Below, piece after piece: positions 1 through 64,000 of a stretch of 64,000 nt of DNA. Every line of letters begins with the position of its first letter. Within the stretch, counting starts at the first letter, position 1. The stretch is taken from assembly GCA_022771805.1 (NCBI GenBank), contig JALELM010000002.1:62001-126000 (forward strand), in the 5' to 3' direction. Made by a program: the position numbers and the translations under genes. This DNA comes from Veillonellaceae bacterium (GTDB taxonomy: Bacteria > Bacillota > Negativicutes > Veillonellales > Negativicoccaceae). The notes beneath the pieces are model-generated. The model made no database searches. It saw only the letters and a list, made by a program, of their open reading frames with translations, and was not told where the DNA came from.

Positions 1-1615
1 CCGTAAAAAGCACTTCCTTTTGCGCCTGGAGCCATTTCGCAAAACGTTCCGGCCCCATCTCGTCGAGAAGCTGCTTCGTCCCCGCCGGCGCGTTGCCGCA
101 CACCGCCAATTGCGGCACGGGTGCAAACTCCGGCTTGTCCTGCGGCCCGACCGAAGCGTAACCGTTCACCGTCGTATTCGCAATGTAGCGCAACAGTTTC
201 GTCCCGCGATCCTTCGGCTTTTGCAGCGCGAACAGATCCGGATGCCCGTCGATGAAATTGACATCGTACGTACCGGCAAGGAACGCCGGATGCTCCATGA
301 CATTCATCAGGAAATAAATATTGGTCTTGACACCGCGCACGCGGAACTCCCGCAACACGCGCGCCATCTTGCGCGCCGCAAGCGCATGTGTCGTCGCGTG
401 CGTCGTCGCTTTGACGAGCAGCGAGTCGTAGTACGGCGTGATAACGGCTCCCGTATAGGCCGTCCCGGCGTCCAGGCGAATCCCGAAGCCGCCGCCGCTG
501 CGATACGCGATAATCCGTCCCGTATCCGGGAAGAAATTCTTTTCCGGATCCTCCGTCGTAATCCGGCACTGAATGGCACTACCGTGGCTCTTGATATCCG
601 CCTGCGTACCGATCCCGACTTCCGGCGAGCGGAATGTATACCCCTGCGCCAGCAAAATTTGCGTTTGGACAATATCAATGTCCGTAATCATCTCCGTAAC
701 GGTGTGCTCCACCTGCACCCGCGGATTGACTTCGATAAAGTAAAACTCGCCGTCCGGAGAAACAAGAAATTCCACGGTACCGGCATTCACGTAGTTGACG
801 CTTTTCATCAGCCGCACGGCCGCTTCGCAAATCTGCAGCCGCAACGCTTCCGGCAGAGCAAACGCCGGCGCGATTTCGACCACCTTCTGGTGCCGCCGCT
901 GAATCGAGCAATCCCGTTCGAAAAGATGGATTACCTCGCCCGCCGTATCACCGAGGATTTGGACCTCGATATGTTTCGGTGAGTGAATGTAACGCTCCAA
1001 ATAGACCTCGCCGCTGCCGAAGCTGACCAGCGCTTCCGACTGCGAGCGTTCCAAGGCTTCCGCCAAATCCTCCGCCCGCTCGACGACACGCATCCCGCGC
1101 CCGCCGCCGCCGTGAACGGCCTTGATAATAATCGGGAAGCCGTATTTCGCAACGAAATCTTCCACTTCCGCAAGACTGCCGACCGGGCCGTCACTCCCCG
1201 GGATCATGGCAATCCCTGCCTCTTTCGCTCGGCGCCGGGCATTGATCTTGTCGCCGAACATTTCCAAGTGTTCCGGCCGCGGCCCGATGAAAAGAATGCC
1301 TTCCGCTTCGCAGCGCCGTGCGAACTCCGCATTTTCCGCCAGGAATCCGTAGCCCGGATGAATGGCGTCCACGCCTTGTTCCTTCGCCACGCGCAGAATG
1401 TCCTCGATATCGAGATAGGCATCAATCGGCGACTTTTCGCGCCCGATCAGGTACGCTTCATCCGCTCGGTTGCGATGCAGGCTCAGCGCATCTTCTTTTG
1501 AATACACGGCGACCGTCTTCAGCCCCAATTCGTTACAGGCTCGAAATACACGGATTGCAATCTCGCCGCGATTGGCAACCAGTACTGTCCGTATTGTTCG
1601 AATTTGTTCCGCCAT
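1..1615 (-). CDS. pyc: Pyruvate carboxylase, N-terminal part (cut by window edge)
   Basis: Biotin-dependent carboxylation of pyruvate to oxaloacetate, an anaplerotic cytosolic reaction. The frame is open from an ATG at 1615 to the window start, giving about 538 residues of a protein that is usually about 1,150. The biotin carboxylase N-domain opens with VLVANRGEIAIRVFRAC, followed by DAIHPGYGFLAEN. The ATP-grasp part contains VEHTVTEMITDIDIV, and SHGSAIQCRITTEDP lies in the C-subdomain. The linker into the carboxyltransferase domain (MGPERFAKWLQAQKEVLFTD) starts at about residue 520. This linker separates pyruvate carboxylase from a stand-alone AccC. The start has a GGGAGG ribosome site 7 bases upstream and a good promoter further up. 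The gene appears monocistronic at its 5' end. Confidence 0.95.
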   Translation of the reverse strand, partial: MAEQIRTIRTVLVANRGEIAIRVFRACNELGLKTVAVYSKEDALSLHRNRADEAYLIGREKSPIDAYLDIEDILRVAKEQGVDAIHPGYGFLAENAEFARRCEAEGILFIGPRPEHLEMFGDKINARRRAKEAGIAMIPGSDGPVGSLAEVEDFVAKYGFPIIIKAVHGGGGRGMRVVERAEDLAEALERSQSEALVSFGSGEVYLERYIHSPKHIEVQILGDTAGEVIHLFERDCSIQRRHQKVVEIAPAFALPEALRLQICEAAVRLMKSVNYVNAGTVEFLVSPDGEFYFIEVNPRVQVEHTVTEMITDIDIVQTQILLAQGYTFRSPEVGIGTQADIKSHGSAIQCRITTEDPEKNFFPDTGRIIAYRSGGGFGIRLDAGTAYTGAVITPYYDSLLVKATTHATTHALAARKMARVLREFRVRGVKTNIYFLMNVMEHPAFLAGTYDVNFIDGHPDLFALQKPKDRGTKLLRYIANTTVNGYASVGPQDKPEFAPVPQLAVCGNAPAGTKQLLDEMGPERFAKWLQAQKEVLFT

Positions 1616-1655
1616 TCTACATCCTCCCGCTTCTTACTCTTCCCATCTTTTCCTT

Positions 1656-1684
1656 ATTGTAAAGAATCCCCCCATAAAAGGCAA
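1656..1684 (-). promoter_or_regulatory. Promoter of pyruvate carboxylase
   Basis: Read on the minus strand, -35 TTGCCT (1679-1684), a 17-bp spacer and -10 TACAAT (1656-1661) lie about 45 bases upstream of the pyc start codon. Confidence 0.65.
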
Positions 1685-1774
1685 CCTTGTGTTCTGTATA
1701 CAATAGAAGCGACTTCGCACGTGCGGCTCTTCCTGCTTGACACTCGGAAACACTTCTACCAGAGTATGCTTACA

Positions 1775-1870
1775 AGATACCTCTTGAGGGACAAAATCGT
1801 ATACTGACAAATCACTATTACGAGTGATACCTCGGCTATGCTCCCTCGTTGTTAAAGAGGTATCTTTTTT
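1775..1870 (+). terminator. Terminator-like hairpin with two competing 5' arms
   Basis: GAGGTATC (1857-1864) followed by T6 can pair with GATACCTC at 1826-1833, forming an intrinsic terminator. The same 3' arm, extended to AAGAGGTATCT (1855-1865), is also perfectly complementary over 11 bases to AGATACCTCTT at 1775-1785. GAGGGA (1786-1791) can additionally pair with TCCCTC (1842-1847). No gene is recognised immediately upstream on this strand, so this is either a relic terminator or a structured leader. Confidence 0.5.
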
Positions 1871-1972
1871 GAGTGTAAGGACATATGGTCTGCCATTCCG
1901 GAACGACGGCGGCTACAGGAAGAAAAAGAAAAACGTGGAATTTTAAGCAAAATGATAAGCCTGTTTGATTAA
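1856..1972 (+). pseudogene. Possible tail of a lost gene
   Basis: An open frame lies between stop codons at 1853 and 1970. It has no good start codon and no ribosome site. Its end reads ERRRLQEEKEKRGILSKMIS followed by LFD and a stop, a charged-helix C-terminus that looks like real coding sequence. It precedes the ribbon-helix-helix gene in the same orientation. It may be the remains of a mobile-element gene, but the call is weak. Confidence 0.2.
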
Positions 1973-1982
1973 CAAGGACAAC

Positions 1983-2005
1983 GGGCGGGCGCATACGCCC
2001 CGCCC
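1983..2005. repeat. Strong G+C-rich inverted repeat
   Basis: GGGCGGGCG and CGCCCCGCCC flank a 4-base loop with one bulged base, inside otherwise A+T-rich sequence. It sits just upstream of the ribbon-helix-helix gene promoter. It could be a terminator stem for a lost upstream gene or a plasmid-type structure; the short T run after it does not decide. Confidence 0.45.
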
Positions 2006-2007
2006 TC

Positions 2008-2036
2008 TTGACCTGTGAGTGCCAATTCTATACAAT
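2008..2036 (+). promoter_or_regulatory. Promoter of ribbon-helix-helix gene
   Basis: TTGACC (2008-2013), a 17-bp spacer and TACAAT (2031-2036). A short inverted repeat (CCAAT at 2022-2026, ATTGG at 2039-2043) brackets the -10 box and could be an autoregulatory operator. Confidence 0.7.
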
Positions 2037-2071
2037 GATATTGGCAATATGAATGGAACAAGGAGAACGCA

Positions 2072-2440
2072 ATGACACAAGACAAGCAATTCCCGCAATC
2101 AGAATTAAATAAACAGGGCAAGCCGTATCCAAGTGCCTTGCTTGCGAGAATGATAATACGCACAACAGAAGAACAGCGAAAAAAAATACAAACCTTTGCC
2201 GCCAACAATAACATTTCTCTCAATCAGTTAGTGAATGATGCTATCAAGTCAACGGCAACATCTGCGCCCGTTATACTCATGCAAGAAACGGAACGCATAG
2301 AGTACAAAACAATGATACGTATACCACAAGAAGAAATGTTAAAGCTAAAACTGCGGGCGGTATACGAAAATACAAATGTATCACGGCTAATTTTATCTGC
2401 CACGCTACACTATATAGACCAACATGAGAACGGGAATTAA
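2072..2440 (+). CDS. Double ribbon-helix-helix (Arc/CopG-like) protein
   Basis: A 122-residue protein whose sequence suggests two tandem ribbon-helix-helix units. The first spans about residues 25-60 (MIIRTTEEQRKKIQTFAANN, then SLNQLVNDAIK). The second spans about 77-116 (YKTMIRIPQEEMLKLKLRAV, then VSRLILSATLHYI). Each shows a beta-strand followed by two helices. Such proteins bind DNA as transcriptional repressors, plasmid copy-control proteins, antitoxins or relaxosome accessory proteins; which role applies cannot be told. It has its own promoter, an AAGGAG ribosome site and a terminator overlapping its stop codon. Codon use is clearly more A+T-rich than in the neighbours, suggesting recent acquisition. 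No toxin or relaxase gene is adjacent. Confidence 0.75.
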   Translation: MTQDKQFPQSELNKQGKPYPSALLARMIIRTTEEQRKKIQTFAANNNISLNQLVNDAIKSTATSAPVILMQETERIEYKTMIRIPQEEMLKLKLRAVYENTNVSRLILSATLHYIDQHENGN

Positions 2441-2456
2441 CCGCCCGTTCTTTTTT
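2428..2456 (+). terminator. Terminator of ribbon-helix-helix gene
   Basis: GAACGGG (2428-2434) pairs with CCCGTTC (2444-2450), followed by T6. The TAA stop codon (2438-2440) lies in the loop. Confidence 0.85.
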
Positions 2457-2505
2457 ATTGCCCGAAACATGGCAAGGCATGCCTGTCCGCCGGAACATTT
2501 ATACG

Positions 2506-2561
2506 GTCTTAATACCGGCCGGCGTATCCTTAGGTCGTATTAAGACGCTGCGTGCTATAGT
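2506..2561 (+). promoter_or_regulatory. kdp promoter with long inverted repeat (putative KdpE site)
   Basis: GTCTTAATAC (2506-2515) and GTATTAAGAC (2537-2546) form a perfect 10-bp inverted repeat with a 21-bp spacer, so the arm centres lie about three helical turns apart. A -10 box TATAGT sits at 2556-2561, and no good -35 box is present. An activator-dependent promoter bound by a dimeric response regulator such as KdpE would look like this; the assignment to KdpE is inferred from position. Confidence 0.5.
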
Positions 2562-2607
2562 GAAACCACGGACACAACCTGCTTAGTACAGACATTCGGG
2601 AGGATCT

Positions 2608-2700
2608 ATGGAAATCTTAACGCTGTTGTGCGGCTTGGCCGCCGTGTTGCTGCTCATGTATTATATCTATATTTTGCTGACGGGGGATCATGCTTCATGA
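2608..2700 (+). CDS. kdpF: KdpF-like small membrane peptide
   Basis: A 30-residue peptide starting MEILTLLCGLAAVLLL and ending LLTGDHAS: one transmembrane helix with a short polar tail. KdpF is a single-span peptide that stabilises the KdpFABC potassium-pumping ATPase. Size, hydrophobicity and its place directly before kdpA fit. Ribosome site GGGAGG lies 5 bases upstream. Its last codons overlap the kdpA start as ATGA. The gene is intact, but the complex it serves is not encoded intact here. Confidence 0.75.
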   Translation: MEILTLLCGLAAVLLLMYYIYILLTGDHAS

Positions 2701-4501
2701 ATATCGTCATTTATTACCTGCCCTACCTGATTCTGCTCTTCCTTCTCGCCGTTCCGCTGGGGCATTATATCGAAGCGGTACGGCTGGGTCGGCGGCATGT
2801 ACTGTCGCCGCTGTTACAACCGGCGGAGCGTCGCCTGCTTGCCTGTTTCGGCCTGCGCGGCGACGAAAACATGAGTGCCAAAGAGTACTGTCTTGCCGTA
2901 CTGGTATCGGACTCGTGTTTCTGACCGCACTTCTGATGTTGCAGGGCTACCTGCCTTTCAATCCGCAGGGCTTGTCCGGGCTTTCCTGGCATTTGGCCTT
3001 CAATACGGCAGCCAGTTTCGTCACGAATACGAACTGGCAGTCCTATGCCGGTGAAGCGGCGCTCGGTTACCTGGCGCAGTCGCTCGGTCTGACCGTGCAG
3101 AACTTCGTTTCGGCGGCGACCGGTATCGCCGTGCTCTTTGTCTTGCTGCGCGCCTTGGCGAAAGCCGAACATCGCGAGTTGGGGAATTTTTGGGTCGACT
3201 TGACGCGGATCCCGCTCTACCTGCTTTTACCGTTGAACCTGGTCGTCGCTTCGTTGCTGTTGCTCGGCGGCGTGCCGCAGGAATGGACTCCCGCCCGAAC
3301 GACGGCGCTCTTGGAGCCGCTCGCCGTTACTGCGACGGGCGACGTGTTGCCCGCTGCCGCGGCGAACCCGCGTACCGGCAACGTCACCCTGCACGGCGAT
3401 GCGCTTGCACAGACGCAGATCGTCACGGAGCAGTTCGTCCCGACCGGCCCCGTCGCCTCCCAAGTCGCCATCAAACAGACGGGCACCAACGGCGGCGGTT
3501 TTTTCGGAACCAACTCCTCGCATCCGTTGGAAAATCCGAACCCGTTCACCAATTTGGTTGAAGTGCTGTCGATCCTGCTGATTCCGACGGCGCTCTGCTT
3601 TACTTTCGGTCTGGCTGTTCGCCAACGCCGGCAAGGGTTTGCGATCTTTGCCGCAATGGCTCTGTGTCTGGTAATCGGTCTGGCGGCAATCGGCATGGCC
3701 GAGCAGTCGGCCACGGCGCAGCTGGCACAGCACGGTGCGGTGGATCTCGGCACGATACAGCAGGCCGGCGGCAACATGGAAGGCAAGGAAACCCGTTTCG
3801 GTATAACGGGCTCCTCCGTCTGGGCCGCCTTTACCACCGCCACCTCCAGCGACTCGGTGAACTCCATGCATGACAGCTTCACCCCGCTCGGCGGGCTCAT
3901 CGCCATGTTTCAAATGCAGCTGGGCGAGATCATTTTCGGCGGGGTCGGCTGCGGCTTGTACAATATGCTTGCCTTCGTGATTCTCACGGTGTTCATCGCC
4001 GGCCTGCTGGTCGGTCGCACGCCGGAATTTCTTGGCAAAAAAATCGAGCCGTACGAGATGAAATGGTCGGTCGTAATCTGTCTCGCGACACCGGTCTTTC
4101 TTCTGATCGGTGCCGGTCTTGCGGCAGGGCTTCCCTCTGCCGCGGCGAGTGTTTCACAACACGGGCCACACGGGCTGAGCGAATTGCTCTATGCCTATTC
4201 TTCCGCCGCGGGAAATAACGGCTCGGCATTCGCCGGCCTGCAGGCGGATACGCCTTTTATCAACACTTCCCTGGCGCTCATCATGCTGGCGGTACGTTTC
4301 CTGCCGATCGTCGGTGTCTTGGCCATCCCCGGCAGTCTGGCTCCCAAGCGGCGGCTCGCCGTCACGGCCGGCACGCTTTCCACTTCCGGCGGACTGTTCA
4401 TCTTCCTGCTGATCGTAACGATTCTGCTCATCGGCGGCCTGAGCTTCTTCCCGGCGCTTGCGTTGGGGCCGCTCGCCGAGCATTTTTCCGCGCTGCCGTA
4501 A
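2697..4501 (+). pseudogene. kdpA: kdpA, frameshifted potassium-binding subunit
   Basis: KdpA is the potassium-channel-like subunit of the Kdp ATPase. The reading frame starts at 2697 (MNIVIYYLPYLILLFLL) and runs through MSAKEYCLAVL. Near 2900-2915 homology moves to the next frame (GIGLVFLTALLMLQGYLPFN), consistent with a net loss of one base; the first frame stops at 2924. The rest is well conserved to the stop at 4501, including VTNTNWQSY, the filter-loop segment QTGTNGGGFFGTNSSHPLEN and the later transmembrane repeats. Total length matches a full KdpA minus one base. Translation as it stands gives only a 75-residue fragment. The gene is otherwise little eroded, so inactivation looks recent. 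Confidence 0.88.
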
Positions 4502-4514
4502 AAAGGAGTCATCC

Positions 4515-5989
4515 ATGAAAAACAACAATTGGGCGTACGCCCGACAAGCGACCTGGCGTAAATTGCATCCGAAAATTCAGGCGGAAAATCCCGTCATGCT
4601 GCTCGTCTACATTGCCGCAATCCTCGCCACGCTCATTTGGCTCGCCTCACTTTTCGGCGTCCGGGAGGATCGCGCCGCCTATATCCTGACTGTCGCCGTG
4701 ATCCTTTGACTCACGGTACTCTTTGCCAATTTTGCCGAAGCCTTGGCGGAAGGCCGCGGTAAAGCGCAGGCCGATTCCTTACGCAAGGCGAAAAAAGATT
4801 TGCCGGCTCGCGTAATTCCCTCCCCCGACCGCCGGGAGGAAGCGGAACTTCTCTCCTCGTCCGCGCTGCGTAAGGATATGTATGTCCTTGTCGAGGCCGG
4901 CGAAACCATCCCGGCCGACGGGGAGATCGTCGAAGGGGCCGCCTCGGTTGACGAAAGCGCCGTCACCGGCGGAACGACCCTGCGTTCGGACTACCTGATC
5001 ATTCGCATTACCAACAATCCGGGCGACAGCTTTTTGGATAAAATGATCGCCATGATTGACGGCGCCGAGCGCCAAAAAACACCGAATGAACTTGCGCTGC
5101 AGATTTTCCTGATTTCCTTGTCGATTATTTTCCTGCTGGTGACGATGTCCCTGTACAGTTTTGCCGATTTCTCGGCGCGGGATCTCGGCACCGCCAATCC
5201 GCTGACACTGATTACGCTGCTGGCGCTGCTCGTCTGCCTTGCCCCGACGACGATCGGCGCGCTGCTGTCCGCGATCGGCATTGCGGGGATGAGCCGTTTG
5301 AACCGCGCCAATGTCGTCTGCCTGAGCGGGCGGGCGATGTCGATATGCTGTTGTTGGATAAGACCGGCACGATCACCCTGGGCAATCGGCAGGCCTCGGA
5401 ATTCTTGCCGCTTCCCGGCGTAACGAACCGCGAACTGGCGGAGGCGGCGATCTACGCGTCGTTGGCGGATGAAACGCCGGAGGGGCGCAGCATCGTTACC
5501 CTGGCGGCGGAACGTTTCTCTCTGCCACTGCCGTCTGCAGACAGCCTGACCGCCGTGCCGTTCAGCGCCAATACCCGCATGAGCGGTGCGGACGGTGAGC
5601 GCGGCAGCCTGCGTAAAGGCGCCGCCGATGCGGTACGCCGCTACGTGGAGTCGCTGGGGCAGAGCTATCCGGATGCCTGCGACCGGCTGGTACGGGAGGT
5701 CGCCGAACAGGGCGGTACCCCGCTCGTCGTGACCTTGGACGGCCGCGTGCTCGGTGTGGTCTATCTCAAAGACATCATCAAGTCCGGCGTTCGGGAAGAG
5801 TTCGCGCGTTTGCGGCAAGCCGGCATCCGAACCGTCATGATCACGAGAGATAATCCGCTGACGGCGGCAGCGATTGCCGCGGAAGCCGGAGTCGATGATT
5901 TCCTCGCCGAAGCCACGCCCGAAACCAAGTTGCAGCGCATCCGCGAGTTGCAGGAAGAGGGTCATCTCGTCGCCATGACGAGCGACGGC
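4515..5989 (+). pseudogene. kdpB: kdpB, catalytic subunit with stop codon, frameshift and 3' truncation
   Basis: KdpB is the P-type ATPase subunit. Three lesions are visible. First, an in-frame TGA at 4707-4709 replaces what is normally a tryptophan just before [20 protein letters not shown], after 64 codons. Second, near 5325-5335 the SGRAVEAAGDVD segment is shortened to SGRA-GDVD, about 16 bases missing between GGGC repeats, which shifts the frame. The phosphorylation motif [14 protein letters not shown] follows in the new frame (ATG at 5345). Third, homology ends at VAMTSDG (normally MTGDGTNDAPAL), after which the sequence is from kdpD. The hinge DGTNDAP motif and the C-terminal membrane helices are absent. 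Ribosome site AAAAGGAG lies upstream of the start. Confidence 0.88.
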
Positions 5990-7841
5990 GTTTCACGCCG
6001 ACTTCACCGCGCTGTATGTCCGCACGGCCGAGCCGGAGCAACTCGCCCCGGAGGATGCCGATCGGCTCCGCCGCCACATTCGCCTGGCGGAGCAGATGGG
6101 AGCGCGCATCGAAACCGTCTACGGTGACGATGTGCCGTACCAGATCTCCGAATTTGCACGTCTGTCGCATATCTCCAAAATCGTTCTCGGGCGCAGCGCC
6201 AATTTGGCACGCGGTCCGTGGCGCAAACCGCCGCTGACCGATCGCCTCATTGCCGCGGCGCCGCATCTGGATATTTACATTATCCCGGATCAAAGTCAGC
6301 CGGCCGCTTCACCTTACCGGCAAACCAGTCGGCAGGCATCGTTTTCGTGGCGGGATCTTGCCCAAACGCTCGGCTTCCTGACACTTGCAACCCTCATCGG
6401 CTACCTGTTTTCCACGCTCGGCTTCACCGATGCCAATATCATCACGGTGTATGTGCTGGCCGTGCTGTTTATCGCCGTACGCACCGAGCACAGTCTGTAC
6501 AGCCTGACGGCGGCAGCGGCGAGTGTCCTGCTTTTCAATTTCCTCTTTACCGAACCGAAATTCTCTTTACAGGCATACGCCAAAGGCTACCCGGTTACCT
6601 TCCTCATTATGTTTATCGCCGCCATGCTCACGAGTCTGCTTTCCGCCCGACTCCGCCGCAGCGCGAAACAGGCGGCGCAAACCGCCTATCGGACGAAGGT
6701 TCTGCTGGATGCCGACCACCTGCTGCAAGCCGGGAGCAACAGCGACGAAGTGTTTGCGACAACCGCCGACCTCATCCGGCAATTGCTCGGCTGCGACACG
6801 ATCATCTCCCCGGCAGAAAATGGTCAACTCGGCAACGCGCGCGTATTTGCCGCGACCGACCGCGCCGATTCCGCCGCGTACACCGCCCCCAAAGAGCGCG
6901 CCGTCGCCGAATGGGTATACCAAAACCGCCGCAAAGCGGGCAAGACCACCGCAACGCTCACCGGCGCCGCCGCGCTGTATTTTGCCATTCGCCATAACAC
7001 GAATGTGTACGGCGTGATCGGCATCGTGCTGCAGGATCATCCTCCCGACGCGTTTGAAAACGGGATCGTCCTCTCCATCCTCGGCGCCGCCGCACTCGTT
7101 TTGGAAAACCAAAAGAATGCCCGGGAGAAAGAAGCCGCAGCCATTCGCGCCAACACGGAGCAATTGCGCGCGGATCTGTTGCGTTCCATCTCCCATGACT
7201 TGCGTACGCCGCTGACTTCCATCGTCGGACATGCCGACCAATTGCTGGCAAACGCAAACGCCCTCACGGAAGCGACCCGCCTGCAGCTGTACCGCACCAT
7301 TCATGACGATTCCCTCTGGCTGACGGAACTGGTGGAAAACCTGCTTGCCGCCACCCGCCTGGAGAACGATGCCTCACCGCTGCACTTCACCGTCGAACTT
7401 GTGGACGATGTCGTCCGCGAAGCGGTGCGCCATGTCCGACCGCATCAACAGCCGATCGAAATTTGCCATGAAGACCATCTCGTGTTGGCTCGAATGGACG
7501 TCCAACTCATCATGCAAGTCCTCATTAACTTGGTCAACAACGCCCTCGCACACTCGGCGCCGGATATGCAGATCCGCATCCTGACCCGGCGCAGCGATAA
7601 CGAAGTCGTCATTTCCGTGGCGGATACGGGACCCGGCGTTACGCCGGAGGACAAGCCGCATATTTTCGAAATGTTCTACAGCGGCGGGGCCGGCGCCGAC
7701 AGCCGCCGCAGTTCGGGGCTCGGCCTGTACCTGTGCCGCAGCATCGTCCAAGCCCACGGCAGCCGGCTTACCCTCACCGATAACCATCCCCACGGCTCGA
7801 TTTTTTCGTTTACATTACCGCTGGAAGAGGTCCGCTCATGA
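5990..7841 (+). pseudogene. kdpD: kdpD, sensor kinase missing its N-terminal domain
   Basis: Homology to the KdpD sensor kinase begins abruptly at [20 protein letters not shown] inside the universal-stress-like domain. The KdpD Walker-type N-terminal domain (about 250 residues) is missing. From the ATG at 6096 the frame is open for 581 residues. It holds the rest of the stress-like domain (KIVLGRSANLARGPWRK), about four transmembrane helices (about residues 75-185), a GAF-like segment, the histidine box SISHDLRTPLTS, the N box (LINLVNNALAHSAP), and the glycine boxes DTGPGVTPED and SSGLGLYLC. The catalytic core looks intact, so a constitutive or mis-regulated kinase could be made if translated. 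No convincing ribosome site precedes 6096. It overlaps kdpE as ATGA. It arose by a deletion that also removed the end of kdpB and all of kdpC. Confidence 0.85.
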
Positions 7842-8536
7842 ATCCCAATCCGCTGATCCTGGTCGTCGAAGACGATCCTCCCGTACGAAACCTCATCACC
7901 ACCACATTGGAGCTTCACAACTATCCTTTTCGCACGGCCGGCTCCGGTCGCGCCGCGCTGGACGAAGTCCTTTCCCACAATCCGAGTATTATCCTCTTGG
8001 ATCTGGGACTGCCCGACGCGGACGGAGTTGACATCATCCGCAAAATCCGCACCTGGTCGCATATGCCCATCTTAGTGATCAGCGCCCGCACGCAAGACGA
8101 AAAGAAAATCGAAGCGTTGGATGCCGGCGCGGATGACTATCTGACCAACCCCTTTTCGGTCAATGAACTGCTCGCCCGGCTGCGCGTTACGCAACGCCGC
8201 CTGGCATTGCTGCAGGCGATGCCGGAAAGCTCCGAATTCACCAACGGCGATCTGCGCATCGACTATGCCGCCGGCTGCGCCTATCTTGCCGGCGCAGAAG
8301 TTCATCTGACACCGCTGGAGTACAAATTGCTTTGCCTCTTGGCACGCAATATCGGGAAAGTGCTGACCCATCACTACATCATCCGGGAAGTATGGGGCTA
8401 CGGCGGTGAAAGCAACCTGGCGACGTTGCGCGTCTTCATGGCGACCCTCCGCAAGAAAATCGAGCCTTCCGCCGACTCTCCGCGCTATTTCCAAACGCAT
8501 ATCGGTGTCGGCTATCGTATGTTACGTACGGAATAA
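7838..8536 (+). CDS. kdpE: KdpE response regulator with altered receiver lysine
   Basis: A 232-residue OmpR/PhoB-type regulator that, when phosphorylated by KdpD, activates kdp transcription. The receiver domain (about 1-120) has the acidic pair EDD, the phospho-acceptor aspartate in IILLDLGLPDADG, and the conserved serine in VISART. The loop that in KdpE reads DDYLxKPF here reads DDYLTNPF: the nearly invariant lysine, which contacts the phosphoryl group, is asparagine. The C-terminal winged helix (about 130-232) is complete, with LTPLEYKLLCLLARN and VGYRML near the end. It is the only full-length protein gene of the locus besides kdpF. The lysine loss suggests it too is under relaxed selection. 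Confidence 0.9.
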   Translation: MNPNPLILVVEDDPPVRNLITTTLELHNYPFRTAGSGRAALDEVLSHNPSIILLDLGLPDADGVDIIRKIRTWSHMPILVISARTQDEKKIEALDAGADDYLTNPFSVNELLARLRVTQRRLALLQAMPESSEFTNGDLRIDYAAGCAYLAGAEVHLTPLEYKLLCLLARNIGKVLTHHYIIREVWGYGGESNLATLRVFMATLRKKIEPSADSPRYFQTHIGVGYRMLRTE

Positions 8537-8565
8537 AAAAAGAGAGCGAGCACGCTCTCTTTTTT
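8535..8565 (+). terminator. Terminator after kdpE
   Basis: AGAGAGCG (8541-8548), loop AGCA, CGCTCTCT (8553-8560), then a T run. A matching A run on the left could let it act in both directions. Confidence 0.85.
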
Positions 8566-8609
8566 ATATTTAATATTCCGCCGACCCGTTCCGACCGGCA
8601 TTGCGGCAA

Positions 8610-8634
8610 GAAAAAACGCCCTCAAGGGGCGTTT
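8610..8634 (-). terminator. Terminator after tRNA-Thr
   Basis: Minus strand: AACGCCC(C) and GGGCGTT arms followed by T6, 13 bases past the tRNA 3' end. Confidence 0.8.
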
Positions 8635-8646
8635 GGCTTGCGATCA

Positions 8647-8722
8647 TGGAGCCGGCAATAGGACTTGAACCTACGACCTACGCATTACGAATGCGCCGCT
8701 CTACCAACTGAGCTATGCCGGC
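8647..8722 (-). tRNA. tRNA-Thr (anticodon CGT)
   Basis: 76 bases. Acceptor GCCGGCA pairs with TGCCGGC, discriminator T, CCA encoded. Anticodon loop TTCGTAA sits on a GCGCA/TGCGT stem, and the T-arm contains GTTCAAGTC. It reads ACG codons. Confidence 0.95.
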
Positions 8723-8732
8723 TGACTATGTG

Positions 8733-8762
8733 ATTATACCCCGTACCGCCGCCGCTTGTCAA
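8733..8762 (-). promoter_or_regulatory. Consensus promoter of tRNA-Thr
   Basis: Minus strand TTGACA (8757-8762), an 18-bp spacer and TATAAT (8733-8738). The predicted start lies only a few bases before the tRNA 5' end. Confidence 0.8.
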
Positions 8763-8813
8763 TACGGCAGAAAATTTTTCCGCAGCAGCCGGGATTCGTA
8801 TCGTACACCCGTT

Positions 8814-10010
8814 TTAAGACGCTGTCTCCCCCTGTTCCCGTTCCTGCCAATACAATATAAAGGTTGCCGCCAGGGCGATAGCGCTTAACAGCGCAAAGCC
8901 GGCCAGCGCGGCGGAAAAGTCTCCCGCATCTCCCGCCCAAGCCACGATCAATACGGGGCCGGCAATCCCCGCTGCGGCCCAGGCCGTCAACAAACGTCCG
9001 TGGATTGCGCTGAGATGCGCCATGCCGTAACGCTCCGCAAGTGTCGCCGGCAGGACGGAAAAGCCGCCGCCGTAGCAGGTAACGATGAGCGCCAGTGCCG
9101 GATACACGACAAACGGCGGCACGGCTTGCGTCAGCAGGAGATAGGCGGGAATCTGCAGGAGGAAGAGCAGCGCATAGGTCGTCAATCTGCCGATGCCGTC
9201 CGAAATACAAGCCCAGCCCAGACGGCCGATGCCGTTAACGACGCCCAACAAGCCGACGAACGCCGCCGCCTGTGCCGGTGTCAGGCCGGCCTGCGCCGCA
9301 GCCAGCGGCGAGGCGATACTCAAAATGCCGATCCCGCAAGTAATATTGATGAAGAAAATAAGCCAAATGAGGTAAAAAGCCCGTGTACGTACCGCCTCCC
9401 GCACCGTCATGCCGGTATACCGGCGCGCGCCGTCCGTTGTCGCCGTCGCTGGCGGCGCGAGATAGAGAGATGCCCCCGTCATCACGATACCGTAGACTGT
9501 CGCCAGAACCCGAAATGCCGTCGGCAGATCATACGCCGTCATCAGCCTTTGCCAAGCCGGGCCGGCAATGAGTGCCGCAAAGCCGAAACCCATAATCGCC
9601 AAACCCGTAGCCATTCCCTTGCGCCGCGGAAACCATTTCACGAGCGTAGCCACGGGCGTAATGTAGCCGATCCCGAGGCCGATCCCGCCGAGCAGGCCGT
9701 AGGCAAGATACACCGGCCACAGCGCCCCCGCCGCCAACGCCTGCGCCGTGCCGTACATCCCTCCGACAAAACACGCCGTTGCCGCCAGACCCGCACGCGA
9801 AGGTCCGATCCGCTCCACCCAGCTCCCCAGGAATGCCGCCGATGTTCCCAACGCCGCAATCGCCAAAGAAAATACCCACTGCACCGCGGCCAAATCCGCT
9901 CCCGTCGCCCGCATAACAGGCTGTACCAAGACACTCCAGGCGTACACGCTGCCGATGCATAAATGCATCAGAACGGCTGCCGCCGCCATCCCCCAAGCTG
10001 TCCTCTTCAT
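8814..10010 (-). CDS. MFS transporter, oxalate/formate antiporter (OFA)-like family
   Basis: A 398-residue, 12-helix major facilitator. Its opening (MKRTAWGMAAAAVLMHLCIG, then SVYAWSVLVQPV) and the first-half segment LLGGIGLGIGYITPVATLVK followed by WFPRRKGMATGLAIMGFG are characteristic of the OFA branch, which exchanges or takes up small mono- and dicarboxylates. The substrate cannot be read from sequence. The ATG at 10010 was chosen over the upstream in-frame start because GGGAGGG lies just upstream of it and the added 31 residues resemble nothing. It is divergent from the TAXI/TRAP operon. A terminator hairpin lies in its leader only about 20 bases before the start codon, so expression may be controlled by attenuation. 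Confidence 0.85.
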   Translation of the reverse strand: MKRTAWGMAAAAVLMHLCIGSVYAWSVLVQPVMRATGADLAAVQWVFSLAIAALGTSAAFLGSWVERIGPSRAGLAATACFVGGMYGTAQALAAGALWPVYLAYGLLGGIGLGIGYITPVATLVKWFPRRKGMATGLAIMGFGFAALIAGPAWQRLMTAYDLPTAFRVLATVYGIVMTGASLYLAPPATATTDGARRYTGMTVREAVRTRAFYLIWLIFFINITCGIGILSIASPLAAAQAGLTPAQAAAFVGLLGVVNGIGRLGWACISDGIGRLTTYALLFLLQIPAYLLLTQAVPPFVVYPALALIVTCYGGGFSVLPATLAERYGMAHLSAIHGRLLTAWAAAGIAGPVLIVAWAGDAGDFSAALAGFALLSAIALAATFILYWQEREQGETAS

Positions 10011-10028
10011 TGCGATCCCTCCCGATAT

Positions 10029-10068
10029 AAAAAGACCGTCTGCACAGAAACGATCTGCCCAGACGGTC
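10029..10068 (-). terminator. Leader terminator (possible attenuator) before the MFS gene
   Basis: On the minus strand, GACCGTCTG (10060-10068) and CAGACGGTC (10034-10042) form a perfect 9-bp stem followed by TTTTTATAT, directly before the MFS ribosome site. GACGGT further upstream in the leader (about 10116-10121) could pair with ACCGTC of the first arm as an antiterminator. No known riboswitch class was recognised. Confidence 0.6.
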
Positions 10069-10227
10069 GGCAACTCGGGTATTCCACACAGCATGTAGTC
10101 CATTCTACTCGTACCGTCAGCTGCATGGCCGCTAAATTATATGTCCATTGTACAAAAATTTTCCGCCTTCGTCTATAGGCGTAACGAACTTCCCCGCTCA
10201 TGTATACAAAATTCATTTCCCCGCCGC

Positions 10228-10256
10228 TTGCATATTCGAGAAAGCAATGATACAAT
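10228..10256 (+). promoter_or_regulatory. Promoter of the TAXI/TRAP operon
   Basis: TTGCAT (10228-10233), a 17-bp spacer and TACAAT (10251-10256). Predicted start near 10263, about 145 bases before the first gene. Confidence 0.75.
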
Positions 10257-10262
10257 GATGTC

Positions 10263-10370
10263 AATTAAATGAACCGCTCGGTTCTATACGGTATGCCATT
10301 CGGCATAGTCGGCAACGGCGTCGGCAAAGTTCCTTGCGCTGTGCCGTAAGGAGCATCGGCTCCTTTTTTT
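10263..10370 (+). promoter_or_regulatory. Riboswitch-like leader ending in a terminator
   Basis: The leader holds hairpin GAACC/GGTTC (10271-10284) and hairpin TATGCC/GGCATA (10292-10307). An 8-bp stem TCCTTGCG/CGTAAGGA follows (10331-10338 with 10345-10352). The intrinsic terminator is AAGGAGC-ATCG-GCTCCTT plus T5 (10348-10370). The 8-bp stem and the terminator share AAGGA (10348-10352) and exclude each other, the usual antiterminator/terminator arrangement. No class that I can identify (B12, TPP, FMN, glycine, SAM, fluoride, guanidine) matches. Confidence 0.6.
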
Positions 10371-10406
10371 ATTTGCCGGAAATCGGCAGAAAGGAAGGTA
10401 ATACAG

Positions 10407-11369
10407 ATGAAACTCAATACATGGAAACGAGCCACCTTGGCCGCCGGTTTGGTAACGGCAATGCTTATCGCAGGCTGCGGCGGTAACGATGGCGGCGCGA
10501 AACAATACCTCAATATCGGCACCGGCGGTACCGCGGGTACCTACTATCCGTTGGGCGGCGCCATGGCGGAAATTTTGAATAAAAACCTGCCGAATATGAA
10601 TGCAACGGCGCAGAGTACGGGCGCATCGGTTGCCAACGTAAATATGCTGAAAGACGGCTCCATTGACTTGGCACTGATCCAAAACGACATCGCCTACTAC
10701 GCGGCGAACGGCACGGAAATGTTTGCGGGCAAGCCGGTCACCAACTTGCGCGGCGTGGCGACATTGTACCCGGAAACCATCCAGCTGATTACCTTGCAGG
10801 CGACCGGCATTCAGTCCGTCAGCGACTTGCGCGGCAAGCGGGTAGCCGTCGGTGCGGCAGGCTCCGGAACGGATGCGAACGCCCGGCAGATTTTGGAAAC
10901 ATTCGGTCTGACTTACGACGATATCGACGTTCGCTACCTGAGCTTCGGTGAAGCGGCAGGCGCGCTGAAAGACGGCAACGTGGACGCCGCTTTCGTCACG
11001 GCGGGCTTCCCGACCGCAGCGGTTCAGGACATCGCCGTCACGAACCCGATTGCGCTCATCCCGGTCACCGGCGCGGAGCAGGAAGATTTGTTGGCGAAAT
11101 ACCCGTACTACACGGCAATCACCATCCCGGGCGGCACCTACAACGGCGTCGATACCGATACTCCGTCGGTTTCCGTTCGGGCGATGATCGCCGCCACCGA
11201 CAAGCTCTCCCCGGAACTCGGCTACGATGTCACGAAAACCATCTACTCGCACTTGGATCGTCTCGCAGCGGCACACGCCGTCGGTAAGATGATCACCAAA
11301 GAATCGGCACAGGACGGCATGTCCATCGAAATGAATGCCGGCGCGGCGAAATTCTTCGACGAAAAATAA
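10407..11369 (+). CDS. TAXI-family TRAP transporter substrate-binding lipoprotein
   Basis: A 320-residue extracytoplasmic solute receptor. The signal peptide ends in a lipobox (LIAGC, Cys at about 24), so the mature protein should be a lipoprotein. The TAXI signature follows (YLNIGTGGTAGTYYPLGGAM), with LALIQNDIAYYA and RVAVGAAGSGTDANARQIL further on. These proteins capture small organic acids such as glutamate or related carboxylates and hand them to an ion-driven permease. The substrate here is unknown. First gene of a three-gene operon with DUF1850 and the fused permease, behind a riboswitch-like leader. Ribosome site GGAAGG. Confidence 0.93.
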   Translation: MKLNTWKRATLAAGLVTAMLIAGCGGNDGGAKQYLNIGTGGTAGTYYPLGGAMAEILNKNLPNMNATAQSTGASVANVNMLKDGSIDLALIQNDIAYYAANGTEMFAGKPVTNLRGVATLYPETIQLITLQATGIQSVSDLRGKRVAVGAAGSGTDANARQILETFGLTYDDIDVRYLSFGEAAGALKDGNVDAAFVTAGFPTAAVQDIAVTNPIALIPVTGAEQEDLLAKYPYYTAITIPGGTYNGVDTDTPSVSVRAMIAATDKLSPELGYDVTKTIYSHLDRLAAAHAVGKMITKESAQDGMSIEMNAGAAKFFDEK

Positions 11370-11375
11370 AAGCGA

Positions 11376-11873
11376 ATGCAACGACGGTATTACTTCGGGC
11401 GGATCGCGGGCGTACTGTTACTTTTGTGCGGTGTCTGGTATGCGACCCGCCCGCATGTTTTTTTGTACGCCGGGACGGAGTGGCATTGGCTCGGCAGCGC
11501 CGTCGCCGGTAAACCGCTGACGATATCCTATCGGCATTCCGTCCAACGCACCTACGCGGAGGAATACCTGGAAGTCAACCCGACACTGGACGGCTGGATA
11601 CTGACCGGCACAAAGTACCGCTCCCTGGCGGTCGGGCTTCCGTTTCTCCCCTCCGAGGGGACATATCGTCATGTCGATGACGATTTTATTCTTACACTGC
11701 AGCGGAAAATACCGCAACTCGATTTACGAGTCGGCGTCGGCACGGAATTGACTCTGCGCACGGTGCAAACCTATCCGCTCTGGCGGACACAACCGCCGGG
11801 AACCCTTGTCGCGATACGGATTTTACCTTTGTGGCAAGGCTTGGCAAACGGTATATTACATCACGGGAGGTGA
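11376..11873 (+). CDS. DUF1850 protein of the TAXI/TRAP operon
   Basis: A 165-residue protein with one N-terminal transmembrane helix (about residues 8-25, GRIAGVLLLLCGVWYAT) and an outside domain. Recognisable DUF1850 features are the central SYRHSVQRTYAEEYLEV and the later GLPFLPSEGTY. DUF1850 genes typically sit between a TAXI receptor and a fused TRAP permease, exactly as here; their role is not established. It starts 6 bases after the previous stop with only a weak ribosome site (AAAAGCGA), suggesting translational coupling, and ends 5 bases before the permease start. Confidence 0.85.
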   Translation: MQRRYYFGRIAGVLLLLCGVWYATRPHVFLYAGTEWHWLGSAVAGKPLTISYRHSVQRTYAEEYLEVNPTLDGWILTGTKYRSLAVGLPFLPSEGTYRHVDDDFILTLQRKIPQLDLRVGVGTELTLRTVQTYPLWRTQPPGTLVAIRILPLWQGLANGILHHGR

Positions 11874-11878
11874 GAGAA

Positions 11879-13819
11879 ATGACGGATAACGGACGTGAGC
11901 AGGCGGCGAATTCTTCGATTGCGGAGGCAATCAGGGAGCTCGACCGCGAAGCGCGCACCGCGGAATACGGCGGGATCAGCGCGAAACTCATTTCTTTCAT
12001 CGCAATCTGTTTCTCTTTATTTCAACTGTATACGGGCTTATTCGGTGTCTTGGATGCCCAACTCCAACGCGCAGTACATCTGGCGTTCGGCCTCGTACTC
12101 GTCTACCTGCTGTATCCGATCCGGCCGCAACATCGGCTGCGTTTCGCCGTACATCCGATCGATGCGGCTTTGGCACTTCTAGCTGCCGTGCCGCCCTTGT
12201 ACCTCATCATGAATTATCACGAATTGGTACTCCGTGCCGGCAATTTCACGTCGACGGATTTCGGTGTCGGCCTGCTCGGCGTCCTTCTGGTCATTGAAGC
12301 CGCGCGGCGCGTGGTCGGGATCCCGATGGTCACGGTGGTCGGCATATTTCTGGCCTATGCCTTTCTCGGCCCCTATATCCCGGGCATCCTCGGGCATCGC
12401 GGCGTGACGTGGGAACAGCTGGTCAGCCATCTTTTCTATACGACAGAGGGCGTGTTCGGCATCCCGCTCGGCGTCTCCAGTACGTTCATTTTCCTCTTCA
12501 TCCTGTTCGGCGCGTACTTGGAATCGACGGGGCTCGGTCACTTCTTCATCGATCTCGCCAATGCGGTCGCCGGCTGGGCGCGCGGCGGGCCGGCCAAAGT
12601 CGCCGTCCTCTCCAGCGGGCTCATGGGTACGGTTTCCGGTTCTTCCGTGGCCAACGTGGCCGGCACCGGCTCGTTTACGATCCCGATGATGCGGAAACTC
12701 GGCTACAATCGGGAATTTGCGGGAGCGGTGGAAGCCGCCGCCTCCACGGGCGGCCAGCTGATGCCGCCGATCATGGGTGCCGCCGCATTCCTTATGGCGG
12801 AATTCGTCAGCGTCCCGTACATGGAGATCGTCAAAGCGGCGACCATTCCCGCGCTTCTCTACTTCCTCGGCATTTGGCTCGGCATTCACTTTGAAGCGCG
12901 CCGGAAAAACCTCCAAGGCGTGCCGCGGGATCAGCTCCCCAAAACCTTGCAGATTTTTCGGGAACGAGGTCATCTGGCCATTCCCCTCGTTATTATTATT
13001 TACCTGCTGGTCAGCGGCTATACGCCGATGCGGGCGGCGCTGATGGGCATTTTCCTGACGGTGGCCGCCGCCATGCTGCGCCGCAGCACGCGACTGTCGC
13101 CGCGCCAAATCCTGCAGGGGCTCATCGACGGCGCGCGCAATATGCTCTCCGTCCTCACCGCCTGCGCGGCGGCCGGGATCATCATCGGCGTCGTCACGCT
13201 CACGGGTGTCGGACTGAAGATGGCTTCCGCCCTCTTGGATCTGTCCGGCGGCAATTTCCTCGCCGTTCTGTTCTTCACGATGCTGACTTCCCTGCTGTTG
13301 GGAATGGGCGTCCCGACCACGGCGAACTATGTCATCACTTCGACCATTGCCGCACCGGCACTCATCCAACTCGGAGTGCCGATCCTCGCGGCGCATATGT
13401 TTGTCTTCTATTTCGGGATCATTGCGGACGTCACGCCGCCGGTAGCCTTGGCGGCCTATGCCGGCTCCGCCATTTCCGGCGGAAATGCACTGAAAACCGG
13501 CGTGCAGGCCTCCAAACTGGCCATCGCCGCCTTCCTCATTCCCTACATGTTTGTCGCTTCTCCCGTCCTGCTCATGCTGCATGCCGATGTCCTGTCCGTA
13601 CTGCTGGCATTGGCGACGGCCATCATCGGCATGATCGCGATCAGCTCGTCGCTGATCGGCTACCTGCTGGTAAAAGAAACGACCTGGGAGCGCTGTTTCT
13701 TTGCGCTGAGCGGGATCTGCCTGATCGATGCCGGCACCTTGACGGATCTCGTCGGTCTCGGCGTTCTCGCGCTGCTCTTCCTCAATCAGTATCGGCGCTG
13801 GCGGCGGGAACAAAAATAA
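11879..13819 (+). CDS. TRAP transporter permease, fused 4TM/12TM subunits
   Basis: A 646-residue membrane protein joining the small (DctQ-like, about residues 35-170) and large (DctM-like, about 175-620) TRAP subunits, as is usual for TAXI systems. The large-subunit motifs SSGLMGTVSGSSVANVAGTG, GGQLMPPIMGAAAFLMAEF, MGVPTTANYVITSTIAAPAL and FGIIADVTPPVALAAYAGSA are conserved. It couples uptake of the substrate bound by the TAXI lipoprotein to the sodium or proton gradient. The ATG at 11879 is preferred because GGGAGGTGAGAG lies just upstream; an in-frame start 48 bases earlier would lie inside the DUF1850 gene. Confidence 0.93.
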   Translation: MTDNGREQAANSSIAEAIRELDREARTAEYGGISAKLISFIAICFSLFQLYTGLFGVLDAQLQRAVHLAFGLVLVYLLYPIRPQHRLRFAVHPIDAALALLAAVPPLYLIMNYHELVLRAGNFTSTDFGVGLLGVLLVIEAARRVVGIPMVTVVGIFLAYAFLGPYIPGILGHRGVTWEQLVSHLFYTTEGVFGIPLGVSSTFIFLFILFGAYLESTGLGHFFIDLANAVAGWARGGPAKVAVLSSGLMGTVSGSSVANVAGTGSFTIPMMRKLGYNREFAGAVEAAASTGGQLMPPIMGAAAFLMAEFVSVPYMEIVKAATIPALLYFLGIWLGIHFEARRKNLQGVPRDQLPKTLQIFRERGHLAIPLVIIIYLLVSGYTPMRAALMGIFLTVAAAMLRRSTRLSPRQILQGLIDGARNMLSVLTACAAAGIIIGVVTLTGVGLKMASALLDLSGGNFLAVLFFTMLTSLLLGMGVPTTANYVITSTIAAPALIQLGVPILAAHMFVFYFGIIADVTPPVALAAYAGSAISGGNALKTGVQASKLAIAAFLIPYMFVASPVLLMLHADVLSVLLALATAIIGMIAISSSLIGYLLVKETTWERCFFALSGICLIDAGTLTDLVGLGVLALLFLNQYRRWRREQK

Positions 13820-13824
13820 ACGAC

Positions 13825-13858
13825 AAAAAACGCAACGGATGTACCGTTGCGTTTTTTC
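13825..13858. terminator. Bidirectional terminator between TRAP permease and phosphomutase
   Basis: AACGCAACGG (13829-13838), 5-base loop, CCGTTGCGTT (13844-13853), with an A run on the left and T6 on the right. It serves the convergent genes on both sides. Confidence 0.9.
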
Positions 13859-13861
13859 ATG

Positions 13862-15232
13862 CTATTCCGCCGTTGTATCGATCAGGGCAAGCACTTCGTC
13901 GCGCTTGGCCTCCATCAGTGCATAATCCCCCTTTGTTTCCAGATTGAAACGCACCAACGGCTCCGTGTTGGACTCCCGTAAATTGAAACGCCATTCTCCC
14001 ATATCGATCGAAAGGCCGTCCAGATGTTTCACCTCGACCGCCTGCGACCCGTATACCGCTTCGACCGCCGCCAAAGTTTCCTGCGAAGATCGTACCGTGC
14101 GATTAATCTCGCCGCTGCACGGGAATTGTTTCGCCATATCGCCGACCAATTCGGAAAGCGTCTTGCCCGTTTCACAAAGCAATTGCGCTACAATCAGCCA
14201 GGGAATCATGCCGCTGTCACAATACGAAAAATCGCGGAAGAAATGGTGTGCGCTCATCTCCGCACCGTACAGGCCGTCCACCCGGCGCATCGTCTCCTTC
14301 ATGAAGGCATGGCCGCCCTTCGACTCGACGGGAATCCCGCCGCAGGCCGCGCAAATCGCCTGCGTGTTCCAATACAGCCGCGGATCGTGAATGATTTTCT
14401 CGCCCGGGCGCAACTGCAGGAAGTGCCGTGCCAACAGGCCGAGCACATAGTAGCCTTCGACGAATTCGCCCGTCTCGTCAACGAAGAAACAGCGATCGAA
14501 ATCGCCGTCCCAAGCGACCCCCATGTCCGCTTTTTGTTCCCGTACCGCCGCCGCCGTCACCCGCCGGTTTTCTTCCAGCATCGGGTTCGGCACGCCGTTC
14601 GGAAAACTCGGATCCGCATTCATGTACAACTCATGCCAGGTAAAAGGCAAGTGCGGCTTCAAATCCCGAAAGGCGATATCGGCGCCGCCGTTGCCGGCAT
14701 TCACCACAATATGCAGCGGCTTCAACTTGGCCGGATCGATGTAACGCAGCAATGTCCGGATATAATCCTTCTGCAACGCCAGAGGTCGTACCGTTCCTTT
14801 CCGTTCCGGTTCGCCGAAATTGCCCGCAAATACGCGTTCTTCTATTTCTTTGAGCCCCGTATCGGCGGAGATGGGAATCCCCTCTTCCCGCACGAGTTTC
14901 AGGCCGTTATAATTCATCGGATTGTGGCTCGCCGTCACCATAATGCCGCCGTCCAAGCCGTACCGAAAAGCGGCGAAGTACACCATTTCCGTCCCGCACT
15001 CGCCGACCTCGTACACATCGGCCCCGCCGTCGATGAGCCCGCGCGTGACCGCCGCCGCCAATTCCGGCGAGGTTGCGCGAATATCATACCCCACCGCCAC
15101 CTTGCGGGCGGCATACTGATCACAATACGCCCGCCCCACGCGATAAGCAAGCTCCGAATCCACTTCTTCCGGCACGATGCCGCGAATATCATACGCTTTG
15201 AAACCGGCTCGGCTCCTGTCCTGAAAATTCAT
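13862..15232 (-). CDS. Phosphomannomutase/phosphoglucomutase
   Basis: A 456-residue alpha-D-phosphohexomutase that interconverts 6-phospho and 1-phospho sugars (mannose and/or glucose) for sugar-nucleotide supply to envelope polysaccharides. The four-domain plan is visible. The active serine is in GGIMVTASHNPMNYNGLKLV (about residue 103). The metal loop is VAWDGDFDRCFF, the sugar-specificity loop YGAEMSAHHFF, and the phosphate-binding loop LRESNTEPLVRFN near the C-terminus. The GEMSAH-type loop suggests the bifunctional PMM/PGM group. It starts two bases after the TrpR-like regulator gene ends, so the two are probably cotranscribed. Confidence 0.92.
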   Translation of the reverse strand: MNFQDRSRAGFKAYDIRGIVPEEVDSELAYRVGRAYCDQYAARKVAVGYDIRATSPELAAAVTRGLIDGGADVYEVGECGTEMVYFAAFRYGLDGGIMVTASHNPMNYNGLKLVREEGIPISADTGLKEIEERVFAGNFGEPERKGTVRPLALQKDYIRTLLRYIDPAKLKPLHIVVNAGNGGADIAFRDLKPHLPFTWHELYMNADPSFPNGVPNPMLEENRRVTAAAVREQKADMGVAWDGDFDRCFFVDETGEFVEGYYVLGLLARHFLQLRPGEKIIHDPRLYWNTQAICAACGGIPVESKGGHAFMKETMRRVDGLYGAEMSAHHFFRDFSYCDSGMIPWLIVAQLLCETGKTLSELVGDMAKQFPCSGEINRTVRSSQETLAAVEAVYGSQAVEVKHLDGLSIDMGEWRFNLRESNTEPLVRFNLETKGDYALMEAKRDEVLALIDTTAE

Positions 15233-15233
15233 C

Positions 15234-15533
15234 TTATTCCTCCTTCGCCAGCCGCCGGATAATCAATGCATAGCCGTCAGCTCCATATTTCAGCGCACGC
15301 TTAACACGACTGATCGTTGCGGAACTCGCACCGGTTCTGCTTTCGATCGTATCGTATTTTTCACCGGCGGCCAACAGACGAGCCACCTCCCAACGCATCG
15401 CCATATCATGCAATTCGGAAATCGTGCATAAATCCTCCAGCAATGCATAGGCTTCCTCACGCGTGTTCAACGCAAGCAACGCCTCCACCAGGCTGTCCAT
15501 CCCGGCATTTTCCAGGCGCGGATTGATCCTCAT
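15234..15533 (-). CDS. YerC/YecD-type TrpR-like DNA-binding protein
   Basis: A 99-residue protein of the TrpR-superfamily YerC/YecD group. Segments LLEDLCTISELHDMAMRWEV and TGASSATISRVKRALKYG form the helical core with a helix-turn-helix. These small regulators are common in Firmicutes; their targets are mostly unknown. Upstream gene of a likely two-gene unit with the phosphohexomutase. The ATG at 15533 has a GGAGG site upstream. Confidence 0.85.
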   Translation of the reverse strand: MRINPRLENAGMDSLVEALLALNTREEAYALLEDLCTISELHDMAMRWEVARLLAAGEKYDTIESRTGASSATISRVKRALKYGADGYALIIRRLAKEE

Positions 15534-15744
15534 ACGACTGCCTCCTCTATGTACTCTTTACTTCCTATTATAATTAATCGGCGCCGAAACGGCAACACCC
15601 GCATGCGTTCAGTGCCCGTTTTTCGGTCATCCTTTCTTTCGCTAACGTTGCAGAGATGCACTATGTAACGGTATTTCCCGGACGGATCGATCGCTCTGTC
15701 TTCTTCGGTGTTCTTCTACGCCTGCAATACCAAAAAGGCAATAA

Positions 15745-15768
15745 AAAAGACGCTTTCGCGTCTTTTTT
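15745..15768. terminator. Symmetric terminator hairpin
   Basis: AAAAGACGC (15745-15753), TTTC loop, GCGTCTTTT (15758-15766) with A and T runs on either side. There is no obvious gene reading into it from the left on the plus strand. Confidence 0.7.
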
Positions 15769-15834
15769 AGCATCGGTAGATAACCGATATTTCCGGGTCG
15801 GGCGGTTGATGATTAAGCGGGCGAAACTTGGTAC

Positions 15835-15862
15835 AAAAAAGAGATTCCGGACGGAACCTCTT
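15835..15862 (-). terminator. Terminator of the iron-type ABC operon
   Basis: Minus strand AAGAGGTTCCG and CGGAATCTCTT arms with one G-T pair, then T6, 7 bases after the permease stop codon. Confidence 0.8.
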
Positions 15863-15868
15863 TTTCAT

Positions 15869-17530
15869 TTACATACTGACGTCGCGCCTGCCGGTCAAAC
15901 GGAAGAAAATCAACAGGCTGACGATGCTGGTAATCGTGAGAATGGTCGAGAATGCGGAGGCGTTGCCGTAGTTGCCGCGAATGACTTCCGTATAAATCGA
16001 GACAGTCAGTGTCTGTGTCTGGCTCGTATACAGAATGATCGAACTGGACAATTCGCTGATGACTGTGACCCAGCTCATGATTGCCCCGGAAAGGATTCCC
16101 GGGATCATCATCGGGAGCATAATCTTGCGGAATGTCGTCGAGTCGGACGCTCCCAACGAAACGGACGCCTCTTCCACGCTCGGCGAAATCTGGCCGATGA
16201 TGGCCGCCGTACTGCGTACCGTGTACGGCATCCGGCGAATGACGTAGGAAATAATCAGAATGAACGCTGTCCCCGCCAGCAGCAGCGGCGGTTTGTTGAA
16301 AGCGAACAGGAATGCGATCCCGAGCACCGACCCCGGAATAATGTACGGGAACATGACGACCACGTCAATGACATGGTTCAGCAGGCTGCGATGCCGCACC
16401 GTAAGATAGGCCACCGTTACCCCGATGCAAAGGATGAGCAGGATTGCCGCCAGTCCCAATGAGTAGGTATTGAATACCGCATTCGTATCCTTGGCGAGGA
16501 TATTATAGTAGCTTTCCAACGAATAGCCGCCGGTATACACCTGGCCGCCTTCCGTCTCAAGAAAGCTCGTATAGACTACCACCGCCTGCGGAATAATCGC
16601 CAAGGCGACCACCGTATACGCCACCAAGTGGATCAACACATTCTTCAGCCCTTTGGCCTGTATTCTTTTCATCGGCTTCAGCGCGGTCATGGCATAGGAG
16701 CCGCGTTGGGAGATGATGCGTTGGGCGAAAAAGAGCAGCACCGTCATGACGACGACGATCAGACACAGCGCCGCCGCAAAACCGTCGTCGCCGCCGACTT
16801 CGCTCATGAACTGATTGTACACGAGGACCGGCATCGTCTTGAACCCTTCCCCGATCAGCATCGGCGTACCGAAATCGGAGAACACCCGCATAAAGATCAG
16901 GAGCGATCCCGCGAGCAGTGTCGGCATCACAAGCGGAATGACAATCCGGCTCATGCGTCCGAGTGCGGAGCAACCGAGACATTCCGCCGCTTCAATCAGT
17001 GACGAGTCCAGATTTTTCAGTGCGCCCGAGACATACATATAAATCAACGGGAATGATTGCAGCGAGAACACCAACAAAATCCCGGCGAAGCCGTAAATCC
17101 CGTCAAAATTCAGACGAAAACTCTCGTTCACCCATTGGGTTATGACACCGCTGCGCCCGAGCAGCTGAATCCAGGCGTAAGCGCCGATAAACGGCGGCGA
17201 CAGATAGGAAATGACAATGAGCACATTCAAGGCGGCCGCGCCGAAAATCCGGTACCGCGTCATGATGTAGGCCATCGGCACGCCGATAAAAGCCGACATC
17301 GCCGTTGCCACAACCGTAACCTCGAGCGAATTTACCAGTGCCTGCCAGTAAAACCGCTTGGTGAAAAACTTCGTGAGATACTCGGTCGTATACTCCCCCG
17401 TCACCGGATCCAGAACTGCTTTATACAGTACCAACGCGAGCGGCAGCAGAATAAAGAGTGCACAAAAGGCGAAGACAAGCAGACTCGCTCCGGTCCATAA
17501 GTCGGGACGAAGTTTGAGCTTTTCTTTCAT
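15869..17530 (-). CDS. ABC importer permease, iron(III)-type (FbpB-like)
   Basis: A 553-residue permease with two fused transmembrane halves of about six helices each, as in FbpB/AfuB iron(III) transporters. Each half carries an EAA loop contacting the ATPase: IEAAECLGCSALGRMSRIVI in the first and VEEASVSLGASDSTTFRKIM in the second. It forms the inner-membrane channel of the importer encoded with the downstream-listed ATPase and lipoprotein. It starts one base after the ATPase gene stop. Phosphonate-type permeases are similar, so the substrate is inferred. Confidence 0.85.
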   Translation of the reverse strand: MKEKLKLRPDLWTGASLLVFAFCALFILLPLALVLYKAVLDPVTGEYTTEYLTKFFTKRFYWQALVNSLEVTVVATAMSAFIGVPMAYIMTRYRIFGAAALNVLIVISYLSPPFIGAYAWIQLLGRSGVITQWVNESFRLNFDGIYGFAGILLVFSLQSFPLIYMYVSGALKNLDSSLIEAAECLGCSALGRMSRIVIPLVMPTLLAGSLLIFMRVFSDFGTPMLIGEGFKTMPVLVYNQFMSEVGGDDGFAAALCLIVVVMTVLLFFAQRIISQRGSYAMTALKPMKRIQAKGLKNVLIHLVAYTVVALAIIPQAVVVYTSFLETEGGQVYTGGYSLESYYNILAKDTNAVFNTYSLGLAAILLILCIGVTVAYLTVRHRSLLNHVIDVVVMFPYIIPGSVLGIAFLFAFNKPPLLLAGTAFILIISYVIRRMPYTVRSTAAIIGQISPSVEEASVSLGASDSTTFRKIMLPMMIPGILSGAIMSWVTVISELSSSIILYTSQTQTLTVSIYTEVIRGNYGNASAFSTILTITSIVSLLIFFRLTGRRDVSM

Positions 17531-17531
17531 C

Positions 17532-18626
17532 CTAATCCCTCCTCACCAAAGTCGTCTGCGTATCCGCCCGGAAGACGTTCGCTTTTTTCGCATCGACTCG
17601 GGCGAAGAGCTCGGTACCGTCGGGGAAAATGTCCTCCCGACTGCGATCCTGAATGATTTCCGCTTGGGAGCCGTCCGGCAAGCGCACGAAATAATGCGTG
17701 ACCAGCCCCAAGAACACATGGCTTTCAATCTGCACCGCAATCCCCGGCCCTTCTTCGAACAGTGTCAGTTCTTCCGGCCGCGCCATGACGGTCAGATCCA
17801 TCCCGTCCGTCACTTCTTCCGTCAGGTTCGCAAATACCTCGCTGTAGTCGTCCGTAAACGCCACTTCCACCCGACCGTCCGCCAGACGCTTCGCCCGTGC
17901 CGGCAAGGGATTGGACAACCCGATGAAGGAAGCGACAAAGGTATTCGCCGGCCGCCGATAAATCTCGATCGGCGATGCCACCTGTTGGATAACGCCGTTG
18001 TTCATAACGGCAATCCGGTCGGAAACGGCGAGCGCTTCCTCCTGATCGTGCGTGACATACACCGTCGTAATCCCGATGCGATGCTGGATATTCTTGATCG
18101 CATTGCGCATTTCCACACGCAACTTCGCGTCCAAGTTCGACAGCGGCTCGTCCATCAGCAACACCGCCGGCTCGATGACGATCGCGCGCGCCAACGCCAC
18201 ACGCTGCTGCTGACCGCCCGACAGATCCGCCGGCATCCGATCCGCGAGATGGTCGATCCGCACTACGCGCAAAATTTCATCGACCGCCGCCCGGATTTGC
18301 TCCGCCGGCATTTTTCGCATCTTCAGGCCGAAAGCGACATTGTCGCGTACGGACATATGCGGAAAAATCGCGTAATTCTGAAACACCATACCCATATTGC
18401 GCTCATTTGTCGGGGTATCGTTGATAACTTGATCGTCAATTCGGATTTCCCCGCCGTCGATGGAGTTAAAGCCGATGATCATTCGCAGCAAGGTTGTTTT
18501 GCCGCAGCCGGACGGTCCCAGCAAAGTGAAAAACTCACCGGGCTGAATAGCCAGATTCACGCCGTCAATAACGGTATTATCGCCATATCGTTTGACGACG
18601 TTGTCGATTGCAATTGCCACACTCAC
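17532..18626 (-). CDS. ABC importer ATPase, iron(III)-type (FbpC-like)
   Basis: A 364-residue ATPase: Walker A GPSGCGKTTLL, Q-loop MVFQNYAIFPHM, signature LSGGQQQRVALARA, Walker B LLMDEPLSNLD, and the histidine switch VTHDQ. The C-terminal TOBE region runs from about residue 240 (MARPEELTLFEEG). It powers the importer with the adjacent permease and lipoprotein. The start is a GTG at 18626, because GGAGGG lies 9 bases upstream on the minus strand. The longer TTG-initiated frame begins inside a terminator stem and has no ribosome site. Confidence 0.88.
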   Translation of the reverse strand: MSVAIAIDNVVKRYGDNTVIDGVNLAIQPGEFFTLLGPSGCGKTTLLRMIIGFNSIDGGEIRIDDQVINDTPTNERNMGMVFQNYAIFPHMSVRDNVAFGLKMRKMPAEQIRAAVDEILRVVRIDHLADRMPADLSGGQQQRVALARAIVIEPAVLLMDEPLSNLDAKLRVEMRNAIKNIQHRIGITTVYVTHDQEEALAVSDRIAVMNNGVIQQVASPIEIYRRPANTFVASFIGLSNPLPARAKRLADGRVEVAFTDDYSEVFANLTEEVTDGMDLTVMARPEELTLFEEGPGIAVQIESHVFLGLVTHYFVRLPDGSQAEIIQDRSREDIFPDGTELFARVDAKKANVFRADTQTTLVRRD

Positions 18627-18690
18627 TCGTTTCCACCCTCCCAATCTCCGGATAGGAATATACTGCGGATCGCTACCGGAAAAGCTAATC

Positions 18691-18718
18691 AAAAAGGAAG
18701 CCGATATTTTCGGCTTCC
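18691..18718 (-). terminator. Terminator hairpin between binding protein and ATPase genes
   Basis: Minus strand GGAAGCCGA and TCGGCTTCC perfect 9-bp arms (18696-18718) followed by T5. Partial read-through here would give more binding protein than membrane components. Confidence 0.8.
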
Positions 18719-18768
18719 CCTATTATACCAAAAAATGTTACCGAGTGTGCCCTTTTATTGAACGCATC

Positions 18769-19815
18769 TTAGAGCGAGTTTTCCAAATGCTGATTCCACA
18801 TTTCGACGACTTTCGGCTTGTTTTCCGATACCCAAGATTCACTGTAGTTCGGGAACAATGCGATTTCGCTCTGCGGGGTCATGTAGTCCGCCAGCTTCGC
18901 ACCCTCACGCAACGGACGTACCGTCAGCGTTTCGCCGACTTCGTTCTGAATTTTTTCGGAGAGCATGTAATCGACGAACTTCTTGGCGTTTTCCATATTC
19001 TTCGCGCCCTTGATGATCTGTACCGATTCACCCGGGAAAATAGCGCCTTCCGTCGGGAATACGACTTCTACCGGAGCACCGTTCTTCACATAGTTGGCCG
19101 CCGGGTCTTCCCAGGTGAGGCCGACTACGTACTCGCCGTCCGCCACGCCTTTATGCACCGCGCCGGAGCTGTTGAGGAATTTCCCGTCGACATTGGCAAT
19201 GAACTTGTCAATAAACTCCCAGGCTTCCGGACTCATCGGATCATGATCCTTGCCGTGTGCGTACAGCATCGCCATCAGCGACTGGAATGCCGAGCTGGAA
19301 TTCGCCGGATCACCCATGGCAATCTTGCCCTTCAATTCCGGCTGCAGCAGATCTTCCCAGCTCCGAATCGGCGACTGTGCCAAATCCTTGTTGACAATCA
19401 GAACCGTCGGATCGGCAAACGCCGGGGTGAAATAACCGCTCTTGTTGCGGAATTCCGGCAACATATGCTCATCTTCTTTGGAAACATACTTTTCAAAGAG
19501 ATCCTGCTTCGAGGAGAGCATCGTTTCGTCGGCAGCCCAGAAAATATCGCCGCCCGGATTTCCTTTTTCCGATTCGACACGCTTGAGCAGCGGGCCGGTA
19601 CCGGCTACGACCAATTCCACCTTGATTCCCGTATCCTTTTCAAAGCTCTGGATCACAAGATTGTTGAGCTGTTCGGAACGAGCCGTATACACTACCAATT
19701 TGTTGCTTTGCGCCGCGCCTTCTTTTTTATCGGCACCGCCGCCGCAACCGGCGATAGCGAGTGAAATAACCGCTACCCCTACCAACTGAGACAAACGTTT
19801 CATGCTTACTTTCAT
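18769..19815 (-). CDS. ABC importer substrate-binding lipoprotein, iron(III)-type
   Basis: A 348-residue lipoprotein: signal peptide with lipobox AIAGC (Cys at about 24). The mature part starts LVVYTARSEQLNNLVIQSFE, a ferric-binding-protein-type (FbpA/AfuA) opening, and continues PGGDIFWAADETML and VGLTWEDPAANYVKNGAP. It captures the substrate outside the membrane for the adjacent permease and ATPase. Iron(III) is the most likely ligand; 2-aminoethylphosphonate or thiamine binders are related. First gene of the operon, with ribosome site GGAGGAAGG. Confidence 0.87.
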   Translation of the reverse strand: MKVSMKRLSQLVGVAVISLAIAGCGGGADKKEGAAQSNKLVVYTARSEQLNNLVIQSFEKDTGIKVELVVAGTGPLLKRVESEKGNPGGDIFWAADETMLSSKQDLFEKYVSKEDEHMLPEFRNKSGYFTPAFADPTVLIVNKDLAQSPIRSWEDLLQPELKGKIAMGDPANSSSAFQSLMAMLYAHGKDHDPMSPEAWEFIDKFIANVDGKFLNSSGAVHKGVADGEYVVGLTWEDPAANYVKNGAPVEVVFPTEGAIFPGESVQIIKGAKNMENAKKFVDYMLSEKIQNEVGETLTVRPLREGAKLADYMTPQSEIALFPNYSESWVSENKPKVVEMWNQHLENSL

Positions 19816-19857
19816 GCGCCTTCCTCCTTCAAGAAAACGTATTGATTCTACACCTGT

Positions 19858-19887
19858 ATATTATCATATATTGTTAGCTTTTGCCAA
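19858..19887 (-). promoter_or_regulatory. Promoter of the iron-type ABC operon
   Basis: Minus strand TTGGCA (19882-19887), an 18-bp spacer and TAATAT (19858-19863). The spacer and -10 region read ATATATGATAATATAC, which has GATAAT-like Fur-box elements; a Fur operator is possible but not convincing. Confidence 0.5.
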
Positions 19888-19970
19888 AAATCGCCCTCAT
19901 ACGGTTCATTTCCCATGCCGTTGAGGCATATTCGGTGCTGATCATGCGCCATGTGATCGGATGTTGCATA

Positions 19971-19998
19971 AAAAAAGAACGCCGCAGCGTTCTTTTTC
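19971..19998. terminator. Bidirectional terminator after bofA-like gene
   Basis: AAAAGAACGC (19973-19982), CGCA loop, GCGTTCTTTT (19987-19996), with runs of A and T on both sides. Ends the dnaX-ybaB-recR-bofA unit on the minus strand. Confidence 0.85.
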
Positions 19999-20008
19999 AT
20001 GCTCCCTC

Positions 20009-20245
20009 TTAAAAAAGTGCTCGGAAGATGGCAATAGCGATCGTGCCCGGTACGCCGAACAGTGCGACAATAATCGCATCGAGCATGGTCCAGGGCAGAC
20101 GCATCAGTAATGCGTCGATAAGCCAGTACAGCAAACCACCGGCAATGATGTTACCGATAAAAGGTGCCAACGCCCAACCGAGAAAACGTACAACCAAAAC
20201 CGCAACAACGGCAATTACGATGAAAGTCAGTGCAACTGTAGACAT
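20009..20245 (-). CDS. BofA-family small membrane protein
   Basis: A 78-residue protein with about two to three transmembrane helices. Its sequence resembles the pro-sigma-K processing inhibitor BofA: VRFLGWALAPFIGNIIAGGL, then VALFGVPGTIAIAIFR. In spore formers BofA restrains the membrane protease SpoIVFB; in non-sporulating Negativicutes the gene persists beside recR with unknown function. ATG at 20245 is chosen for the GGGAGGG site upstream; it lies one base after the recR stop. The longer frame would overlap recR. Confidence 0.8.
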   Translation of the reverse strand: MSTVALTFIVIAVVAVLVVRFLGWALAPFIGNIIAGGLLYWLIDALLMRLPWTMLDAIIVALFGVPGTIAIAIFRALF

Positions 20246-20246
20246 G

Positions 20247-20846
20247 CTAATTCCCTCCCATTTCCTGACGGTGTGTAATCGCACCTGCTAAGGTGACATC
20301 GTCCACAAAACCGATATCGCCTCCTGCCGGTAAACCGCGTGCAATGCGCGTCACTTTCAGGCCGATCGGCCGCAGGAGATTCGCCAGGTACAAAGCCGTG
20401 GCTTCCCCTTCCGCGTCCGGATCGGTCGCCAAAATAATTTCCTGCACCGTGTTGTCACGCAACCGTTCCAGCAGGCTGCGGATCTGCAGCTGCTCCGGTC
20501 CGACGCCGTCCAGCGGCGACAGTACCCCGTGCAACACATGGTACAGCCCGCGATATCCGCGGCAACGCTCCAACGCCTGCACATCGGCCGGCGTCTCGAC
20601 CACGAGGATCGTCGTCCCGTCGCGTTTGCCGTCGCGGCATACCTCACAAGGATCCTGCGTCGACAGATTATGACAAATCGAGCAATGCCGCACCTGTGCC
20701 TTCGCCTCCGTAATTGCCCGGACAAAGGCATCCACATCGGCTTGCGGCTCTTCCAGAATAAAATAGGCCAGACGCCGCGCGGTTTTGACTCCGACACCGG
20801 GTAAACGTCGGAATTGCTCGACAAGGCGTTCCAGCGGTTCGTTCAT
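20247..20846 (-). CDS. recR: Recombination mediator RecR
   Basis: A 199-residue protein of the RecFOR pathway that helps load RecA on gapped DNA. N-terminal helix-hairpin-helix (LPGVGVKTARRLAYFIL), a C4 zinc motif (CSICHNLSTQDPCEVC, about residues 58-73), then a Toprim domain (ILVVETPADVQALERCRGYR, GVLSPLDGVGPEQLQIRSLL). Its length is normal for the family. The start codon overlaps the ybaB stop by one base, and the order dnaX-ybaB-recR is conserved in many bacteria. Confidence 0.97.
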   Translation of the reverse strand: MNEPLERLVEQFRRLPGVGVKTARRLAYFILEEPQADVDAFVRAITEAKAQVRHCSICHNLSTQDPCEVCRDGKRDGTTILVVETPADVQALERCRGYRGLYHVLHGVLSPLDGVGPEQLQIRSLLERLRDNTVQEIILATDPDAEGEATALYLANLLRPIGLKVTRIARGLPAGGDIGFVDDVTLAGAITHRQEMGGN

Positions 20847-21175
20847 CAGAACAACCCCGGCGGTAACCCCATGCCGCCTGTCAATTTATTGACTTCCTGT
20901 GCCGTCGCGTCCTCAATTTTACGCACAGCTTCATTAACGGCTGCCGTCACGAGATCTTCCAGCATCTCCGCGTCGCCTGCTTCCAATACGGACGGATCGA
21001 TTTTCAGCTCCTGAATCTGCTTTTCTCCGTTCATCACCAACCGAATGGCTCCGCCGCCTGCGGAAACTTCCGTTGTTTTGCTTTTCAATTCTTCCTGCAT
21101 GCGCTGCATGTCTTCCTGCATTTTTTTGACTTTTTTCATCATGCCGGCCATTTGCGCTTTATTACCGAACATCAT
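20846..21175 (-). CDS. YbaB/EbfC nucleoid-associated protein
   Basis: A 109-residue protein that dimerises and binds DNA. Glycine/methionine-rich N-terminus, coiled-coil helix MMKKVKKMQEDMQRMQEELK, and the signature segment VSAGGGAIRLVMNGEKQIQE followed by LKIDPSV. Sits between dnaX and recR as usual. Confidence 0.95.
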   Translation of the reverse strand: MMFGNKAQMAGMMKKVKKMQEDMQRMQEELKSKTTEVSAGGGAIRLVMNGEKQIQELKIDPSVLEAGDAEMLEDLVTAAVNEAVRKIEDATAQEVNKLTGGMGLPPGLF

Positions 21176-21308
21176 ACCACCTCTGCTCCACTATATTTAT
21201 ATATTTCATTCTATCACGTTCCCTCTGTCTTGTACAATTCACCCGCTTGCCGTGCACGCGCCGCGGCGGCACCGCCGAAACGGGAGCGCCCGGTTGCGCA
21301 CGCGCGAA

Positions 21309-23354
21309 TCATTCCTTACGCATGTAAATGTCACAATCGCCGAGGTATTCCAACGCTTTGGCCAAGGTCGGGTTCGCCCGATCGTCTGCCGGGATATCCG
21401 CCGCCGCAACCGGCTGATACTCCCCCGCAACGGGATCCGCCGCTCCGTTTTCGCTCGCCTCCGCAGACACCGCAACGGGCAGCTCCTCCGATCCGGCAGG
21501 CGGCATCTCGGCATTTGCCGCGGCGGCGACGTCTTGCGTTCCCGTCCGCTGTGCATTCGTCCCCTCTGCCGGTGCGGTTCTCTCACCCAATGCACCGGCA
21601 CGGGCGCGAGCCTCCGCCTCTTCTCGGCTGTTTCTTTTTACCGCCTGCACCTGCAAAGCGACCCCGGTCAATCCCAGCAATAATGCATTTACTTTTTCCC
21701 GATAAGCGGGCTTATTCGCCGCATCGACCAAAAAATCATGCGGGATCATGATGACGGCGCGCACACCTTCGACCAGCAACAGCTCCGCATTGCGGTAACA
21801 GCTGGACTCCGCCATCGCCTGCTCTTTGAACAGCGCATCGACGACCTGCTGCCATAAATTGGCATATCCGGCGGGGGCGAGAAAAAATCCGCCCGCATCC
21901 GTTTCCGTCTCCGCCTCCGGTTGCGTTTCGGCAGCCGCCTTCTTCCGTACCGGCGGTGTTGCCGATGCCGTTTCCGCTGCCCGCGGCGCGGGCGGTGCAA
22001 CTCGTGCAGGCTTTTTTTGTGCTGCCGCCCCGGAGCGAGTCGCCGCACCGTTCGCCGAAGCCGCCGTCGCCCGGCGGCTGTCTCCGCTCGCCGCTCGGCG
22101 GGATTCCGGTGCGGCGGTTTGCTGCCGCAAGGTCTCTCGGATTTGTGCCAATTCGCTTTCCAGCATCGTCAAACGCCGCCGCAACTCCGTCGTATGCTCT
22201 CCCGTTACGGCTTGCGGACGATTTTCCAAAACGGTTAACCGCGCCTCCAGATCCTCGCCGGTAACTTCCCCGCCGGCTCGGCATAGGCGCAAAAGAGTCA
22301 TCTCCGTCTGCAAGCGCGGTGAAATGCCCGCGCCGCCGACCCGTATGCCGTCTTCCAGCAGGCGGGCAAGCTCGCTCAAACGCCCCGGTGTCGCCGTCCG
22401 CGCCAATTTCGCCAGGCGCGGCAATTCGTCTCCGTACACGACAAGTTCCGGCCAATGCGGATCGATTCCGTAGACCAGCGCATCTCGCAAGACTTGCAAC
22501 AACTCGCGCAAAACGGGCTCGATCTCCCTGCCGCTTTGCAGGACATCCGCCAATTCCGCCAACGCCGCCGCACCGTCGCGATCGACGATCGCCTCCGCCA
22601 GCAGCAGCATGCGCTCTTTTTTCGGCAGACCGAGCAATTCCCCGACACGCTCCGCCGTGACCGTTTCTTCCGCCATGCCGATGCATTGATCCAGCAGGCT
22701 CAAGGCATCGCGCAGCCCCCCGTCCGCCCGTACGGCAATCAATTGCGCCGCCTCTTCCGTCAGCGAGAACTCGCTCCGCTCCGCGATGCGCAGCAAATGT
22801 GCCGCGATCGACGCAACCGAAATGCGGCGGAATTCATACCGCTGGCAGCGTGAAATGATCGTCACCGGCAAACGTTCCGGTTCGGTAGTCGCCAAAATAA
22901 ATACAGCGTATTCCGGCGGCTCTTCCAACGTTTTCAACAGCGCATTGGCCGCTTCTTTCGTCAACATATGCGCTTCGTCGATAATGTACACTTTGTGGCG
23001 CGCCGCCACGGGCAGAACCGCGACCGTATCCCGCAACGCGCGGATTTCATCAATTCCGCGATTCGAGGCCGCATCGATTTCCAGTACGTCAAAAGCCGAG
23101 CCTTCGTTGATTTCCCGACAACGGGCGCAATGATTGCAAGGCGCTGCCGTCGGCCCTTCGACGCAATTCAATGCCTTGGCGAGAATTTTTGCCATACTCG
23201 TCTTCCCCGTACCGCGCGGCCCGGAAAACAGGTACGCATGGGCGACTTTTCCCGTCTCGACGGCACGCGCGAGCGTCCGGGCCACATGATCCTGCCCGAT
23301 CACATCGGCAAAAATCTGCGGGCGCCACTTTCTGTATAATGCCAAGTACGCCAT
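21309..23354 (-). CDS. dnaX: DNA polymerase III subunit tau/gamma
   Basis: A 681-residue clamp-loader ATPase. Domain I has Walker A SGPRGTGKTSMAKILAKALN, a zinc module (CNHCARC), Walker B VYIIDEAHML and sensor 1 ILATTEPERLP. Domains II and III run to about residue 360. A long Ala/Glu/Arg-rich linker follows, then a C-terminal domain that would contact the polymerase. Near residue 446 the mRNA holds an in-frame A AAA AAG heptamer, the kind at which E. coli dnaX shifts frame to make gamma. Its ribosome site is GGGGAG. It heads the dnaX-ybaB-recR-bofA operon. Confidence 0.96.
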   Translation of the reverse strand: MAYLALYRKWRPQIFADVIGQDHVARTLARAVETGKVAHAYLFSGPRGTGKTSMAKILAKALNCVEGPTAAPCNHCARCREINEGSAFDVLEIDAASNRGIDEIRALRDTVAVLPVAARHKVYIIDEAHMLTKEAANALLKTLEEPPEYAVFILATTEPERLPVTIISRCQRYEFRRISVASIAAHLLRIAERSEFSLTEEAAQLIAVRADGGLRDALSLLDQCIGMAEETVTAERVGELLGLPKKERMLLLAEAIVDRDGAAALAELADVLQSGREIEPVLRELLQVLRDALVYGIDPHWPELVVYGDELPRLAKLARTATPGRLSELARLLEDGIRVGGAGISPRLQTEMTLLRLCRAGGEVTGEDLEARLTVLENRPQAVTGEHTTELRRRLTMLESELAQIRETLRQQTAAPESRRAASGDSRRATAASANGAATRSGAAAQKKPARVAPPAPRAAETASATPPVRKKAAAETQPEAETETDAGGFFLAPAGYANLWQQVVDALFKEQAMAESSCYRNAELLLVEGVRAVIMIPHDFLVDAANKPAYREKVNALLLGLTGVALQVQAVKRNSREEAEARARAGALGERTAPAEGTNAQRTGTQDVAAAANAEMPPAGSEELPVAVSAEASENGAADPVAGEYQPVAAADIPADDRANPTLAKALEYLGDCDIYMRKE
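22011..22018 (-). promoter_or_regulatory. Possible -1 frameshift heptamer in dnaX
   Basis: The codons CAA AAA AAG contain A AAA AAG in the correct phase. About 17 bases downstream lies a strong hairpin (GCCCGC, GCC loop, GCGGGC). Shifting to -1 would give about 446 normal residues plus about 91 extra before the stop near 21736, a product of about 540 residues. No clear Shine-Dalgarno-type stimulator is present. Confidence 0.35.
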
Positions 23355-23377
23355 ATTTCTCCCCTTATTTCATGTAA

Positions 23378-23402
23378 TAAAAAACGCAGCGGATGCTGCG
23401 TT
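23378..23402 (-). terminator. Terminator of the SRP RNA gene
   Basis: Minus strand AACGCAGC, ATCC loop, GCTGCGTT and T run, immediately after the RNA 3' end and just before the dnaX start. Confidence 0.85.
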
Positions 23403-23407
23403 GCGGT

Positions 23408-23557
23408 CACTACAGAAACCGTTTATGACAACCCCCCGAGTAACCGTGTGGCACATCCAAGTAATCGCTTACTGCTGCTTCCTCTCGGACCTGACAGGGT
23501 TCACGGGCTTGCATTGCACAGGCCCCGAGAGGTTGCCATAAACGACCTCCGTAGTTA
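23408..23557 (-). ncRNA. ffs: Signal recognition particle RNA
   Basis: The Ffh-binding core CAGGTCCGAGAGGAAGCAG lies at 23475-23493 (minus strand). The two ends pair as a long helix: CGTTTATGGCAACC on the 5' side with GGTTGTCATAAACG on the 3' side, extended by ACTACGGA with TCTGTAGT. About 150 bases, so this is an elongated hairpin form without a recognisable Alu domain. Ends are approximate. It has its own promoter and terminator. Confidence 0.92.
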
Positions 23558-23567
23558 TCGCCCGTTT

Positions 23568-23597
23568 ATTATACCATTGCAGACGGAGAGGTCGCAA
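23568..23597 (-). promoter_or_regulatory. Promoter of SRP RNA
   Basis: Minus strand TTGCGA (23592-23597), an 18-bp spacer and TATAAT (23568-23573), about 10 bases upstream of the RNA helix. Confidence 0.65.
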
Positions 23598-23602
23598 GTG
23601 CC

Positions 23603-24439
23603 TCAGCCCGCTTCTTGCGCCGCGCGGGTTACCGCCAGCAGCATCATGCTCGTGGTCACGGCGCCGATCCCGCCGGGAACGGGCGTATACGTACCGGCCT
23701 TGGCACAGGCATCCGGCCGAATATCCCCGCAAGTGCGATCCCCGCGGCGATGAATGCCCACATCCACGAGAACGGCTCCTTCCCGCACCATGTCCGCCGT
23801 CACCATTTCCGCCTTGCCGACCGCGGCAATGAGGATATCCGCCTCCCGCGTCACCGCCGCCAAATCGCGCGTACGCGAGTGACAGATCGTTACGGTCGCA
23901 TTGGCCGCGAGCAATAGTTGCGCGACCGGTTTACCGATGACGTCGCTGCGCCCGAGCACGACCGCCCGTGCCCCTGCGAGCGGAATATCGTAATGGCGCA
24001 ACGTCGCCAGACAGGCTGCCGCCGTGGCCGGCACGAAAGCGGATCGCCCCGTTGCCAATCTGCCGACCTGTGTCGGCGTAAGCCCGTCAATATCTTTGGC
24101 CGGAGCCAGGGCATCAACCAGCGCCTGTCGATCCAGTTGTTCGGGCAGCGGCATCAAAAGCAAAATGCCGTGAATATCCGCCGCCGCATTCAATTCTTCA
24201 ATGCACGCAAGCGCTTCCCGCTGCGTCGTTGCGGCGGAGTATTCGCAATACCGCACGAACAGCCCGGCCGCCTGCGCCTGTTTGCCAAGAAAAGAACCGT
24301 ACATACTGGCAGCCGCGTCGTCGCCGATCCGTACCACCGCCAGACCGGGAGTGATCCCCTGTTCCTTCAATGCCGCCAGACTGCGCGCCAGTTCCTCACG
24401 CTGTGCCGCCGCAACCGGCTTTCCCGTCAATTCCCGCAT
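23603..24439 (-). CDS. folD: FolD-type methylenetetrahydrofolate dehydrogenase (variant active site)
   Basis: A 278-residue FolD homologue; FolD oxidises methylene-THF to methenyl-THF and hydrolyses that to formyl-THF. The NADP-binding half is typical (VVLGRSDVIGKPVAQLLLAA, PVPGGIGAVTTSMML), and DIDGLTP is conserved. Two catalytic positions are not. The canonical YxxxK reads YGSFLGK here, so the lysine is two residues later. The segment normally GILVQLPLP reads GILLLMPLP, lacking the glutamine. From the known mechanism this could weaken the cyclohydrolase step. A FolD branch with Y-x5-K spacing exists in Clostridia. Follows fhs by 8 bases, the same one-carbon pathway. Confidence 0.9.
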   Translation of the reverse strand: MRELTGKPVAAAQREELARSLAALKEQGITPGLAVVRIGDDAAASMYGSFLGKQAQAAGLFVRYCEYSAATTQREALACIEELNAAADIHGILLLMPLPEQLDRQALVDALAPAKDIDGLTPTQVGRLATGRSAFVPATAAACLATLRHYDIPLAGARAVVLGRSDVIGKPVAQLLLAANATVTICHSRTRDLAAVTREADILIAAVGKAEMVTADMVREGAVLVDVGIHRRGDRTCGDIRPDACAKAGTYTPVPGGIGAVTTSMMLLAVTRAAQEAG

Positions 24440-24447
24440 CGTACCTC

Positions 24448-26112
24448 CTAAAACAAGCCGACAATTCTGCCGTCTTCCGTTACATCGATTTGTTCCGCCG
24501 CCGGCTTTTTCGGTAAGCCCGGCATCGTCATAATATTTCCCGTCAGCGCCACGATGAACCCCGCTCCCGCCGCGATACGCAATTCACGCACCTGCAGCAT
24601 AAATCCTTCCGGCCGACCGAGCGCTGTCGGATCGTCGGAGAAAGAATACTGCGTCTTGGCGATGCAAACCGGCAAATTCCCGTAACCGCCGGCTTCGATA
24701 TCCGCCAGTGTCTTGCGCGCAGCCGCAATCCATTCGACATCCGCCGCACCGTAAATTTCCTGTGCCACGGTGCGAATTTTGTCCGGAATCGACAATTCGT
24801 CCGCATACAGTGTCCGGAACTCCGACGGTGTCGTCGCAATGACCTTCCGCACCGCTTCGGCAAGCTCTACGCCGCCATCGCCGCCGCGCATGAAGACATC
24901 GGAAACCGCCACCGGGACATCATGCGCCGCACAAAATGCTTCGATGACCGCCATCTCTTCCCGGGTATCATCGGCAAAGGCATTGATCGCGACAATGGCC
25001 GGCACGCCGAATTTGGCGATATTTTCCAGATGCTTGCCCAGATTCACAAGCCCCCGTTGCACCGCTGCCGCATCCGGCACGGCCAAATCCGTTTTGGCAA
25101 CGCCGCCGTGCATCTTCAACGCCCGCACGGTTGCGACCAGTACCGCCGCCGCCGGGTGCAAACCGCCGTAGCGGCATTTGATATCAAAAAACTTTTCCGC
25201 CCCGAGATCCGCGCCGAAACCCGCCTCCGTAATGACGTAATCCGCCAGATGCAAGGCCGTACGTGTTGCGCTGAGCGAGTTGCAGCCGTGAGCAATGTTC
25301 GCAAACGGTCCCCCGTGAACGAGCGCCGGTACATGCTCGAGCGTCTGCACCAAGTTCGGCTGAAACGCCTCTTTCATCAATGCCGTCATCGCGCCGTGCG
25401 CGTGCAGATCCGCCGCCGTTACCGGCTGACCCGCGTAAGTATAGGCGACGATGATCCGACCGAACCGGGCTTTCATGTCCTGCAAATCCGTCGCCAGACA
25501 AAGAATAGCCATGACTTCGGATGCCACCGTAATATCGAAGCCGTCTTCGCGCGGCACGCCGTTTACTTTTCCGCCGAGGCCGACGACGATATGCCGCAGC
25601 GCCCGCTCGTTCAGATCCATCACTCGTTTCCAAACGATTCGCCGCGGGTCGATTCCGAGTTCGTTGCCCTGCTGCAGATGATTGTCCAGCATGGCCGCAA
25701 GCAAATTATGAGCGGTGGTAATCGCATGCAAATCGCCCGTAAAATGCAGGTTGATATCTTCCATCGGTACCACTTGCGAGTAGCCGCCGCCGGCAGCGCC
25801 GCCCTTGACTCCCATGCACGGACCGAGCGACGGCTCCCGTAAGGCGACCATCACCTCTTCACCGAGTTTGGCGAAACCCTGCGCCAGGCCGACCGTCGTG
25901 GTCGATTTTCCTTCGCCGGCCGGAGTCGGTGAAATCGCCGTTACCAAAATAAGCTTCCCTTCCTGTTCCCGGCGCGGTAAATCCGCCAAACGGATCTTCG
26001 CTTTGTACCTGCCGTACGGCTCGAGACAGTCGCTCGGGATCCCCGCCTTTGCCGCAATGTCCTGAATCGGCAACATATCCGCCGCTTGAGCGATTTCGAT
26101 GTCACTGCGCAT
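24448..26112 (-). CDS. fhs: Formate-tetrahydrofolate ligase
   Basis: A 554-residue ATP-dependent ligase making 10-formyl-THF from formate and THF, feeding purine synthesis and one-carbon metabolism. The P-loop [20 protein letters not shown] (about residues 60-79) is followed by [20 protein letters not shown] and [37 protein letters not shown] and the C-terminal [10 protein letters not shown] are also conserved. The length is normal. In one operon with folD, downstream of the penicillin-binding protein gene (9 bases apart). Confidence 0.97.
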
Positions 26113-26121
26113 AATTTCCTC

Positions 26122-28086
26122 CTAACGTTGTAAATACACTCGCACTACCTCACCGGGGGCTGCGGTACCGCCCGTCGGTGACTGTGAAACGACTGTCCCG
26201 CTACCCTCCGGAACGATCCCGACTCCCGTCGCCTCGCTCCAGATAAGCACGTCGCGCAACGTGTATCCGGTAAAATCGGGCACTTCCCAGCCGCCGTCCG
26301 TTTTCGTCACCGGCAGCGCCGCTACCTGCGGTGCCGCGGCCGCCTGCCGATCCACATCCGTTACACTCGGCGGGATCGCTTTGTAGCGCATGATTTCCGC
26401 CATGACTTCCGCAAATACCGGGGCGGCGATTTGGCCGCCGTAATATACCCCTTCCGGATCATCGAGCACGACAAGACATACTACCGCCGGATTTTCCACC
26501 GGTCCGAAACCGATAAACGAAGCGATGTAGCGGCCGTCCATGTACCCGCCGTGCACCGCTTCCAGCTTCTGTGCCGTCCCCGTCTTCCCCGCCAGCCGGT
26601 AACCGCTGACTTGCGCTTTTACCCCGCCGCCGGCGGCCACGACTTTTTCCAGCATCGGTAGCAACGTTGCCGTTACCTCCGGCCGCACCGGCTGACCCAC
26701 TTCTTCCGCTGCGTATTGCTTGTAGGTGCTGCCGTCGGGATTGACGATCGAGGCCAAAATATGCGGCCGCATCATGTGCCCGCCGTTTGCCAGCGCTCCG
26801 TACGCCTGCAGCATCTGCAACGGCGTCACGGCGATACTCTGCCCGATGGACATCGTCGCCACGTCGCTGTCGCGCATATCGTCGGGGTTAAAAAGAATCC
26901 CGTCTCCCTCTCCGGGCAGTTCGATACCCGTCTGTTTACCGAAACCGAAACGCTTGGCATACTTCGTCAGCGTGGCGCCACCCGTCCGCAAACCGAGCTC
27001 CGCGAAGCCGGTATTGATGGAATCTTTGATAATATCGACCAGACGCACCCTGCCGTACGACTCACCGTCCCAATTTTGAATAACATGGCCGGAGGCATGT
27101 ACGGCTCCCGTATCTTCAAACACGGTATCCGGCGTGATCGTACCGGCATCCAGCGCAGCCGCCGCAATAATCGGCTTGAATGTCGAGCCCGGCTCGTACA
27201 AATTCGTGACCGCACGATTGCGATACGCCTCTTCCGAGCCCTCCGCGAAATGATTCGGATCATATGTCGGCGCATTCGCCATGGCGAGAATTTCACCCGT
27301 CTTGGGATCCATCACAATCAACGATCCGCCGGAAGAATTGGTTTGTTGCATCGCACGATCCAACGCCCGCTCGGCAAAAAACTGAATGGAGGCATCGATT
27401 GTCAAATAAACGCTGCGTTCCTTATCCCCGAACAACGGCGCCAAAGTCGAATCCAGAATCGGCATCCCGTGCCGCGAAGTCAGGATCGCCTGCTCCCGAC
27501 TGCTGCCTTTGATCTGGTCGTCGAGAAGCATTTCCAGACCGTCGAGTCCCTTGTCGTCAATGCCGACAAACCCGAGCACCTGAGCAAGCAAGTCGCCGTT
27601 CGGATAATACCGTTTGCTTTCTTCGATAAATTGCAGTCCTTCCAATTTCTCCCGGGTAATCAAATCTTGAACGGCATCGGACTGCTTTTTGTCCAGCATA
27701 CGCTCCAGCCAGACGAAACGGTTCTTGCGGGAAAGTTTTTCCTGCAATTCCGGCGCCGAAACTTCCAGGTACGGCGCCAGCATCGCCGCCAATGCCCCCG
27801 GCGCCCGATTCAGCATTTGCGGGTCGGCATACAGCGAGAGCGACACCGTGCTGACCGCAAGCACTTTGCCGTTGCGATCGTAGATCGTGCCGCGGGGCGA
27901 CTGCAACGAGCGCATCTCTTCCGCCTGCCCGATATCCACTTTGCCGTAATACTCGCCGCACACCAGCTGCAAGTAGGCCAACCGCCCCAGTATGCCGACC
28001 GTCGCCAGCACGATGAGCACCGTCATCAGCCCCAGCCGACCGGCTTCCCGAGGATACTTGCCGAGTTGTTTTTTCCGCGCCTTCAT
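26122..28086 (-). CDS. Class B penicillin-binding protein with PASTA domain
   Basis: A 654-residue peptidoglycan transpeptidase of the FtsI/SpoVD type, anchored by one N-terminal helix (about residues 20-42). The dimerisation domain starts at SPRGTIYDRNGKVLA. The transpeptidase domain has the three catalytic motifs: STFK (YEPGSTFKPI), SIN (KDSINTGFAELG) and KTG (LAGKTGTAQK). One PASTA domain follows at the C-terminus (EVPDFTGYTLRDVLIW to the end). It acts in septal or elongation wall synthesis. ATG at 28086 is chosen because AAGGAG lies upstream and it overlaps the cca stop as ATGA. Confidence 0.92.
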   Translation of the reverse strand: MKARKKQLGKYPREAGRLGLMTVLIVLATVGILGRLAYLQLVCGEYYGKVDIGQAEEMRSLQSPRGTIYDRNGKVLAVSTVSLSLYADPQMLNRAPGALAAMLAPYLEVSAPELQEKLSRKNRFVWLERMLDKKQSDAVQDLITREKLEGLQFIEESKRYYPNGDLLAQVLGFVGIDDKGLDGLEMLLDDQIKGSSREQAILTSRHGMPILDSTLAPLFGDKERSVYLTIDASIQFFAERALDRAMQQTNSSGGSLIVMDPKTGEILAMANAPTYDPNHFAEGSEEAYRNRAVTNLYEPGSTFKPIIAAAALDAGTITPDTVFEDTGAVHASGHVIQNWDGESYGRVRLVDIIKDSINTGFAELGLRTGGATLTKYAKRFGFGKQTGIELPGEGDGILFNPDDMRDSDVATMSIGQSIAVTPLQMLQAYGALANGGHMMRPHILASIVNPDGSTYKQYAAEEVGQPVRPEVTATLLPMLEKVVAAGGGVKAQVSGYRLAGKTGTAQKLEAVHGGYMDGRYIASFIGFGPVENPAVVCLVVLDDPEGVYYGGQIAAPVFAEVMAEIMRYKAIPPSVTDVDRQAAAAPQVAALPVTKTDGGWEVPDFTGYTLRDVLIWSEATGVGIVPEGSGTVVSQSPTGGTAAPGEVVRVYLQR

Positions 28087-29540
28087 TCCTGCTCCTTCAC
28101 TCGTTCCCAATGTTTCTTAGCTGCCGCCAGCAGCGCTGCCGGCTCATTCGGCAATTGCCCGTCCTGCACTCGCCGAAGAAGGTTGTGCAGCACCTCGCCC
28201 GTCGCCTTGCCGCAAACTCGCGGCAATTCCGGCGGATAATTCAAATCACGGGTATGCACCGGCATCGAGCGCAGGCACTCGCGCAAGTACTCGGCAAATG
28301 CTTCGTGTCCCGCCGTAGCTCCCTCCGGCCGGCCGGTTCCGATGACATCCGCCACACAAACCGCCCCGAGGTCGTCCATTGCCCGAACGAGTTCCGCCGT
28401 CGTGCGGAATCTCCCGGAGCGCGCCAGCTTGCGTAGCCAACGCACGGGATCCGCCGCCAGGCCGTTGGCATAGTCATGATATTTCATATGGTTCGCGACA
28501 ATAAATTCCACATCTCGGGCAAATGCTTCCGGATAGCCCAGCCGTCGCAGAGCCGCATACGCCAATTCCGCTCCCTTGTCGGCATGGCCGTAATCCGTCG
28601 GCTCGCCGTCTTTTTCGCCGCGAATCCCCGGCAACCCCTTCGCCACATCGTGAAACAACGCGCCGTAGCGAGTTACCAAGCGTGCCGGCGCATGCTCCGT
28701 CACCACCAAGGTATGCAGCCAGGCATCATATGCATGGTGACTGCCCTGCGGTGTCTGCGGCAAGTGCATCAGCTCCGGCAGAATCGCCACTTCGCGATAC
28801 GCACCGTCCACCTTGACACGGCAATGCTGCGCCGCCAAGCCCGAACGGACGAGCAGGTCGAGGCCGCGTCCCGCAGCCGGCGCCAGCAGCAATCGTTCCA
28901 ATTCCGTTCGCACCCGCTCCAACGACAACCCCGCCACCCGCGGAAATGCCGCCGGCATGGCCGCACACAGTTCCCGTGTCGGGTGCAGCTCCGCTTGGGT
29001 AATCAGCCGACAGGCGCGAAAGAGCCGCAAGGCGTCCTCGCAAAACCGCTCCGCGGGCTCTCCCACCGTCCGCAGGCAGCGCCGCCGCAGATCGCGCGCG
29101 CCGTCCACCAAGTCGTGCAGACGCCCGGTCGCATCCAGAGCCAGGGCATTGACCGTGAAATCGCGGCGCGCCACGTCTTCCGCCAGGCTGTCCGCATAAT
29201 ATACCTCGGCCGGGCGATGGGCATCCGCACCGTATGTTTCGCCCCGAAAGGTCGCCACTTCGTACGTCTTGCCCCGATACCGCACCAGCGCGACGGCAAA
29301 TGCCGCCCCGACCTGCGGAATCACCTCGGCTCCCCGTGCCGTCAGCACCCGTTCGATCTCTTCCGGGCGAGCGGCCGTCGCCAAGTCCCAATCCTGCGGT
29401 TTTTTCCCCAGCAGCAGATCCCGTACGCCGCCGCCGACCGCATAGGCGGCATAGCCCGCCGCCGTCAAGGCTTCGAGCAGTTCGCACACTTCCGCAGGCA
29501 GCGGATAGCGCCGACCGCGCCGCCAATTAAGCCAACGCAT
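28083..29540 (-). CDS. cca: CCA tRNA nucleotidyltransferase with HD domain
   Basis: A 485-residue class II nucleotidyltransferase that builds or repairs the tRNA 3' CCA end. The head domain shows YAVGGGVRDLLLGKKPQDWD (the DxD metal pair), then RRDFTVNALALD and the RNA-binding DLVDGARDLRRRCLRTVGEP with FCEDALRLFRACRL. The C-terminal part carries an HD hydrolase-like domain (LFHDVAKGLPG). A poly(A) polymerase is a related alternative, but an HD domain and Firmicute context favour CCA addition. The start at 29540 follows GGGGAGGAG. Confidence 0.88.
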   Translation of the reverse strand: MRWLNWRRGRRYPLPAEVCELLEALTAAGYAAYAVGGGVRDLLLGKKPQDWDLATAARPEEIERVLTARGAEVIPQVGAAFAVALVRYRGKTYEVATFRGETYGADAHRPAEVYYADSLAEDVARRDFTVNALALDATGRLHDLVDGARDLRRRCLRTVGEPAERFCEDALRLFRACRLITQAELHPTRELCAAMPAAFPRVAGLSLERVRTELERLLLAPAAGRGLDLLVRSGLAAQHCRVKVDGAYREVAILPELMHLPQTPQGSHHAYDAWLHTLVVTEHAPARLVTRYGALFHDVAKGLPGIRGEKDGEPTDYGHADKGAELAYAALRRLGYPEAFARDVEFIVANHMKYHDYANGLAADPVRWLRKLARSGRFRTTAELVRAMDDLGAVCVADVIGTGRPEGATAGHEAFAEYLRECLRSMPVHTRDLNYPPELPRVCGKATGEVLHNLLRRVQDGQLPNEPAALLAAAKKHWERVKEQE

Positions 29541-29579
29541 ACTTCTCCTCCCCGGCACCGCACCGCTCATTCCGTCAAT

Positions 29580-30920
29580 TCAAACCCAATGCTGTAAATC
29601 AAAGTCTTCGCCGATGATCTCCCGAATGTACAACCGGGCGATATACATCCCGAGTAACGTCGGAGCGGAGTACCGCATCATGCTGGTATCCCAAGCGTCA
29701 CAGAGTCGCCCGAGAGCCGGCGCGACCTTCGCCAGACGCGCCGCCAATTCCCGGCGGTCATACGGCACCGGACGGCTGCGCTGCAATTGCAACAGCACGG
29801 CGAATTCCTCCGAATTGCGAATCCCCAAGCGATGCGCCCAAAGTTCCATTTCCTTTTCTTGCGCCGCGGGAAATTTGAAATAATCGGCATAGAACGAATG
29901 CACCACATCCGAAGCGGCCCACTTGCGCCCCGCCGTCGCCGCGGCAAGTTCTTCCCGCGTAAAGCCGCGGTAGCCGAAAAACAACGGATACGACTCCCGC
30001 AAAACCCGGCCGAACATTTGCTCCGGTTGGCGCATATCCGTGCAGCGCAAGTATTCCAACTGCTCGAAGTAGCTGTATTCCGTCGGCAAATGCTGCAGAA
30101 ACGGCTCGACGTACTTGCGCGCATACCGGCGAAAGGCCGCCGTCGTCGTATTATCCGAATGATGCGAATGATGGAAAATCAACAGTAGAGACAAAATGCG
30201 AAAATGCGCCGGCTCCAGATGCGTCATGACTTGAAGCGCATCGTACGCCAGGAGTGTCAGAGTATCGTCCCGCTCTCCCTGCGCCACTTCCGCAAACGCA
30301 TTGGTCACCATATTCAGAATCAACGGCTCCGGCATCATGACATAGATCCGCTGTGCATTCAGCAGGGCTTCCTGCACCATAATATGCGCCAGCGTATCCT
30401 GCACCACACTCTCGTCCGTCGTCCCGAGCTTTTCCAAGGCTCGCTCCGTCACCGTCTGGGCATCACGAGCCAGTTCCGGCGTGACAGTCGCATAACGCAA
30501 CAGGAAATGCCGTACATGGCGCCGCAAAAGCGAACCGGTATCCTGCAATGTCGCCGTAATTTCCGGCTCCGGTTCCGCCGCCACTTCCGGCTCGGCAAGC
30601 AATGACGCTTCGCCCGCAGCTGCCGGGACTTCTTCTTCGCCTTGCGCCAATGCCGTCAACGAATCCCGGGAAACGACCAATGTCTGTTCCAAATCCTCCG
30701 CAGCGTTTTCTTCCTCCGCCGGCTCCTCTTCCGCTATTGCCGCAACCGGCTCCGCCGGCGCATGTACCGGCATGGGGTGCGACGCGTGCAAATCCTTCGA
30801 GCGGGCATATTCCCGCGGTACATACGGTGCCCGCCGCCGTTGCGACGGGGTATAAAAGAAAAAACGGCACACGCCCAAAAATGCCAGCGCGACCATAATC
30901 ACTACCAAGTACGGGAACAT
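29580..30920 (-). CDS. Unknown membrane-anchored protein
   Basis: A 446-residue protein I do not recognise. An N-terminal transmembrane helix (about residues 3-24) is followed by a basic patch. An acidic, proline/alanine-rich, probably disordered stretch runs from about 50 to 120 with many Glu pairs. The rest (about 125-446) is a mostly helical soluble domain. It contains a histidine cluster LLIFHHSHHSD (about residues 245-255) and a run rich in Tyr and Phe (HSFYADYFKFPAAQEKEMEL). It probably heads the operon with cca, PBP, fhs and folD: the gap to cca is 39 bases and there is no terminator. ATG at 30920 has a GGGAGAGGA site. A role at the membrane face is all that can be suggested. Confidence 0.7.
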   Translation of the reverse strand: MFPYLVVIMVALAFLGVCRFFFYTPSQRRRAPYVPREYARSKDLHASHPMPVHAPAEPVAAIAEEEPAEEENAAEDLEQTLVVSRDSLTALAQGEEEVPAAAGEASLLAEPEVAAEPEPEITATLQDTGSLLRRHVRHFLLRYATVTPELARDAQTVTERALEKLGTTDESVVQDTLAHIMVQEALLNAQRIYVMMPEPLILNMVTNAFAEVAQGERDDTLTLLAYDALQVMTHLEPAHFRILSLLLIFHHSHHSDNTTTAAFRRYARKYVEPFLQHLPTEYSYFEQLEYLRCTDMRQPEQMFGRVLRESYPLFFGYRGFTREELAAATAGRKWAASDVVHSFYADYFKFPAAQEKEMELWAHRLGIRNSEEFAVLLQLQRSRPVPYDRRELAARLAKVAPALGRLCDAWDTSMMRYSAPTLLGMYIARLYIREIIGEDFDLQHWV

Positions 30921-31218
30921 CTGTCCTCTCCCTTCAAGCTATAACCGAGTCGATCCTTTGCATCGATCTGTGTTCATGTTTATTATTTTGTATATTATAA
31001 CACAAACCCTTGTCGGGCATGGCGGAAACATTTCCCCTTGCCGAGCCGCGCCGCCGTCCTCGCGGCAAGACGGAAACCGCATGCACCCGGCCTCCGCCGC
31101 ACTCGCCCCCTTCGCGGCGATCGGTCTCGGCTCTCGTTATCCGGAGAGTCCTCTCGTCTTTGCCGGCGGCTTGACCGCAACCGCGCGTAATGTTAGCATA
31201 CAAGCAAAAGGAGATCTT
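30921..31218. other. Divergent intergenic region between unknown gene and cbiZ
   Basis: An A+T-rich core near 30970-31003 holds TATAAT-like boxes on both strands without good -35 partners. The remaining 200 bases before cbiZ are G+C-rich and can form a hairpin (CTTGCCG with CGGCAAG). I looked for cobalamin riboswitch elements (B12 box GCCACTG and the conserved 3' AAGCCAGGAGACC region) and did not find them. Confidence 0.4.
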
Positions 31219-32037
31219 ATGTACGCACCTTCCGAACTGGTAACCGGCGGCCGCGTCGACATCCGTCACACGGGTATGCTTGTCAGCTTTGACGGACCGC
31301 GCCGCGTTCTTTCGACCGGCATTTGCAACGGCGGCCTGCATTGGCTCTACCATTGCTACAATCATCGTCTGACGGAATTCTTCCCGCATGAACGAGATTT
31401 CCCCGGCGGTTCCGTCCGCAGCTACCTGGAGCTGAGCCTGCTGCAACGCGGGGCATCGCCTTCGAACAGTACCGCCATGCTCACATCGGCCCGCATGGAC
31501 TGGCACAGCTACAGCTGCCACTCGCATGAAAATATCTGCGTGGAGTGTCTGCTCACTGCCGGCGTGGAGCAGACAGCGGCGCGCGCCGGCGATCCGGCCT
31601 ACTACTATGAACAGGACGGCTCCTACTATCCCGTCGGTACCATCAATGCCATCCTCAGCACGAACGCCTCGCTCCCCGACAGCATTATCGCGAAGACATT
31701 TCTGACCGTCACCGAGGCCAAAGCCGCCGCTTTGCAGGACTGCGGTATCGCCTCACTGCGTACCGGACTGCCGGCAACCGGCACGGGCACCGACGGTCTG
31801 ATGGTCGCCGTCGACCCGTTCGGCCCTCGTCTGACGGATGCCGGCACGCATTCCCGTTTCGGTGAAATGCTCGCCCGGGCAATGTACGATTCTCTGTTTG
31901 CCACATTTCGCGATTATCCGCTGCCTTGGAACAGCTTCCCCTCCCTGTGCCCCGCACGCATTGCTGCCGAAGAATTGGCCGCCCGGCGCACCGAATACGG
32001 AAAAGACGCCAAGGAACACCATTTCGATTCCAAGTGA
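31219..32037 (+). CDS. cbiZ: Adenosylcobinamide amidohydrolase CbiZ
   Basis: A 272-residue enzyme that cleaves the aminopropanol side chain of adenosylcobinamide (and some corrinoids) to cobyric acid, letting cells remodel scavenged B12 precursors. Family features: VLSTGICNGGLHW, LLTAGVEQTAARAGDPAYYY, GTINAILSTNASLPDSIIAK, TVTEAKAAALQDCGI, ATGTGTDGLMVAVDP and the C-terminal HSRFGEMLARAMYDSLF. AAGGAG lies 7 bases before the ATG at 31219; the open frame further upstream has no ribosome site. No other corrinoid genes are nearby. Confidence 0.9.
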   Translation: MYAPSELVTGGRVDIRHTGMLVSFDGPRRVLSTGICNGGLHWLYHCYNHRLTEFFPHERDFPGGSVRSYLELSLLQRGASPSNSTAMLTSARMDWHSYSCHSHENICVECLLTAGVEQTAARAGDPAYYYEQDGSYYPVGTINAILSTNASLPDSIIAKTFLTVTEAKAAALQDCGIASLRTGLPATGTGTDGLMVAVDPFGPRLTDAGTHSRFGEMLARAMYDSLFATFRDYPLPWNSFPSLCPARIAAEELAARRTEYGKDAKEHHFDSK

Positions 32038-32069
32038 TAATGCAATTCGTTGGCGTTATATCGAAAAAT

Positions 32070-32129
32070 TTGCATGTAACGACATTTCGTGATATACTAT
32101 AGATGTGTCAAGAACCGAAACGATTCGGT
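32070..32129 (+). promoter_or_regulatory. dps promoter with downstream inverted repeat
   Basis: TTGCAT (32070-32075), a 17-bp spacer and TATACT (32093-32098). Starting 15 bases after the -10 box is a perfect inverted repeat ACCGAA-ACGA-TTCGGT (32114-32129), placed where a repressor would block elongation or a short RNA hairpin would form. Confidence 0.7.
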
Positions 32130-32160
32130 AAATGCATTGACCAAAAAGGGAGGATTACAA

Positions 32161-32604
32161 ATGAAAAAACTGAACAACGCAAAAGATGTGAACGTATATT
32201 TGGCGAACCTCGCCCTGTGGAATATCAAATTGCACAACCTGCACTTCAACGTCCAGGGTTCCGAATTCAAAGCAATCCATGAATTCCTCGAAGAAATCTA
32301 TGAAGAAGTATTCGAATACTATGATGCCGTCGCCGAACTGATGAAACAGCAAGGTGCTATGCCGGAAGGTTCCGCAAAAGCTTACTTGGAAATTGCTACC
32401 TTGAAAGAAATCAAAGCGAAAGACATTTCGATTGCCGATGCGCTGAAAATTCTCGCTGACGATCTCGAACTGATCATCAAACAGGCAACCGACCTTCGCA
32501 ACGCAGCCGATGAAGACGGTAACTTCGTCCTCGTCAGCATGCTGGAAGACCATGTCACCTTCTTCAGCAAGGAACTCTGGTTCACCAACGCGTACTTGGC
32601 ATAA
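32161..32604 (+). CDS. dps: Dps-type ferritin-like DNA protection protein
   Basis: A 147-residue Dps/ferritin-like protein that assembles into a hollow dodecamer, oxidises iron with peroxide and protects DNA. The ferroxidase histidines sit in NLALWNIKLHNLHFNVQGSE, and the acidic partners are in FEYYDAVAELMKQQGAMP. DHVTFFSKELWFTNAYL closes the bundle. Ribosome site GGGAGG precedes the ATG at 32161. Own promoter and terminator, so monocistronic. Confidence 0.92.
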   Translation: MKKLNNAKDVNVYLANLALWNIKLHNLHFNVQGSEFKAIHEFLEEIYEEVFEYYDAVAELMKQQGAMPEGSAKAYLEIATLKEIKAKDISIADALKILADDLELIIKQATDLRNAADEDGNFVLVSMLEDHVTFFSKELWFTNAYLA

Positions 32605-32608
32605 GACA

Positions 32609-32634
32609 AAAGAGCCGCAAAGCGGCTCTTTTTT
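32609..32634 (+). terminator. Terminator of dps
   Basis: AGAGCCGC (32611-32618), AAA loop, GCGGCTCT (32622-32629), then a T run. Confidence 0.9.
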
Positions 32635-32716
32635 ATTTCTATCCGAAAAACGCCCGGCACCGAGGAAAACCTCCCACCATACCGATCGCCCGGCGCAAAG
32701 GCGGAGTTCGCAGGGC

Positions 32717-32742
32717 GAGATACTTTTATGAGATACTTTTAT
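32717..32742. repeat. Tandem 13-base repeat upstream of flavodoxin gene
   Basis: GAGATACTTTTAT occurs twice back to back (32717-32729 and 32730-32742). It is followed by an imperfect inverted repeat (ATAACCGCCG / CCGGCGTTAT, 32744-32764) and a TATAAT box at 32769-32774. Confidence 0.75.
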
Positions 32743-32824
32743 CATAACCGCCGACCGGCGTTATCGTTTATAATAAGAGTATCCCGGCACGGGAACGTAC
32801 GTGTTTATTTTTCAGGAGGTCTCC

Positions 32825-33298
32825 ATGGCACAACATACTCTCATCATCTGTTACAGCCTGACCGGCCACGCCCGGGAAGCTGCCGAACGAATCGCCGCCC
32901 GCACCGGCGCGGATGTGTTCGACCTGCAACTGCACTCCCCGTATCCCCAGACGTATCTGTTGGCGGTGCTGCGGGCGGGCGCCAGCTTTTTCTCCCACAG
33001 CCGCCCGGAACTTATCCGCATCCCGGATGTATCCGCTTACGACCGCATCATTCTTTGCTACCCGCTGTGGTGGTGGCACTTGCCCGCACCGGTAATCGCC
33101 TTGCTCGAGCGCATCCCGACCGCCGGCAAAACGATCGTCCCCGTGTGCACCAGCGGCGGCGGCAAGATCGGTGTCAGCCTCCGCGACCTGCAGCAAGTCG
33201 CACCGCGAGCACACATCGCTCCCGCACCGAATCTGCAGGATCGGGATTTCGGCACGGCGGCGGTCACGGATGCGATTGACGCTTATTTTACAAAATAA
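32825..33298 (+). CDS. Flavodoxin-family protein
   Basis: A 157-residue FMN-binding protein. The phosphate-binding loop is IICYSLTGHAREAAERIAAR (residues 6-25). The flavin-contacting loops are CYPLWWWHLPAPV (about 78-90) and VPVCTSGGGKIG (about 105-116). Such Flavodoxin_4 proteins act in small electron-transfer or quinone-reduction steps; the partner is unknown. ATG at 32825 is preferred because GGAGG lies 5 bases upstream, within the longer in-frame ORF. Confidence 0.85.
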   Translation: MAQHTLIICYSLTGHAREAAERIAARTGADVFDLQLHSPYPQTYLLAVLRAGASFFSHSRPELIRIPDVSAYDRIILCYPLWWWHLPAPVIALLERIPTAGKTIVPVCTSGGGKIGVSLRDLQQVAPRAHIAPAPNLQDRDFGTAAVTDAIDAYFTK

Positions 33299-33301
33299 AA
33301 T

Positions 33302-33351
33302 TCGGCAGCCGAGCCGAGCTGTATTACTTTCGCTCGGAGCGTTGCCGACAT
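33302..33351. repeat. Long imperfect hairpin between flavodoxin and permease genes
   Basis: TCGGCA...TGCCGA outer arms with CCGAG/CTCGG inside, loop around 33322-33332. No T run follows, so it is not the terminator, which lies just downstream. Confidence 0.4.
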
Positions 33352-33361
33352 ATGTCGTTTG

Positions 33362-33389
33362 ACTGCCCGTTTTATTGCGGGCAGTTTTT
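33362..33389 (+). terminator. Terminator of the flavodoxin gene
   Basis: ACTGCCCG (33362-33369) pairs with CGGGCAGT (33378-33385), then T run. Confidence 0.85.
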
Positions 33390-33423
33390 ATGTTATACAT
33401 CTTCTGAAATTCTGAAGTTTTTA

Positions 33424-33452
33424 TTGCATTTCTCTCTTTAACTGAGTAATAT
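33424..33452 (+). promoter_or_regulatory. Promoter of the APC permease gene
   Basis: TTGCAT (33424-33429), a 17-bp spacer and TAATAT (33447-33452). Confidence 0.65.
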
Positions 33453-33482
33453 AGAAGAGAAATAATTTTGAAGGATGGTGGT

Positions 33483-34880
33483 ATGGTGAGTGTATTCAGA
33501 ACGAAAGATTTGCACCAATTGTTGGGTGAAGTCAGCACACTCGACGATGATCGCAGTTTGCGGCGATCGCTGACGGCATTGGATATCACGCTGCTCGGGT
33601 TGGGCGTGATGATCGGAACAGGCATCTTCGTCCTGACCGGGATTGTTGCTGCACAGTACGCCGGCCCCGGCCTGATGCTTTCTTTCGTCTTGGCCGCGGT
33701 AGTCTGTACTTTCATTTGTCTGGCCTATTCGGAACTTGCTTCGCTCATTCCCGTGGCGGGTTCGTCTTATACCTATGCCTATGTTTCGCTCGGCGAAGTC
33801 TTCGGTTGGCTTGTCGGCTGGTCTCTCATCTTGGAATACACGGTCGGCGCCAGTGCCGTCGCGGGCGGGTGGTCCGCCTACTTTACCAGTATTCTCGCCG
33901 ATGCGGGAATCCATTTGCCGAAAGCCCTCACCGCCGTGCCCGCGGAAGGCGGCATCATGAATCTGCCGGCGATCCTGATCGTCGGCCTTGCCGTTTTCTT
34001 CCTGTTGCGCGGTATACGGGAAAGCGCGACGGCCAACCGCGTCCTGGTATTTGTGAAAATCGGCACGATTTTCCTCTTTCTCCTGCTCGCCGGACCACAT
34101 GTCAATCCGGCCAACTGGACGCCCTTCCTGCCCTACGGCTGGGCGGGTGTTTCAGCGGGAACCGCCGTGCTCTTCTTCTCCTATCTCGGTTTCGACTCGC
34201 TGTCGACCGCCTCGGAGGAAGCACGCAATCCCGGTCGGGATATGCCGATCGGCATCATCGCCGCGCTGACGTTGACTACGTTGCTCTATATCGCCGTCAG
34301 CGCCGTGATGACCGGCGTCCTGCCCTACACCGAACTGGATACGGCGGCACCGGCATCCTATGTCCTGCAGCGCATCGGCTCCCATTTCGGCTCGGCTCTC
34401 ATCGGTACGGGCGCTATCTGCGGTTTGTCCACCGTGCTTCTCGTCATGATTTACGCACAAACCCGCGCCTTCTATGCCATGAGCCGCGACGGACTCATTC
34501 CGGAGAAACTCTGCCACGTCCATCCGAAATACCGCACGCCGCATCGCGTCACGCTGCTGGTCGGTGCGGCTGTCGCCTTGATCTCCGGTTTCACCCCGAT
34601 TCACATCGTTGCGGAAATGTGCTCGGCAGGAACCATTTTCGCCTTCCTCTGCTCCTGCATCGGTCTGCTCGTTCTGCGCAAGCGATATCCGGACATGCCG
34701 CGTCGGTTCACATGCCCCGCGCCGAAAATCATTGCGCCGCTGGGCTTTCTCTCCTGCTTCTATGTGTTTACGCAACTGTCCGCGCACACCCTGGAACTCT
34801 TTACCGTCTGGTTTTTCCTCGGCCTTCTCGTGTATTTTTTCTACGGTCGCAGACACAGTCGGCTGAACAAAATGAAATAA
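33483..34880 (+). CDS. APC-family amino acid permease
   Basis: A 465-residue, 12-helix transporter of the cationic amino acid transporter branch (YfnA/CAT-like) of the APC superfamily. Helix 1 has the substrate-binding glycine motif LGVMIGTGIFVLTGIVAAQY. Later segments are LAYSELASLIPVAGSSYTYA, VLFFSYLGFDSLSTASEEAR, NPGRDMPIGIIAALTLTTLL and YAQTRAFYAMSRDGLIPE. It probably takes up an amino acid by proton symport or exchange; the substrate is not readable. Start at 33483 (ATG after AAGGATGG). It stands alone between terminators. Confidence 0.9.
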   Translation: MVSVFRTKDLHQLLGEVSTLDDDRSLRRSLTALDITLLGLGVMIGTGIFVLTGIVAAQYAGPGLMLSFVLAAVVCTFICLAYSELASLIPVAGSSYTYAYVSLGEVFGWLVGWSLILEYTVGASAVAGGWSAYFTSILADAGIHLPKALTAVPAEGGIMNLPAILIVGLAVFFLLRGIRESATANRVLVFVKIGTIFLFLLLAGPHVNPANWTPFLPYGWAGVSAGTAVLFFSYLGFDSLSTASEEARNPGRDMPIGIIAALTLTTLLYIAVSAVMTGVLPYTELDTAAPASYVLQRIGSHFGSALIGTGAICGLSTVLLVMIYAQTRAFYAMSRDGLIPEKLCHVHPKYRTPHRVTLLVGAAVALISGFTPIHIVAEMCSAGTIFAFLCSCIGLLVLRKRYPDMPRRFTCPAPKIIAPLGFLSCFYVFTQLSAHTLELFTVWFFLGLLVYFFYGRRHSRLNKMK

Positions 34881-34881
34881 T

Positions 34882-34909
34882 AAAAAGCGCTTCGTACGAA
34901 GCGCTTTTT
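34882..34909. terminator. Bidirectional terminator after APC permease
   Basis: A fully palindromic run, AAAAAGCGCTTCG and CGAAGCGCTTTTT around TA, able to end transcription on either strand. Confidence 0.85.
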
Positions 34910-34984
34910 ATTTGTCCGCATACGGTAAGAATCCGAACGCCGCTCTGCATGCGCCCGGAAATTCCCGCAAGCATGTATACCGAC

Positions 34985-35009
34985 AAAAAACCGAGCCGCA
35001 TGGGCTCGG
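34985..35009 (-). terminator. Terminator of the tRNA operon
   Basis: Minus strand CCGAGCC, 5-base loop, GGCTCGG then T6, 9 bases after the last tRNA. Confidence 0.85.
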
Positions 35010-35017
35010 ATAGTTTC

Positions 35018-35102
35018 TGGTGCGGTTGGAGAGACTCGAACTCTCACGGATTGCTCCACTGCCGCCTGAAGACAGCGCGTCTGCCAGTTCCGCCACAACC
35101 GC
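35018..35102 (-). tRNA. tRNA-Leu (anticodon CAG)
   Basis: 85 bases with the long variable arm of leucine tRNAs. Acceptor GCGGTTG pairs with CAACCGC, discriminator A, CCA encoded. Anticodon loop TTCAGGC. Confidence 0.95.
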
Positions 35103-35124
35103 GTGTTGTGAAACGATATGAAAA

Positions 35125-35211
35125 TGGTGCGGCTGGTGAGACTTGAACTCACACGGAGTAAACTCCACTACCCCCTCAAGATAGCGCGTCTGCCGATTCC
35201 GCCACAGCCGC
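35125..35211 (-). tRNA. tRNA-Leu (anticodon GAG)
   Basis: 87 bases, long variable arm, acceptor GCGGCTG with CAGCCGC, CCA encoded, anticodon loop TTGAGGG. Confidence 0.95.
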
Positions 35212-35228
35212 AAGCTGTGTGTACCGAA

Positions 35229-35304
<76 letters not shown>

Positions 35305-35316
35305 GGGATATAAAAA

Positions 35317-35392
35317 TGGCGACCCGGATCGGATTTGAACCGACGATCTCCGCCGTGACAGGGCGGCATGTTAACCGCTACACTACCGGGCC
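35317..35392 (-). tRNA. tRNA-Asp (anticodon GTC)
   Basis: 76 bases, acceptor GGCCCGG with CCGGGTC, discriminator G, CCA encoded, anticodon loop CTGTCAC. Confidence 0.95.
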
Positions 35393-35400
35393 GCAATTTG

Positions 35401-35476
<76 letters not shown>

Positions 35477-35481
35477 GTAAA

Positions 35482-35556
35482 TGGTGACCCGTGGGGGATT
35501 CGAACCCCCGATACCGCCGTGAAAGGGCGGTGTCTTAACCGCTTGACCAACGGGCC
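35482..35556 (-). tRNA. tRNA-Glu (anticodon TTC)
   Basis: 75 bases, acceptor GGCCCGT with ACGGGTC, CCA encoded, anticodon loop CTTTCAC on stem CCGCC/GGCGG. Directly abuts tRNA-Asn. Confidence 0.95.
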
Positions 35557-35632
35557 TGGCTCCCTGAGTAGGACTCGAACCTACGACCGATCGGTTAACA
35601 GCCGATTGCTCTACCTGCTGAGCTATCAGGGA
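35557..35632 (-). tRNA. tRNA-Asn (anticodon GTT)
   Basis: 76 bases, acceptor TCCCTGA with TCAGGGA, discriminator G, CCA encoded, anticodon loop CTGTTAA. First tRNA of the operon. Confidence 0.95.
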
Positions 35633-35636
35633 ATAT

Positions 35637-35675
35637 AACAAGGCTTATTATAGCCTTGTTTCCGAAAAAAAGCAA
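35637..35675 (-). promoter_or_regulatory. tRNA operon promoter with inverted repeat around the -10 box
   Basis: Minus strand TTGCTT (35670-35675), a 17-bp spacer and TATAAT (35647-35652). Perfect 8-bp arms AACAAGGC (35653-35660 read on the minus strand) and GCCTTGTT (35637-35644) flank the -10 box. It may be an operator, or the weak terminator of the preceding small gene doubling as promoter. Confidence 0.65.
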
Positions 35676-35693
35676 GTGCTTTACAAAATCCGT

Positions 35694-36188
35694 TCACGGT
35701 GCCGCCGGCGGCAAGACCGCTACGGCTCGGTATGCTTGCCGCATCAGTTCCGTTTCGCTGAACGCCGTCTCGCTTTCTTTGCTAAACGTGAAATCCCGAA
35801 TCGCCAATCGGCCGTCGGCCTGCAATTCTCCGACCAATGTCTTCTCCGCGCCGTCCCCGTCGCCTTGCGGCGGCAAATACAACTTGTCTCCGCTCAGCAA
35901 CAGCGGCAATGCTTCCGCCGGTACCAACTGCGGAGCCGGGTCGGCGTAGGCCAAGCCGTAACGACTCATTGCGGCAAACTCCGTTGCGCTTAAACGCTTC
36001 AGCGGCAAAATACTCATCCGGCACACATAACGCCGTCCCGCCGTATCGACACCGACCGCCTGCCAAGTACCGTACCAACGAGCCGCCTGCGTTTCCATAT
36101 GCAGCAAGTAATACCGCCAACCGCCCCACAGCAGGAGCGACAACATCGTCACCGCCAGCAAGACCCGCTGCTTCCTGCGGTTCGTCAT
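35694..36188 (-). CDS. Unknown membrane-anchored protein
   Basis: A 164-residue protein not recognised. One N-terminal transmembrane helix (about residues 8-28, VLLAVTMLSLLLWGGWRYYL) is followed by an outside domain with GTWQAVGVDTAGRRYVCRMS and an acidic tail region. The start overlaps the stop of the small gene before it as ATGA, so it belongs to the purL transcription unit. The beta-rich outside domain looks like a small secreted or anchored fold of unknown role. Confidence 0.6.
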   Translation of the reverse strand: MTNRRKQRVLLAVTMLSLLLWGGWRYYLLHMETQAARWYGTWQAVGVDTAGRRYVCRMSILPLKRLSATEFAAMSRYGLAYADPAPQLVPAEALPLLLSGDKLYLPPQGDGDGAEKTLVGELQADGRLAIRDFTFSKESETAFSETELMRQAYRAVAVLPPAAP

Positions 36189-36397
36189 CCGAAGAGTCTC
36201 CGCTTCAGCTGTTTCCAGTACAAGCCCAGTGCCGTCAACAGCGGCGCCAGAATCGGCAGCACATTCATCAGGTAATTACTGAAGTTGGCAATATGCGCCT
36301 CGTACATCCCCAACAGGCAAAACGGACAGGCGAGTACGGAGCTGCTCACCGCCCAGCAGCTCAGCGTACACGCCGAAATTTTAGCAAATCGTTGCAT
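36185..36397 (-). CDS. Unknown small membrane protein with CPFC motif
   Basis: A 70-residue protein with two predicted transmembrane helices (about 8-30 and 43-60). It carries a CPFC pair at the end of the first helix (SSSVLACPFCLLGMY) and a basic C-terminus. The start at 36397 lies 7 bases after the purL stop with GTGAGG upstream; the longer frame would overlap purL. It is coupled to the next gene by ATGA. A metal- or redox-active CxxC is possible but unproven. Confidence 0.55.
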   Translation of the reverse strand: MQRFAKISACTLSCWAVSSSVLACPFCLLGMYEAHIANFSNYLMNVLPILAPLLTALGLYWKQLKRRLFG

Positions 36398-36404
36398 ACA
36401 TGCC

Positions 36405-39400
36405 TCACTTTGCGAAGTAATCCACTCCGGCTTCAAAAATACGTTGTTCCTTCGATCCCGCGATGTTCTTTGTGAGATAGCGCCCGACTCGCTCGCTATG
36501 ACCCATCTTGCCGAAAACACGGCCGTCCGGGCTCGTAATGCCTTCAATCGCGGCAATCGACCCGTTCGGGTTTACCTCCGCTTCACCGCTCGGCAAACCG
36601 TTCGCATCGACATATTGTGTGGCGATCTGACCGCGCGCTGCCAATTCCCGCACCGTTTCCGGCGAGGCGTGGAAACGCCCTTCCCCGTGACTGCAGGGAA
36701 TGCGATGCAGATCTCCCGCCTCGGTGTAACGCAGCCAGGGCGAAAGCGTCGAGGTGACCCGCGTGGTCACGTAACGCGAAATATGACGACCGATCGTATT
36801 GTAAGTCAATGTCGGCGAATCCGGCTGTTGGGCGCGAATCTCACCATAGGGCACCAAGCCCAATTTTATCAATGCTTGGAAGCCGTTACAGATCCCGATA
36901 ATCAGGCCGTCTCTCTCCCGCAGGAGCTCATGTACCGCTTCCTGCAGGTATTCATTCCGAAACAGCGCAGCGATGAACTTACCCGAGCCTTCCGGCTCGT
37001 CGCCGGCCGAAAAGCCGCCCGGGAAAGCGATAATCTGCGCCTCGGCAATCGCCCGGCGCAATTCCTGTACCGACTCGGCCAGTTCCGCCGCCGTCCGGTT
37101 TCGCAACACCAGCGGTTGCGCCTCGCCGCCGGCCAAGCGAAACGCACGCGCCGTATCTTCCTCACAGTTGGTCCCCGGCATGGTAGGAATCACAATGCGC
37201 GGGCGCACCCGTTCCGTACGAATATACGGAGCGCGCTGCGTGTACAGAGGAATATCCGGCTTCGGTGCCGCTTCGTTTGCTTCCGGCGGGAAAATTTCCG
37301 CCAGCGGCGCCTCCCACCAAGCGCGCAAGGTAGCCAGCTCAAAACGTTCGCCCTCACAAACGATCGCCGTGCCGCCCGTCGTGCCGATGCGACGCACACC
37401 GGGCATCTCCTGCCAGGCTGCGGCCGTCGCTTCGTCCGTCGCGACCAACCAAGCCGCCGGGCGCGGCGCAAACAGTTCCGTCGCCGTCAGGTCATCAGCC
37501 AACACGGCTCCGATTCCGTTGCCGAAAGCCGCTTTGGCACAGGCTGCCGCCAAGCCGCCGGCTTCCAATGCGCTCAGCGCCTGAATCTTTCCGGCGACAA
37601 TCGCCCGGTGCAACGCTGTCGCCTGTGTGCGGAACATCTCCCAGTTCGGCATCGCCGCTGCATCGCGTTCCGTCTCCACCAGCAGCAGCACAGCCTCGGC
37701 TTCTTTCCATTCCGGGCTGACAATCTGCGCCGCATCGCCCCAAGTGACGGCAAAAGAAACCAGTGTCGGCGGGACATGCAAGTCCAGGAAAGTGCCGCTC
37801 ATGGAGTCCTTTCCGCCGATCGCACCGACACCCGTCTCCAGCTGTGCCGTCAATGCGCCGAGCAACGCCGCCGTCGGCTTACCCCAAGCCTGCGGCGAGG
37901 TCAATTTTTCAAAATACTCCTGCAAGGTCAGGTACGCTTGCGCCGGATTGCCGCCAAGCGCCACCAGCTTGGCAAGCGAACCGAGCACGGCATACACGCC
38001 CCCGTGGAACGGGCTCCAGCTCGCCAAGTGCGGATCGAAGCCGTGCGTCATGATGCTCGCGGTCGTCGTTTCACTGTCCGGCACGGGTATTTTCGCTGCC
38101 ATCCCCGCTACCGGCGTACACATCGTATTGCCGCCGTAGGGCATGAGCACCGTACCGGCTCCGACGGTTCCGTCAAAACGTTCCCCGAGACCGCGCTGCG
38201 AAGCCACCGCCAAATCGCCGAGGCAATCCTGCCAGGCGTCGGCCTGCGTTTGCACTTCCTTCGCTGCGAAGAAATCCAGCGCTTCCGGTGCTTCGATAAC
38301 CGCCGCAGCCTCCCGGTCGGCGCCGTTGGTCGCCAGGAAGTTGCGGGCAATGTCGACGATCACCTCGCCCTGCCAATGCATCACCAAACGCGGCTCCGCC
38401 GTCACTTCGGCAATCACGGTCGCTTCCAGATTTTCCTCCGCCGCATGGGCGATGAAGGTCGCCGCGTCCGCCGCCGCCAACACGACCGCCATCCGCTCCT
38501 GCGATTCGGAAATGGCCAGCTCCGTCCCGTCAAGACCGGCATATTTCTTCGGCACCGCGTCTAAATTGATTTTCAAGCCGTCGGCCAGTTCCCCCACCGC
38601 AACCGCAACACCGCCGGCACCGAAATCATTGCAGCGGCGGATCAGGCGCGACACTTCCGGACGCCGGAAAAGCCGTTGCAATTTCCGTTCCGTCGGGGCA
38701 TTCCCTTTTTGTACTTCCGCTCCTGCCGTCAACAGCGAGCTTTCGTCATGTTCTTTCGAGGATCCCGTCGCGCCGCCGCAACCGTCGCGACCGGTACGTC
38801 CGCCGACCAATACAACCGCATCGCCCGGCGCGGGGACTTCCCTCCGTACCTGATCGGCGCGCACCGCACCGACCACCGCACCGATTTCCATGCGTTTAGC
38901 GATATACCCCGGATGATAATACTCTTTTACTTCCCCGGTCGCCAGACCGATCTGGTTCCCGTAGGAGCTGTAACCCGCCGCCGCCTGTGTCGTGATAACC
39001 CGTTGCGGCAATTTCCCCGGCAAGGTTTCCGCCAATGATTGCCGCGGATCGCCGCTCCCCGTCACGCGCATCGCCTGGTACACATACGCCCGACCGCTCA
39101 GCGGATCGCGAATGCAGCCGCCCAAACAAGTCGCCGCGCCGCCGAACGGCTCGATTTCCGTCGGATGGTTATGTGTTTCGTTCTTGAACAGCAGCAGCCA
39201 TTCTTCCGTACCGTGTTCCGTTTCCACCGGGATACGAATGGTGCAGGCATTGATTTCTTCCGATTCGTCCAACTCTTGCAGGAGTCCCTGCGTTTTGAGG
39301 TAGCGCGCTCCGAAGGTCGCCAAATCCATCAATGTTTCCGGGCGGGGTCGGTCGGCAAACAGCGGCTCCCGCAAGGTGCGGTAGCGGGTGTACGCCTCCC

Positions 39401-40136
39401 GAATCGGCTCGGCATAGCGCCCTTCTTCGATCCGAACCTCCCGCAATGCCGTCGCGAATGTCGTATGGCGGCAATGGTCCGACCAATACGTATCCAATAC
39501 GCGCATTTCCGTCAAGGTCGGATCCCGCCGCTCGGTCGTGCGAAAATACTCCTGCACACAGGCCAAATCCGCCGGCTCCATCGCCAAACCGTACGATGCC
39601 GTCTTTTCCGTAAGCTCCGCCGCATCCCAGGTAATGAACCCGGTCAATACCGGCACCCGTTCCGGTTGCGGCAAATCCGGCAGCAGTGATGTCGGCAATT
39701 CCCGCTGCGCTTCCCGCGCTTCAATCGGATTGATGACATACTCTTTTAAGCGAGTTTTTTCCGCTTCGCTCAAGGTTCCGTCTACCGCATATACGGTTGC
39801 GTAAGCTACGCGCCCCTCTGTCGTCGGATCCAGCAACTGCAGACATTGCATTGCGGAGTCGGCCCGCTGATCGTATTGACCGGGCAGAAGTTCCGTTGCG
39901 AATACATAATCGCCCGTCGGTTCATCTTCCGTGCAGATATCCAGCGGCGGCTCGGCAAAAATCGTCGGCAACGAGCGTTCCCACAAGGCGTCGTCGACAT
40001 GTTTCGCCGTGTACCGATGCCACACCCGCACCGCCCGCAAGCCCGTCAGATCCAACTGCTCCCGCCACTCACGCAACAGACGCGGCGCTTCCACCGCGAC
40101 TTCTTCACGCTTGGTGACATATATCCGTTTAATCAT
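36405..40136 (-). CDS. purL: Phosphoribosylformylglycinamidine synthase, long single-chain form
   Basis: A 1,243-residue enzyme of purine synthesis converting FGAR, glutamine and ATP to FGAM. This is the fused large form, as in Proteobacteria and some Firmicutes, rather than separate PurS, PurL and PurQ. Linker and FGAM synthetase halves show DTYWSDHCRHTTF, FKNETHNHPTEIEPFGGAAT and GGRTGRDGCGGATGSS. The C-terminal glutaminase starts near residue 970 (RIVIPTMPGTNCEEDTARAF). It has the nucleophile cysteine in LIIGICNGFQALIKLGL and the histidine-containing IPCSHGEGRF. First gene of a unit with two small membrane-protein genes. Ribosome site GGAGG. Confidence 0.96.
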   Translation of the reverse strand: MIKRIYVTKREEVAVEAPRLLREWREQLDLTGLRAVRVWHRYTAKHVDDALWERSLPTIFAEPPLDICTEDEPTGDYVFATELLPGQYDQRADSAMQCLQLLDPTTEGRVAYATVYAVDGTLSEAEKTRLKEYVINPIEAREAQRELPTSLLPDLPQPERVPVLTGFITWDAAELTEKTASYGLAMEPADLACVQEYFRTTERRDPTLTEMRVLDTYWSDHCRHTTFATALREVRIEEGRYAEPIREAYTRYRTLREPLFADRPRPETLMDLATFGARYLKTQGLLQELDESEEINACTIRIPVETEHGTEEWLLLFKNETHNHPTEIEPFGGAATCLGGCIRDPLSGRAYVYQAMRVTGSGDPRQSLAETLPGKLPQRVITTQAAAGYSSYGNQIGLATGEVKEYYHPGYIAKRMEIGAVVGAVRADQVRREVPAPGDAVVLVGGRTGRDGCGGATGSSKEHDESSLLTAGAEVQKGNAPTERKLQRLFRRPEVSRLIRRCNDFGAGGVAVAVGELADGLKINLDAVPKKYAGLDGTELAISESQERMAVVLAAADAATFIAHAAEENLEATVIAEVTAEPRLVMHWQGEVIVDIARNFLATNGADREAAAVIEAPEALDFFAAKEVQTQADAWQDCLGDLAVASQRGLGERFDGTVGAGTVLMPYGGNTMCTPVAGMAAKIPVPDSETTTASIMTHGFDPHLASWSPFHGGVYAVLGSLAKLVALGGNPAQAYLTLQEYFEKLTSPQAWGKPTAALLGALTAQLETGVGAIGGKDSMSGTFLDLHVPPTLVSFAVTWGDAAQIVSPEWKEAEAVLLLVETERDAAAMPNWEMFRTQATALHRAIVAGKIQALSALEAGGLAAACAKAAFGNGIGAVLADDLTATELFAPRPAAWLVATDEATAAAWQEMPGVRRIGTTGGTAIVCEGERFELATLRAWWEAPLAEIFPPEANEAAPKPDIPLYTQRAPYIRTERVRPRIVIPTMPGTNCEEDTARAFRLAGGEAQPLVLRNRTAAELAESVQELRRAIAEAQIIAFPGGFSAGDEPEGSGKFIAALFRNEYLQEAVHELLRERDGLIIGICNGFQALIKLGLVPYGEIRAQQPDSPTLTYNTIGRHISRYVTTRVTSTLSPWLRYTEAGDLHRIPCSHGEGRFHASPETVRELAARGQIATQYVDANGLPSGEAEVNPNGSIAAIEGITSPDGRVFGKMGHSERVGRYLTKNIAGSKEQRIFEAGVDYFAK

Positions 40137-40296
40137 GCTTCCTCCTTGACCATAACCGATTCCCTGTACCTGTATTTTAACATGCCATGTCGGGAATTAC
40201 TATGCAAAGGCGGCACCGTAGCACCGAACGGCTTCCGTAATTCGTTACAATTTTCGGTTATTCCAATATTTCGCTCTTGAAAATTTGTTCCTCATG

Positions 40297-40322
40297 AAAA
40301 AAGCATCCGTGTAACGGATGCT
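40297..40322 (-). terminator. Terminator of the addBA/ABC unit
   Basis: Minus strand AGCATCCGT, TAC loop, ACGGATGCT followed by T6, starting 2 bases after the stop codon of the gene at 40325. Confidence 0.85.
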
Positions 40323-40324
40323 TT

Positions 40325-40963
40325 CTACGCATTCTCTTCTTCGTCGACAACCGTTGCGGGTACCGGCGACTCCGCCGGTCGCGGCAAACGGATGCGTCGC
40401 AGACCGCTGCCCCGGTACACGGCGAGTTGTGCTGGCAAGATCTCCCAATAGCCCGTTTCCCGTATCCGCCACGGATTACGGCGGCGCTTCGGCCGGCGCC
40501 AAGCGGATCGCCCCGCCCGACGCAGACGCGCCAGGCGATACGGCAGGACAACACGCCCCCATTGCGCCTGCTCCCAGACAAACTGTTCCGTTATCGGCTC
40601 CATTTGCTGACGATGCCGATGGTCGAAGGCGGCGCACACCAACCCGTTCGGGCGATAGTGCAGGGTTGCAACCGTCCACGGAGCGCGCCCCGCATTGTCA
40701 TCAATCCACGCCTTCCAGACTCTCTTGGCCGCCGCGGCGCAAGCATCCATTTCCGCCCACATATCTTCGGCCGCCTTGCCGCGCTCGACCAGATCCGTCC
40801 AGTACAGAATTCCCGCACCGCAGCGCGGGCGATAATAAAAATAATGCAGCGGCTCCGGACCCCAAATGCTCCGCCAAAATATGTCCGTCCACGGTTCCCC
40901 GATCAGCGTTGTCAGGCTCTCTTGCAGAGAAGCATACGCACTTGTCAAATTGTCGCTTATCAT
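40325..40963 (-). CDS. Unknown protein, possibly YezG/DUF600-like
   Basis: A 212-residue soluble protein. The first 150 residues recall the YezG/DUF600 family (toxin-immunity type). An N-terminal helical start with EPWTDIFWR precedes YFYYRPRCGAGILYW. A late APWTVATLHYRPNGLVCAAF and QFVWEQAQWGRV follow. The match is by eye and weak. A very Arg/Trp-rich stretch follows (about 150-180), then an acidic tail. The start is coupled to the permease stop by ATGA, so it is made with the ABC transporter. No toxin gene is visible nearby. Confidence 0.45.
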   Translation of the reverse strand: MISDNLTSAYASLQESLTTLIGEPWTDIFWRSIWGPEPLHYFYYRPRCGAGILYWTDLVERGKAAEDMWAEMDACAAAAKRVWKAWIDDNAGRAPWTVATLHYRPNGLVCAAFDHRHRQQMEPITEQFVWEQAQWGRVVLPYRLARLRRAGRSAWRRPKRRRNPWRIRETGYWEILPAQLAVYRGSGLRRIRLPRPAESPVPATVVDEEENA

Positions 40964-41766
40964 GCATTTTTCTCCTTACGCCGCCAAGGCATCGCATAAT
41001 ACTCCGCCCGAGTGAGCAACCACTGAATCAACACTCCCGCCAGAGAAAGTAAGGCTACACAGGCTAAAAGCGGCGCCGTAAGCATCAGGCCGCCGTATTG
41101 CAAAATCAGGGCGCCGAGTCCCGTATCGGCAGCCAGCATTTCCGCTGCGATCAGCAAGATCAGCGCCGTACCGCAACCGAGCCGCAAACCGGTAAAAATC
41201 GCCGGCAGGATCGCCGGCCACAAGACTTCCCGGATCAGCCGCCCGCGTGAAGTCGGATACACCGCCGCCACCTCATAATACTGGCGCGGCACCTGCGCAA
41301 GCGCCGCCAATGTGTTCAAGGCCAAAGGGAAAAAGACTCCCAAGCCGATGATGACATACTTCGGCAGTTCACCGATGCCGAGCCAGAGTACAAGCAACGG
41401 CAGTAACGCGATCTTCGGCATGGGATAGAACACATGTACGCCGCTCAATAAAAATTTCCTCCCTGTCGGCGAAAGCCCCAAGGCCAGTGCCGGCACCAAC
41501 GCACAGAATGTTCCGACCGCCACGCCGACCAGCCAGCGGCCGCCGCTTGCAAGCAATGCCGCCGGCAAGGTTCCGTCAAACAGCAGGCGCTGCAGTTCCG
41601 CCAGGATGATCGTCGGCGCCGGCAAGTACAGTGCCGGTATCGAGCCGACACGCACGGCTGCTTCCCAACCCAGCAGCAGGATCAGCCAAGCCGCCCAAAT
41701 CAGGACGGATCGCTCCCGACCGTGAAGCCGCTGCAAACGATTCGGGATCGGTATCTTCTCACGCAT
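40960..41766 (-). CDS. ABC importer permease, SsuC/TauC-like
   Basis: A 268-residue inner-membrane permease with about six helices. The nitrate/sulfonate/taurine-type features are LPAPTIILAELQRLL near the N-terminus, ALGLSPTGRKFLLSGVHVFY, PMPKIALLPLLVLWLGIGEL and an EAA-like loop PAILPAIFTGLRLGCGTALI. It overlaps the ATPase gene end by 8 bases. No binding protein gene is adjacent, so it must be encoded elsewhere. Thiamine-precursor or riboflavin-type importers of this family are alternatives. Confidence 0.85.
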   Translation of the reverse strand: MREKIPIPNRLQRLHGRERSVLIWAAWLILLLGWEAAVRVGSIPALYLPAPTIILAELQRLLFDGTLPAALLASGGRWLVGVAVGTFCALVPALALGLSPTGRKFLLSGVHVFYPMPKIALLPLLVLWLGIGELPKYVIIGLGVFFPLALNTLAALAQVPRQYYEVAAVYPTSRGRLIREVLWPAILPAIFTGLRLGCGTALILLIAAEMLAADTGLGALILQYGGLMLTAPLLACVALLSLAGVLIQWLLTRAEYYAMPWRRKEKNA

Positions 41767-42541
41767 GCCGTCCTCCTTCGCTCAGTACTTCCCGCACGTC
41801 ATCCTTGATGAGTTCCCAAATTTCTTCTTCATACGCGGCCAGACGCTCCTGCCGTGCGGGCGCTCGTCGCTCCGCCCGCGGGATCGCCACGGTGACGCGC
41901 CGTAAAATTCGGCCGGGTCGGCGCGAAAACACCCAGACGGTATCCGCCAAGCGAACCGCTTCACCGATATTATGAGTGACATACATGGTCGCGGGTCGCA
42001 ACGCCTCCCAATAACGCGCCAGTTCTTCTTCCAACAGCCGCCGCGTCTGTGCATCCAACGCGGAAAACGGCTCATCCATCAACAACAGTTCCGGCTCCGT
42101 CGCCCACGCCCGCGCAATTCCCGCTCGTTGCCGCATGCCGCCGGACAGCGCTTGCGGATAATGGTCGGCGAAATCCGTCAATTGCATCAGCGCCAACTGC
42201 TCCTCCACTCGCTCCCGTATCGCCGCGGCTCCCAAGCCGCTCTCGCGGATCCCGAAAGCGATATTATCCCGCACGCTCAGCCACGGGAACAGAGCCGCAT
42301 CCTGAAAGACCATCGCCGTCCGCGGAACGCGCTCCGCGCCTCGCCAAAAGACCTCTCCGCTTGTCGGCCGGGTCAATCCCGCCGCAATATGCAGCAAGGT
42401 CGACTTACCGCAACCGGACGGCCCCAGCAGCGCAACGAATTCACCCGGAGCGACCCGTTCCGTCACATCGACCAATGCGACGGTCTCCCGTCCGGCCGCG
42501 TCATAATATGTCTTTCCGATATGTTCCAAACAAAACTCCAT
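41759..42541 (-). CDS. ABC importer ATPase, SsuB/TauB-like
   Basis: A 260-residue ATPase: Walker A GPSGCGKSTLLHIAAGLTRP, Q-loop MVFQDAALFPWLSV (the FPWL sequence is typical of the SsuB/TauB group), signature LSGGMRQRAGIARA, Walker B LLMDEPFSALDAQT, H-loop VTHNIGEAV. Energises the permease encoded just downstream. The second of two close ATGs (42541) is better spaced from AGGA; the first is at 42547. It follows addA by 47 bases. Confidence 0.9.
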   Translation of the reverse strand: MEFCLEHIGKTYYDAAGRETVALVDVTERVAPGEFVALLGPSGCGKSTLLHIAAGLTRPTSGEVFWRGAERVPRTAMVFQDAALFPWLSVRDNIAFGIRESGLGAAAIRERVEEQLALMQLTDFADHYPQALSGGMRQRAGIARAWATEPELLLMDEPFSALDAQTRRLLEEELARYWEALRPATMYVTHNIGEAVRLADTVWVFSRRPGRILRRVTVAIPRAERRAPARQERLAAYEEEIWELIKDDVREVLSEGGRHA

Positions 42542-42588
42542 CGTCATTTCCGTCCTGCCGTCTTTTCTTTATTATACTTCATCGCACG

Positions 42589-45500
42589 TTACCGCCAACG
42601 GATTTCCTCCCCCAAAGCAAGCGAATAAATCACTTTTTCCCGCACCGGGCGCCCCCAAATTCGGGTTGCGACCGCCGCGTACAAATCGAGTTGGCGGCGA
42701 TACCGGCTCAACAAAATTTCCGGCGTTGCGACGCGATCCGTCTTGTAGTCCAGAATGGTCAGACTTCCGTTCGCACGCGTAAATACACAGTCGATGACGC
42801 CCTGTAAAAAGACTTCGTCCCTAGTAGCCGTCTCCGGCAACACGTCGGCTGCCGGCAGTAACAGCCCGAACGGGCACTCGTATAGAGCCGTTTCCGCCGC
42901 CCGCAGTTCCGCCGCAATCGCCGAACCGAACCATTGATCGAGTGCTGCCGCCGGTATTAACTCCCGCTCTTCCGCCGAAAGAAGCCCCCGTAAATGAAGT
43001 TCGTCGAGCAGGCGTTCCCCGTCGCCGGGGTGACCGTCCGTACGCACGAGTTCCAAAATACGGTGCAGCAATGTGCCGTATTGTGCTCCGGTTCGTATTT
43101 CTCCGTCGCCGGACAGAAATTGCGGCGGCTCCGGCAACACCGGCGATTCCGGCTCGCCGAACGGAACGGACGGCTCGGCCGCTTCCTCCTCGGCGGTCAG
43201 TGCGCCTTTCGCCGCCAGCAGCCGCACGTACCGCATGGCTTCTTCATCCGTCTCCGCCGTCCGTGTCGGCAGCGGATAGCCCGGCGGTTGCGGGCGCAAG
43301 ACGGGCACTCGTCCGTGCGTTACCTCCGTGACCGTTACCTTTGCCGGAATGCAGGTCGCCTCTTCACCCGCATAGCGGAAGCACAGCGTCTGCACCAAAT
43401 CGTCCGGTAACGGGCATCCCGTCGGTTCGCCCGCTTCGACGGCGGCCAACTCGGGCCGATCCGCAAGCGTTGTCCGCGCGACCTCCGTCATTTCACCCCG
43501 CAGCACGCGGAAGTGTCCCTCCGCAGGCTTGCCGGAGTTCTCCGTCGGCACCTCCCAGAACGAGACCAAGTCGGGATGATCCGCCAAGGCGCTCATCACC
43601 CAGTCCAAGTACGAGCCGGCGGCCGGCCGCAGGAAACGCTGCTGCGCTTCCGCGTCAACCTCACCTGTCCCCACGAGGTACAGCTTGTCCCGCGCCCGCG
43701 TCATCGCCACATAAAGCAGGCGTTGCTCTTCCGCCAAACTCTCCCGGCGGAGAATCTCCTTGAGCACATGGTAGCGGATCGTGGGGTAGGCGATCCCCGC
43801 CGTCGCATCGTAACGATACATGCCGAGTCCTTCCCGGCGGTGCAGCAGCACCCGCTCCTGTAAATCCTGCCGATTCCAGCCCTGCTGCATATTGGCGACA
43901 AAAACGACGGGGAATTCCAGCCCCTTGCTTTTGTGAATGGTCATAATGCGGACCACATCTTCATTTTCGCCGACGACGGACGGTACCGCCAGATCTTCTT
44001 CCTGCGCCTGCAAACGCTCGAAGTAACGCAGGAAACGGGACAGACCGCCGCCCATGCTTTCATCGAAATCCCGCGCCCGCTCGTACAGCGCCGTCAGGTT
44101 CGCCTGCCGAACGGAGCCCTGCGGCAAGCCGCCCACATAGGCTCGATAGCCGCTGTCGTCATAGATGCGGCGCAGCAATGCCGCCACACTTTCCCGCCGC
44201 GCCAACATTCGCCAGGCGGCAAGTTGCACGAGGAAATCCTGCGTACGCGCACCTTGCGGTGTCCCTCGCTGCGACTCGCACCAAGCCGGCAGCGCATCGA
44301 TCAGATGCCCCTCCGTCTCCCGTTGCAGCAAGTGCAGCCTTGCCAAATCATTTTCATCCCAGCCGACTAACGGCGAACGCAAGGTCGCGGCCAATGCCAA
44401 ATCGCGGCGCGAATTGTCAATTACGGTGAGCAGTGCCAACAGCGTTCGCACTTCGGTGGCCGCAAAGTAGCCGCCCGCCTGTTCCGCGTAGACGGGAATT
44501 CCGTGCGCCCGAAGGCATTCGACCAAAACCTCGGCGCGCCCTTTGACGGAACGCAACAAAATGACGACATCCCGCCAGGCCAGCGGCCGGAAACGACCGT
44601 CCTTTTCCTGCACGAGCGCTCCCTGCGCCTTCAATGCGGAAATACGTGCCGCTAAGCATTCCGCCTGCGCCGTCAAATCATCCGGTGCCGCCGCATCCTC
44701 GTCGACATCCTCCGTCGGCACCGGTGATGTACCCGCCGGCGGCACGAGCATCACCTCGACCGCCCCGCCGACCCAATTCGCCGGCGCATCCTGCACCGTC
44801 CGTCCCGGATACAACGCTTCCGCATCACCATAACTCAAATCGGCCAACGGCGGCTGCATAATCCGACGGAAGATATGATTGACCGCCGCCAAAATATTTG
44901 CCTCGCTACGAAAATTACACGCCAAGTCAATCCGCCGCTCCGGTGCCGAAGCGGCTCGGGCATAGCGTGCATACTTCGTCAGGAAAATCGACGGGTCCGC
45001 CAAACGAAAGCGATAGATACTCTGCTTCACATCCCCGACCATGAAACGATTATCCGCACGCGAAACGAGCTGTGCGATAAGCTCCTGCACCGCATTCGTA
45101 TCCTGGTATTCATCCACCATGACTTCCGCGTACTTTGCGGCGAGTTCGCGCGCCGTTTCCGACGGCACCGGCCGCTCCGGCGTCGACTCCGGCGCCAGCA
45201 GCAGCGCCAGACAGAAATGCTCTAGGTCGGCGAAATCCAAAATCCGTTCCTGTTTTTTGTAGGCGGCAAAACGCGCTGCGTAGTCTTCCACCAGTCGAAC
45301 GAGGGATCGCACCTCGGCTGCCGTCGCCGTCAAATCCTCATGCCAGCGGGCGGGATCCGTTGCCAGCACACCCTGCAACCAGCCGTCCAGCCATTTCTTG
45401 ACATTATCCCGCACGGCCTTGGCCTGCTGCTTGACCTCATCCGCCACGCCTTCCGTCTTTTTCCGCGGCCAAACGGGAAATACCACGCTCCGCACCGCCG

Positions 45501-46293
45501 CGCCGACATCTTCCCAAGAGTTCGCGCTTGCCGCTGCCGTCAAGGCCGCCGCTTCCGCCCGCAATAACGCCGCGTGCGGCGCAAGCTCTTCATAAACTTG
45601 CAAGGCCTGCACCGCCTCATACATTTGCACCGCATATTGCGCCGCTTCCGTCTGCCAGCGCTCCCACAACGGCCGGGTGAGTTCCGCTATACTCCCCGGT
45701 TCCTCATAAGCGGTCGCCAAACTCTCCAGCCAGGCTTGCGGAAAAGGCAGACTGCGACTGTATTCATAAAGCCGCAGCACGGCCTTGCGCAGTATCCGGT
45801 CTTCATTGCGCTTGCGAAAACCGTCCGCCAACCGGTAAAAAGCCGCATCGTCGGACTCGTAGGCGGCCAACATCGCATCTTCCAGTGCCTGCTGCCGCCA
45901 AAGTGAAATTTCCGTCTCGGTTCCCTGGCGAAACCCCGCATCCAAGTCCAGCCGATAAAAATACTGCTTCAATACCTGCTGACAAAACGAGTGCACCGTC
46001 GAAATCTGCGCCGAGCCGAGCAGTGCCAACTGGCGCTCGATCCGCAGCGAAGGCTGACTTGCCTCTGCCGCAGCCAGAGCCGACCCGATGCGGGTACGCA
46101 TTTCCTGCGCGGCCGCCCGGGTAAATGTCATCACGAGCAAATCCGTAATCTCCACGGGCGCGTCCGGATCAAGCAAACGGCCGATGATCCGTTCGACAAG
46201 CACCGCCGTTTTACCCGAACCGGCCGCCGCCGACAACAGCAGGTTCTGACCGCGACTGTCAATCGCCGCCTGTTGTTCTTCCGTCCAAGCCAT
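42589..46293 (-). CDS. addA: ATP-dependent helicase/nuclease subunit A
   Basis: A 1,234-residue UvrD-family helicase fused to a RecB-type nuclease. It is half of AddAB, the Firmicute counterpart of RecBCD that resects double-strand breaks. Walker A is in LLLSAAAGSGKTAVLVERII (about residues 18-37), then LLVMTFTRAAAQEMRTRI and ISTVHSFCQQVLKQYF. Motif II is MVDEYQDTN and motif V ITIHKSKGLEFPVVFV-like (IMTIHKSKGLEFP). The C-terminal nuclease has LTILDYKTDRV. ATG at 46293 follows GGGGGTG; an alternative GTG lies 9 bases earlier. It overlaps addB by 35 bases. Confidence 0.95.
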   Translation of the reverse strand: MAWTEEQQAAIDSRGQNLLLSAAAGSGKTAVLVERIIGRLLDPDAPVEITDLLVMTFTRAAAQEMRTRIGSALAAAEASQPSLRIERQLALLGSAQISTVHSFCQQVLKQYFYRLDLDAGFRQGTETEISLWRQQALEDAMLAAYESDDAAFYRLADGFRKRNEDRILRKAVLRLYEYSRSLPFPQAWLESLATAYEEPGSIAELTRPLWERWQTEAAQYAVQMYEAVQALQVYEELAPHAALLRAEAAALTAAASANSWEDVGAAVRSVVFPVWPRKKTEGVADEVKQQAKAVRDNVKKWLDGWLQGVLATDPARWHEDLTATAAEVRSLVRLVEDYAARFAAYKKQERILDFADLEHFCLALLLAPESTPERPVPSETARELAAKYAEVMVDEYQDTNAVQELIAQLVSRADNRFMVGDVKQSIYRFRLADPSIFLTKYARYARAASAPERRIDLACNFRSEANILAAVNHIFRRIMQPPLADLSYGDAEALYPGRTVQDAPANWVGGAVEVMLVPPAGTSPVPTEDVDEDAAAPDDLTAQAECLAARISALKAQGALVQEKDGRFRPLAWRDVVILLRSVKGRAEVLVECLRAHGIPVYAEQAGGYFAATEVRTLLALLTVIDNSRRDLALAATLRSPLVGWDENDLARLHLLQRETEGHLIDALPAWCESQRGTPQGARTQDFLVQLAAWRMLARRESVAALLRRIYDDSGYRAYVGGLPQGSVRQANLTALYERARDFDESMGGGLSRFLRYFERLQAQEEDLAVPSVVGENEDVVRIMTIHKSKGLEFPVVFVANMQQGWNRQDLQERVLLHRREGLGMYRYDATAGIAYPTIRYHVLKEILRRESLAEEQRLLYVAMTRARDKLYLVGTGEVDAEAQQRFLRPAAGSYLDWVMSALADHPDLVSFWEVPTENSGKPAEGHFRVLRGEMTEVARTTLADRPELAAVEAGEPTGCPLPDDLVQTLCFRYAGEEATCIPAKVTVTEVTHGRVPVLRPQPPGYPLPTRTAETDEEAMRYVRLLAAKGALTAEEEAAEPSVPFGEPESPVLPEPPQFLSGDGEIRTGAQYGTLLHRILELVRTDGHPGDGERLLDELHLRGLLSAEERELIPAAALDQWFGSAIAAELRAAETALYECPFGLLLPAADVLPETATRDEVFLQGVIDCVFTRANGSLTILDYKTDRVATPEILLSRYRRQLDLYAAVATRIWGRPVREKVIYSLALGEEIRWR

Positions 46294-49200
46294 TGTCCGC
46301 ACCCCCTTTCACCGCCGCCCGGATCCGCGCCAACGCATCTTCTTCCGGCAGCGGCGGAATCTCCTCGTACACATTGCCCGGCAACTGCGGATCGAATCCG
46401 CAAAGCGACCGGTAGCCGCAGTAACGGCAGGGAGACTCCCCTTTTTGCCGAACCGGGGTAACGCTCACCCGTCCGCGGAGAATTTCCGCTCCGAACTGCG
46501 GCAACAGCAGCGCAACGTAACGGACGATGTCGCGCATCACGTCCGCCGTCTCGACCGGCGCATCTTTACGAAACGTCCCGTCCTTTTTCAGCTCAATCGG
46601 CAGGAACGACCATTCCGTTGCGAACTCGCTGTCAATTTTCGTCAACACTTCCCGCTCCGCCAGGAAGTAGCCGCCGGCCCGCAATTGTTTATGAATCAAC
46701 TTCCGTAATTCTTCGGTCGACTCCGGCGGTGCGGGCAGATCCTGCCGTTCATCCCGGATATAGATATACATAATTCCCGCCGGTCTGGCGGCGTTGCCCC
46801 GGCTCAGGACCGCATACAGATACGTTGCCAATTGCAAACGCAACCCGTAGTAAATATCCGCCAACGACAACTTCACATTGCCCGTTTTGTAATCGACGAC
46901 AAGGTAGTAATCCCGTCCCGTTTCCGGATCCCGATACACATCCAGGCGATCCAGCGTACCGCGCAGATCGAAATCGACCCCGTCGACTTCCCCGGCCGCC
47001 AGGCGAAAACGGCTTTCGAGTTCCTCCGTGCGGAATTCGCCCCGCGCCGACCATTCCGCCAACCGTTGCACGGTTTTGGCAAAAGTGCGATCCAATTGGT
47101 AGCGAATAAAACCGAAATACGCATTCGTGCCGAAAATGTCATTGTGCAGCCGCGGTGCGATTTCATCCGAAATCTCCCGACTGCGCTCGGCAATTTCCGC
47201 CGTGTCGGCATCCCGCCATTGCCGGCCGGAAGCCAATAACTCCTCGCCGAAACGTTGCAAGCCCGCATGCAGGTAGACCCCGAAATCCGCCAGATTGAGT
47301 CCGTGCTCCTGCGACTCTTCCAATTGCAAACCGTAGCGAGCGAAGAAACGGAACGGGCATTGCCGATACGTTTCAAAAGCGGAAACCGAGCCGCGAAAAC
47401 GATTGTCCGGTGCATACAGTGCATGCCCGACTTCCGGTGCCAACGTGACGGTGTCATTCCGATAGAACAGCCCGCGCGTCCAGCGCAGCGCCGCTTCCCG
47501 GTACGGCGTAGTCAACGCCCAGTCGTACAACGCATACCAGAGCGGATCCGCCGTTTCTTCGGCCAACGCCGCCGGCAACTGCAGCAGACTCTGTCGCGGC
47601 CGCACCCAATCGTCGCCGACCGTCGCGGCGGCCGCCGGCTGCGGCAGGGACAGCGCCTTTCGTTCCCACAGGCGGCGCAACGCAAACGCCGGCTCCAATG
47701 CTTCGCCCGTTTCGCCGCCGAGCGCATAAGAGATATACAGACGCTCCCGCGCCCGCGTCCAAGCCAGGTAGAGCCACTGCCGTTCGCGGAAATTGCGCTG
47801 CATGCTGTTCGGCCCGAGATCCACCGCCAGCCGAAGCAACTCGGTGCGCTCCCGATCCGTCCACAAGCCCTCCGCCTGTGCATGCAGGGGAAATACCCCC
47901 TCATTCTGACCGAGGATGAATACCGCTCGCGCTTCATTGTGGAAACCGCGATCAATCGTCGTAATCGTTACGTGGTCGAGTGTCGGCGGGATCAGACTGT
48001 AGCATAATTCCTGCCACATATCTCGCCATACCTGCAGGAATTCCTCAACCGACCAGACTTCTTCCCCCGCCACATACACCCATTCGTCCAACAGTGTCAG
48101 CAGGCGCCGATACACCTGAATCCGAGCACGATACAGATCCGCATCCTCCGCCGGCAACGGAGCGGCTGCCGTCGCTTCCGGCGGCAATGCCGCCAGGCAT
48201 CGGTACATCGCCGTCGCGCGCGTGCGAACGGTCTGTTTGGCGCGAAAGGCCTCCGTCAACGGCTTCAGCCAATCGAGCAGAAAGCGCCGCACGCCGTCCA
48301 CCCGTTCCCAAAGCGCCTGCTCGGCTTCGGTCGGTTCTTCATTGTCCGTCAAATTGCGCCGTTCCCGATGCTCCCAACGTTCTTTTCGCGTCCAATCCGC
48401 CGGCCGAATACCATAGCGGCGGCAATACATTTCCGTTTCTTCCACCGCTGCCCGCGCCAACGGCAACAGCCCCGTCTTCAGCAGCCGCAGCACCAGATCC
48501 GTCTGCCAGCCCCGCGCCGTAATCTGTACCGCGCAATCCAAAAGAACCGCCAGCGCATCATGCCGCATCGCTTGCCGGCTGTCCGTGAAATACGGCACCT
48601 CGTATTGTTCGCAAGCGCGCACGAGACGATCCGTGTAAGCGGAATGCGTGCGCAACAGAACGGCGATGTCTCGATAGCGGTACCCTTCTTCGCGGACGAG
48701 CCGACAAATCTCCCGCAACACGGCCGTTACTTCTTCAGCGGGGCTATGCGCTTCCGTCACTCGGATGCCGGCCGGCGCCGTGCTGTTCTGCGTACGGCGA
48801 AATGCCGCTCCCGCCCAGCCCGCAAGCCCGGATTCCGACGCAAAGCGAGGCTCCTCCGTCAATGCGATTTCCCGCAGCCCGGAAAACGCCGCGCGCATCG
48901 CTTCATACGCCTGCCACTGGCGATGGTAAACGGAAGTCTCATTCGCCGCCGTTTGCGGTGCGGCGGGTAAGGTCAACGTGATCGTTCCCCGCGCGGCTCG
49001 CCGCAGCACGGCCGTAATAATCTCCCGATCCCGCGGCGCAAATCCGGGGAACCCGTCCACCCACACCGCGGCACTCGCCAACCAAGGCGACGCGTCGATC
49101 GCCGCAAGCAGGGCATCCGTCCGCTCTTCATTCGCCGGAAAGTGTAAGGCAAGATATGCTTCGTACGCCTCTTTTACCGTTGCCGTATCACGCAATTTCG

Positions 49201-49657
49201 CCGCTAAAACGGAGTCCGTCTGCGCGGCGGCTCGACGTAAGTCCTCCGGCGTTACCCGATACTGCGACAGCGCTTGCAGCTCTCCGGCCAGCACCGTTGA
49301 AAAGTGCGGCTGGCGCTGCGCCCGCTGAAAAATGGTCAACTGCTCCCTCTCCCGCTGCAACACATGCCGCAAAACGATTTCCTTGCCCAATTTCGAGAGT
49401 CCGCAGGCCTGTGTTTCTCCCTGCTCCTGAAACAGTCGGTATCCCAGGCGCGCAAAACCGAGCACAACCACATTGGCGAAACCGCCGCCGCAATACCGTG
49501 CCAATTCCCGCTCCGTCGTATAGGATGCCTGATCCGGCACAATCAGCACGCAGGGACGCGCCGGATTTTCCCGCAGCGCCGCCGCGATAGCGGCGAAACA
49601 ATGCCGCGTCTTGCCGCTGCCGGCCGCTCCCCGTACCAATTCGATTGCCGTCACCAT
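46259..49657 (-). CDS. addB: ATP-dependent helicase/nuclease subunit B
   Basis: A 1,132-residue partner of AddA with a helicase-like N-terminal half (Walker A RGAAGSGKTRHCFAAIAAAL) and a C-terminal nuclease (YYLVVDYKTGNVKLSLADIY). An iron-sulfur staple is formed by one cysteine in FETYRQCPFRFF and three in SPCRYCGYRSLCGFD, as in B. subtilis AddB. The length is normal. First gene of the unit; a TATAAT box (minus strand, 49685-49690) lies upstream, with GGAGTGAGG as ribosome site. Confidence 0.95.
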   Translation of the reverse strand: MVTAIELVRGAAGSGKTRHCFAAIAAALRENPARPCVLIVPDQASYTTERELARYCGGGFANVVVLGFARLGYRLFQEQGETQACGLSKLGKEIVLRHVLQREREQLTIFQRAQRQPHFSTVLAGELQALSQYRVTPEDLRRAAAQTDSVLAAKLRDTATVKEAYEAYLALHFPANEERTDALLAAIDASPWLASAAVWVDGFPGFAPRDREIITAVLRRAARGTITLTLPAAPQTAANETSVYHRQWQAYEAMRAAFSGLREIALTEEPRFASESGLAGWAGAAFRRTQNSTAPAGIRVTEAHSPAEEVTAVLREICRLVREEGYRYRDIAVLLRTHSAYTDRLVRACEQYEVPYFTDSRQAMRHDALAVLLDCAVQITARGWQTDLVLRLLKTGLLPLARAAVEETEMYCRRYGIRPADWTRKERWEHRERRNLTDNEEPTEAEQALWERVDGVRRFLLDWLKPLTEAFRAKQTVRTRATAMYRCLAALPPEATAAAPLPAEDADLYRARIQVYRRLLTLLDEWVYVAGEEVWSVEEFLQVWRDMWQELCYSLIPPTLDHVTITTIDRGFHNEARAVFILGQNEGVFPLHAQAEGLWTDRERTELLRLAVDLGPNSMQRNFRERQWLYLAWTRARERLYISYALGGETGEALEPAFALRRLWERKALSLPQPAAAATVGDDWVRPRQSLLQLPAALAEETADPLWYALYDWALTTPYREAALRWTRGLFYRNDTVTLAPEVGHALYAPDNRFRGSVSAFETYRQCPFRFFARYGLQLEESQEHGLNLADFGVYLHAGLQRFGEELLASGRQWRDADTAEIAERSREISDEIAPRLHNDIFGTNAYFGFIRYQLDRTFAKTVQRLAEWSARGEFRTEELESRFRLAAGEVDGVDFDLRGTLDRLDVYRDPETGRDYYLVVDYKTGNVKLSLADIYYGLRLQLATYLYAVLSRGNAARPAGIMYIYIRDERQDLPAPPESTEELRKLIHKQLRAGGYFLAEREVLTKIDSEFATEWSFLPIELKKDGTFRKDAPVETADVMRDIVRYVALLLPQFGAEILRGRVSVTPVRQKGESPCRYCGYRSLCGFDPQLPGNVYEEIPPLPEEDALARIRAAVKGGADNGLDGRTTGGD

Positions 49658-49715
49658 GCCCTCACTCCTTTCCCTATGGCTACTATTATAGCAAACCGGC
49701 CGACCGCCGCAGGCA

Positions 49716-49739
49716 CAAAAAAAGGGCGCAACGCCCTTT
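49716..49739 (-). terminator. Terminator of the amino-acid ABC operon
   Basis: Minus strand AAAGGGCG, TTG loop, CGCCCTTT and T run, beginning directly at the ATPase stop codon. Confidence 0.9.
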
Positions 49740-49740
49740 T

Positions 49741-50493
49741 TTACAGACGATCCAGCATGGAGGTAAGGAACGCCTGCGTCCGCGGATTCTGCGGCGCACC
49801 GAATACCTGCTCCGGTGTCCCTTCCTCTTCCACTTTCCCGTCAACCATGAACAGTACATGATCGGCAACGGATTTGGCAAACGCCATCTCGTGTGTCACG
49901 AGAATCATCGTCATATGCTCTTCCGCCAGGCGCCGGATCGTTTTCAGCACTTCACCCGTCAGCTCCGGATCCAAGGCCGAGGTCGGCTCGTCGAACAGCA
50001 TGATCTCCGGCTGCATCGCCAGCGCGCGGGCAATCGCCACCCGCTGCTTCTGACCGCCGGACAAATTGCTCGGATACACGTCTTTCTTCGCCGCCAGACC
50101 GACCCGCTCCAGCTGTGCTTCCGCCAACGGCAAAATATCCGCCTCGTTCATCCCGCGAACGACTTTCGGCGCAATCATGATATTCTCCAAGACGGTCATG
50201 TGCGGAAACAGATTGAATTGCTGAAACACCATCCCCATCTGGCCGCAGACAGCTCGAATCTGCGCCGGCGGCGCATACACACCGTCCTCGACCAACGTCT
50301 CGCCGCGAACGCGGATACTTCCCGTATCAATGGTTTCCAAATGACACAAACAGCGCAAAAACGTACTCTTGCCGCTGCCGGACGGCCCGATAATCGCCGT
50401 CACACCGCCCTGCTCGCGCAACAGCGAGCAACCGCGCAACACTTCGGTAGCGCCGAAGCGTTTGTGAATATCCCGCATTTCAATAAACGCCAT
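49741..50493 (-). CDS. Polar amino acid ABC importer ATPase (GlnQ-like)
   Basis: A 250-residue ATPase: Walker A IIGPSGSGKSTFLRCLCHLE, Q-loop GMVFQQFNLFPHMTVLENIM (the FNLFPH sequence is typical of amino acid importers), signature LSGGQKQRVAIARALAMQPE, Walker B MLFDEPTSALDPE, H-loop VTHEMAFAK. Third gene of an operon with binding protein and permease. Confidence 0.93.
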   Translation of the reverse strand: MAFIEMRDIHKRFGATEVLRGCSLLREQGGVTAIIGPSGSGKSTFLRCLCHLETIDTGSIRVRGETLVEDGVYAPPAQIRAVCGQMGMVFQQFNLFPHMTVLENIMIAPKVVRGMNEADILPLAEAQLERVGLAAKKDVYPSNLSGGQKQRVAIARALAMQPEIMLFDEPTSALDPELTGEVLKTIRRLAEEHMTMILVTHEMAFAKSVADHVLFMVDGKVEEEGTPEQVFGAPQNPRTQAFLTSMLDRL

Positions 50494-50502
50494 GGCAGCC
50501 TC

Positions 50503-51165
50503 CTAATCTTCATACACGGCATAATGCTTTTCCAGCCGCAGCAAAATTTTCGTTAAAATAAATGTCCAGAACAGGTAAATGAGCCCCGCGACAAAGAACG
50601 CAGTCGTGTCGAAATCGCGTTGTACCACCGAGCGAGTCATCCGCATGAGATCATCCATCGCCAGCACGTACACCAGCGAGGTATCCTTCAGCAGCGTAAT
50701 CGTCTCGTTTCCCACCGGTGCCAACACGCGCTTGACCACCTGCGGCAACACAATGTAGCGCATCGTTTGTGCATAACTGAAGCCGAGTACCTTGGCGCCC
50801 TCATATTGACCGCGACTGATATTCTGAATACCCCCGCGGAAAATCTCCGCAAAATAGGCGGCGTAGTTTGCGACAAATGCGATCAGCGCCGCACTGAAAT
50901 CACCGAACTGGACCTGTACTCCCGGCAGCAGCGGCAACCCGTAGTAAATAAACAGGATCTGCAACATCAGCGGTGTACCGCGCATAATGTAAATATACGT
51001 TGCGACAAGATCGCGTAAAACCCGCCACGAGCTCAATCGAAAAATCGCCAACAGAACGCCCAACGGCAACGACAGCACCAGCGTCAGGAAGAAAATCCCG
51101 CCGGTTACTTCCAAGCCGCTCAGCAAGGTCGGTAGAATTGAAACGATATACTCCCACATAGCCAT
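50503..51165 (-). CDS. Polar amino acid ABC importer permease (HisM/GlnP-like)
   Basis: A 220-residue permease of about five helices. It starts with the typical LLSGLEVTGGIFFLTLVLSL and contains YIYIMRGTPLMLQILFIYYG, YAAYFAEIFRGGIQNISRGQ and the EAA-type loop YEGAKVLGFSYAQTMRYIVL. A normal-length homodimeric permease for small amino acids. Confidence 0.93.
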   Translation of the reverse strand: MAMWEYIVSILPTLLSGLEVTGGIFFLTLVLSLPLGVLLAIFRLSSWRVLRDLVATYIYIMRGTPLMLQILFIYYGLPLLPGVQVQFGDFSAALIAFVANYAAYFAEIFRGGIQNISRGQYEGAKVLGFSYAQTMRYIVLPQVVKRVLAPVGNETITLLKDTSLVYVLAMDDLMRMTRSVVQRDFDTTAFFVAGLIYLFWTFILTKILLRLEKHYAVYED

Positions 51166-51211
51166 CCTTCTTTCATAAAGAACAGCCGGCAGAGCCGGCC
51201 GTTCTCCGGAA

Positions 51212-52009
51212 TTATTTCATTACGTTCACGCCGAACCATTTCTGCGAAATCTGTTCGCCCGTGCCGTCTTTTTTCACATCTTCAATCGCTTTATTCAGCG
51301 CATCTTGTAAGGCCGTATCTTCCTTACGCATACCTACGCCGTATTCTTCCGTTGCCAATACGCTGGGCAGTTCACGGAATACGCCCGGCTTCTTCGTCAT
51401 GTAGTAACGCCCGACCACGCCGTCGACCAGCACCGCATCCACACGACCGATTTCCAAATCCAGCAGCGCATCCGTATATACACCGTACAACTTCAGTTCC
51501 TTAAAGGATTTCTGCAAGTCCGGCATTTTCTCCAGCGCATCGACACCCGTACCGCCTTCCTGCGTTGCGACCACTTTACCGGTCAGCGCGTCCAGATCCC
51601 GAATATCCTCCCGCGAATCCAGAACGACGACAATCTGATCGTTTTGCATGTACGGCTCCGTGAAGGCAATCTTTTCTTTTCGTGCCGGGGTGATCGTCAG
51701 CCCGTTCCACAGCAAATCCACACGCTTCGAAGCCAACTCCGCTTCTTTGCTGGCCCAATCGATCGGCTTGAATTCCATTTCGATCCCCGTACGCTTGCCG
51801 ATCTCTTTTGCCAATTCGATATCAAAACCCGTCAGCTGTCCGGCTTCATCGCGGAACCCCATCGGCGGGAAGTTGTCATCCAGCCCGACGACTACCTTCG
51901 TCGGTAATTGTGCCGCCGGTGCCTCTTTTTTCTCTTCACCGCACCCGGCCAATACGCCGACTACACCCAAACCGATCATTGCCGTTACCATTACTTTTTT
52001 CCAGTTCAT
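51212..52009 (-). CDS. Polar amino acid ABC importer binding lipoprotein
   Basis: A 265-residue SBP family 3 protein with a lipobox (VLAGC, Cys at about 23). Mature motifs are VVVGLDDNFPPMGFRDEAGQ, GFDIELAKEIGKRTGIEMEF and DLLWNGLTITPARKEKIAFT, the last being the family signature. Captures an amino acid (a glutamine, cystine or arginine-type ligand cannot be separated by eye). First gene of the operon; its promoter faces away from the secreted-protein gene at 52322. Confidence 0.92.
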   Translation of the reverse strand: MNWKKVMVTAMIGLGVVGVLAGCGEEKKEAPAAQLPTKVVVGLDDNFPPMGFRDEAGQLTGFDIELAKEIGKRTGIEMEFKPIDWASKEAELASKRVDLLWNGLTITPARKEKIAFTEPYMQNDQIVVVLDSREDIRDLDALTGKVVATQEGGTGVDALEKMPDLQKSFKELKLYGVYTDALLDLEIGRVDAVLVDGVVGRYYMTKKPGVFRELPSVLATEEYGVGMRKEDTALQDALNKAIEDVKKDGTGEQISQKWFGVNVMK

Positions 52010-52168
52010 TGTGCATCCCTCCTGTGGACTATTTTTCCTTTACGTCGAATTGTCTTTGTTCTTCTTTGCGGCCGGAGCGGGAATGACTGTATATCTCCCG
52101 TCTCGCGTTGCCGCCTGTATGTCGATCCTGCATCCGACCACCGTCCTTTTCTGTTGATGTTACCTAGT

Positions 52169-52201
52169 ATGATACTTTACTTTGGTAAAAAAGTAAAGAG
52201 A
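52169..52201 (-). promoter_or_regulatory. Promoter of amino-acid ABC operon with shared 14-base motif
   Basis: Minus strand -35 TTTACT (52192-52197), a 17-bp spacer and TATCAT (52169-52174). The -35 lies in TCTCTTTACTTTTT (52188-52201), which is found identically in the divergent promoter. CTTTAC and GTAAAG also form an inverted repeat across the spacer. Confidence 0.55.
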
Positions 52202-52246
52202 TAAAATGAAAAAATCTTCTGTTTCGGCAAAAACTTTTTCAATACT

Positions 52247-52279
52247 TCTCTTTACTTTTTGATAGGCCCTATATATACT
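52247..52279 (+). promoter_or_regulatory. Promoter of the secreted-protein gene with shared 14-base motif
   Basis: TTTACT (52251-52256), a 17-bp spacer and TATACT (52274-52279); TCTCTTTACTTTTT spans 52247-52260. Confidence 0.6.
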
Positions 52280-52321
52280 GTATTCAGCACATAATTATTT
52301 CTTTTTTGTTAAGGAGGCCTT

Positions 52322-52924
52322 ATGAAACGAATTTTTACCGCTCTCTTTGTTGCCGTCTTCGGTATCTTGCTTTTTTGCAATACTGCGCCGGCGGCGGCAG
52401 CCGACATGCCGAAAGTCATGACGCTCGTCTGGATCAGCCCGGAAGCCGTCAATGACGAAACCAAAACCCGTAATATGATCAATGACGCGGTAGCACAAAA
52501 ACTGCAGCGCTATTCGGTCGCCATCGTCCCGGCTGACAGAAGCCAGGAAATTTTCGATGAATACATCATGGAAAACGACCTGGTTCCCCTGGACAATGCC
52601 AGCATGCGCGGCTTTGCTCCCAAAAAGGCCTACTTAAAAGAAATGGCGGCGCAGGCCGATGCGGACTATGTACTTTTCATCAACACCCGCATTACGAACA
52701 AGGCAGCCAAAGCGGCCTGGCTCAGTTGGGCCGGCTTCAAATACGAAGTCACGACACTCTTCAATGTATTGCTGTACTCGGTCGCAGAAGATAAATACCT
52801 CGTCAATGAAAAAGTCAGCGTCAAAGAAAATGCCGCCGGCTCCAGCAGCACGGAACGGGCTTTCGACAAGAGCTGCGAGACATTCATCAAGAAACATCTG
52901 GACTTGGATCATCTCCCGTTGTAA
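52322..52924 (+). CDS. Secreted protein of unknown function
   Basis: A 200-residue protein with a Sec signal peptide (cleavage probable after APAAAA, about residue 27). The mature part starts with MTLVWISPEAVNDETKT and contains QADADYVLFINTRITNKAAK and an amphipathic C-terminus. The pattern of a periplasmic alpha/beta protein that starts with a strand and ends with a helix recalls lipoprotein-like nucleotide or metal sensors, but I do not recognise the family. GGAGG precedes the start. It stands alone, divergent from the amino acid importer and sharing its promoter motif. Confidence 0.65.
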   Translation: MKRIFTALFVAVFGILLFCNTAPAAAADMPKVMTLVWISPEAVNDETKTRNMINDAVAQKLQRYSVAIVPADRSQEIFDEYIMENDLVPLDNASMRGFAPKKAYLKEMAAQADADYVLFINTRITNKAAKAAWLSWAGFKYEVTTLFNVLLYSVAEDKYLVNEKVSVKENAAGSSSTERAFDKSCETFIKKHLDLDHLPL

Positions 52925-52930
52925 TACGCA

Positions 52931-52960
52931 AAAAGCAGGGCAACATTGCCCTGCTTTTTT
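52931..52960. terminator. Terminator between convergent genes
   Basis: A 12-bp stem, AAAAGCAGGGCA (52931-52942) with TGCCCTGCTTTT (52947-52958), T run after. Serves the secreted-protein gene; on the minus strand it also follows the metallophosphoesterase stop. Confidence 0.9.
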
Positions 52961-52976
52961 ATTTCCCGTCGAACGA

Positions 52977-53675
52977 TCAGGCCAACGGAATTTCCTGCGG
53001 CCGGAAGCCGAGATAGTCCGCACTGGTCAGGTACAGCCGTACGCCCTCAAGTTCCTGCGGCACCTGCGCGAACGACTGCTCGTCATGCAGATGACCGTAA
53101 ATATACCGGCGCACGCCGAATTCTTTGGCCTTGGTCAACAAGGCCGTCGGTTCCCGACGCTCATTGAACGGCGGATAATGCGACACGGCGTAAAACTCCG
53201 TATAGCCGGCTTCCCGGGCCAGCTTCAGCGAACGTTCCAAGCGGCGCACTTCCCGAGTAAATACAGCTTCATCCTCTGCCGTCGTATTCGCATCTCCCGG
53301 TGCAAGCCAGCCGCGTGTCCCGCAAACGGCGATATTCCCGACCGGAATGAAATTGTTATAGAGAAAAAACAAGCGGTCGCCGGTGAGTCGACGCATTTTC
53401 TGTACCCCGCTCCACCAAAAATCATGATTGCCCTGGAGCAGAATTTTTTTGCCCGGCAGATCGGCAATCGCTTCCAGATCCGGCAGGCTTTCTTCCAAAC
53501 GCATCGCCCAAGAAATATCGCCGCCGACCAGTACATAATCCTCTTCGCCGATCGTCTCCCGCCAAGCCTGCTCAATCCGCTCCCGATGATTTGCCCAGTG
53601 CGGGCCGAATACGTCCATCGGCTTTTGCGGGGGAATTCCCGAATAATGTAAATCGCTAAGCGCAAACAGTCTCAT
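52977..53675 (-). CDS. Metallophosphoesterase
   Basis: A 232-residue calcineurin-like phosphoesterase. Metal-binding motifs occur in order: ALSDLHYSG (Asp, His), VLVGGDISWAM (Asp), LLQGNHDFWW (Asn, His), VSHYPPF (His) and YGHLHDE (His pair). Two metals would be bound; the substrate is unknown. ATG at 53675 follows GAGGAGACG and lies 17 bases after the DUF4931 stop. Last gene of the long rnj operon. Confidence 0.9.
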   Translation of the reverse strand: MRLFALSDLHYSGIPPQKPMDVFGPHWANHRERIEQAWRETIGEEDYVLVGGDISWAMRLEESLPDLEAIADLPGKKILLQGNHDFWWSGVQKMRRLTGDRLFFLYNNFIPVGNIAVCGTRGWLAPGDANTTAEDEAVFTREVRRLERSLKLAREAGYTEFYAVSHYPPFNERREPTALLTKAKEFGVRRYIYGHLHDEQSFAQVPQELEGVRLYLTSADYLGFRPQEIPLA

Positions 53676-53692
53676 CCCGTCTCCTCTACCCC

Positions 53693-54445
53693 TCACCACA
53701 AGTCTCGCACCGCAGCCAACAGTTTCTCTCTCGCTTCTTCGTCCGGAATCTGAGTCAGACCGTAGCCGAGAAACAACGGGCTGGTGATCCCGCGCGGGAT
53801 TATTTTACAATACTCCGCATCTGCCGCGGCATAAAAGAAGATATTATAACTCCCGAAACCGAGCCCTTGTGCCGAGCGCAAAAAGCACACCAGGCAACGA
53901 ATCGCTTCCGCAAATTCCGGCAGTGCCTCTTCCCGGGCAAGTCGTACGTTGAACTCACGCAAGCCGCAAATCGGCCGATCGGAGAACGTGACTTCCACTC
54001 CCGGTGCCCTGTGCAGGACTTCCCCCGCCAGATGCTCCGGCCGCACTTCACGCAGGTAGTCGAACTCCTCACAGCCGATAATCTGGCCGTGCGGGTGCCG
54101 GATGGAGCCGCCGGAAACCGGGCCGAAGTTGCGGTAATAAATCACGGAGCGAAACTTTCCGCTCGCGCGGGTTTCCCGCCAATGCTGCAGGCCGAAATGC
54201 AAAATATCGCACCACTCCGCCGACGTATAGGTCGTAATATCCGCTTCGTGTTCCGCTGTCTCTACGACAACGGTTTGCCACATTTTCTCCATGACGGGAT
54301 ATTTATTCAACAGCCAAATCTTATCGCCGTCTTGTGCCAAAATATTCGTCAATGTTTCCGGCTGACAAAACGGACAGGGATCCGCCTGTAGGCTGCGCGG
54401 TTTCTGTACGGCAATGGAATGCTTGAACAAAATCGGATCCTGCAT
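53693..54445 (-). CDS. DUF4931 (GalT/HIT-like) protein
   Basis: A 250-residue protein of the galactose-1-phosphate uridylyltransferase/HIT superfamily, DUF4931 type. Visible are a CPFC metal pair near residue 25, LLNKYPVMEKMWQTVVVETA, and the HIT-like segment GGSIRHPHGQIIG (the His-Pro-His of a GalT active site). The activity is not known; nucleotide transfer or hydrolysis is plausible. Start at 54445 after GGAGG, 2 bases past the uracil glycosylase stop. Confidence 0.75.
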   Translation of the reverse strand: MQDPILFKHSIAVQKPRSLQADPCPFCQPETLTNILAQDGDKIWLLNKYPVMEKMWQTVVVETAEHEADITTYTSAEWCDILHFGLQHWRETRASGKFRSVIYYRNFGPVSGGSIRHPHGQIIGCEEFDYLREVRPEHLAGEVLHRAPGVEVTFSDRPICGLREFNVRLAREEALPEFAEAIRCLVCFLRSAQGLGFGSYNIFFYAAADAEYCKIIPRGITSPLFLGYGLTQIPDEEAREKLLAAVRDLW

Positions 54446-54447
54446 GC

Positions 54448-55128
54448 TTACCTCCCTGCACTCCGTCTCGCTTCGCGTCGTGCGAGGAACGGAGCGCGTG
54501 TATCCGCGGGCGTTTCCACCTGCCAAATAAAATCCGGCGCGGCGGCACTCGCCCGTTCTTTCGCCGCCGTCAAGTCATAGTATACCTGCCACTTCGCTTC
54601 GCGCGCTTCCCGGCCGCTTAACCGCAACAAATACGCCGGATGAAACGTCGGCAGGACGGGGTATACGGTACCGTCCGCCGCCTGCCATTGCCGCCAACTG
54701 CCGCGACTGCGGACAATGGATCGCTCCTGCGGTGCGAAAAAACGCAGCGCCACCTTCCCGAGTGCTACGATAACCGCCGGCTTCAGCGCGGCGATTTCCT
54801 GTACCAGCCAGCGTTCGGCACAATATGCGCCTTCCGCCGGTGTCGGCGTACGATTGCCCCGCGGTCGGCATTTCACCACATTCGTGACATAGACCCGCTC
54901 CCGCGAAATCCCCACGGAGGCCAATGCCCGATCCAGCAGGCGACCGCTCTGCCCGACCAAAGGGACTCCGTACTCGTCCTCGACGGCGCCCGGCCCCTCG
55001 CCGACAATCATCAGCGGGGATCGATCCGAGCCCGTACAGCCGGTCGGCCCGCGATTCCCTTCCTGCCGTAATGCACAGGCCGTACAAGGGTATATCGCAT
55101 CGTATACGATATCCGTTACCTTCGCCAT
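54448..55128 (-). CDS. Uracil-DNA glycosylase, family 4
   Basis: A 226-residue iron-sulfur uracil glycosylase that removes uracil from DNA. Cysteines CTAC near the N-terminus and KCRPRGNRTPTPAEGAYC hold the cluster. The active-site loops are VGEGPGAVEDEYGVPLVGQS and PTFHPAYLLR. A charged, Arg/Ala-rich C-terminal tail adds about 30 residues. Start overlaps the dnaB stop as TAATG. Confidence 0.93.
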   Translation of the reverse strand: MAKVTDIVYDAIYPCTACALRQEGNRGPTGCTGSDRSPLMIVGEGPGAVEDEYGVPLVGQSGRLLDRALASVGISRERVYVTNVVKCRPRGNRTPTPAEGAYCAERWLVQEIAALKPAVIVALGKVALRFFAPQERSIVRSRGSWRQWQAADGTVYPVLPTFHPAYLLRLSGREAREAKWQVYYDLTAAKERASAAAPDFIWQVETPADTRAPFLARREARRSAGR

Positions 55129-56480
55129 TATTCCTCCGGCGCATCCTGCGATGACAAATCGACAAAGCGTGTCCAGTGCGGATGGAAATACAAGCTCACT
55201 GTACCGACCGCCCCGTTACGATGCTTGGCGATGATGACTTCCGTAATATTCTTTTCCGTTCCTTCCATTTCCGGCTGGTAGTAGCCTTCGCGATATAGAA
55301 AGGCGACAATATCCGCATCCTGCTCGAGCGATCCCGATTCGCGCAAGTCGGAAAGCATCGGCCGCTTTACCTGCCTCGCCTCGACGCTGCGGCTCAGCTG
55401 TGAAAGCGCGATCACCGGTACACGCAACTCACGCGCCAGCCCTTTCAGCGAGCGGGAAATATCCGAGATTTCCTGCTGCCGATTTTCCGCCGCCCGGCGA
55501 CCGGTACCGCCCTGCATCAACTGCAGGTAGTCGACCACGATCAAATCAAGACCCTGCTCCGCCTGCAAGCGCCTCGCCTTGGAACGCATCTCGGCAACCG
55601 TCATGCCCGGCGTATCATCAATGAACAGATTCGCTCCGTACAGCTTTTCCGTCATCATCACGATCCGAGCCCATTCGTCCTCCGCTATGAATTGGCCCGT
55701 CCGCAATTTTTGCGAGTCCACGAGCGCCGTGGAACAAAGAATACGCATTCCCAGCTGTTCCTTCGACATTTCCAGAGAAAAGAACGCCACGTTTTTCCCC
55801 GTCTCCAACGCCACATGCTGGGCAATATTCAACGTGAATGCGGTCTTACCCATGGACGGGCGCGCCGCAATCAAAATCAAGTCGGATTTCTGCAATCCGC
55901 TCGTCAGCCGGTCAAAATCGCGGAAGCCCGTTTCCAGACCCGTGAGCCCCGTCCGATTTTTTGCCTTTTGCGCCAAGTCCTCAATCTGTCCCTGCACAAT
56001 ACTTCCGATCGGCGTCATTTCCTGTCGCCGATCATCCTTTGCCACCTCGAGGATCCGTCGCTCCGCCGCATCGACGATATCGACCACATCATCCTCGCCC
56101 GCATAGGCTTCACCCGCCGTTATGTCCGCAGCCGAGATCAGCCGCCGCAGGCGCGCCTTGTCACGGACAATTTGCGCGTGCCGTTCGATATCCGCCGCCG
56201 AAACGACATGGTTCGGGATCTCTGTCACATAGGCAATGCCGCCGACGAAGTCGAGCTTCCCCATCTGCCGCAACTCTTCCGTCACCGTCAGGATATCCAC
56301 ACTTTGTGCGCGCATCTGCAAGTCCGCCATGGCCTGAAACACAATGGCATTGGCTTCCCGATAAAAATCGTCCGCTCGCAGCAGGTCGATGCCTGTCGTT
56401 ACCGCTTCTTTATTCGTCAGCATGGCACCGAGCACCGACATTTCGGCCTCGATACTCTGTGGCGGTATCCGCTCAATCAT
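55128..56480 (-). CDS. dnaB: Replicative DNA helicase DnaB
   Basis: A 450-residue hexameric helicase. The N-terminal domain starts IPPQSIEAEMSVLGAMLTN; the RecA-like domain has Walker A LILIAARPSMGKTAFTLNIA, Walker B LIVVDYLQLMQGG and the arginine-finger region DLRESGSLEQDADIV. The length is standard and no intein is present. Overlaps the Lon-like gene by 8 bases; the rplI-lon-dnaB order is conserved in Firmicutes. Confidence 0.97.
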   Translation of the reverse strand: MIERIPPQSIEAEMSVLGAMLTNKEAVTTGIDLLRADDFYREANAIVFQAMADLQMRAQSVDILTVTEELRQMGKLDFVGGIAYVTEIPNHVVSAADIERHAQIVRDKARLRRLISAADITAGEAYAGEDDVVDIVDAAERRILEVAKDDRRQEMTPIGSIVQGQIEDLAQKAKNRTGLTGLETGFRDFDRLTSGLQKSDLILIAARPSMGKTAFTLNIAQHVALETGKNVAFFSLEMSKEQLGMRILCSTALVDSQKLRTGQFIAEDEWARIVMMTEKLYGANLFIDDTPGMTVAEMRSKARRLQAEQGLDLIVVDYLQLMQGGTGRRAAENRQQEISDISRSLKGLARELRVPVIALSQLSRSVEARQVKRPMLSDLRESGSLEQDADIVAFLYREGYYQPEMEGTEKNITEVIIAKHRNGAVGTVSLYFHPHWTRFVDLSSQDAPEE

Positions 56481-58380
56481 GGGTGCCTCCCGTTAAAATC
56501 GACCACACTTCCGCCACGGTCGCTATCCGCTTCACTTCCATCCCCAGGTATTTCGCCGGGATGTCGTCACGGTTTTCCGCGGGAATAAGCATCTGCTTCA
56601 TGCCCGCTTTTTTTGCGCCGTGGGCCTTTTCCATAATACCGCCGACCGGTTTCACCGTCCCGGTCAACGACACCTCACCCGTCACGGCAATATCCTGCCG
56701 CAACGCTCTACCGGTCAATGCGGACAGCATGGCACAGGTAATCGCCGCGCCCGCAGACGGTCCGTCAATCTGACCGCCCCCGACGACATTGACATGCACG
56801 TCGTATTCGTACAGATCCAGGTCGGCCAGGCTGCGAATAACCGCCGCCGCATTCTGCACGGAATCCTTCGCCATGCTGCCCGCCGTACCGTTAAACACGA
56901 GCCGTCCCTTACCCTTTTCCTTCGCCGGAAACGCAATCGCCTCCACTTCCAGCGCCGAGCCGAGATAGCCGTATACGCCGAGTCCGTACACATGCCCGAC
57001 ACGGTATTCGTCGGTGGCGATGTCCCGCCGCTCCGGCACCAACCGCGCCGCCTGCGCGACCCGGCGCAAATCGCCCCGGGTAACCGCAACCGCAGTACCG
57101 TCGCCGCGACGCAATGCGGCACCGTATGCGTCGGCAAGCAAGTTCACCGCCTTGCGACCCTCGCCCGTATACTCGGCGATCGCATCCGCCACTCCGGTCT
57201 CCAAGGCTACGTCCAGCTTTTCTGCCGCCTGTTCCACAATGCGAACTATTTCCGGCGGCGCAAGCGGCGAAAAAAAGACTTCCGCACAACGCGACCGAAT
57301 CGCCGGATTGATTTCTTCCGGAGCCCGTGTCGTCGCTCCGATCAGAATGAAATCCGCCGGCGCCCCGTCCTGAAACAGCTTACGGATATAATCCATAACC
57401 CGGGCATCCTCTTCATTATAGTATGAAGATTCAAAATGCACGCGCTTGTCTTCCAATACTTTCAATAATTTATTCAATAACAGCGGCGACATTTCACCGA
57501 TTTCATCGATGAAAAGCACCCCGCCGTGCGCCTTGGTGACCAACCCCGGCTTCGGCTCGGGAATGCCCTTGTCCGCCAATGACTGCTGTGCGCCCTGGTA
57601 AATCGGATCGTGCACCGAACCGATGAGCGGGTTCGTAATTTCCCGCTCGTCATAGCGCAACGTGGAGCCGTCCACCTCGACAAACGGTGCATCGGCCTCG
57701 AACGGTGTATAGCTCAGCCGCTTCGCCTCGTCCAAAACCAGGCGGGCGGCGGTCGTTTTACCGACTCCCGGCGGGCCGTACAGAATCAAGTGCTGCGGAT
57801 ACTTCGTCGCGATCTTTGCCAGCAAGGCATCCACCGCCTGCTCCTGCCCCACGATATCTACCAAGCGTTGCGGCCGAACCTGCGCCGCCACGCCCGGCGT
57901 GAGGTGCACTCGTTCCAGCGCTTCCAACTCGGCCAACTTGCGTTTGGAGTGAGGCGTTTCGGTTTCTCCCGTTTCTTCGTTCAACAATTCCAAGCGCAAA
58001 TCGCGCACGTATTCCTGGTGTTTTTCTTCCAATGTATCATTGATCTTCTGCTCCAGACGTTCTTCCACTGCCTGTCTGGCCAACAAATCGCTCAAACGAT
58101 TCTCCACCCGATCGAGCAGACCGGCAACCTCCCAAGAGGCCGGGATCGGAATATCCGCATCTTCCAGCACCATGCGTGCCAGCCCGACCAGCCGGGAGCG
58201 GGAATCTTCCGCATGCAAATAGGACAGGGCGTTCACGCGTCCTGCCTCTAAAATCATTCGCTCGGCACCGACTATGCCCGTGTACACGCCGTAGAGTACA
58301 TAGACCTGGCGCCCGAGCGCGTCTTCGTCTCCCGGCTTACGACTTTTTTGCTCCCACAGACGTTGCCACAATTCTTTCAT
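56473..58380 (-). CDS. Lon-family ATP-dependent protease (LonB/LonC type)
   Basis: A 635-residue protease without the long Lon N-domain. The N-terminal helical region (1-180) is followed by an AAA+ module with Walker A LILYGPPGVGKTTAARLVLD, Walker B GGVLFIDEIGEMSPLLLNKL and sensor GATTRAPEEINPAIRSRCAE. The proteolytic domain has the Ser-Lys dyad: GQIDGPSAGAAI and KPVGGIMEKAHGAKKAG. It is soluble, with no membrane helix, so closer to bacterial LonB/LonC than to archaeal LonB. Start overlaps the rplI stop as TAATG. Confidence 0.9.
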   Translation of the reverse strand: MKELWQRLWEQKSRKPGDEDALGRQVYVLYGVYTGIVGAERMILEAGRVNALSYLHAEDSRSRLVGLARMVLEDADIPIPASWEVAGLLDRVENRLSDLLARQAVEERLEQKINDTLEEKHQEYVRDLRLELLNEETGETETPHSKRKLAELEALERVHLTPGVAAQVRPQRLVDIVGQEQAVDALLAKIATKYPQHLILYGPPGVGKTTAARLVLDEAKRLSYTPFEADAPFVEVDGSTLRYDEREITNPLIGSVHDPIYQGAQQSLADKGIPEPKPGLVTKAHGGVLFIDEIGEMSPLLLNKLLKVLEDKRVHFESSYYNEEDARVMDYIRKLFQDGAPADFILIGATTRAPEEINPAIRSRCAEVFFSPLAPPEIVRIVEQAAEKLDVALETGVADAIAEYTGEGRKAVNLLADAYGAALRRGDGTAVAVTRGDLRRVAQAARLVPERRDIATDEYRVGHVYGLGVYGYLGSALEVEAIAFPAKEKGKGRLVFNGTAGSMAKDSVQNAAAVIRSLADLDLYEYDVHVNVVGGGQIDGPSAGAAITCAMLSALTGRALRQDIAVTGEVSLTGTVKPVGGIMEKAHGAKKAGMKQMLIPAENRDDIPAKYLGMEVKRIATVAEVWSILTGGTHD

Positions 58381-58829
58381 TATTCTTCCGCCACCACATG
58401 CACACGAATTTCCGATGTCACCTGCGGATGCAGGCGTACCGTTACGGGAAACATACCGACCGTCCGCAGCGGCTCTTTCAGTTCAATTTTCTTGCGGTCG
58501 ATCTGCAAATCATACTTGGCGGCAACCGCCTCCGCAATGACCTGCGGCGTGATACTGTTGAATGCCCGACCGTCCGCACCGACTTTCAGGCCGACCTCCA
58601 CTTCGACATTTTTCAGCTGCGCGGCCAAGACCACTGCTTCGTCGTTGGCGACTTGCTTTTTATGCGCTTGCGCCTGCTGCTTTTGGCGGGCATTGTTCAG
58701 ATTTTCCGGCGTTCCTTCCAGTGCCAAGCCCCGGCGAATCAGAAAGTTCCGACCGTAGCCGTCCGCCACTTCAATAATATCTCCCTTTTTCCCGTGTTTC
58801 TTTACGTCTTCCAGTAATACTACTTTCAT
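58380..58829 (-). CDS. rplI: Ribosomal protein bL9
   Basis: A 149-residue protein of the large subunit. The N-terminal domain is [20 protein letters not shown] with the [13 protein letters not shown] signature; a long connecting helix precedes the C-terminal RNA-binding domain. ATGA overlap with gdpP. Confidence 0.97.
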
Positions 58830-60814
58830 TTTGTATTCTCCTTTTGATACGTATGAATCGCCTCTACCAACCGATCACGAATCTCTCGTGGCGTCATGTC
58901 GGGGAAGCGTCCGCCGGCCATCGTCTGATGCCCGCCGCCGCCCAACGTTTCCATGACCACCTGCACATTTACGGAGCCGTCCGAACGGGCGGAAACCCGA
59001 TAATCTCCGTCGCTGTAATAAATCGTAAACGTGGCATGAATGCCCTCGACAATCAGCAGAATATCCGCAATCTGTCCCGCCAGGATTTGTGCGTTGTCCG
59101 CATCGTCGGGAATCGTCGCGCAGGCGATCCCGCCTTCAATCCGTTCCGCTCGCGCCAAGACATCCGAACGCAGCTGCAAGGTCTCGAAATCCAGCATAAA
59201 CAGATCCCGCACCAAATCCGTGTTCGCCCCGGAACGGCGCAGGTAGCTCGCCGCATCGAAGGTACGCACGCCCGTCTGTACGGCAAAGTTTTTGGTATCG
59301 ACGACAATCCCCGCATACAGCGCGGAGGCTTGTGTCTCATTCAGGTCGACCGTCTCCGAATAGTACTGCAACAGCTCCGTCACCAATTCACTGGCGGACG
59401 AGCTCGACGGTTCCAGATAGGTAAGCAGCGGATTGGGAATGAAGTCATTGCTGCGCCGATGGTGATCGATAACCACCCGCGAGCCGACTTTCTCGATCAA
59501 TTCCGGGGCGGCCGTCAGTTCCGGCCGGTGCGTATCCACAATGAAGAGCACCGTGCGCGAAGTGATGTCGCGAGCGGCCGTCTCTCCGTCCGTAATCAAA
59601 TCCGCCATGCCTTCCGTCTCTTCGACGAGGGCGATCATTTTTTCGACATTTTCCTGCTGCGGGCTGACTACCACTCGCGCCGGCACACCGACGGACGTCG
59701 CCATATACGCTACACCGATCGCGGCTCCCAGGGCATCGTAATCTTCGTGGCTGTGTCCCATCACCAGCACCCGATCGGCCTTGCCGATAAGCTCATAAAT
59801 CGCTTGGGCAACCACGCGCGCCCGCACGCGAGTATTTTTCGCCAGTGCCGTCGATTTCCCTCCGAACGTCTGCGTTTCTTCGCCAAGCCGAACGACAGCC
59901 TGGTCGCCGCCGCGCCCCAAGGCCAAATCCAAACTCAGACGAGCCTGTTCCGCCTGCGCGGCGAAACCTTCGTCACCTGTCGCACAACCGATGGAAAGCG
60001 TGACGGGAATTTTATTCAGCGTATGAATCAATCGCACCTTGTCGAGAATGTCGAACTTCGCCTCCATCAATTGCTGCAGCGACTTGCGACTGATGCAGGC
60101 AATGTAATTGTTGCGATCGTAGTTTTTGATGAACCCGTCCAGACGGCCGAATTCATCAAGTACCTGCGTATTCACTTCCGACCACAGCGCCGACCGCTGC
60201 ACTTCCGTCAGATCCGAAGCGATTTCCGTAAAATTATCCAGTTGCAAATAGCAAAACACCGGCAGCGCCTGCTCGCTTTCCTGCACGCTCCGCTCCGCTT
60301 CCGTAATGTCGTCAAAATACAGCAACATGTATTGTTGTGTCGTCTCGCCGGCATGCTCCATATCGAGGAACTTATAAATGACGCGGTAATATCTTTCTTC
60401 AATCCGAGTGGAAAAATAGCCGGACTTTCCCCACAGCTTCGCTAATTGCGTATGCGGCAAGAGACGTTGCAACCGCTCCCCGTCTTCGAGATCCTGAACC
60501 CAATCGCGAAATACGGAGTTTCCCCAAACCAACTGGCTCTTTTCGTCGATGATCGCAATCCCGATCGGTAAATTCTTCGTCGCGTACAGAGAAGCTTCCG
60601 TTACCGAAGCCGAAACGGAATCCAAATACTCCGTCAGCTCGGCCGCCTGCTCCCGCTCCCGTTTCTTCGTCACCAAGTAGACACCGAACACCGGGATGGC
60701 GCATAAGCCGGCCGCAATCGGGTTGAAATAAGCAATAACCAGATGCAATACCGCGACAATGGCAATATACACACGATCACTGCGTTTTTCGAACCATGTG
60801 TTACGCAATTCCAT
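58826..60814 (-). CDS. gdpP: Cyclic-di-AMP phosphodiesterase GdpP
   Basis: A 662-residue membrane protein that hydrolyses cyclic-di-AMP, which controls potassium and osmotic balance. Two N-terminal helices (about 15-50), a PAS-like domain (about 75-150), a degenerate GGDEF domain (about 165-300), then DHH ([41 protein letters not shown]) and DHHA1 ([16 protein letters not shown]). The ATG at 60814 overlaps the DUF2232 stop as TGATG and follows GGAG. A link to the dead kdp locus is interesting, since c-di-AMP commonly represses potassium uptake. Confidence 0.95.
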
Positions 60815-61773
60815 CACGCTCCGTAGTATCCTTTCCGTTTACGATAATTCAGACCCATATCCAACAACCCCATGAAAAACACGAGTGCCATGAACAGCGG
60901 GATAAACACCGCAGCAATTGCCACCGGCCAACGAAGAATCCGTAAACCGGAGTACCGCCGTCCCAACCAGAACACCACCGCGATGCCTTGCAGCCAAATA
61001 ACGTACATCGCCGCCACCTGCACGTTGACGGCCAAATCGACCGGCAACCAAGGCAACTGCGCCGCAAAGTAGGCTGCCAGCATCGCCAATACGTACACGT
61101 ATAACGCCACGCGCGGCATTTCCCATTCCGCAATCGGCGGAAACGGCTTCACCTGCACGCCCAGTCGCTTCAAAATGGCCTGTGCGATCCGAATATCCAG
61201 GTACGCCAACAGCATCCCTGCCGAGGCGACAATAAACGGCAGGAATCGCTGCATCTGTGACAGTTGCGCCAAGTAATTCGCTTTCGCCTCCGCCAACTCA
61301 ATCGCATTGTAGCCGGTGCTTTCCATTGTGCGGAACGCCTGCTCCGTCGATTCCTGCATAATCTGCTGGTACATCGCGAATAAATCGACACCCATGATGT
61401 AAAACGACAGCAGGAACTGCACAACGAAACCGATACAAAAGGCAACGGACGTCACGAGAAAGGTGCGGCTCGCCGACCATTGGCGGCGAAATCCCTCACA
61501 CAACGCGATGCCGACCGTGCCGAAAGTCAGACCCAGTCCCGCGGCAATTACCGGTCCGGTAATAAACATCAGCAGCAAAATCGTTGCTACCGTCGCCATA
61601 ATCGCCCAACGAGTACCGTTTTTCACTCCGAGATACGCCGCCGGCACCGGCCACACAAGCAATGCCACGGACGAGATTACCGGCACATATACCCCGATGA
61701 GCGACAGGATCATCATCAATCCCACCGTCATCCCGGCTTCCGTCAGCGCACGCGTCTGTGTCCGCTGCGCCAT
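60814..61773 (-). CDS. DUF2232 (YybS-like) membrane protein
   Basis: A 319-residue protein with about eight transmembrane helices. DUF2232 proteins (B. subtilis YybS) are found upstream of gdpP and rplI, as here; the fold resembles ECF transporter S components. Recognisable: ALTEAGMTVGLMMILSLIGV, VYVPVISSVALLVWPVPAAY, LGVKNGTRWAIMATV and a loop rich in aromatic residues before the last helices. TAATG overlap with rnj. Confidence 0.88.
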   Translation of the reverse strand: MAQRTQTRALTEAGMTVGLMMILSLIGVYVPVISSVALLVWPVPAAYLGVKNGTRWAIMATVATILLLMFITGPVIAAGLGLTFGTVGIALCEGFRRQWSASRTFLVTSVAFCIGFVVQFLLSFYIMGVDLFAMYQQIMQESTEQAFRTMESTGYNAIELAEAKANYLAQLSQMQRFLPFIVASAGMLLAYLDIRIAQAILKRLGVQVKPFPPIAEWEMPRVALYVYVLAMLAAYFAAQLPWLPVDLAVNVQVAAMYVIWLQGIAVVFWLGRRYSGLRILRWPVAIAAVFIPLFMALVFFMGLLDMGLNYRKRKGYYGA

Positions 61774-63434
61774 TAATGAACCTCCTGAATAATCGGCAAA
61801 ATCATCGGCCGCCGGCGTGTTTTTTCATAGATGTAGCGCGAAAGAGTATCCCGAACCTGTGTCTTGATGACATTCCATTCTGTGGTGTTATTGTCTTCGC
61901 AATAATCGATGACTGCCTGCACGCGCTTCGTCATTTCACGCACCAGCGTCTCCGAATCCCGCATATAGATGAACCCGCGGGAAACGATATCCGGCCCTGC
62001 CAAGACCGCGCCGGAACCGCGTTCCAGGACCATCGTGACAATGACCATGCCGTCCTGCGACAGCTGCTGTCGATCCCGAATGACGATATTGCCGACGTCG
62101 CCGACACCGAGTCCGTCAACGTATACTTTACCGGCCTGTACCTTGTCCCCCAGTTGCCCTTTGCGACTGGTGAACTCAAAAATCTGGCCGTTGTCGCCGA
62201 TAAGAATGTTATCCTTGGCGACGCCCATGCTTTCCGCCAATTCCGCATGTTTGTACAGCATCCGATACTCACCGTGCATCGGAATAAAGAAACGCGGCCG
62301 CAACAGCGCGAGCATCATCTTCAACTCTTCCTGCGAACCGTGGCCGGAGACATGCACTCCCTGCGTCGAGCCGTGCACCACATGAGCCCCGAGCTTGATC
62401 AACTTATCAATGGTTCGGCCGACACTCGTTTCATTCCCGGGAATCGGCGAGGCCGACAAAATAACCGTATCATTCGGATGAATCCGGATTTGCCGATGTG
62501 AGCCGTCCGCCATGCGCGACAACCCGGCCATCGGTTCCCCCTGGCTGCCCGTCGTCAGAATCAGCAACTGATCCGGACGATACCGGCTGACTTCCTCGGC
62601 ATCGATAAACGTTCCCTCCGGTGCCTTGAGATAGCCCATCTCCCGGGCAATCCCGACCACATTGACCATGGAGCGGCCGAATACCGCCACCTTGCGCTCA
62701 TGTGCCACGGCAGCGTCCACTGCCATCTGCACCCGCGATACGTTGGACGCAAACGTTGCGAGAATAATCCGTCCCCGCACCCCGTTGAACGCACGCATCA
62801 AGGCATCCGCAACAATCGCTTCCGACTGCGTATGACCGGGCCGCTCCGCATTCGTGGAGTCCGCGCAATACGCCAGAACACCGCGATTTCCCAACTCAGT
62901 AATCTTGCGAAAATCCATCAACTTGCCGTCCACCGGCGTGTAGTCGATCTTGAAGTCGCCGCTGTGCACAATCGTGCCGACCGGCGTACGGAAGTAAATC
63001 CCGCAAGAATCCGGAATCGAGTGATTGACATGGAAAAAACCTACCTTGAATACGCCAGCCCGGATCTCATCGCCGGACTTCACGACATTCAATTCATACT
63101 TGCCGATTCGATGCTCACGCAGTTTTCCCTCGATTAAGCCGCAGGTAAGGCGTGTCGCATACACGGGCGCGGTCACCTGCTTCAGCAGGTACGCCAGCGA
63201 GCCGATATGGTCCTCGTGACCGTGCGTAATAACGATCGCCCGAATTTTGTCCCTATTCTCTATAAGGTAAGTAAAATCGGGGATAACAATATCCACCCCG
63301 AGCATTTCCGAATCCGGAAATGCCAAACCCGAATCCAAAACAACAATATCCTCACCGTACCGGAATACGGTCATATTCTTACCGATTTCCCCTAAGCCTC
63401 CCAAGGGAATAATTTGCAATCTTTCATTTGCCAA
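61773..63434 (-). CDS. rnj: Ribonuclease J
   Basis: A 553-residue metallo-beta-lactamase/beta-CASP RNase with 5'-exonuclease and endonuclease activity on mRNA and rRNA precursors. Motifs: the zinc ligands ITHGHEDHIGSL (HxHxDH), VHSGDFKIDYTP, ILATFASNVSRVQMAVDAAV, VILSASPIPGNETSVGRTID and HGSTQGVHVSGHGSQEELKM. A C-terminal domain of about 100 residues follows, and the length is standard. The start codon is TTG at 63434, seven bases after GGAGG; no ATG is suitably placed. First gene of the ten-gene operon. Confidence 0.96.
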   Translation of the reverse strand: MANERLQIIPLGGLGEIGKNMTVFRYGEDIVVLDSGLAFPDSEMLGVDIVIPDFTYLIENRDKIRAIVITHGHEDHIGSLAYLLKQVTAPVYATRLTCGLIEGKLREHRIGKYELNVVKSGDEIRAGVFKVGFFHVNHSIPDSCGIYFRTPVGTIVHSGDFKIDYTPVDGKLMDFRKITELGNRGVLAYCADSTNAERPGHTQSEAIVADALMRAFNGVRGRIILATFASNVSRVQMAVDAAVAHERKVAVFGRSMVNVVGIAREMGYLKAPEGTFIDAEEVSRYRPDQLLILTTGSQGEPMAGLSRMADGSHRQIRIHPNDTVILSASPIPGNETSVGRTIDKLIKLGAHVVHGSTQGVHVSGHGSQEELKMMLALLRPRFFIPMHGEYRMLYKHAELAESMGVAKDNILIGDNGQIFEFTSRKGQLGDKVQAGKVYVDGLGVGDVGNIVIRDRQQLSQDGMVIVTMVLERGSGAVLAGPDIVSRGFIYMRDSETLVREMTKRVQAVIDYCEDNNTTEWNVIKTQVRDTLSRYIYEKTRRRPMILPIIQEVH

Positions 63435-63526
63435 AATAATACCTCCTGTATTGTATTTTCGAACATATTTTTCCCGAACAATTCTGACTTACTGACCTGC
63501 TTAGCCGCTCACAAACCGATACCTAC

Positions 63527-63535
63527 ATTATACCA
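63527..63535 (-). promoter_or_regulatory. Extended -10 promoter of the rnj operon
   Basis: Minus strand TGGTATAAT: an extended -10 element (TGn before TATAAT), about 90 bases upstream of rnj. No clear -35. Confidence 0.5.
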
Positions 63536-63603
63536 CATGCCAGCTCGGTCGCTTAGGGAATACGGACTTCCGAGAAACCGGGGTTTCTGCGCTTTACAGC
63601 CGC

Positions 63604-63628
63604 AAAAAAAGACGGGAGACCCCGTCTT
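63604..63628 (-). terminator. Terminator of the DUF805 gene
   Basis: Minus strand AAGACGGG, GTCT loop, CCCGTCTT with T7; it begins at the stop codon. Confidence 0.88.
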
Positions 63629-64000
63629 CATGCCAATGTTTCCGGCGGTTGCGGACCGTATTTATTGACTCCGCTCTGCGATCCCTGCAGGTAGCAGTAC
63701 AGCAGGTACAAGCCGATAATCGGCACCAGTCCGATCAACAGCCACCAACCCGTGCGTCCCGTGTCATGCAGGCGACGTACCCCTACCGCTAATGACGGCA
63801 GGAGCAACGCTAACGAAATAAGCGCCGGAATCGTTTCTACCGCTGCGGAGCCGTCTCCCGCAAACGGTCCCAAAAGGATCTGCACCAAGGAGTTGAACAA
63901 CCAGCAGGAAATCGTAAATTTCCAAAACTCCGCGCGGGAAGCCCGACCGTTAAAATCCGCATACTTCTCCTGCAGGCAGCGCTTGATTGCCCCTGTCCAC
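63628..64000 (-). CDS. DUF805 membrane protein (5' end outside window)
   Basis: A 123-residue visible part of a small membrane protein. Reading from the right edge in frame gives YADFNGRASRAEFWKFTISC, the DUF805 opening, then helices and VGVRRLHDTGRTGWWLLIGL, the typical RRLHDxGRxGW motif. It ends with a short hydrophilic tail. The start lies right of the window. Function unknown; these proteins are 3-4 helix inner-membrane proteins. Confidence 0.88.
   Translation of the reverse strand, partial: WTGAIKRCLQEKYADFNGRASRAEFWKFTISCWLFNSLVQILLGPFAGDGSAAVETIPALISLALLLPSLAVGVRRLHDTGRTGWWLLIGLVPIIGLYLLYCYLQGSQSGVNKYGPQPPETLA

Follow-up and report, generated by a model that had tools for sequence, protein, structure and literature searches.

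Here we present the leader of a TAXI-type TRAP transporter operon from the window, a 64,000-nt stretch of DNA from a member of the Negativicoccaceae, as a real, regulated on/off transcription attenuator. It is most likely controlled by the cell's ANTAR response regulator through one hexaloop hairpin, and the best explanation of the arrangement is nitrogen-responsive ANTAR antitermination of a TAXI importer, probably of the glutamate type; we infer the binding and the direction of control in the first of these statements and the signal and the substrate in the second. The observed basis comprises the sequence elements, covariation of the hairpin stem, the association of the hairpin with nitrogen genes, the presence of an ANTAR regulator-kinase pair, and the folding alternatives of the leader. 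On balance, we also lean slightly towards a broader reading, in which a class-wide ANTAR regulon of the Negativicutes would use single-hexaloop attenuators lacking the recruitment hairpin thought necessary, and in the window's family the single hexaloop would drive a switch with three states (competing helix, antiterminator and terminator) that governs a TAXI importer. The features of the promoter, leader and operon are as follows.

10228-10233, plus strand: -35-like element TTGCAT, read directly from the sequence
10248-10256, plus strand: extended -10 element TG-A-TACAAT (TG 10248-10249, TACAAT 10251-10256), 17-nt spacer from the -35, read directly from the sequence
10271-10284, plus strand: hairpin 1, 5 bp with a tetraloop, from folding; not conserved in the relative G001
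10292-10307, plus strand: hairpin 2, 6 bp, abutting the hexaloop hairpin, from folding; present, with altered base pairs, in each of the four family members
10308-10325, plus strand: P2-type hexaloop hairpin GTCGGC-AACGGC-GTCGGC with a 6-bp stem, predicted ANTAR binding site
10310-10346, plus strand: competing helix (arms 10310-10324 and 10333-10346) of the minimum free energy structure, which opens P2 and does not engage the terminator
10329-10354, plus strand: antiterminator, 10 bp, 10329-10338 with 10345-10354, from folding
10348-10371, plus strand: intrinsic terminator AAGGAGC-ATCG-GCTCCTT (10348-10365) and U tract, from a terminator scan and folding
10407-11369, plus strand: TAXI-family TRAP solute-binding protein (TIGR02122), related to glutamate-binding 1us4, from family model and structure match
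11376-11873, plus strand: DUF1850 protein of the TAXI operon, from a domain search
11831-13819, plus strand: fused TRAP permease (TIGR02123), from a family model

With a putative transcription start at about 10262 and the TAXI ATG at 10407, the leader is 145 nt long, as a first-pass annotation of the window had it. That annotation called the promoter strong, a description that suits the extended -10 element, the -10 box being kept in two same-family TAXI leaders (L003 and L004), but not the -35 element, which has only 3/6 consensus positions and for that reason escaped the automatic scan. The two small hairpins it reported were recovered at 10271-10284 and 10292-10307, the loop of the latter not being of ANTAR type, and the part it overlooked, a third hairpin with a 6-nt loop at 10308-10325, is the conserved one. 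The antiterminator stem, drawn there as 8 bp at 10331-10352, is present but longer, and the AAGGA said to be common to antiterminator and terminator extends to AAGGAGC.

Folding bore out the proposal of two mutually exclusive forms. In the absence of the terminator 3' arm, the lowest-energy fold contains hairpin 1, hairpin 2, P2 and the antiterminator (-35.8 kcal/mol), and the full leader folds with the terminator formed and P2 lost to the helix 10310-10346 (-41.3 kcal/mol). When P2 is held, the antiterminator form, at -35.8, is more favourable by 4.5 kcal/mol than the terminator form that shares its hairpins, at -31.3; these alternatives are energy calculations, not kinetics. Because holding P2 favours the antiterminator energetically, a protein that holds P2 would switch the operon on. 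The attenuator is conserved in relatives, the antiterminator unevenly: L004 folds like the window leader and its antiterminator is clear, L003 is weaker, and L005 has no evident antiterminator.

We propose the following scheme. With the regulator inactive, the hexaloop hairpin would melt into the longer helix, the terminator would fold and the TAXI operon would be off. Activated by its PdtaS-like kinase, the ANTAR protein would bind the AACGGC hexaloop and hold the hairpin; the downstream RNA thereby freed would form the 10-bp antiterminator, consuming the 5' arm of the terminator, and the operon would be transcribed.

Conservation of the hairpin was assessed in 16 TAXI leaders, namely those of the window and three relatives (L003-L005) from its family (f1, four genomes), eleven Dialister-like genomes (f2) and one Megasphaera-like genome (f3). 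The promoter-leader-terminator plan is common to all and the sequence hardly so, the exception being the 6-nt-loop hairpin, with loop consensus RANGRN. G at loop position 4 is found in 16/16, and position 1 is A except for G in three Dialister-like leaders; in the window, where the loop occupies 10314-10319, positions 1 and 4 are A and G. For a 4-bp P2 stem in 13 distinct sequences, 88.5% of cells are paired, and 12 cells are changed on both sides, against 4.0 in shuffles, a value reached by 0/500 shuffles; sliding the pairing partner abolished the signal. In one leader, that of G014, the stem is only 2 bp. Most TAXI genes of Selenomonadaceae-, Acidaminococcaceae- and Sporomusaceae-like genomes have no P2 leader directly upstream.

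The same element stands before other genes. A pattern search of other Negativicutes for a P2-type hairpin followed by a U tract returned matches before amtB-glnB, DASS carboxylate carriers, 5-oxoprolinase, ethanolamine permease and corrinoid proteins, and many of these leaders have a promoter of their own. The gene names were read from the sequences, only amtB being confirmed by a family model; one match (L198) was discarded as a T-box leader. At 30 amtB loci, an A1/G4 hexaloop hairpin is at the base of 28/34 upstream terminators. The hexaloop is not a general property of terminators, being found at 27/383, 26/354 and 18/241 in three unselected 400-kb stretches (7.0-7.5% of 978). Furthermore, when sites were picked by loop and closing pair only, they were about seven times denser before amtB than in the controls, and their next two stem positions paired in 86% and 86% of cases, as against 35-42% in controls. 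It counts against the ANTAR reading that this strongly enriched set belongs to families other than the window's, whose genomes lack amtB. Seven amtB loci (L277, L278, L286, L288, L291, L292 and L294) carry two successive hexaloop-terminator modules, the first GGC-AANGRN-GCC and the second GAC-AANGGC-GTC, seemingly a pair of attenuators arranged in tandem; of the two modules it is the second, GACAAYGGCGTC, that the window core GRCAAYGGMGTC matches. Also, ACATCARCAA is conserved directly 3' of the -10, near the inferred start, in amtB leaders L280, L282, L283, L286, L288, L294 and L301.

Within the window's family, the link is to glutamine synthetase. A full P2 and terminator are present upstream of this gene in G002, and the P2 sequence GTC-AATGGR-GAC lies 47-51 nt upstream of it in G000 (the window genome, 1.44 Mb), G002 and G003; the G000 site, at 51 nt on contig C9, was found by pattern and has a 3-bp stem. 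In about 0.8 Mb of the window genome scanned, there was no second intergenic P2 with at least 4 bp and a U tract. The genes with the element thus include amtB-glnB, glutamine synthetase, 5-oxoprolinase and ethanolamine permease, all belonging to nitrogen management, which suggests that, across the Negativicutes, ammonium uptake, glutamine synthesis and organic-nitrogen import are under the control of a single ANTAR pair. Candidate members of such a regulon are the genes behind seven hexaloop-terminator leaders (L205, L207, L208, L209, L210, L212 and L215), which, named by eye only, are an ATP-grasp-like cluster, 5-oxoprolinase, ethanolamine permease, corrinoid proteins, a chemoreceptor-like gene and a sodium:solute symporter cluster.

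The regulator itself is encoded by 61/61 genomes of the order, the window genome included, a distribution that permits no presence/absence contrast. In the window genome, its ANTAR domain (contig C2, 12952-13104; PF03861, E 3.9e-17) is part of a REC-ANTAR response regulator adjoining a kinase with PdtaS-GAF and HisKA_2 domains, and the protein aligns over its full length with EutV (6wsh) and with Rv1626 (1s8n), so that the pair resembles PdtaS/PdtaR. In the EutV-RNA structure, Tyr164 and Met172 contact the RNA, stacking on G4 and plugging the loop (PMC8934654), and both are invariant in five aligned proteins, the window genome's among them; relative to EutV, the window genome's protein keeps Lys143, has Arg for Lys147, and differs at Asn173 and Arg175. 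A hairpin pattern of this kind implies control by a protein without naming it, and another RNA-binding protein might recognise the same hexaloop and control the attenuator. We consider this very improbable, given the universal ANTAR protein of the order and given that Ramesh 2012 (PMC3369931) describes, as the signature of ANTAR antiterminators, an A1/G4 hexaloop located where a terminator begins its stem ahead of nitrogen genes.

The first-pass annotation read the leader as a ligand-responsive riboswitch of a class it did not recognise, in which binding of an organic acid or amino acid to the RNA would shift the balance between terminator and antiterminator. The architecture agrees with this, and in Rfam searches of the leader, at the gathering threshold and permissively, no class reached threshold, the best permissive match, Atu_C8, being chance (18.3 bits, cut-off 50). 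Moreover, the leaders of the window's family have in common an 18-nt block, GTCGRCAAYGGMGTCGGC, of which no further copy with fewer than two mismatches was found in G000 and G001. This block, however, is a single small hairpin, with surroundings poorly conserved even inside the family. No conserved aptamer-sized structured core was found in relatives; beyond the family only the hexaloop hairpin is conserved, and in the Dialister-like leaders the transcript ahead of it is only about 11-22 nt long. The same hairpin also precedes functionally diverse nitrogen genes, and a new riboswitch class is accordingly very improbable. An unregulated, constitutive partial terminator that carries the hexaloop by chance would fit the observation that the entire stretch is more stable than shuffles (z -3.6) but just slightly so once the terminator 3' arm is removed (z -1.5); the covariation of the stem across three families and the amtB and glutamine synthetase associations make it highly implausible. 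Leader-peptide attenuation, in which the position of a ribosome on a short ORF would select the form, was rejected, since the two ORFs that overlap the leader, MNRSVLYGMPFGIVGNGVGKVPCAVP and MPFGIVGNGVGKVPCAVP, have no ribosome-binding site and no counterpart in L003, L004 or L005.

The ANTAR-controlled attenuator can be set beside the known EutV/eutP, NasR/nasF and AmiR/amiE systems. As in these, nitrogen genes are preceded by an A1/G4 hexaloop hairpin located at an intrinsic terminator or beside it, in a genome encoding a REC-ANTAR protein and a kinase, and with 6 bp and the loop AACGGC the window hairpin conforms to the canonical P2 definition (at least 3 bp, hexaloop, A1, G4). Unlike these targets, it has one hexaloop only: the canonical target has two A1/G4 hexaloops, and eutP needs both (Ramesh 2012, PMC3369931). 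A second, upstream A1/G4 hexaloop (P1) with a short linker was found in 0/16 TAXI leaders and 2/45 amtB sites, against a random rate of 9%. The mode of action would differ also. In amtB leaders P2 overlaps the terminator directly, whereas in the window it has no direct overlap and, according to the folds, would act through the intermediate competing helix and a separate antiterminator. As modelled, the leader would behave like an ANTAR antiterminator, yet it lacks the second hexaloop, one of the features by which the canonical RNA family is defined. In Walshe 2022 (PMC8934654), an ANTAR dimer was found to bind hexaloops singly, the minimal binding motif was accordingly narrowed to one hexaloop, and more searching for such sites was urged, with the extent of single-hexaloop regulation left open. 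The one-hexaloop leaders, a large natural set of terminator switches, bear on that question, and, as judged from sequence comparison, this simplified one-hairpin form of ANTAR control probably recurs across the Negativicutes, although some of the amtB sites may already be in the supplementary tables of Ramesh 2012.

Among Rfam families, rli56 of Listeria (RF01483) has a consensus with a GAGC-AACGGG-GCUC hexaloop at a terminator base. The window leader has no match to it; over the amtB leader of G338 (L291 2881-2999, minus strand) it scores 33.9 bits, below the cut-off of 47, with E 4e-4 for a 401-nt stretch and 0.05 for the 12-locus search. This sub-threshold match suggests that RF01483 may be an ANTAR-type attenuator.

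The expectation that the leader could inform on the transporter's substrate was sound, and it is judged informative about the transporter. Among proteins of solved structure, those nearest to the TAXI binding protein are 1us4, a Thermus glutamate/glutamine protein, and, more distantly, 8s4j, which from its sequence we take to be VcGluP. In the 8s4j alignment, the VcGluP residues Tyr45, Ser75, Gln93 and Glu125 (PMC11574862) are kept, but not Tyr200 or Met201. Taken with the regulon, these comparisons hint at a glutamate-like substrate, weakly, because Tyr45 is common in TAXI proteins. With glutamine synthetase in the regulon, the importer probably serves the nitrogen (glutamate-type) supply, and its placement in the nitrogen regulon narrows the likely substrate of an uncharacterised TAXI importer to glutamate-like compounds.

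Upstream of the TAXI promoter, at 10201-10208, lies the palindrome TGTATACA, which is also found, at similar positions, before many TAXI genes in several families of the class and is probably a conserved operator for a DNA-binding transcription factor. Divergent from the TAXI operon, on the minus strand at 8817-10103, is a gene for an MFS transporter near the L-lactate/oxalate-formate families.
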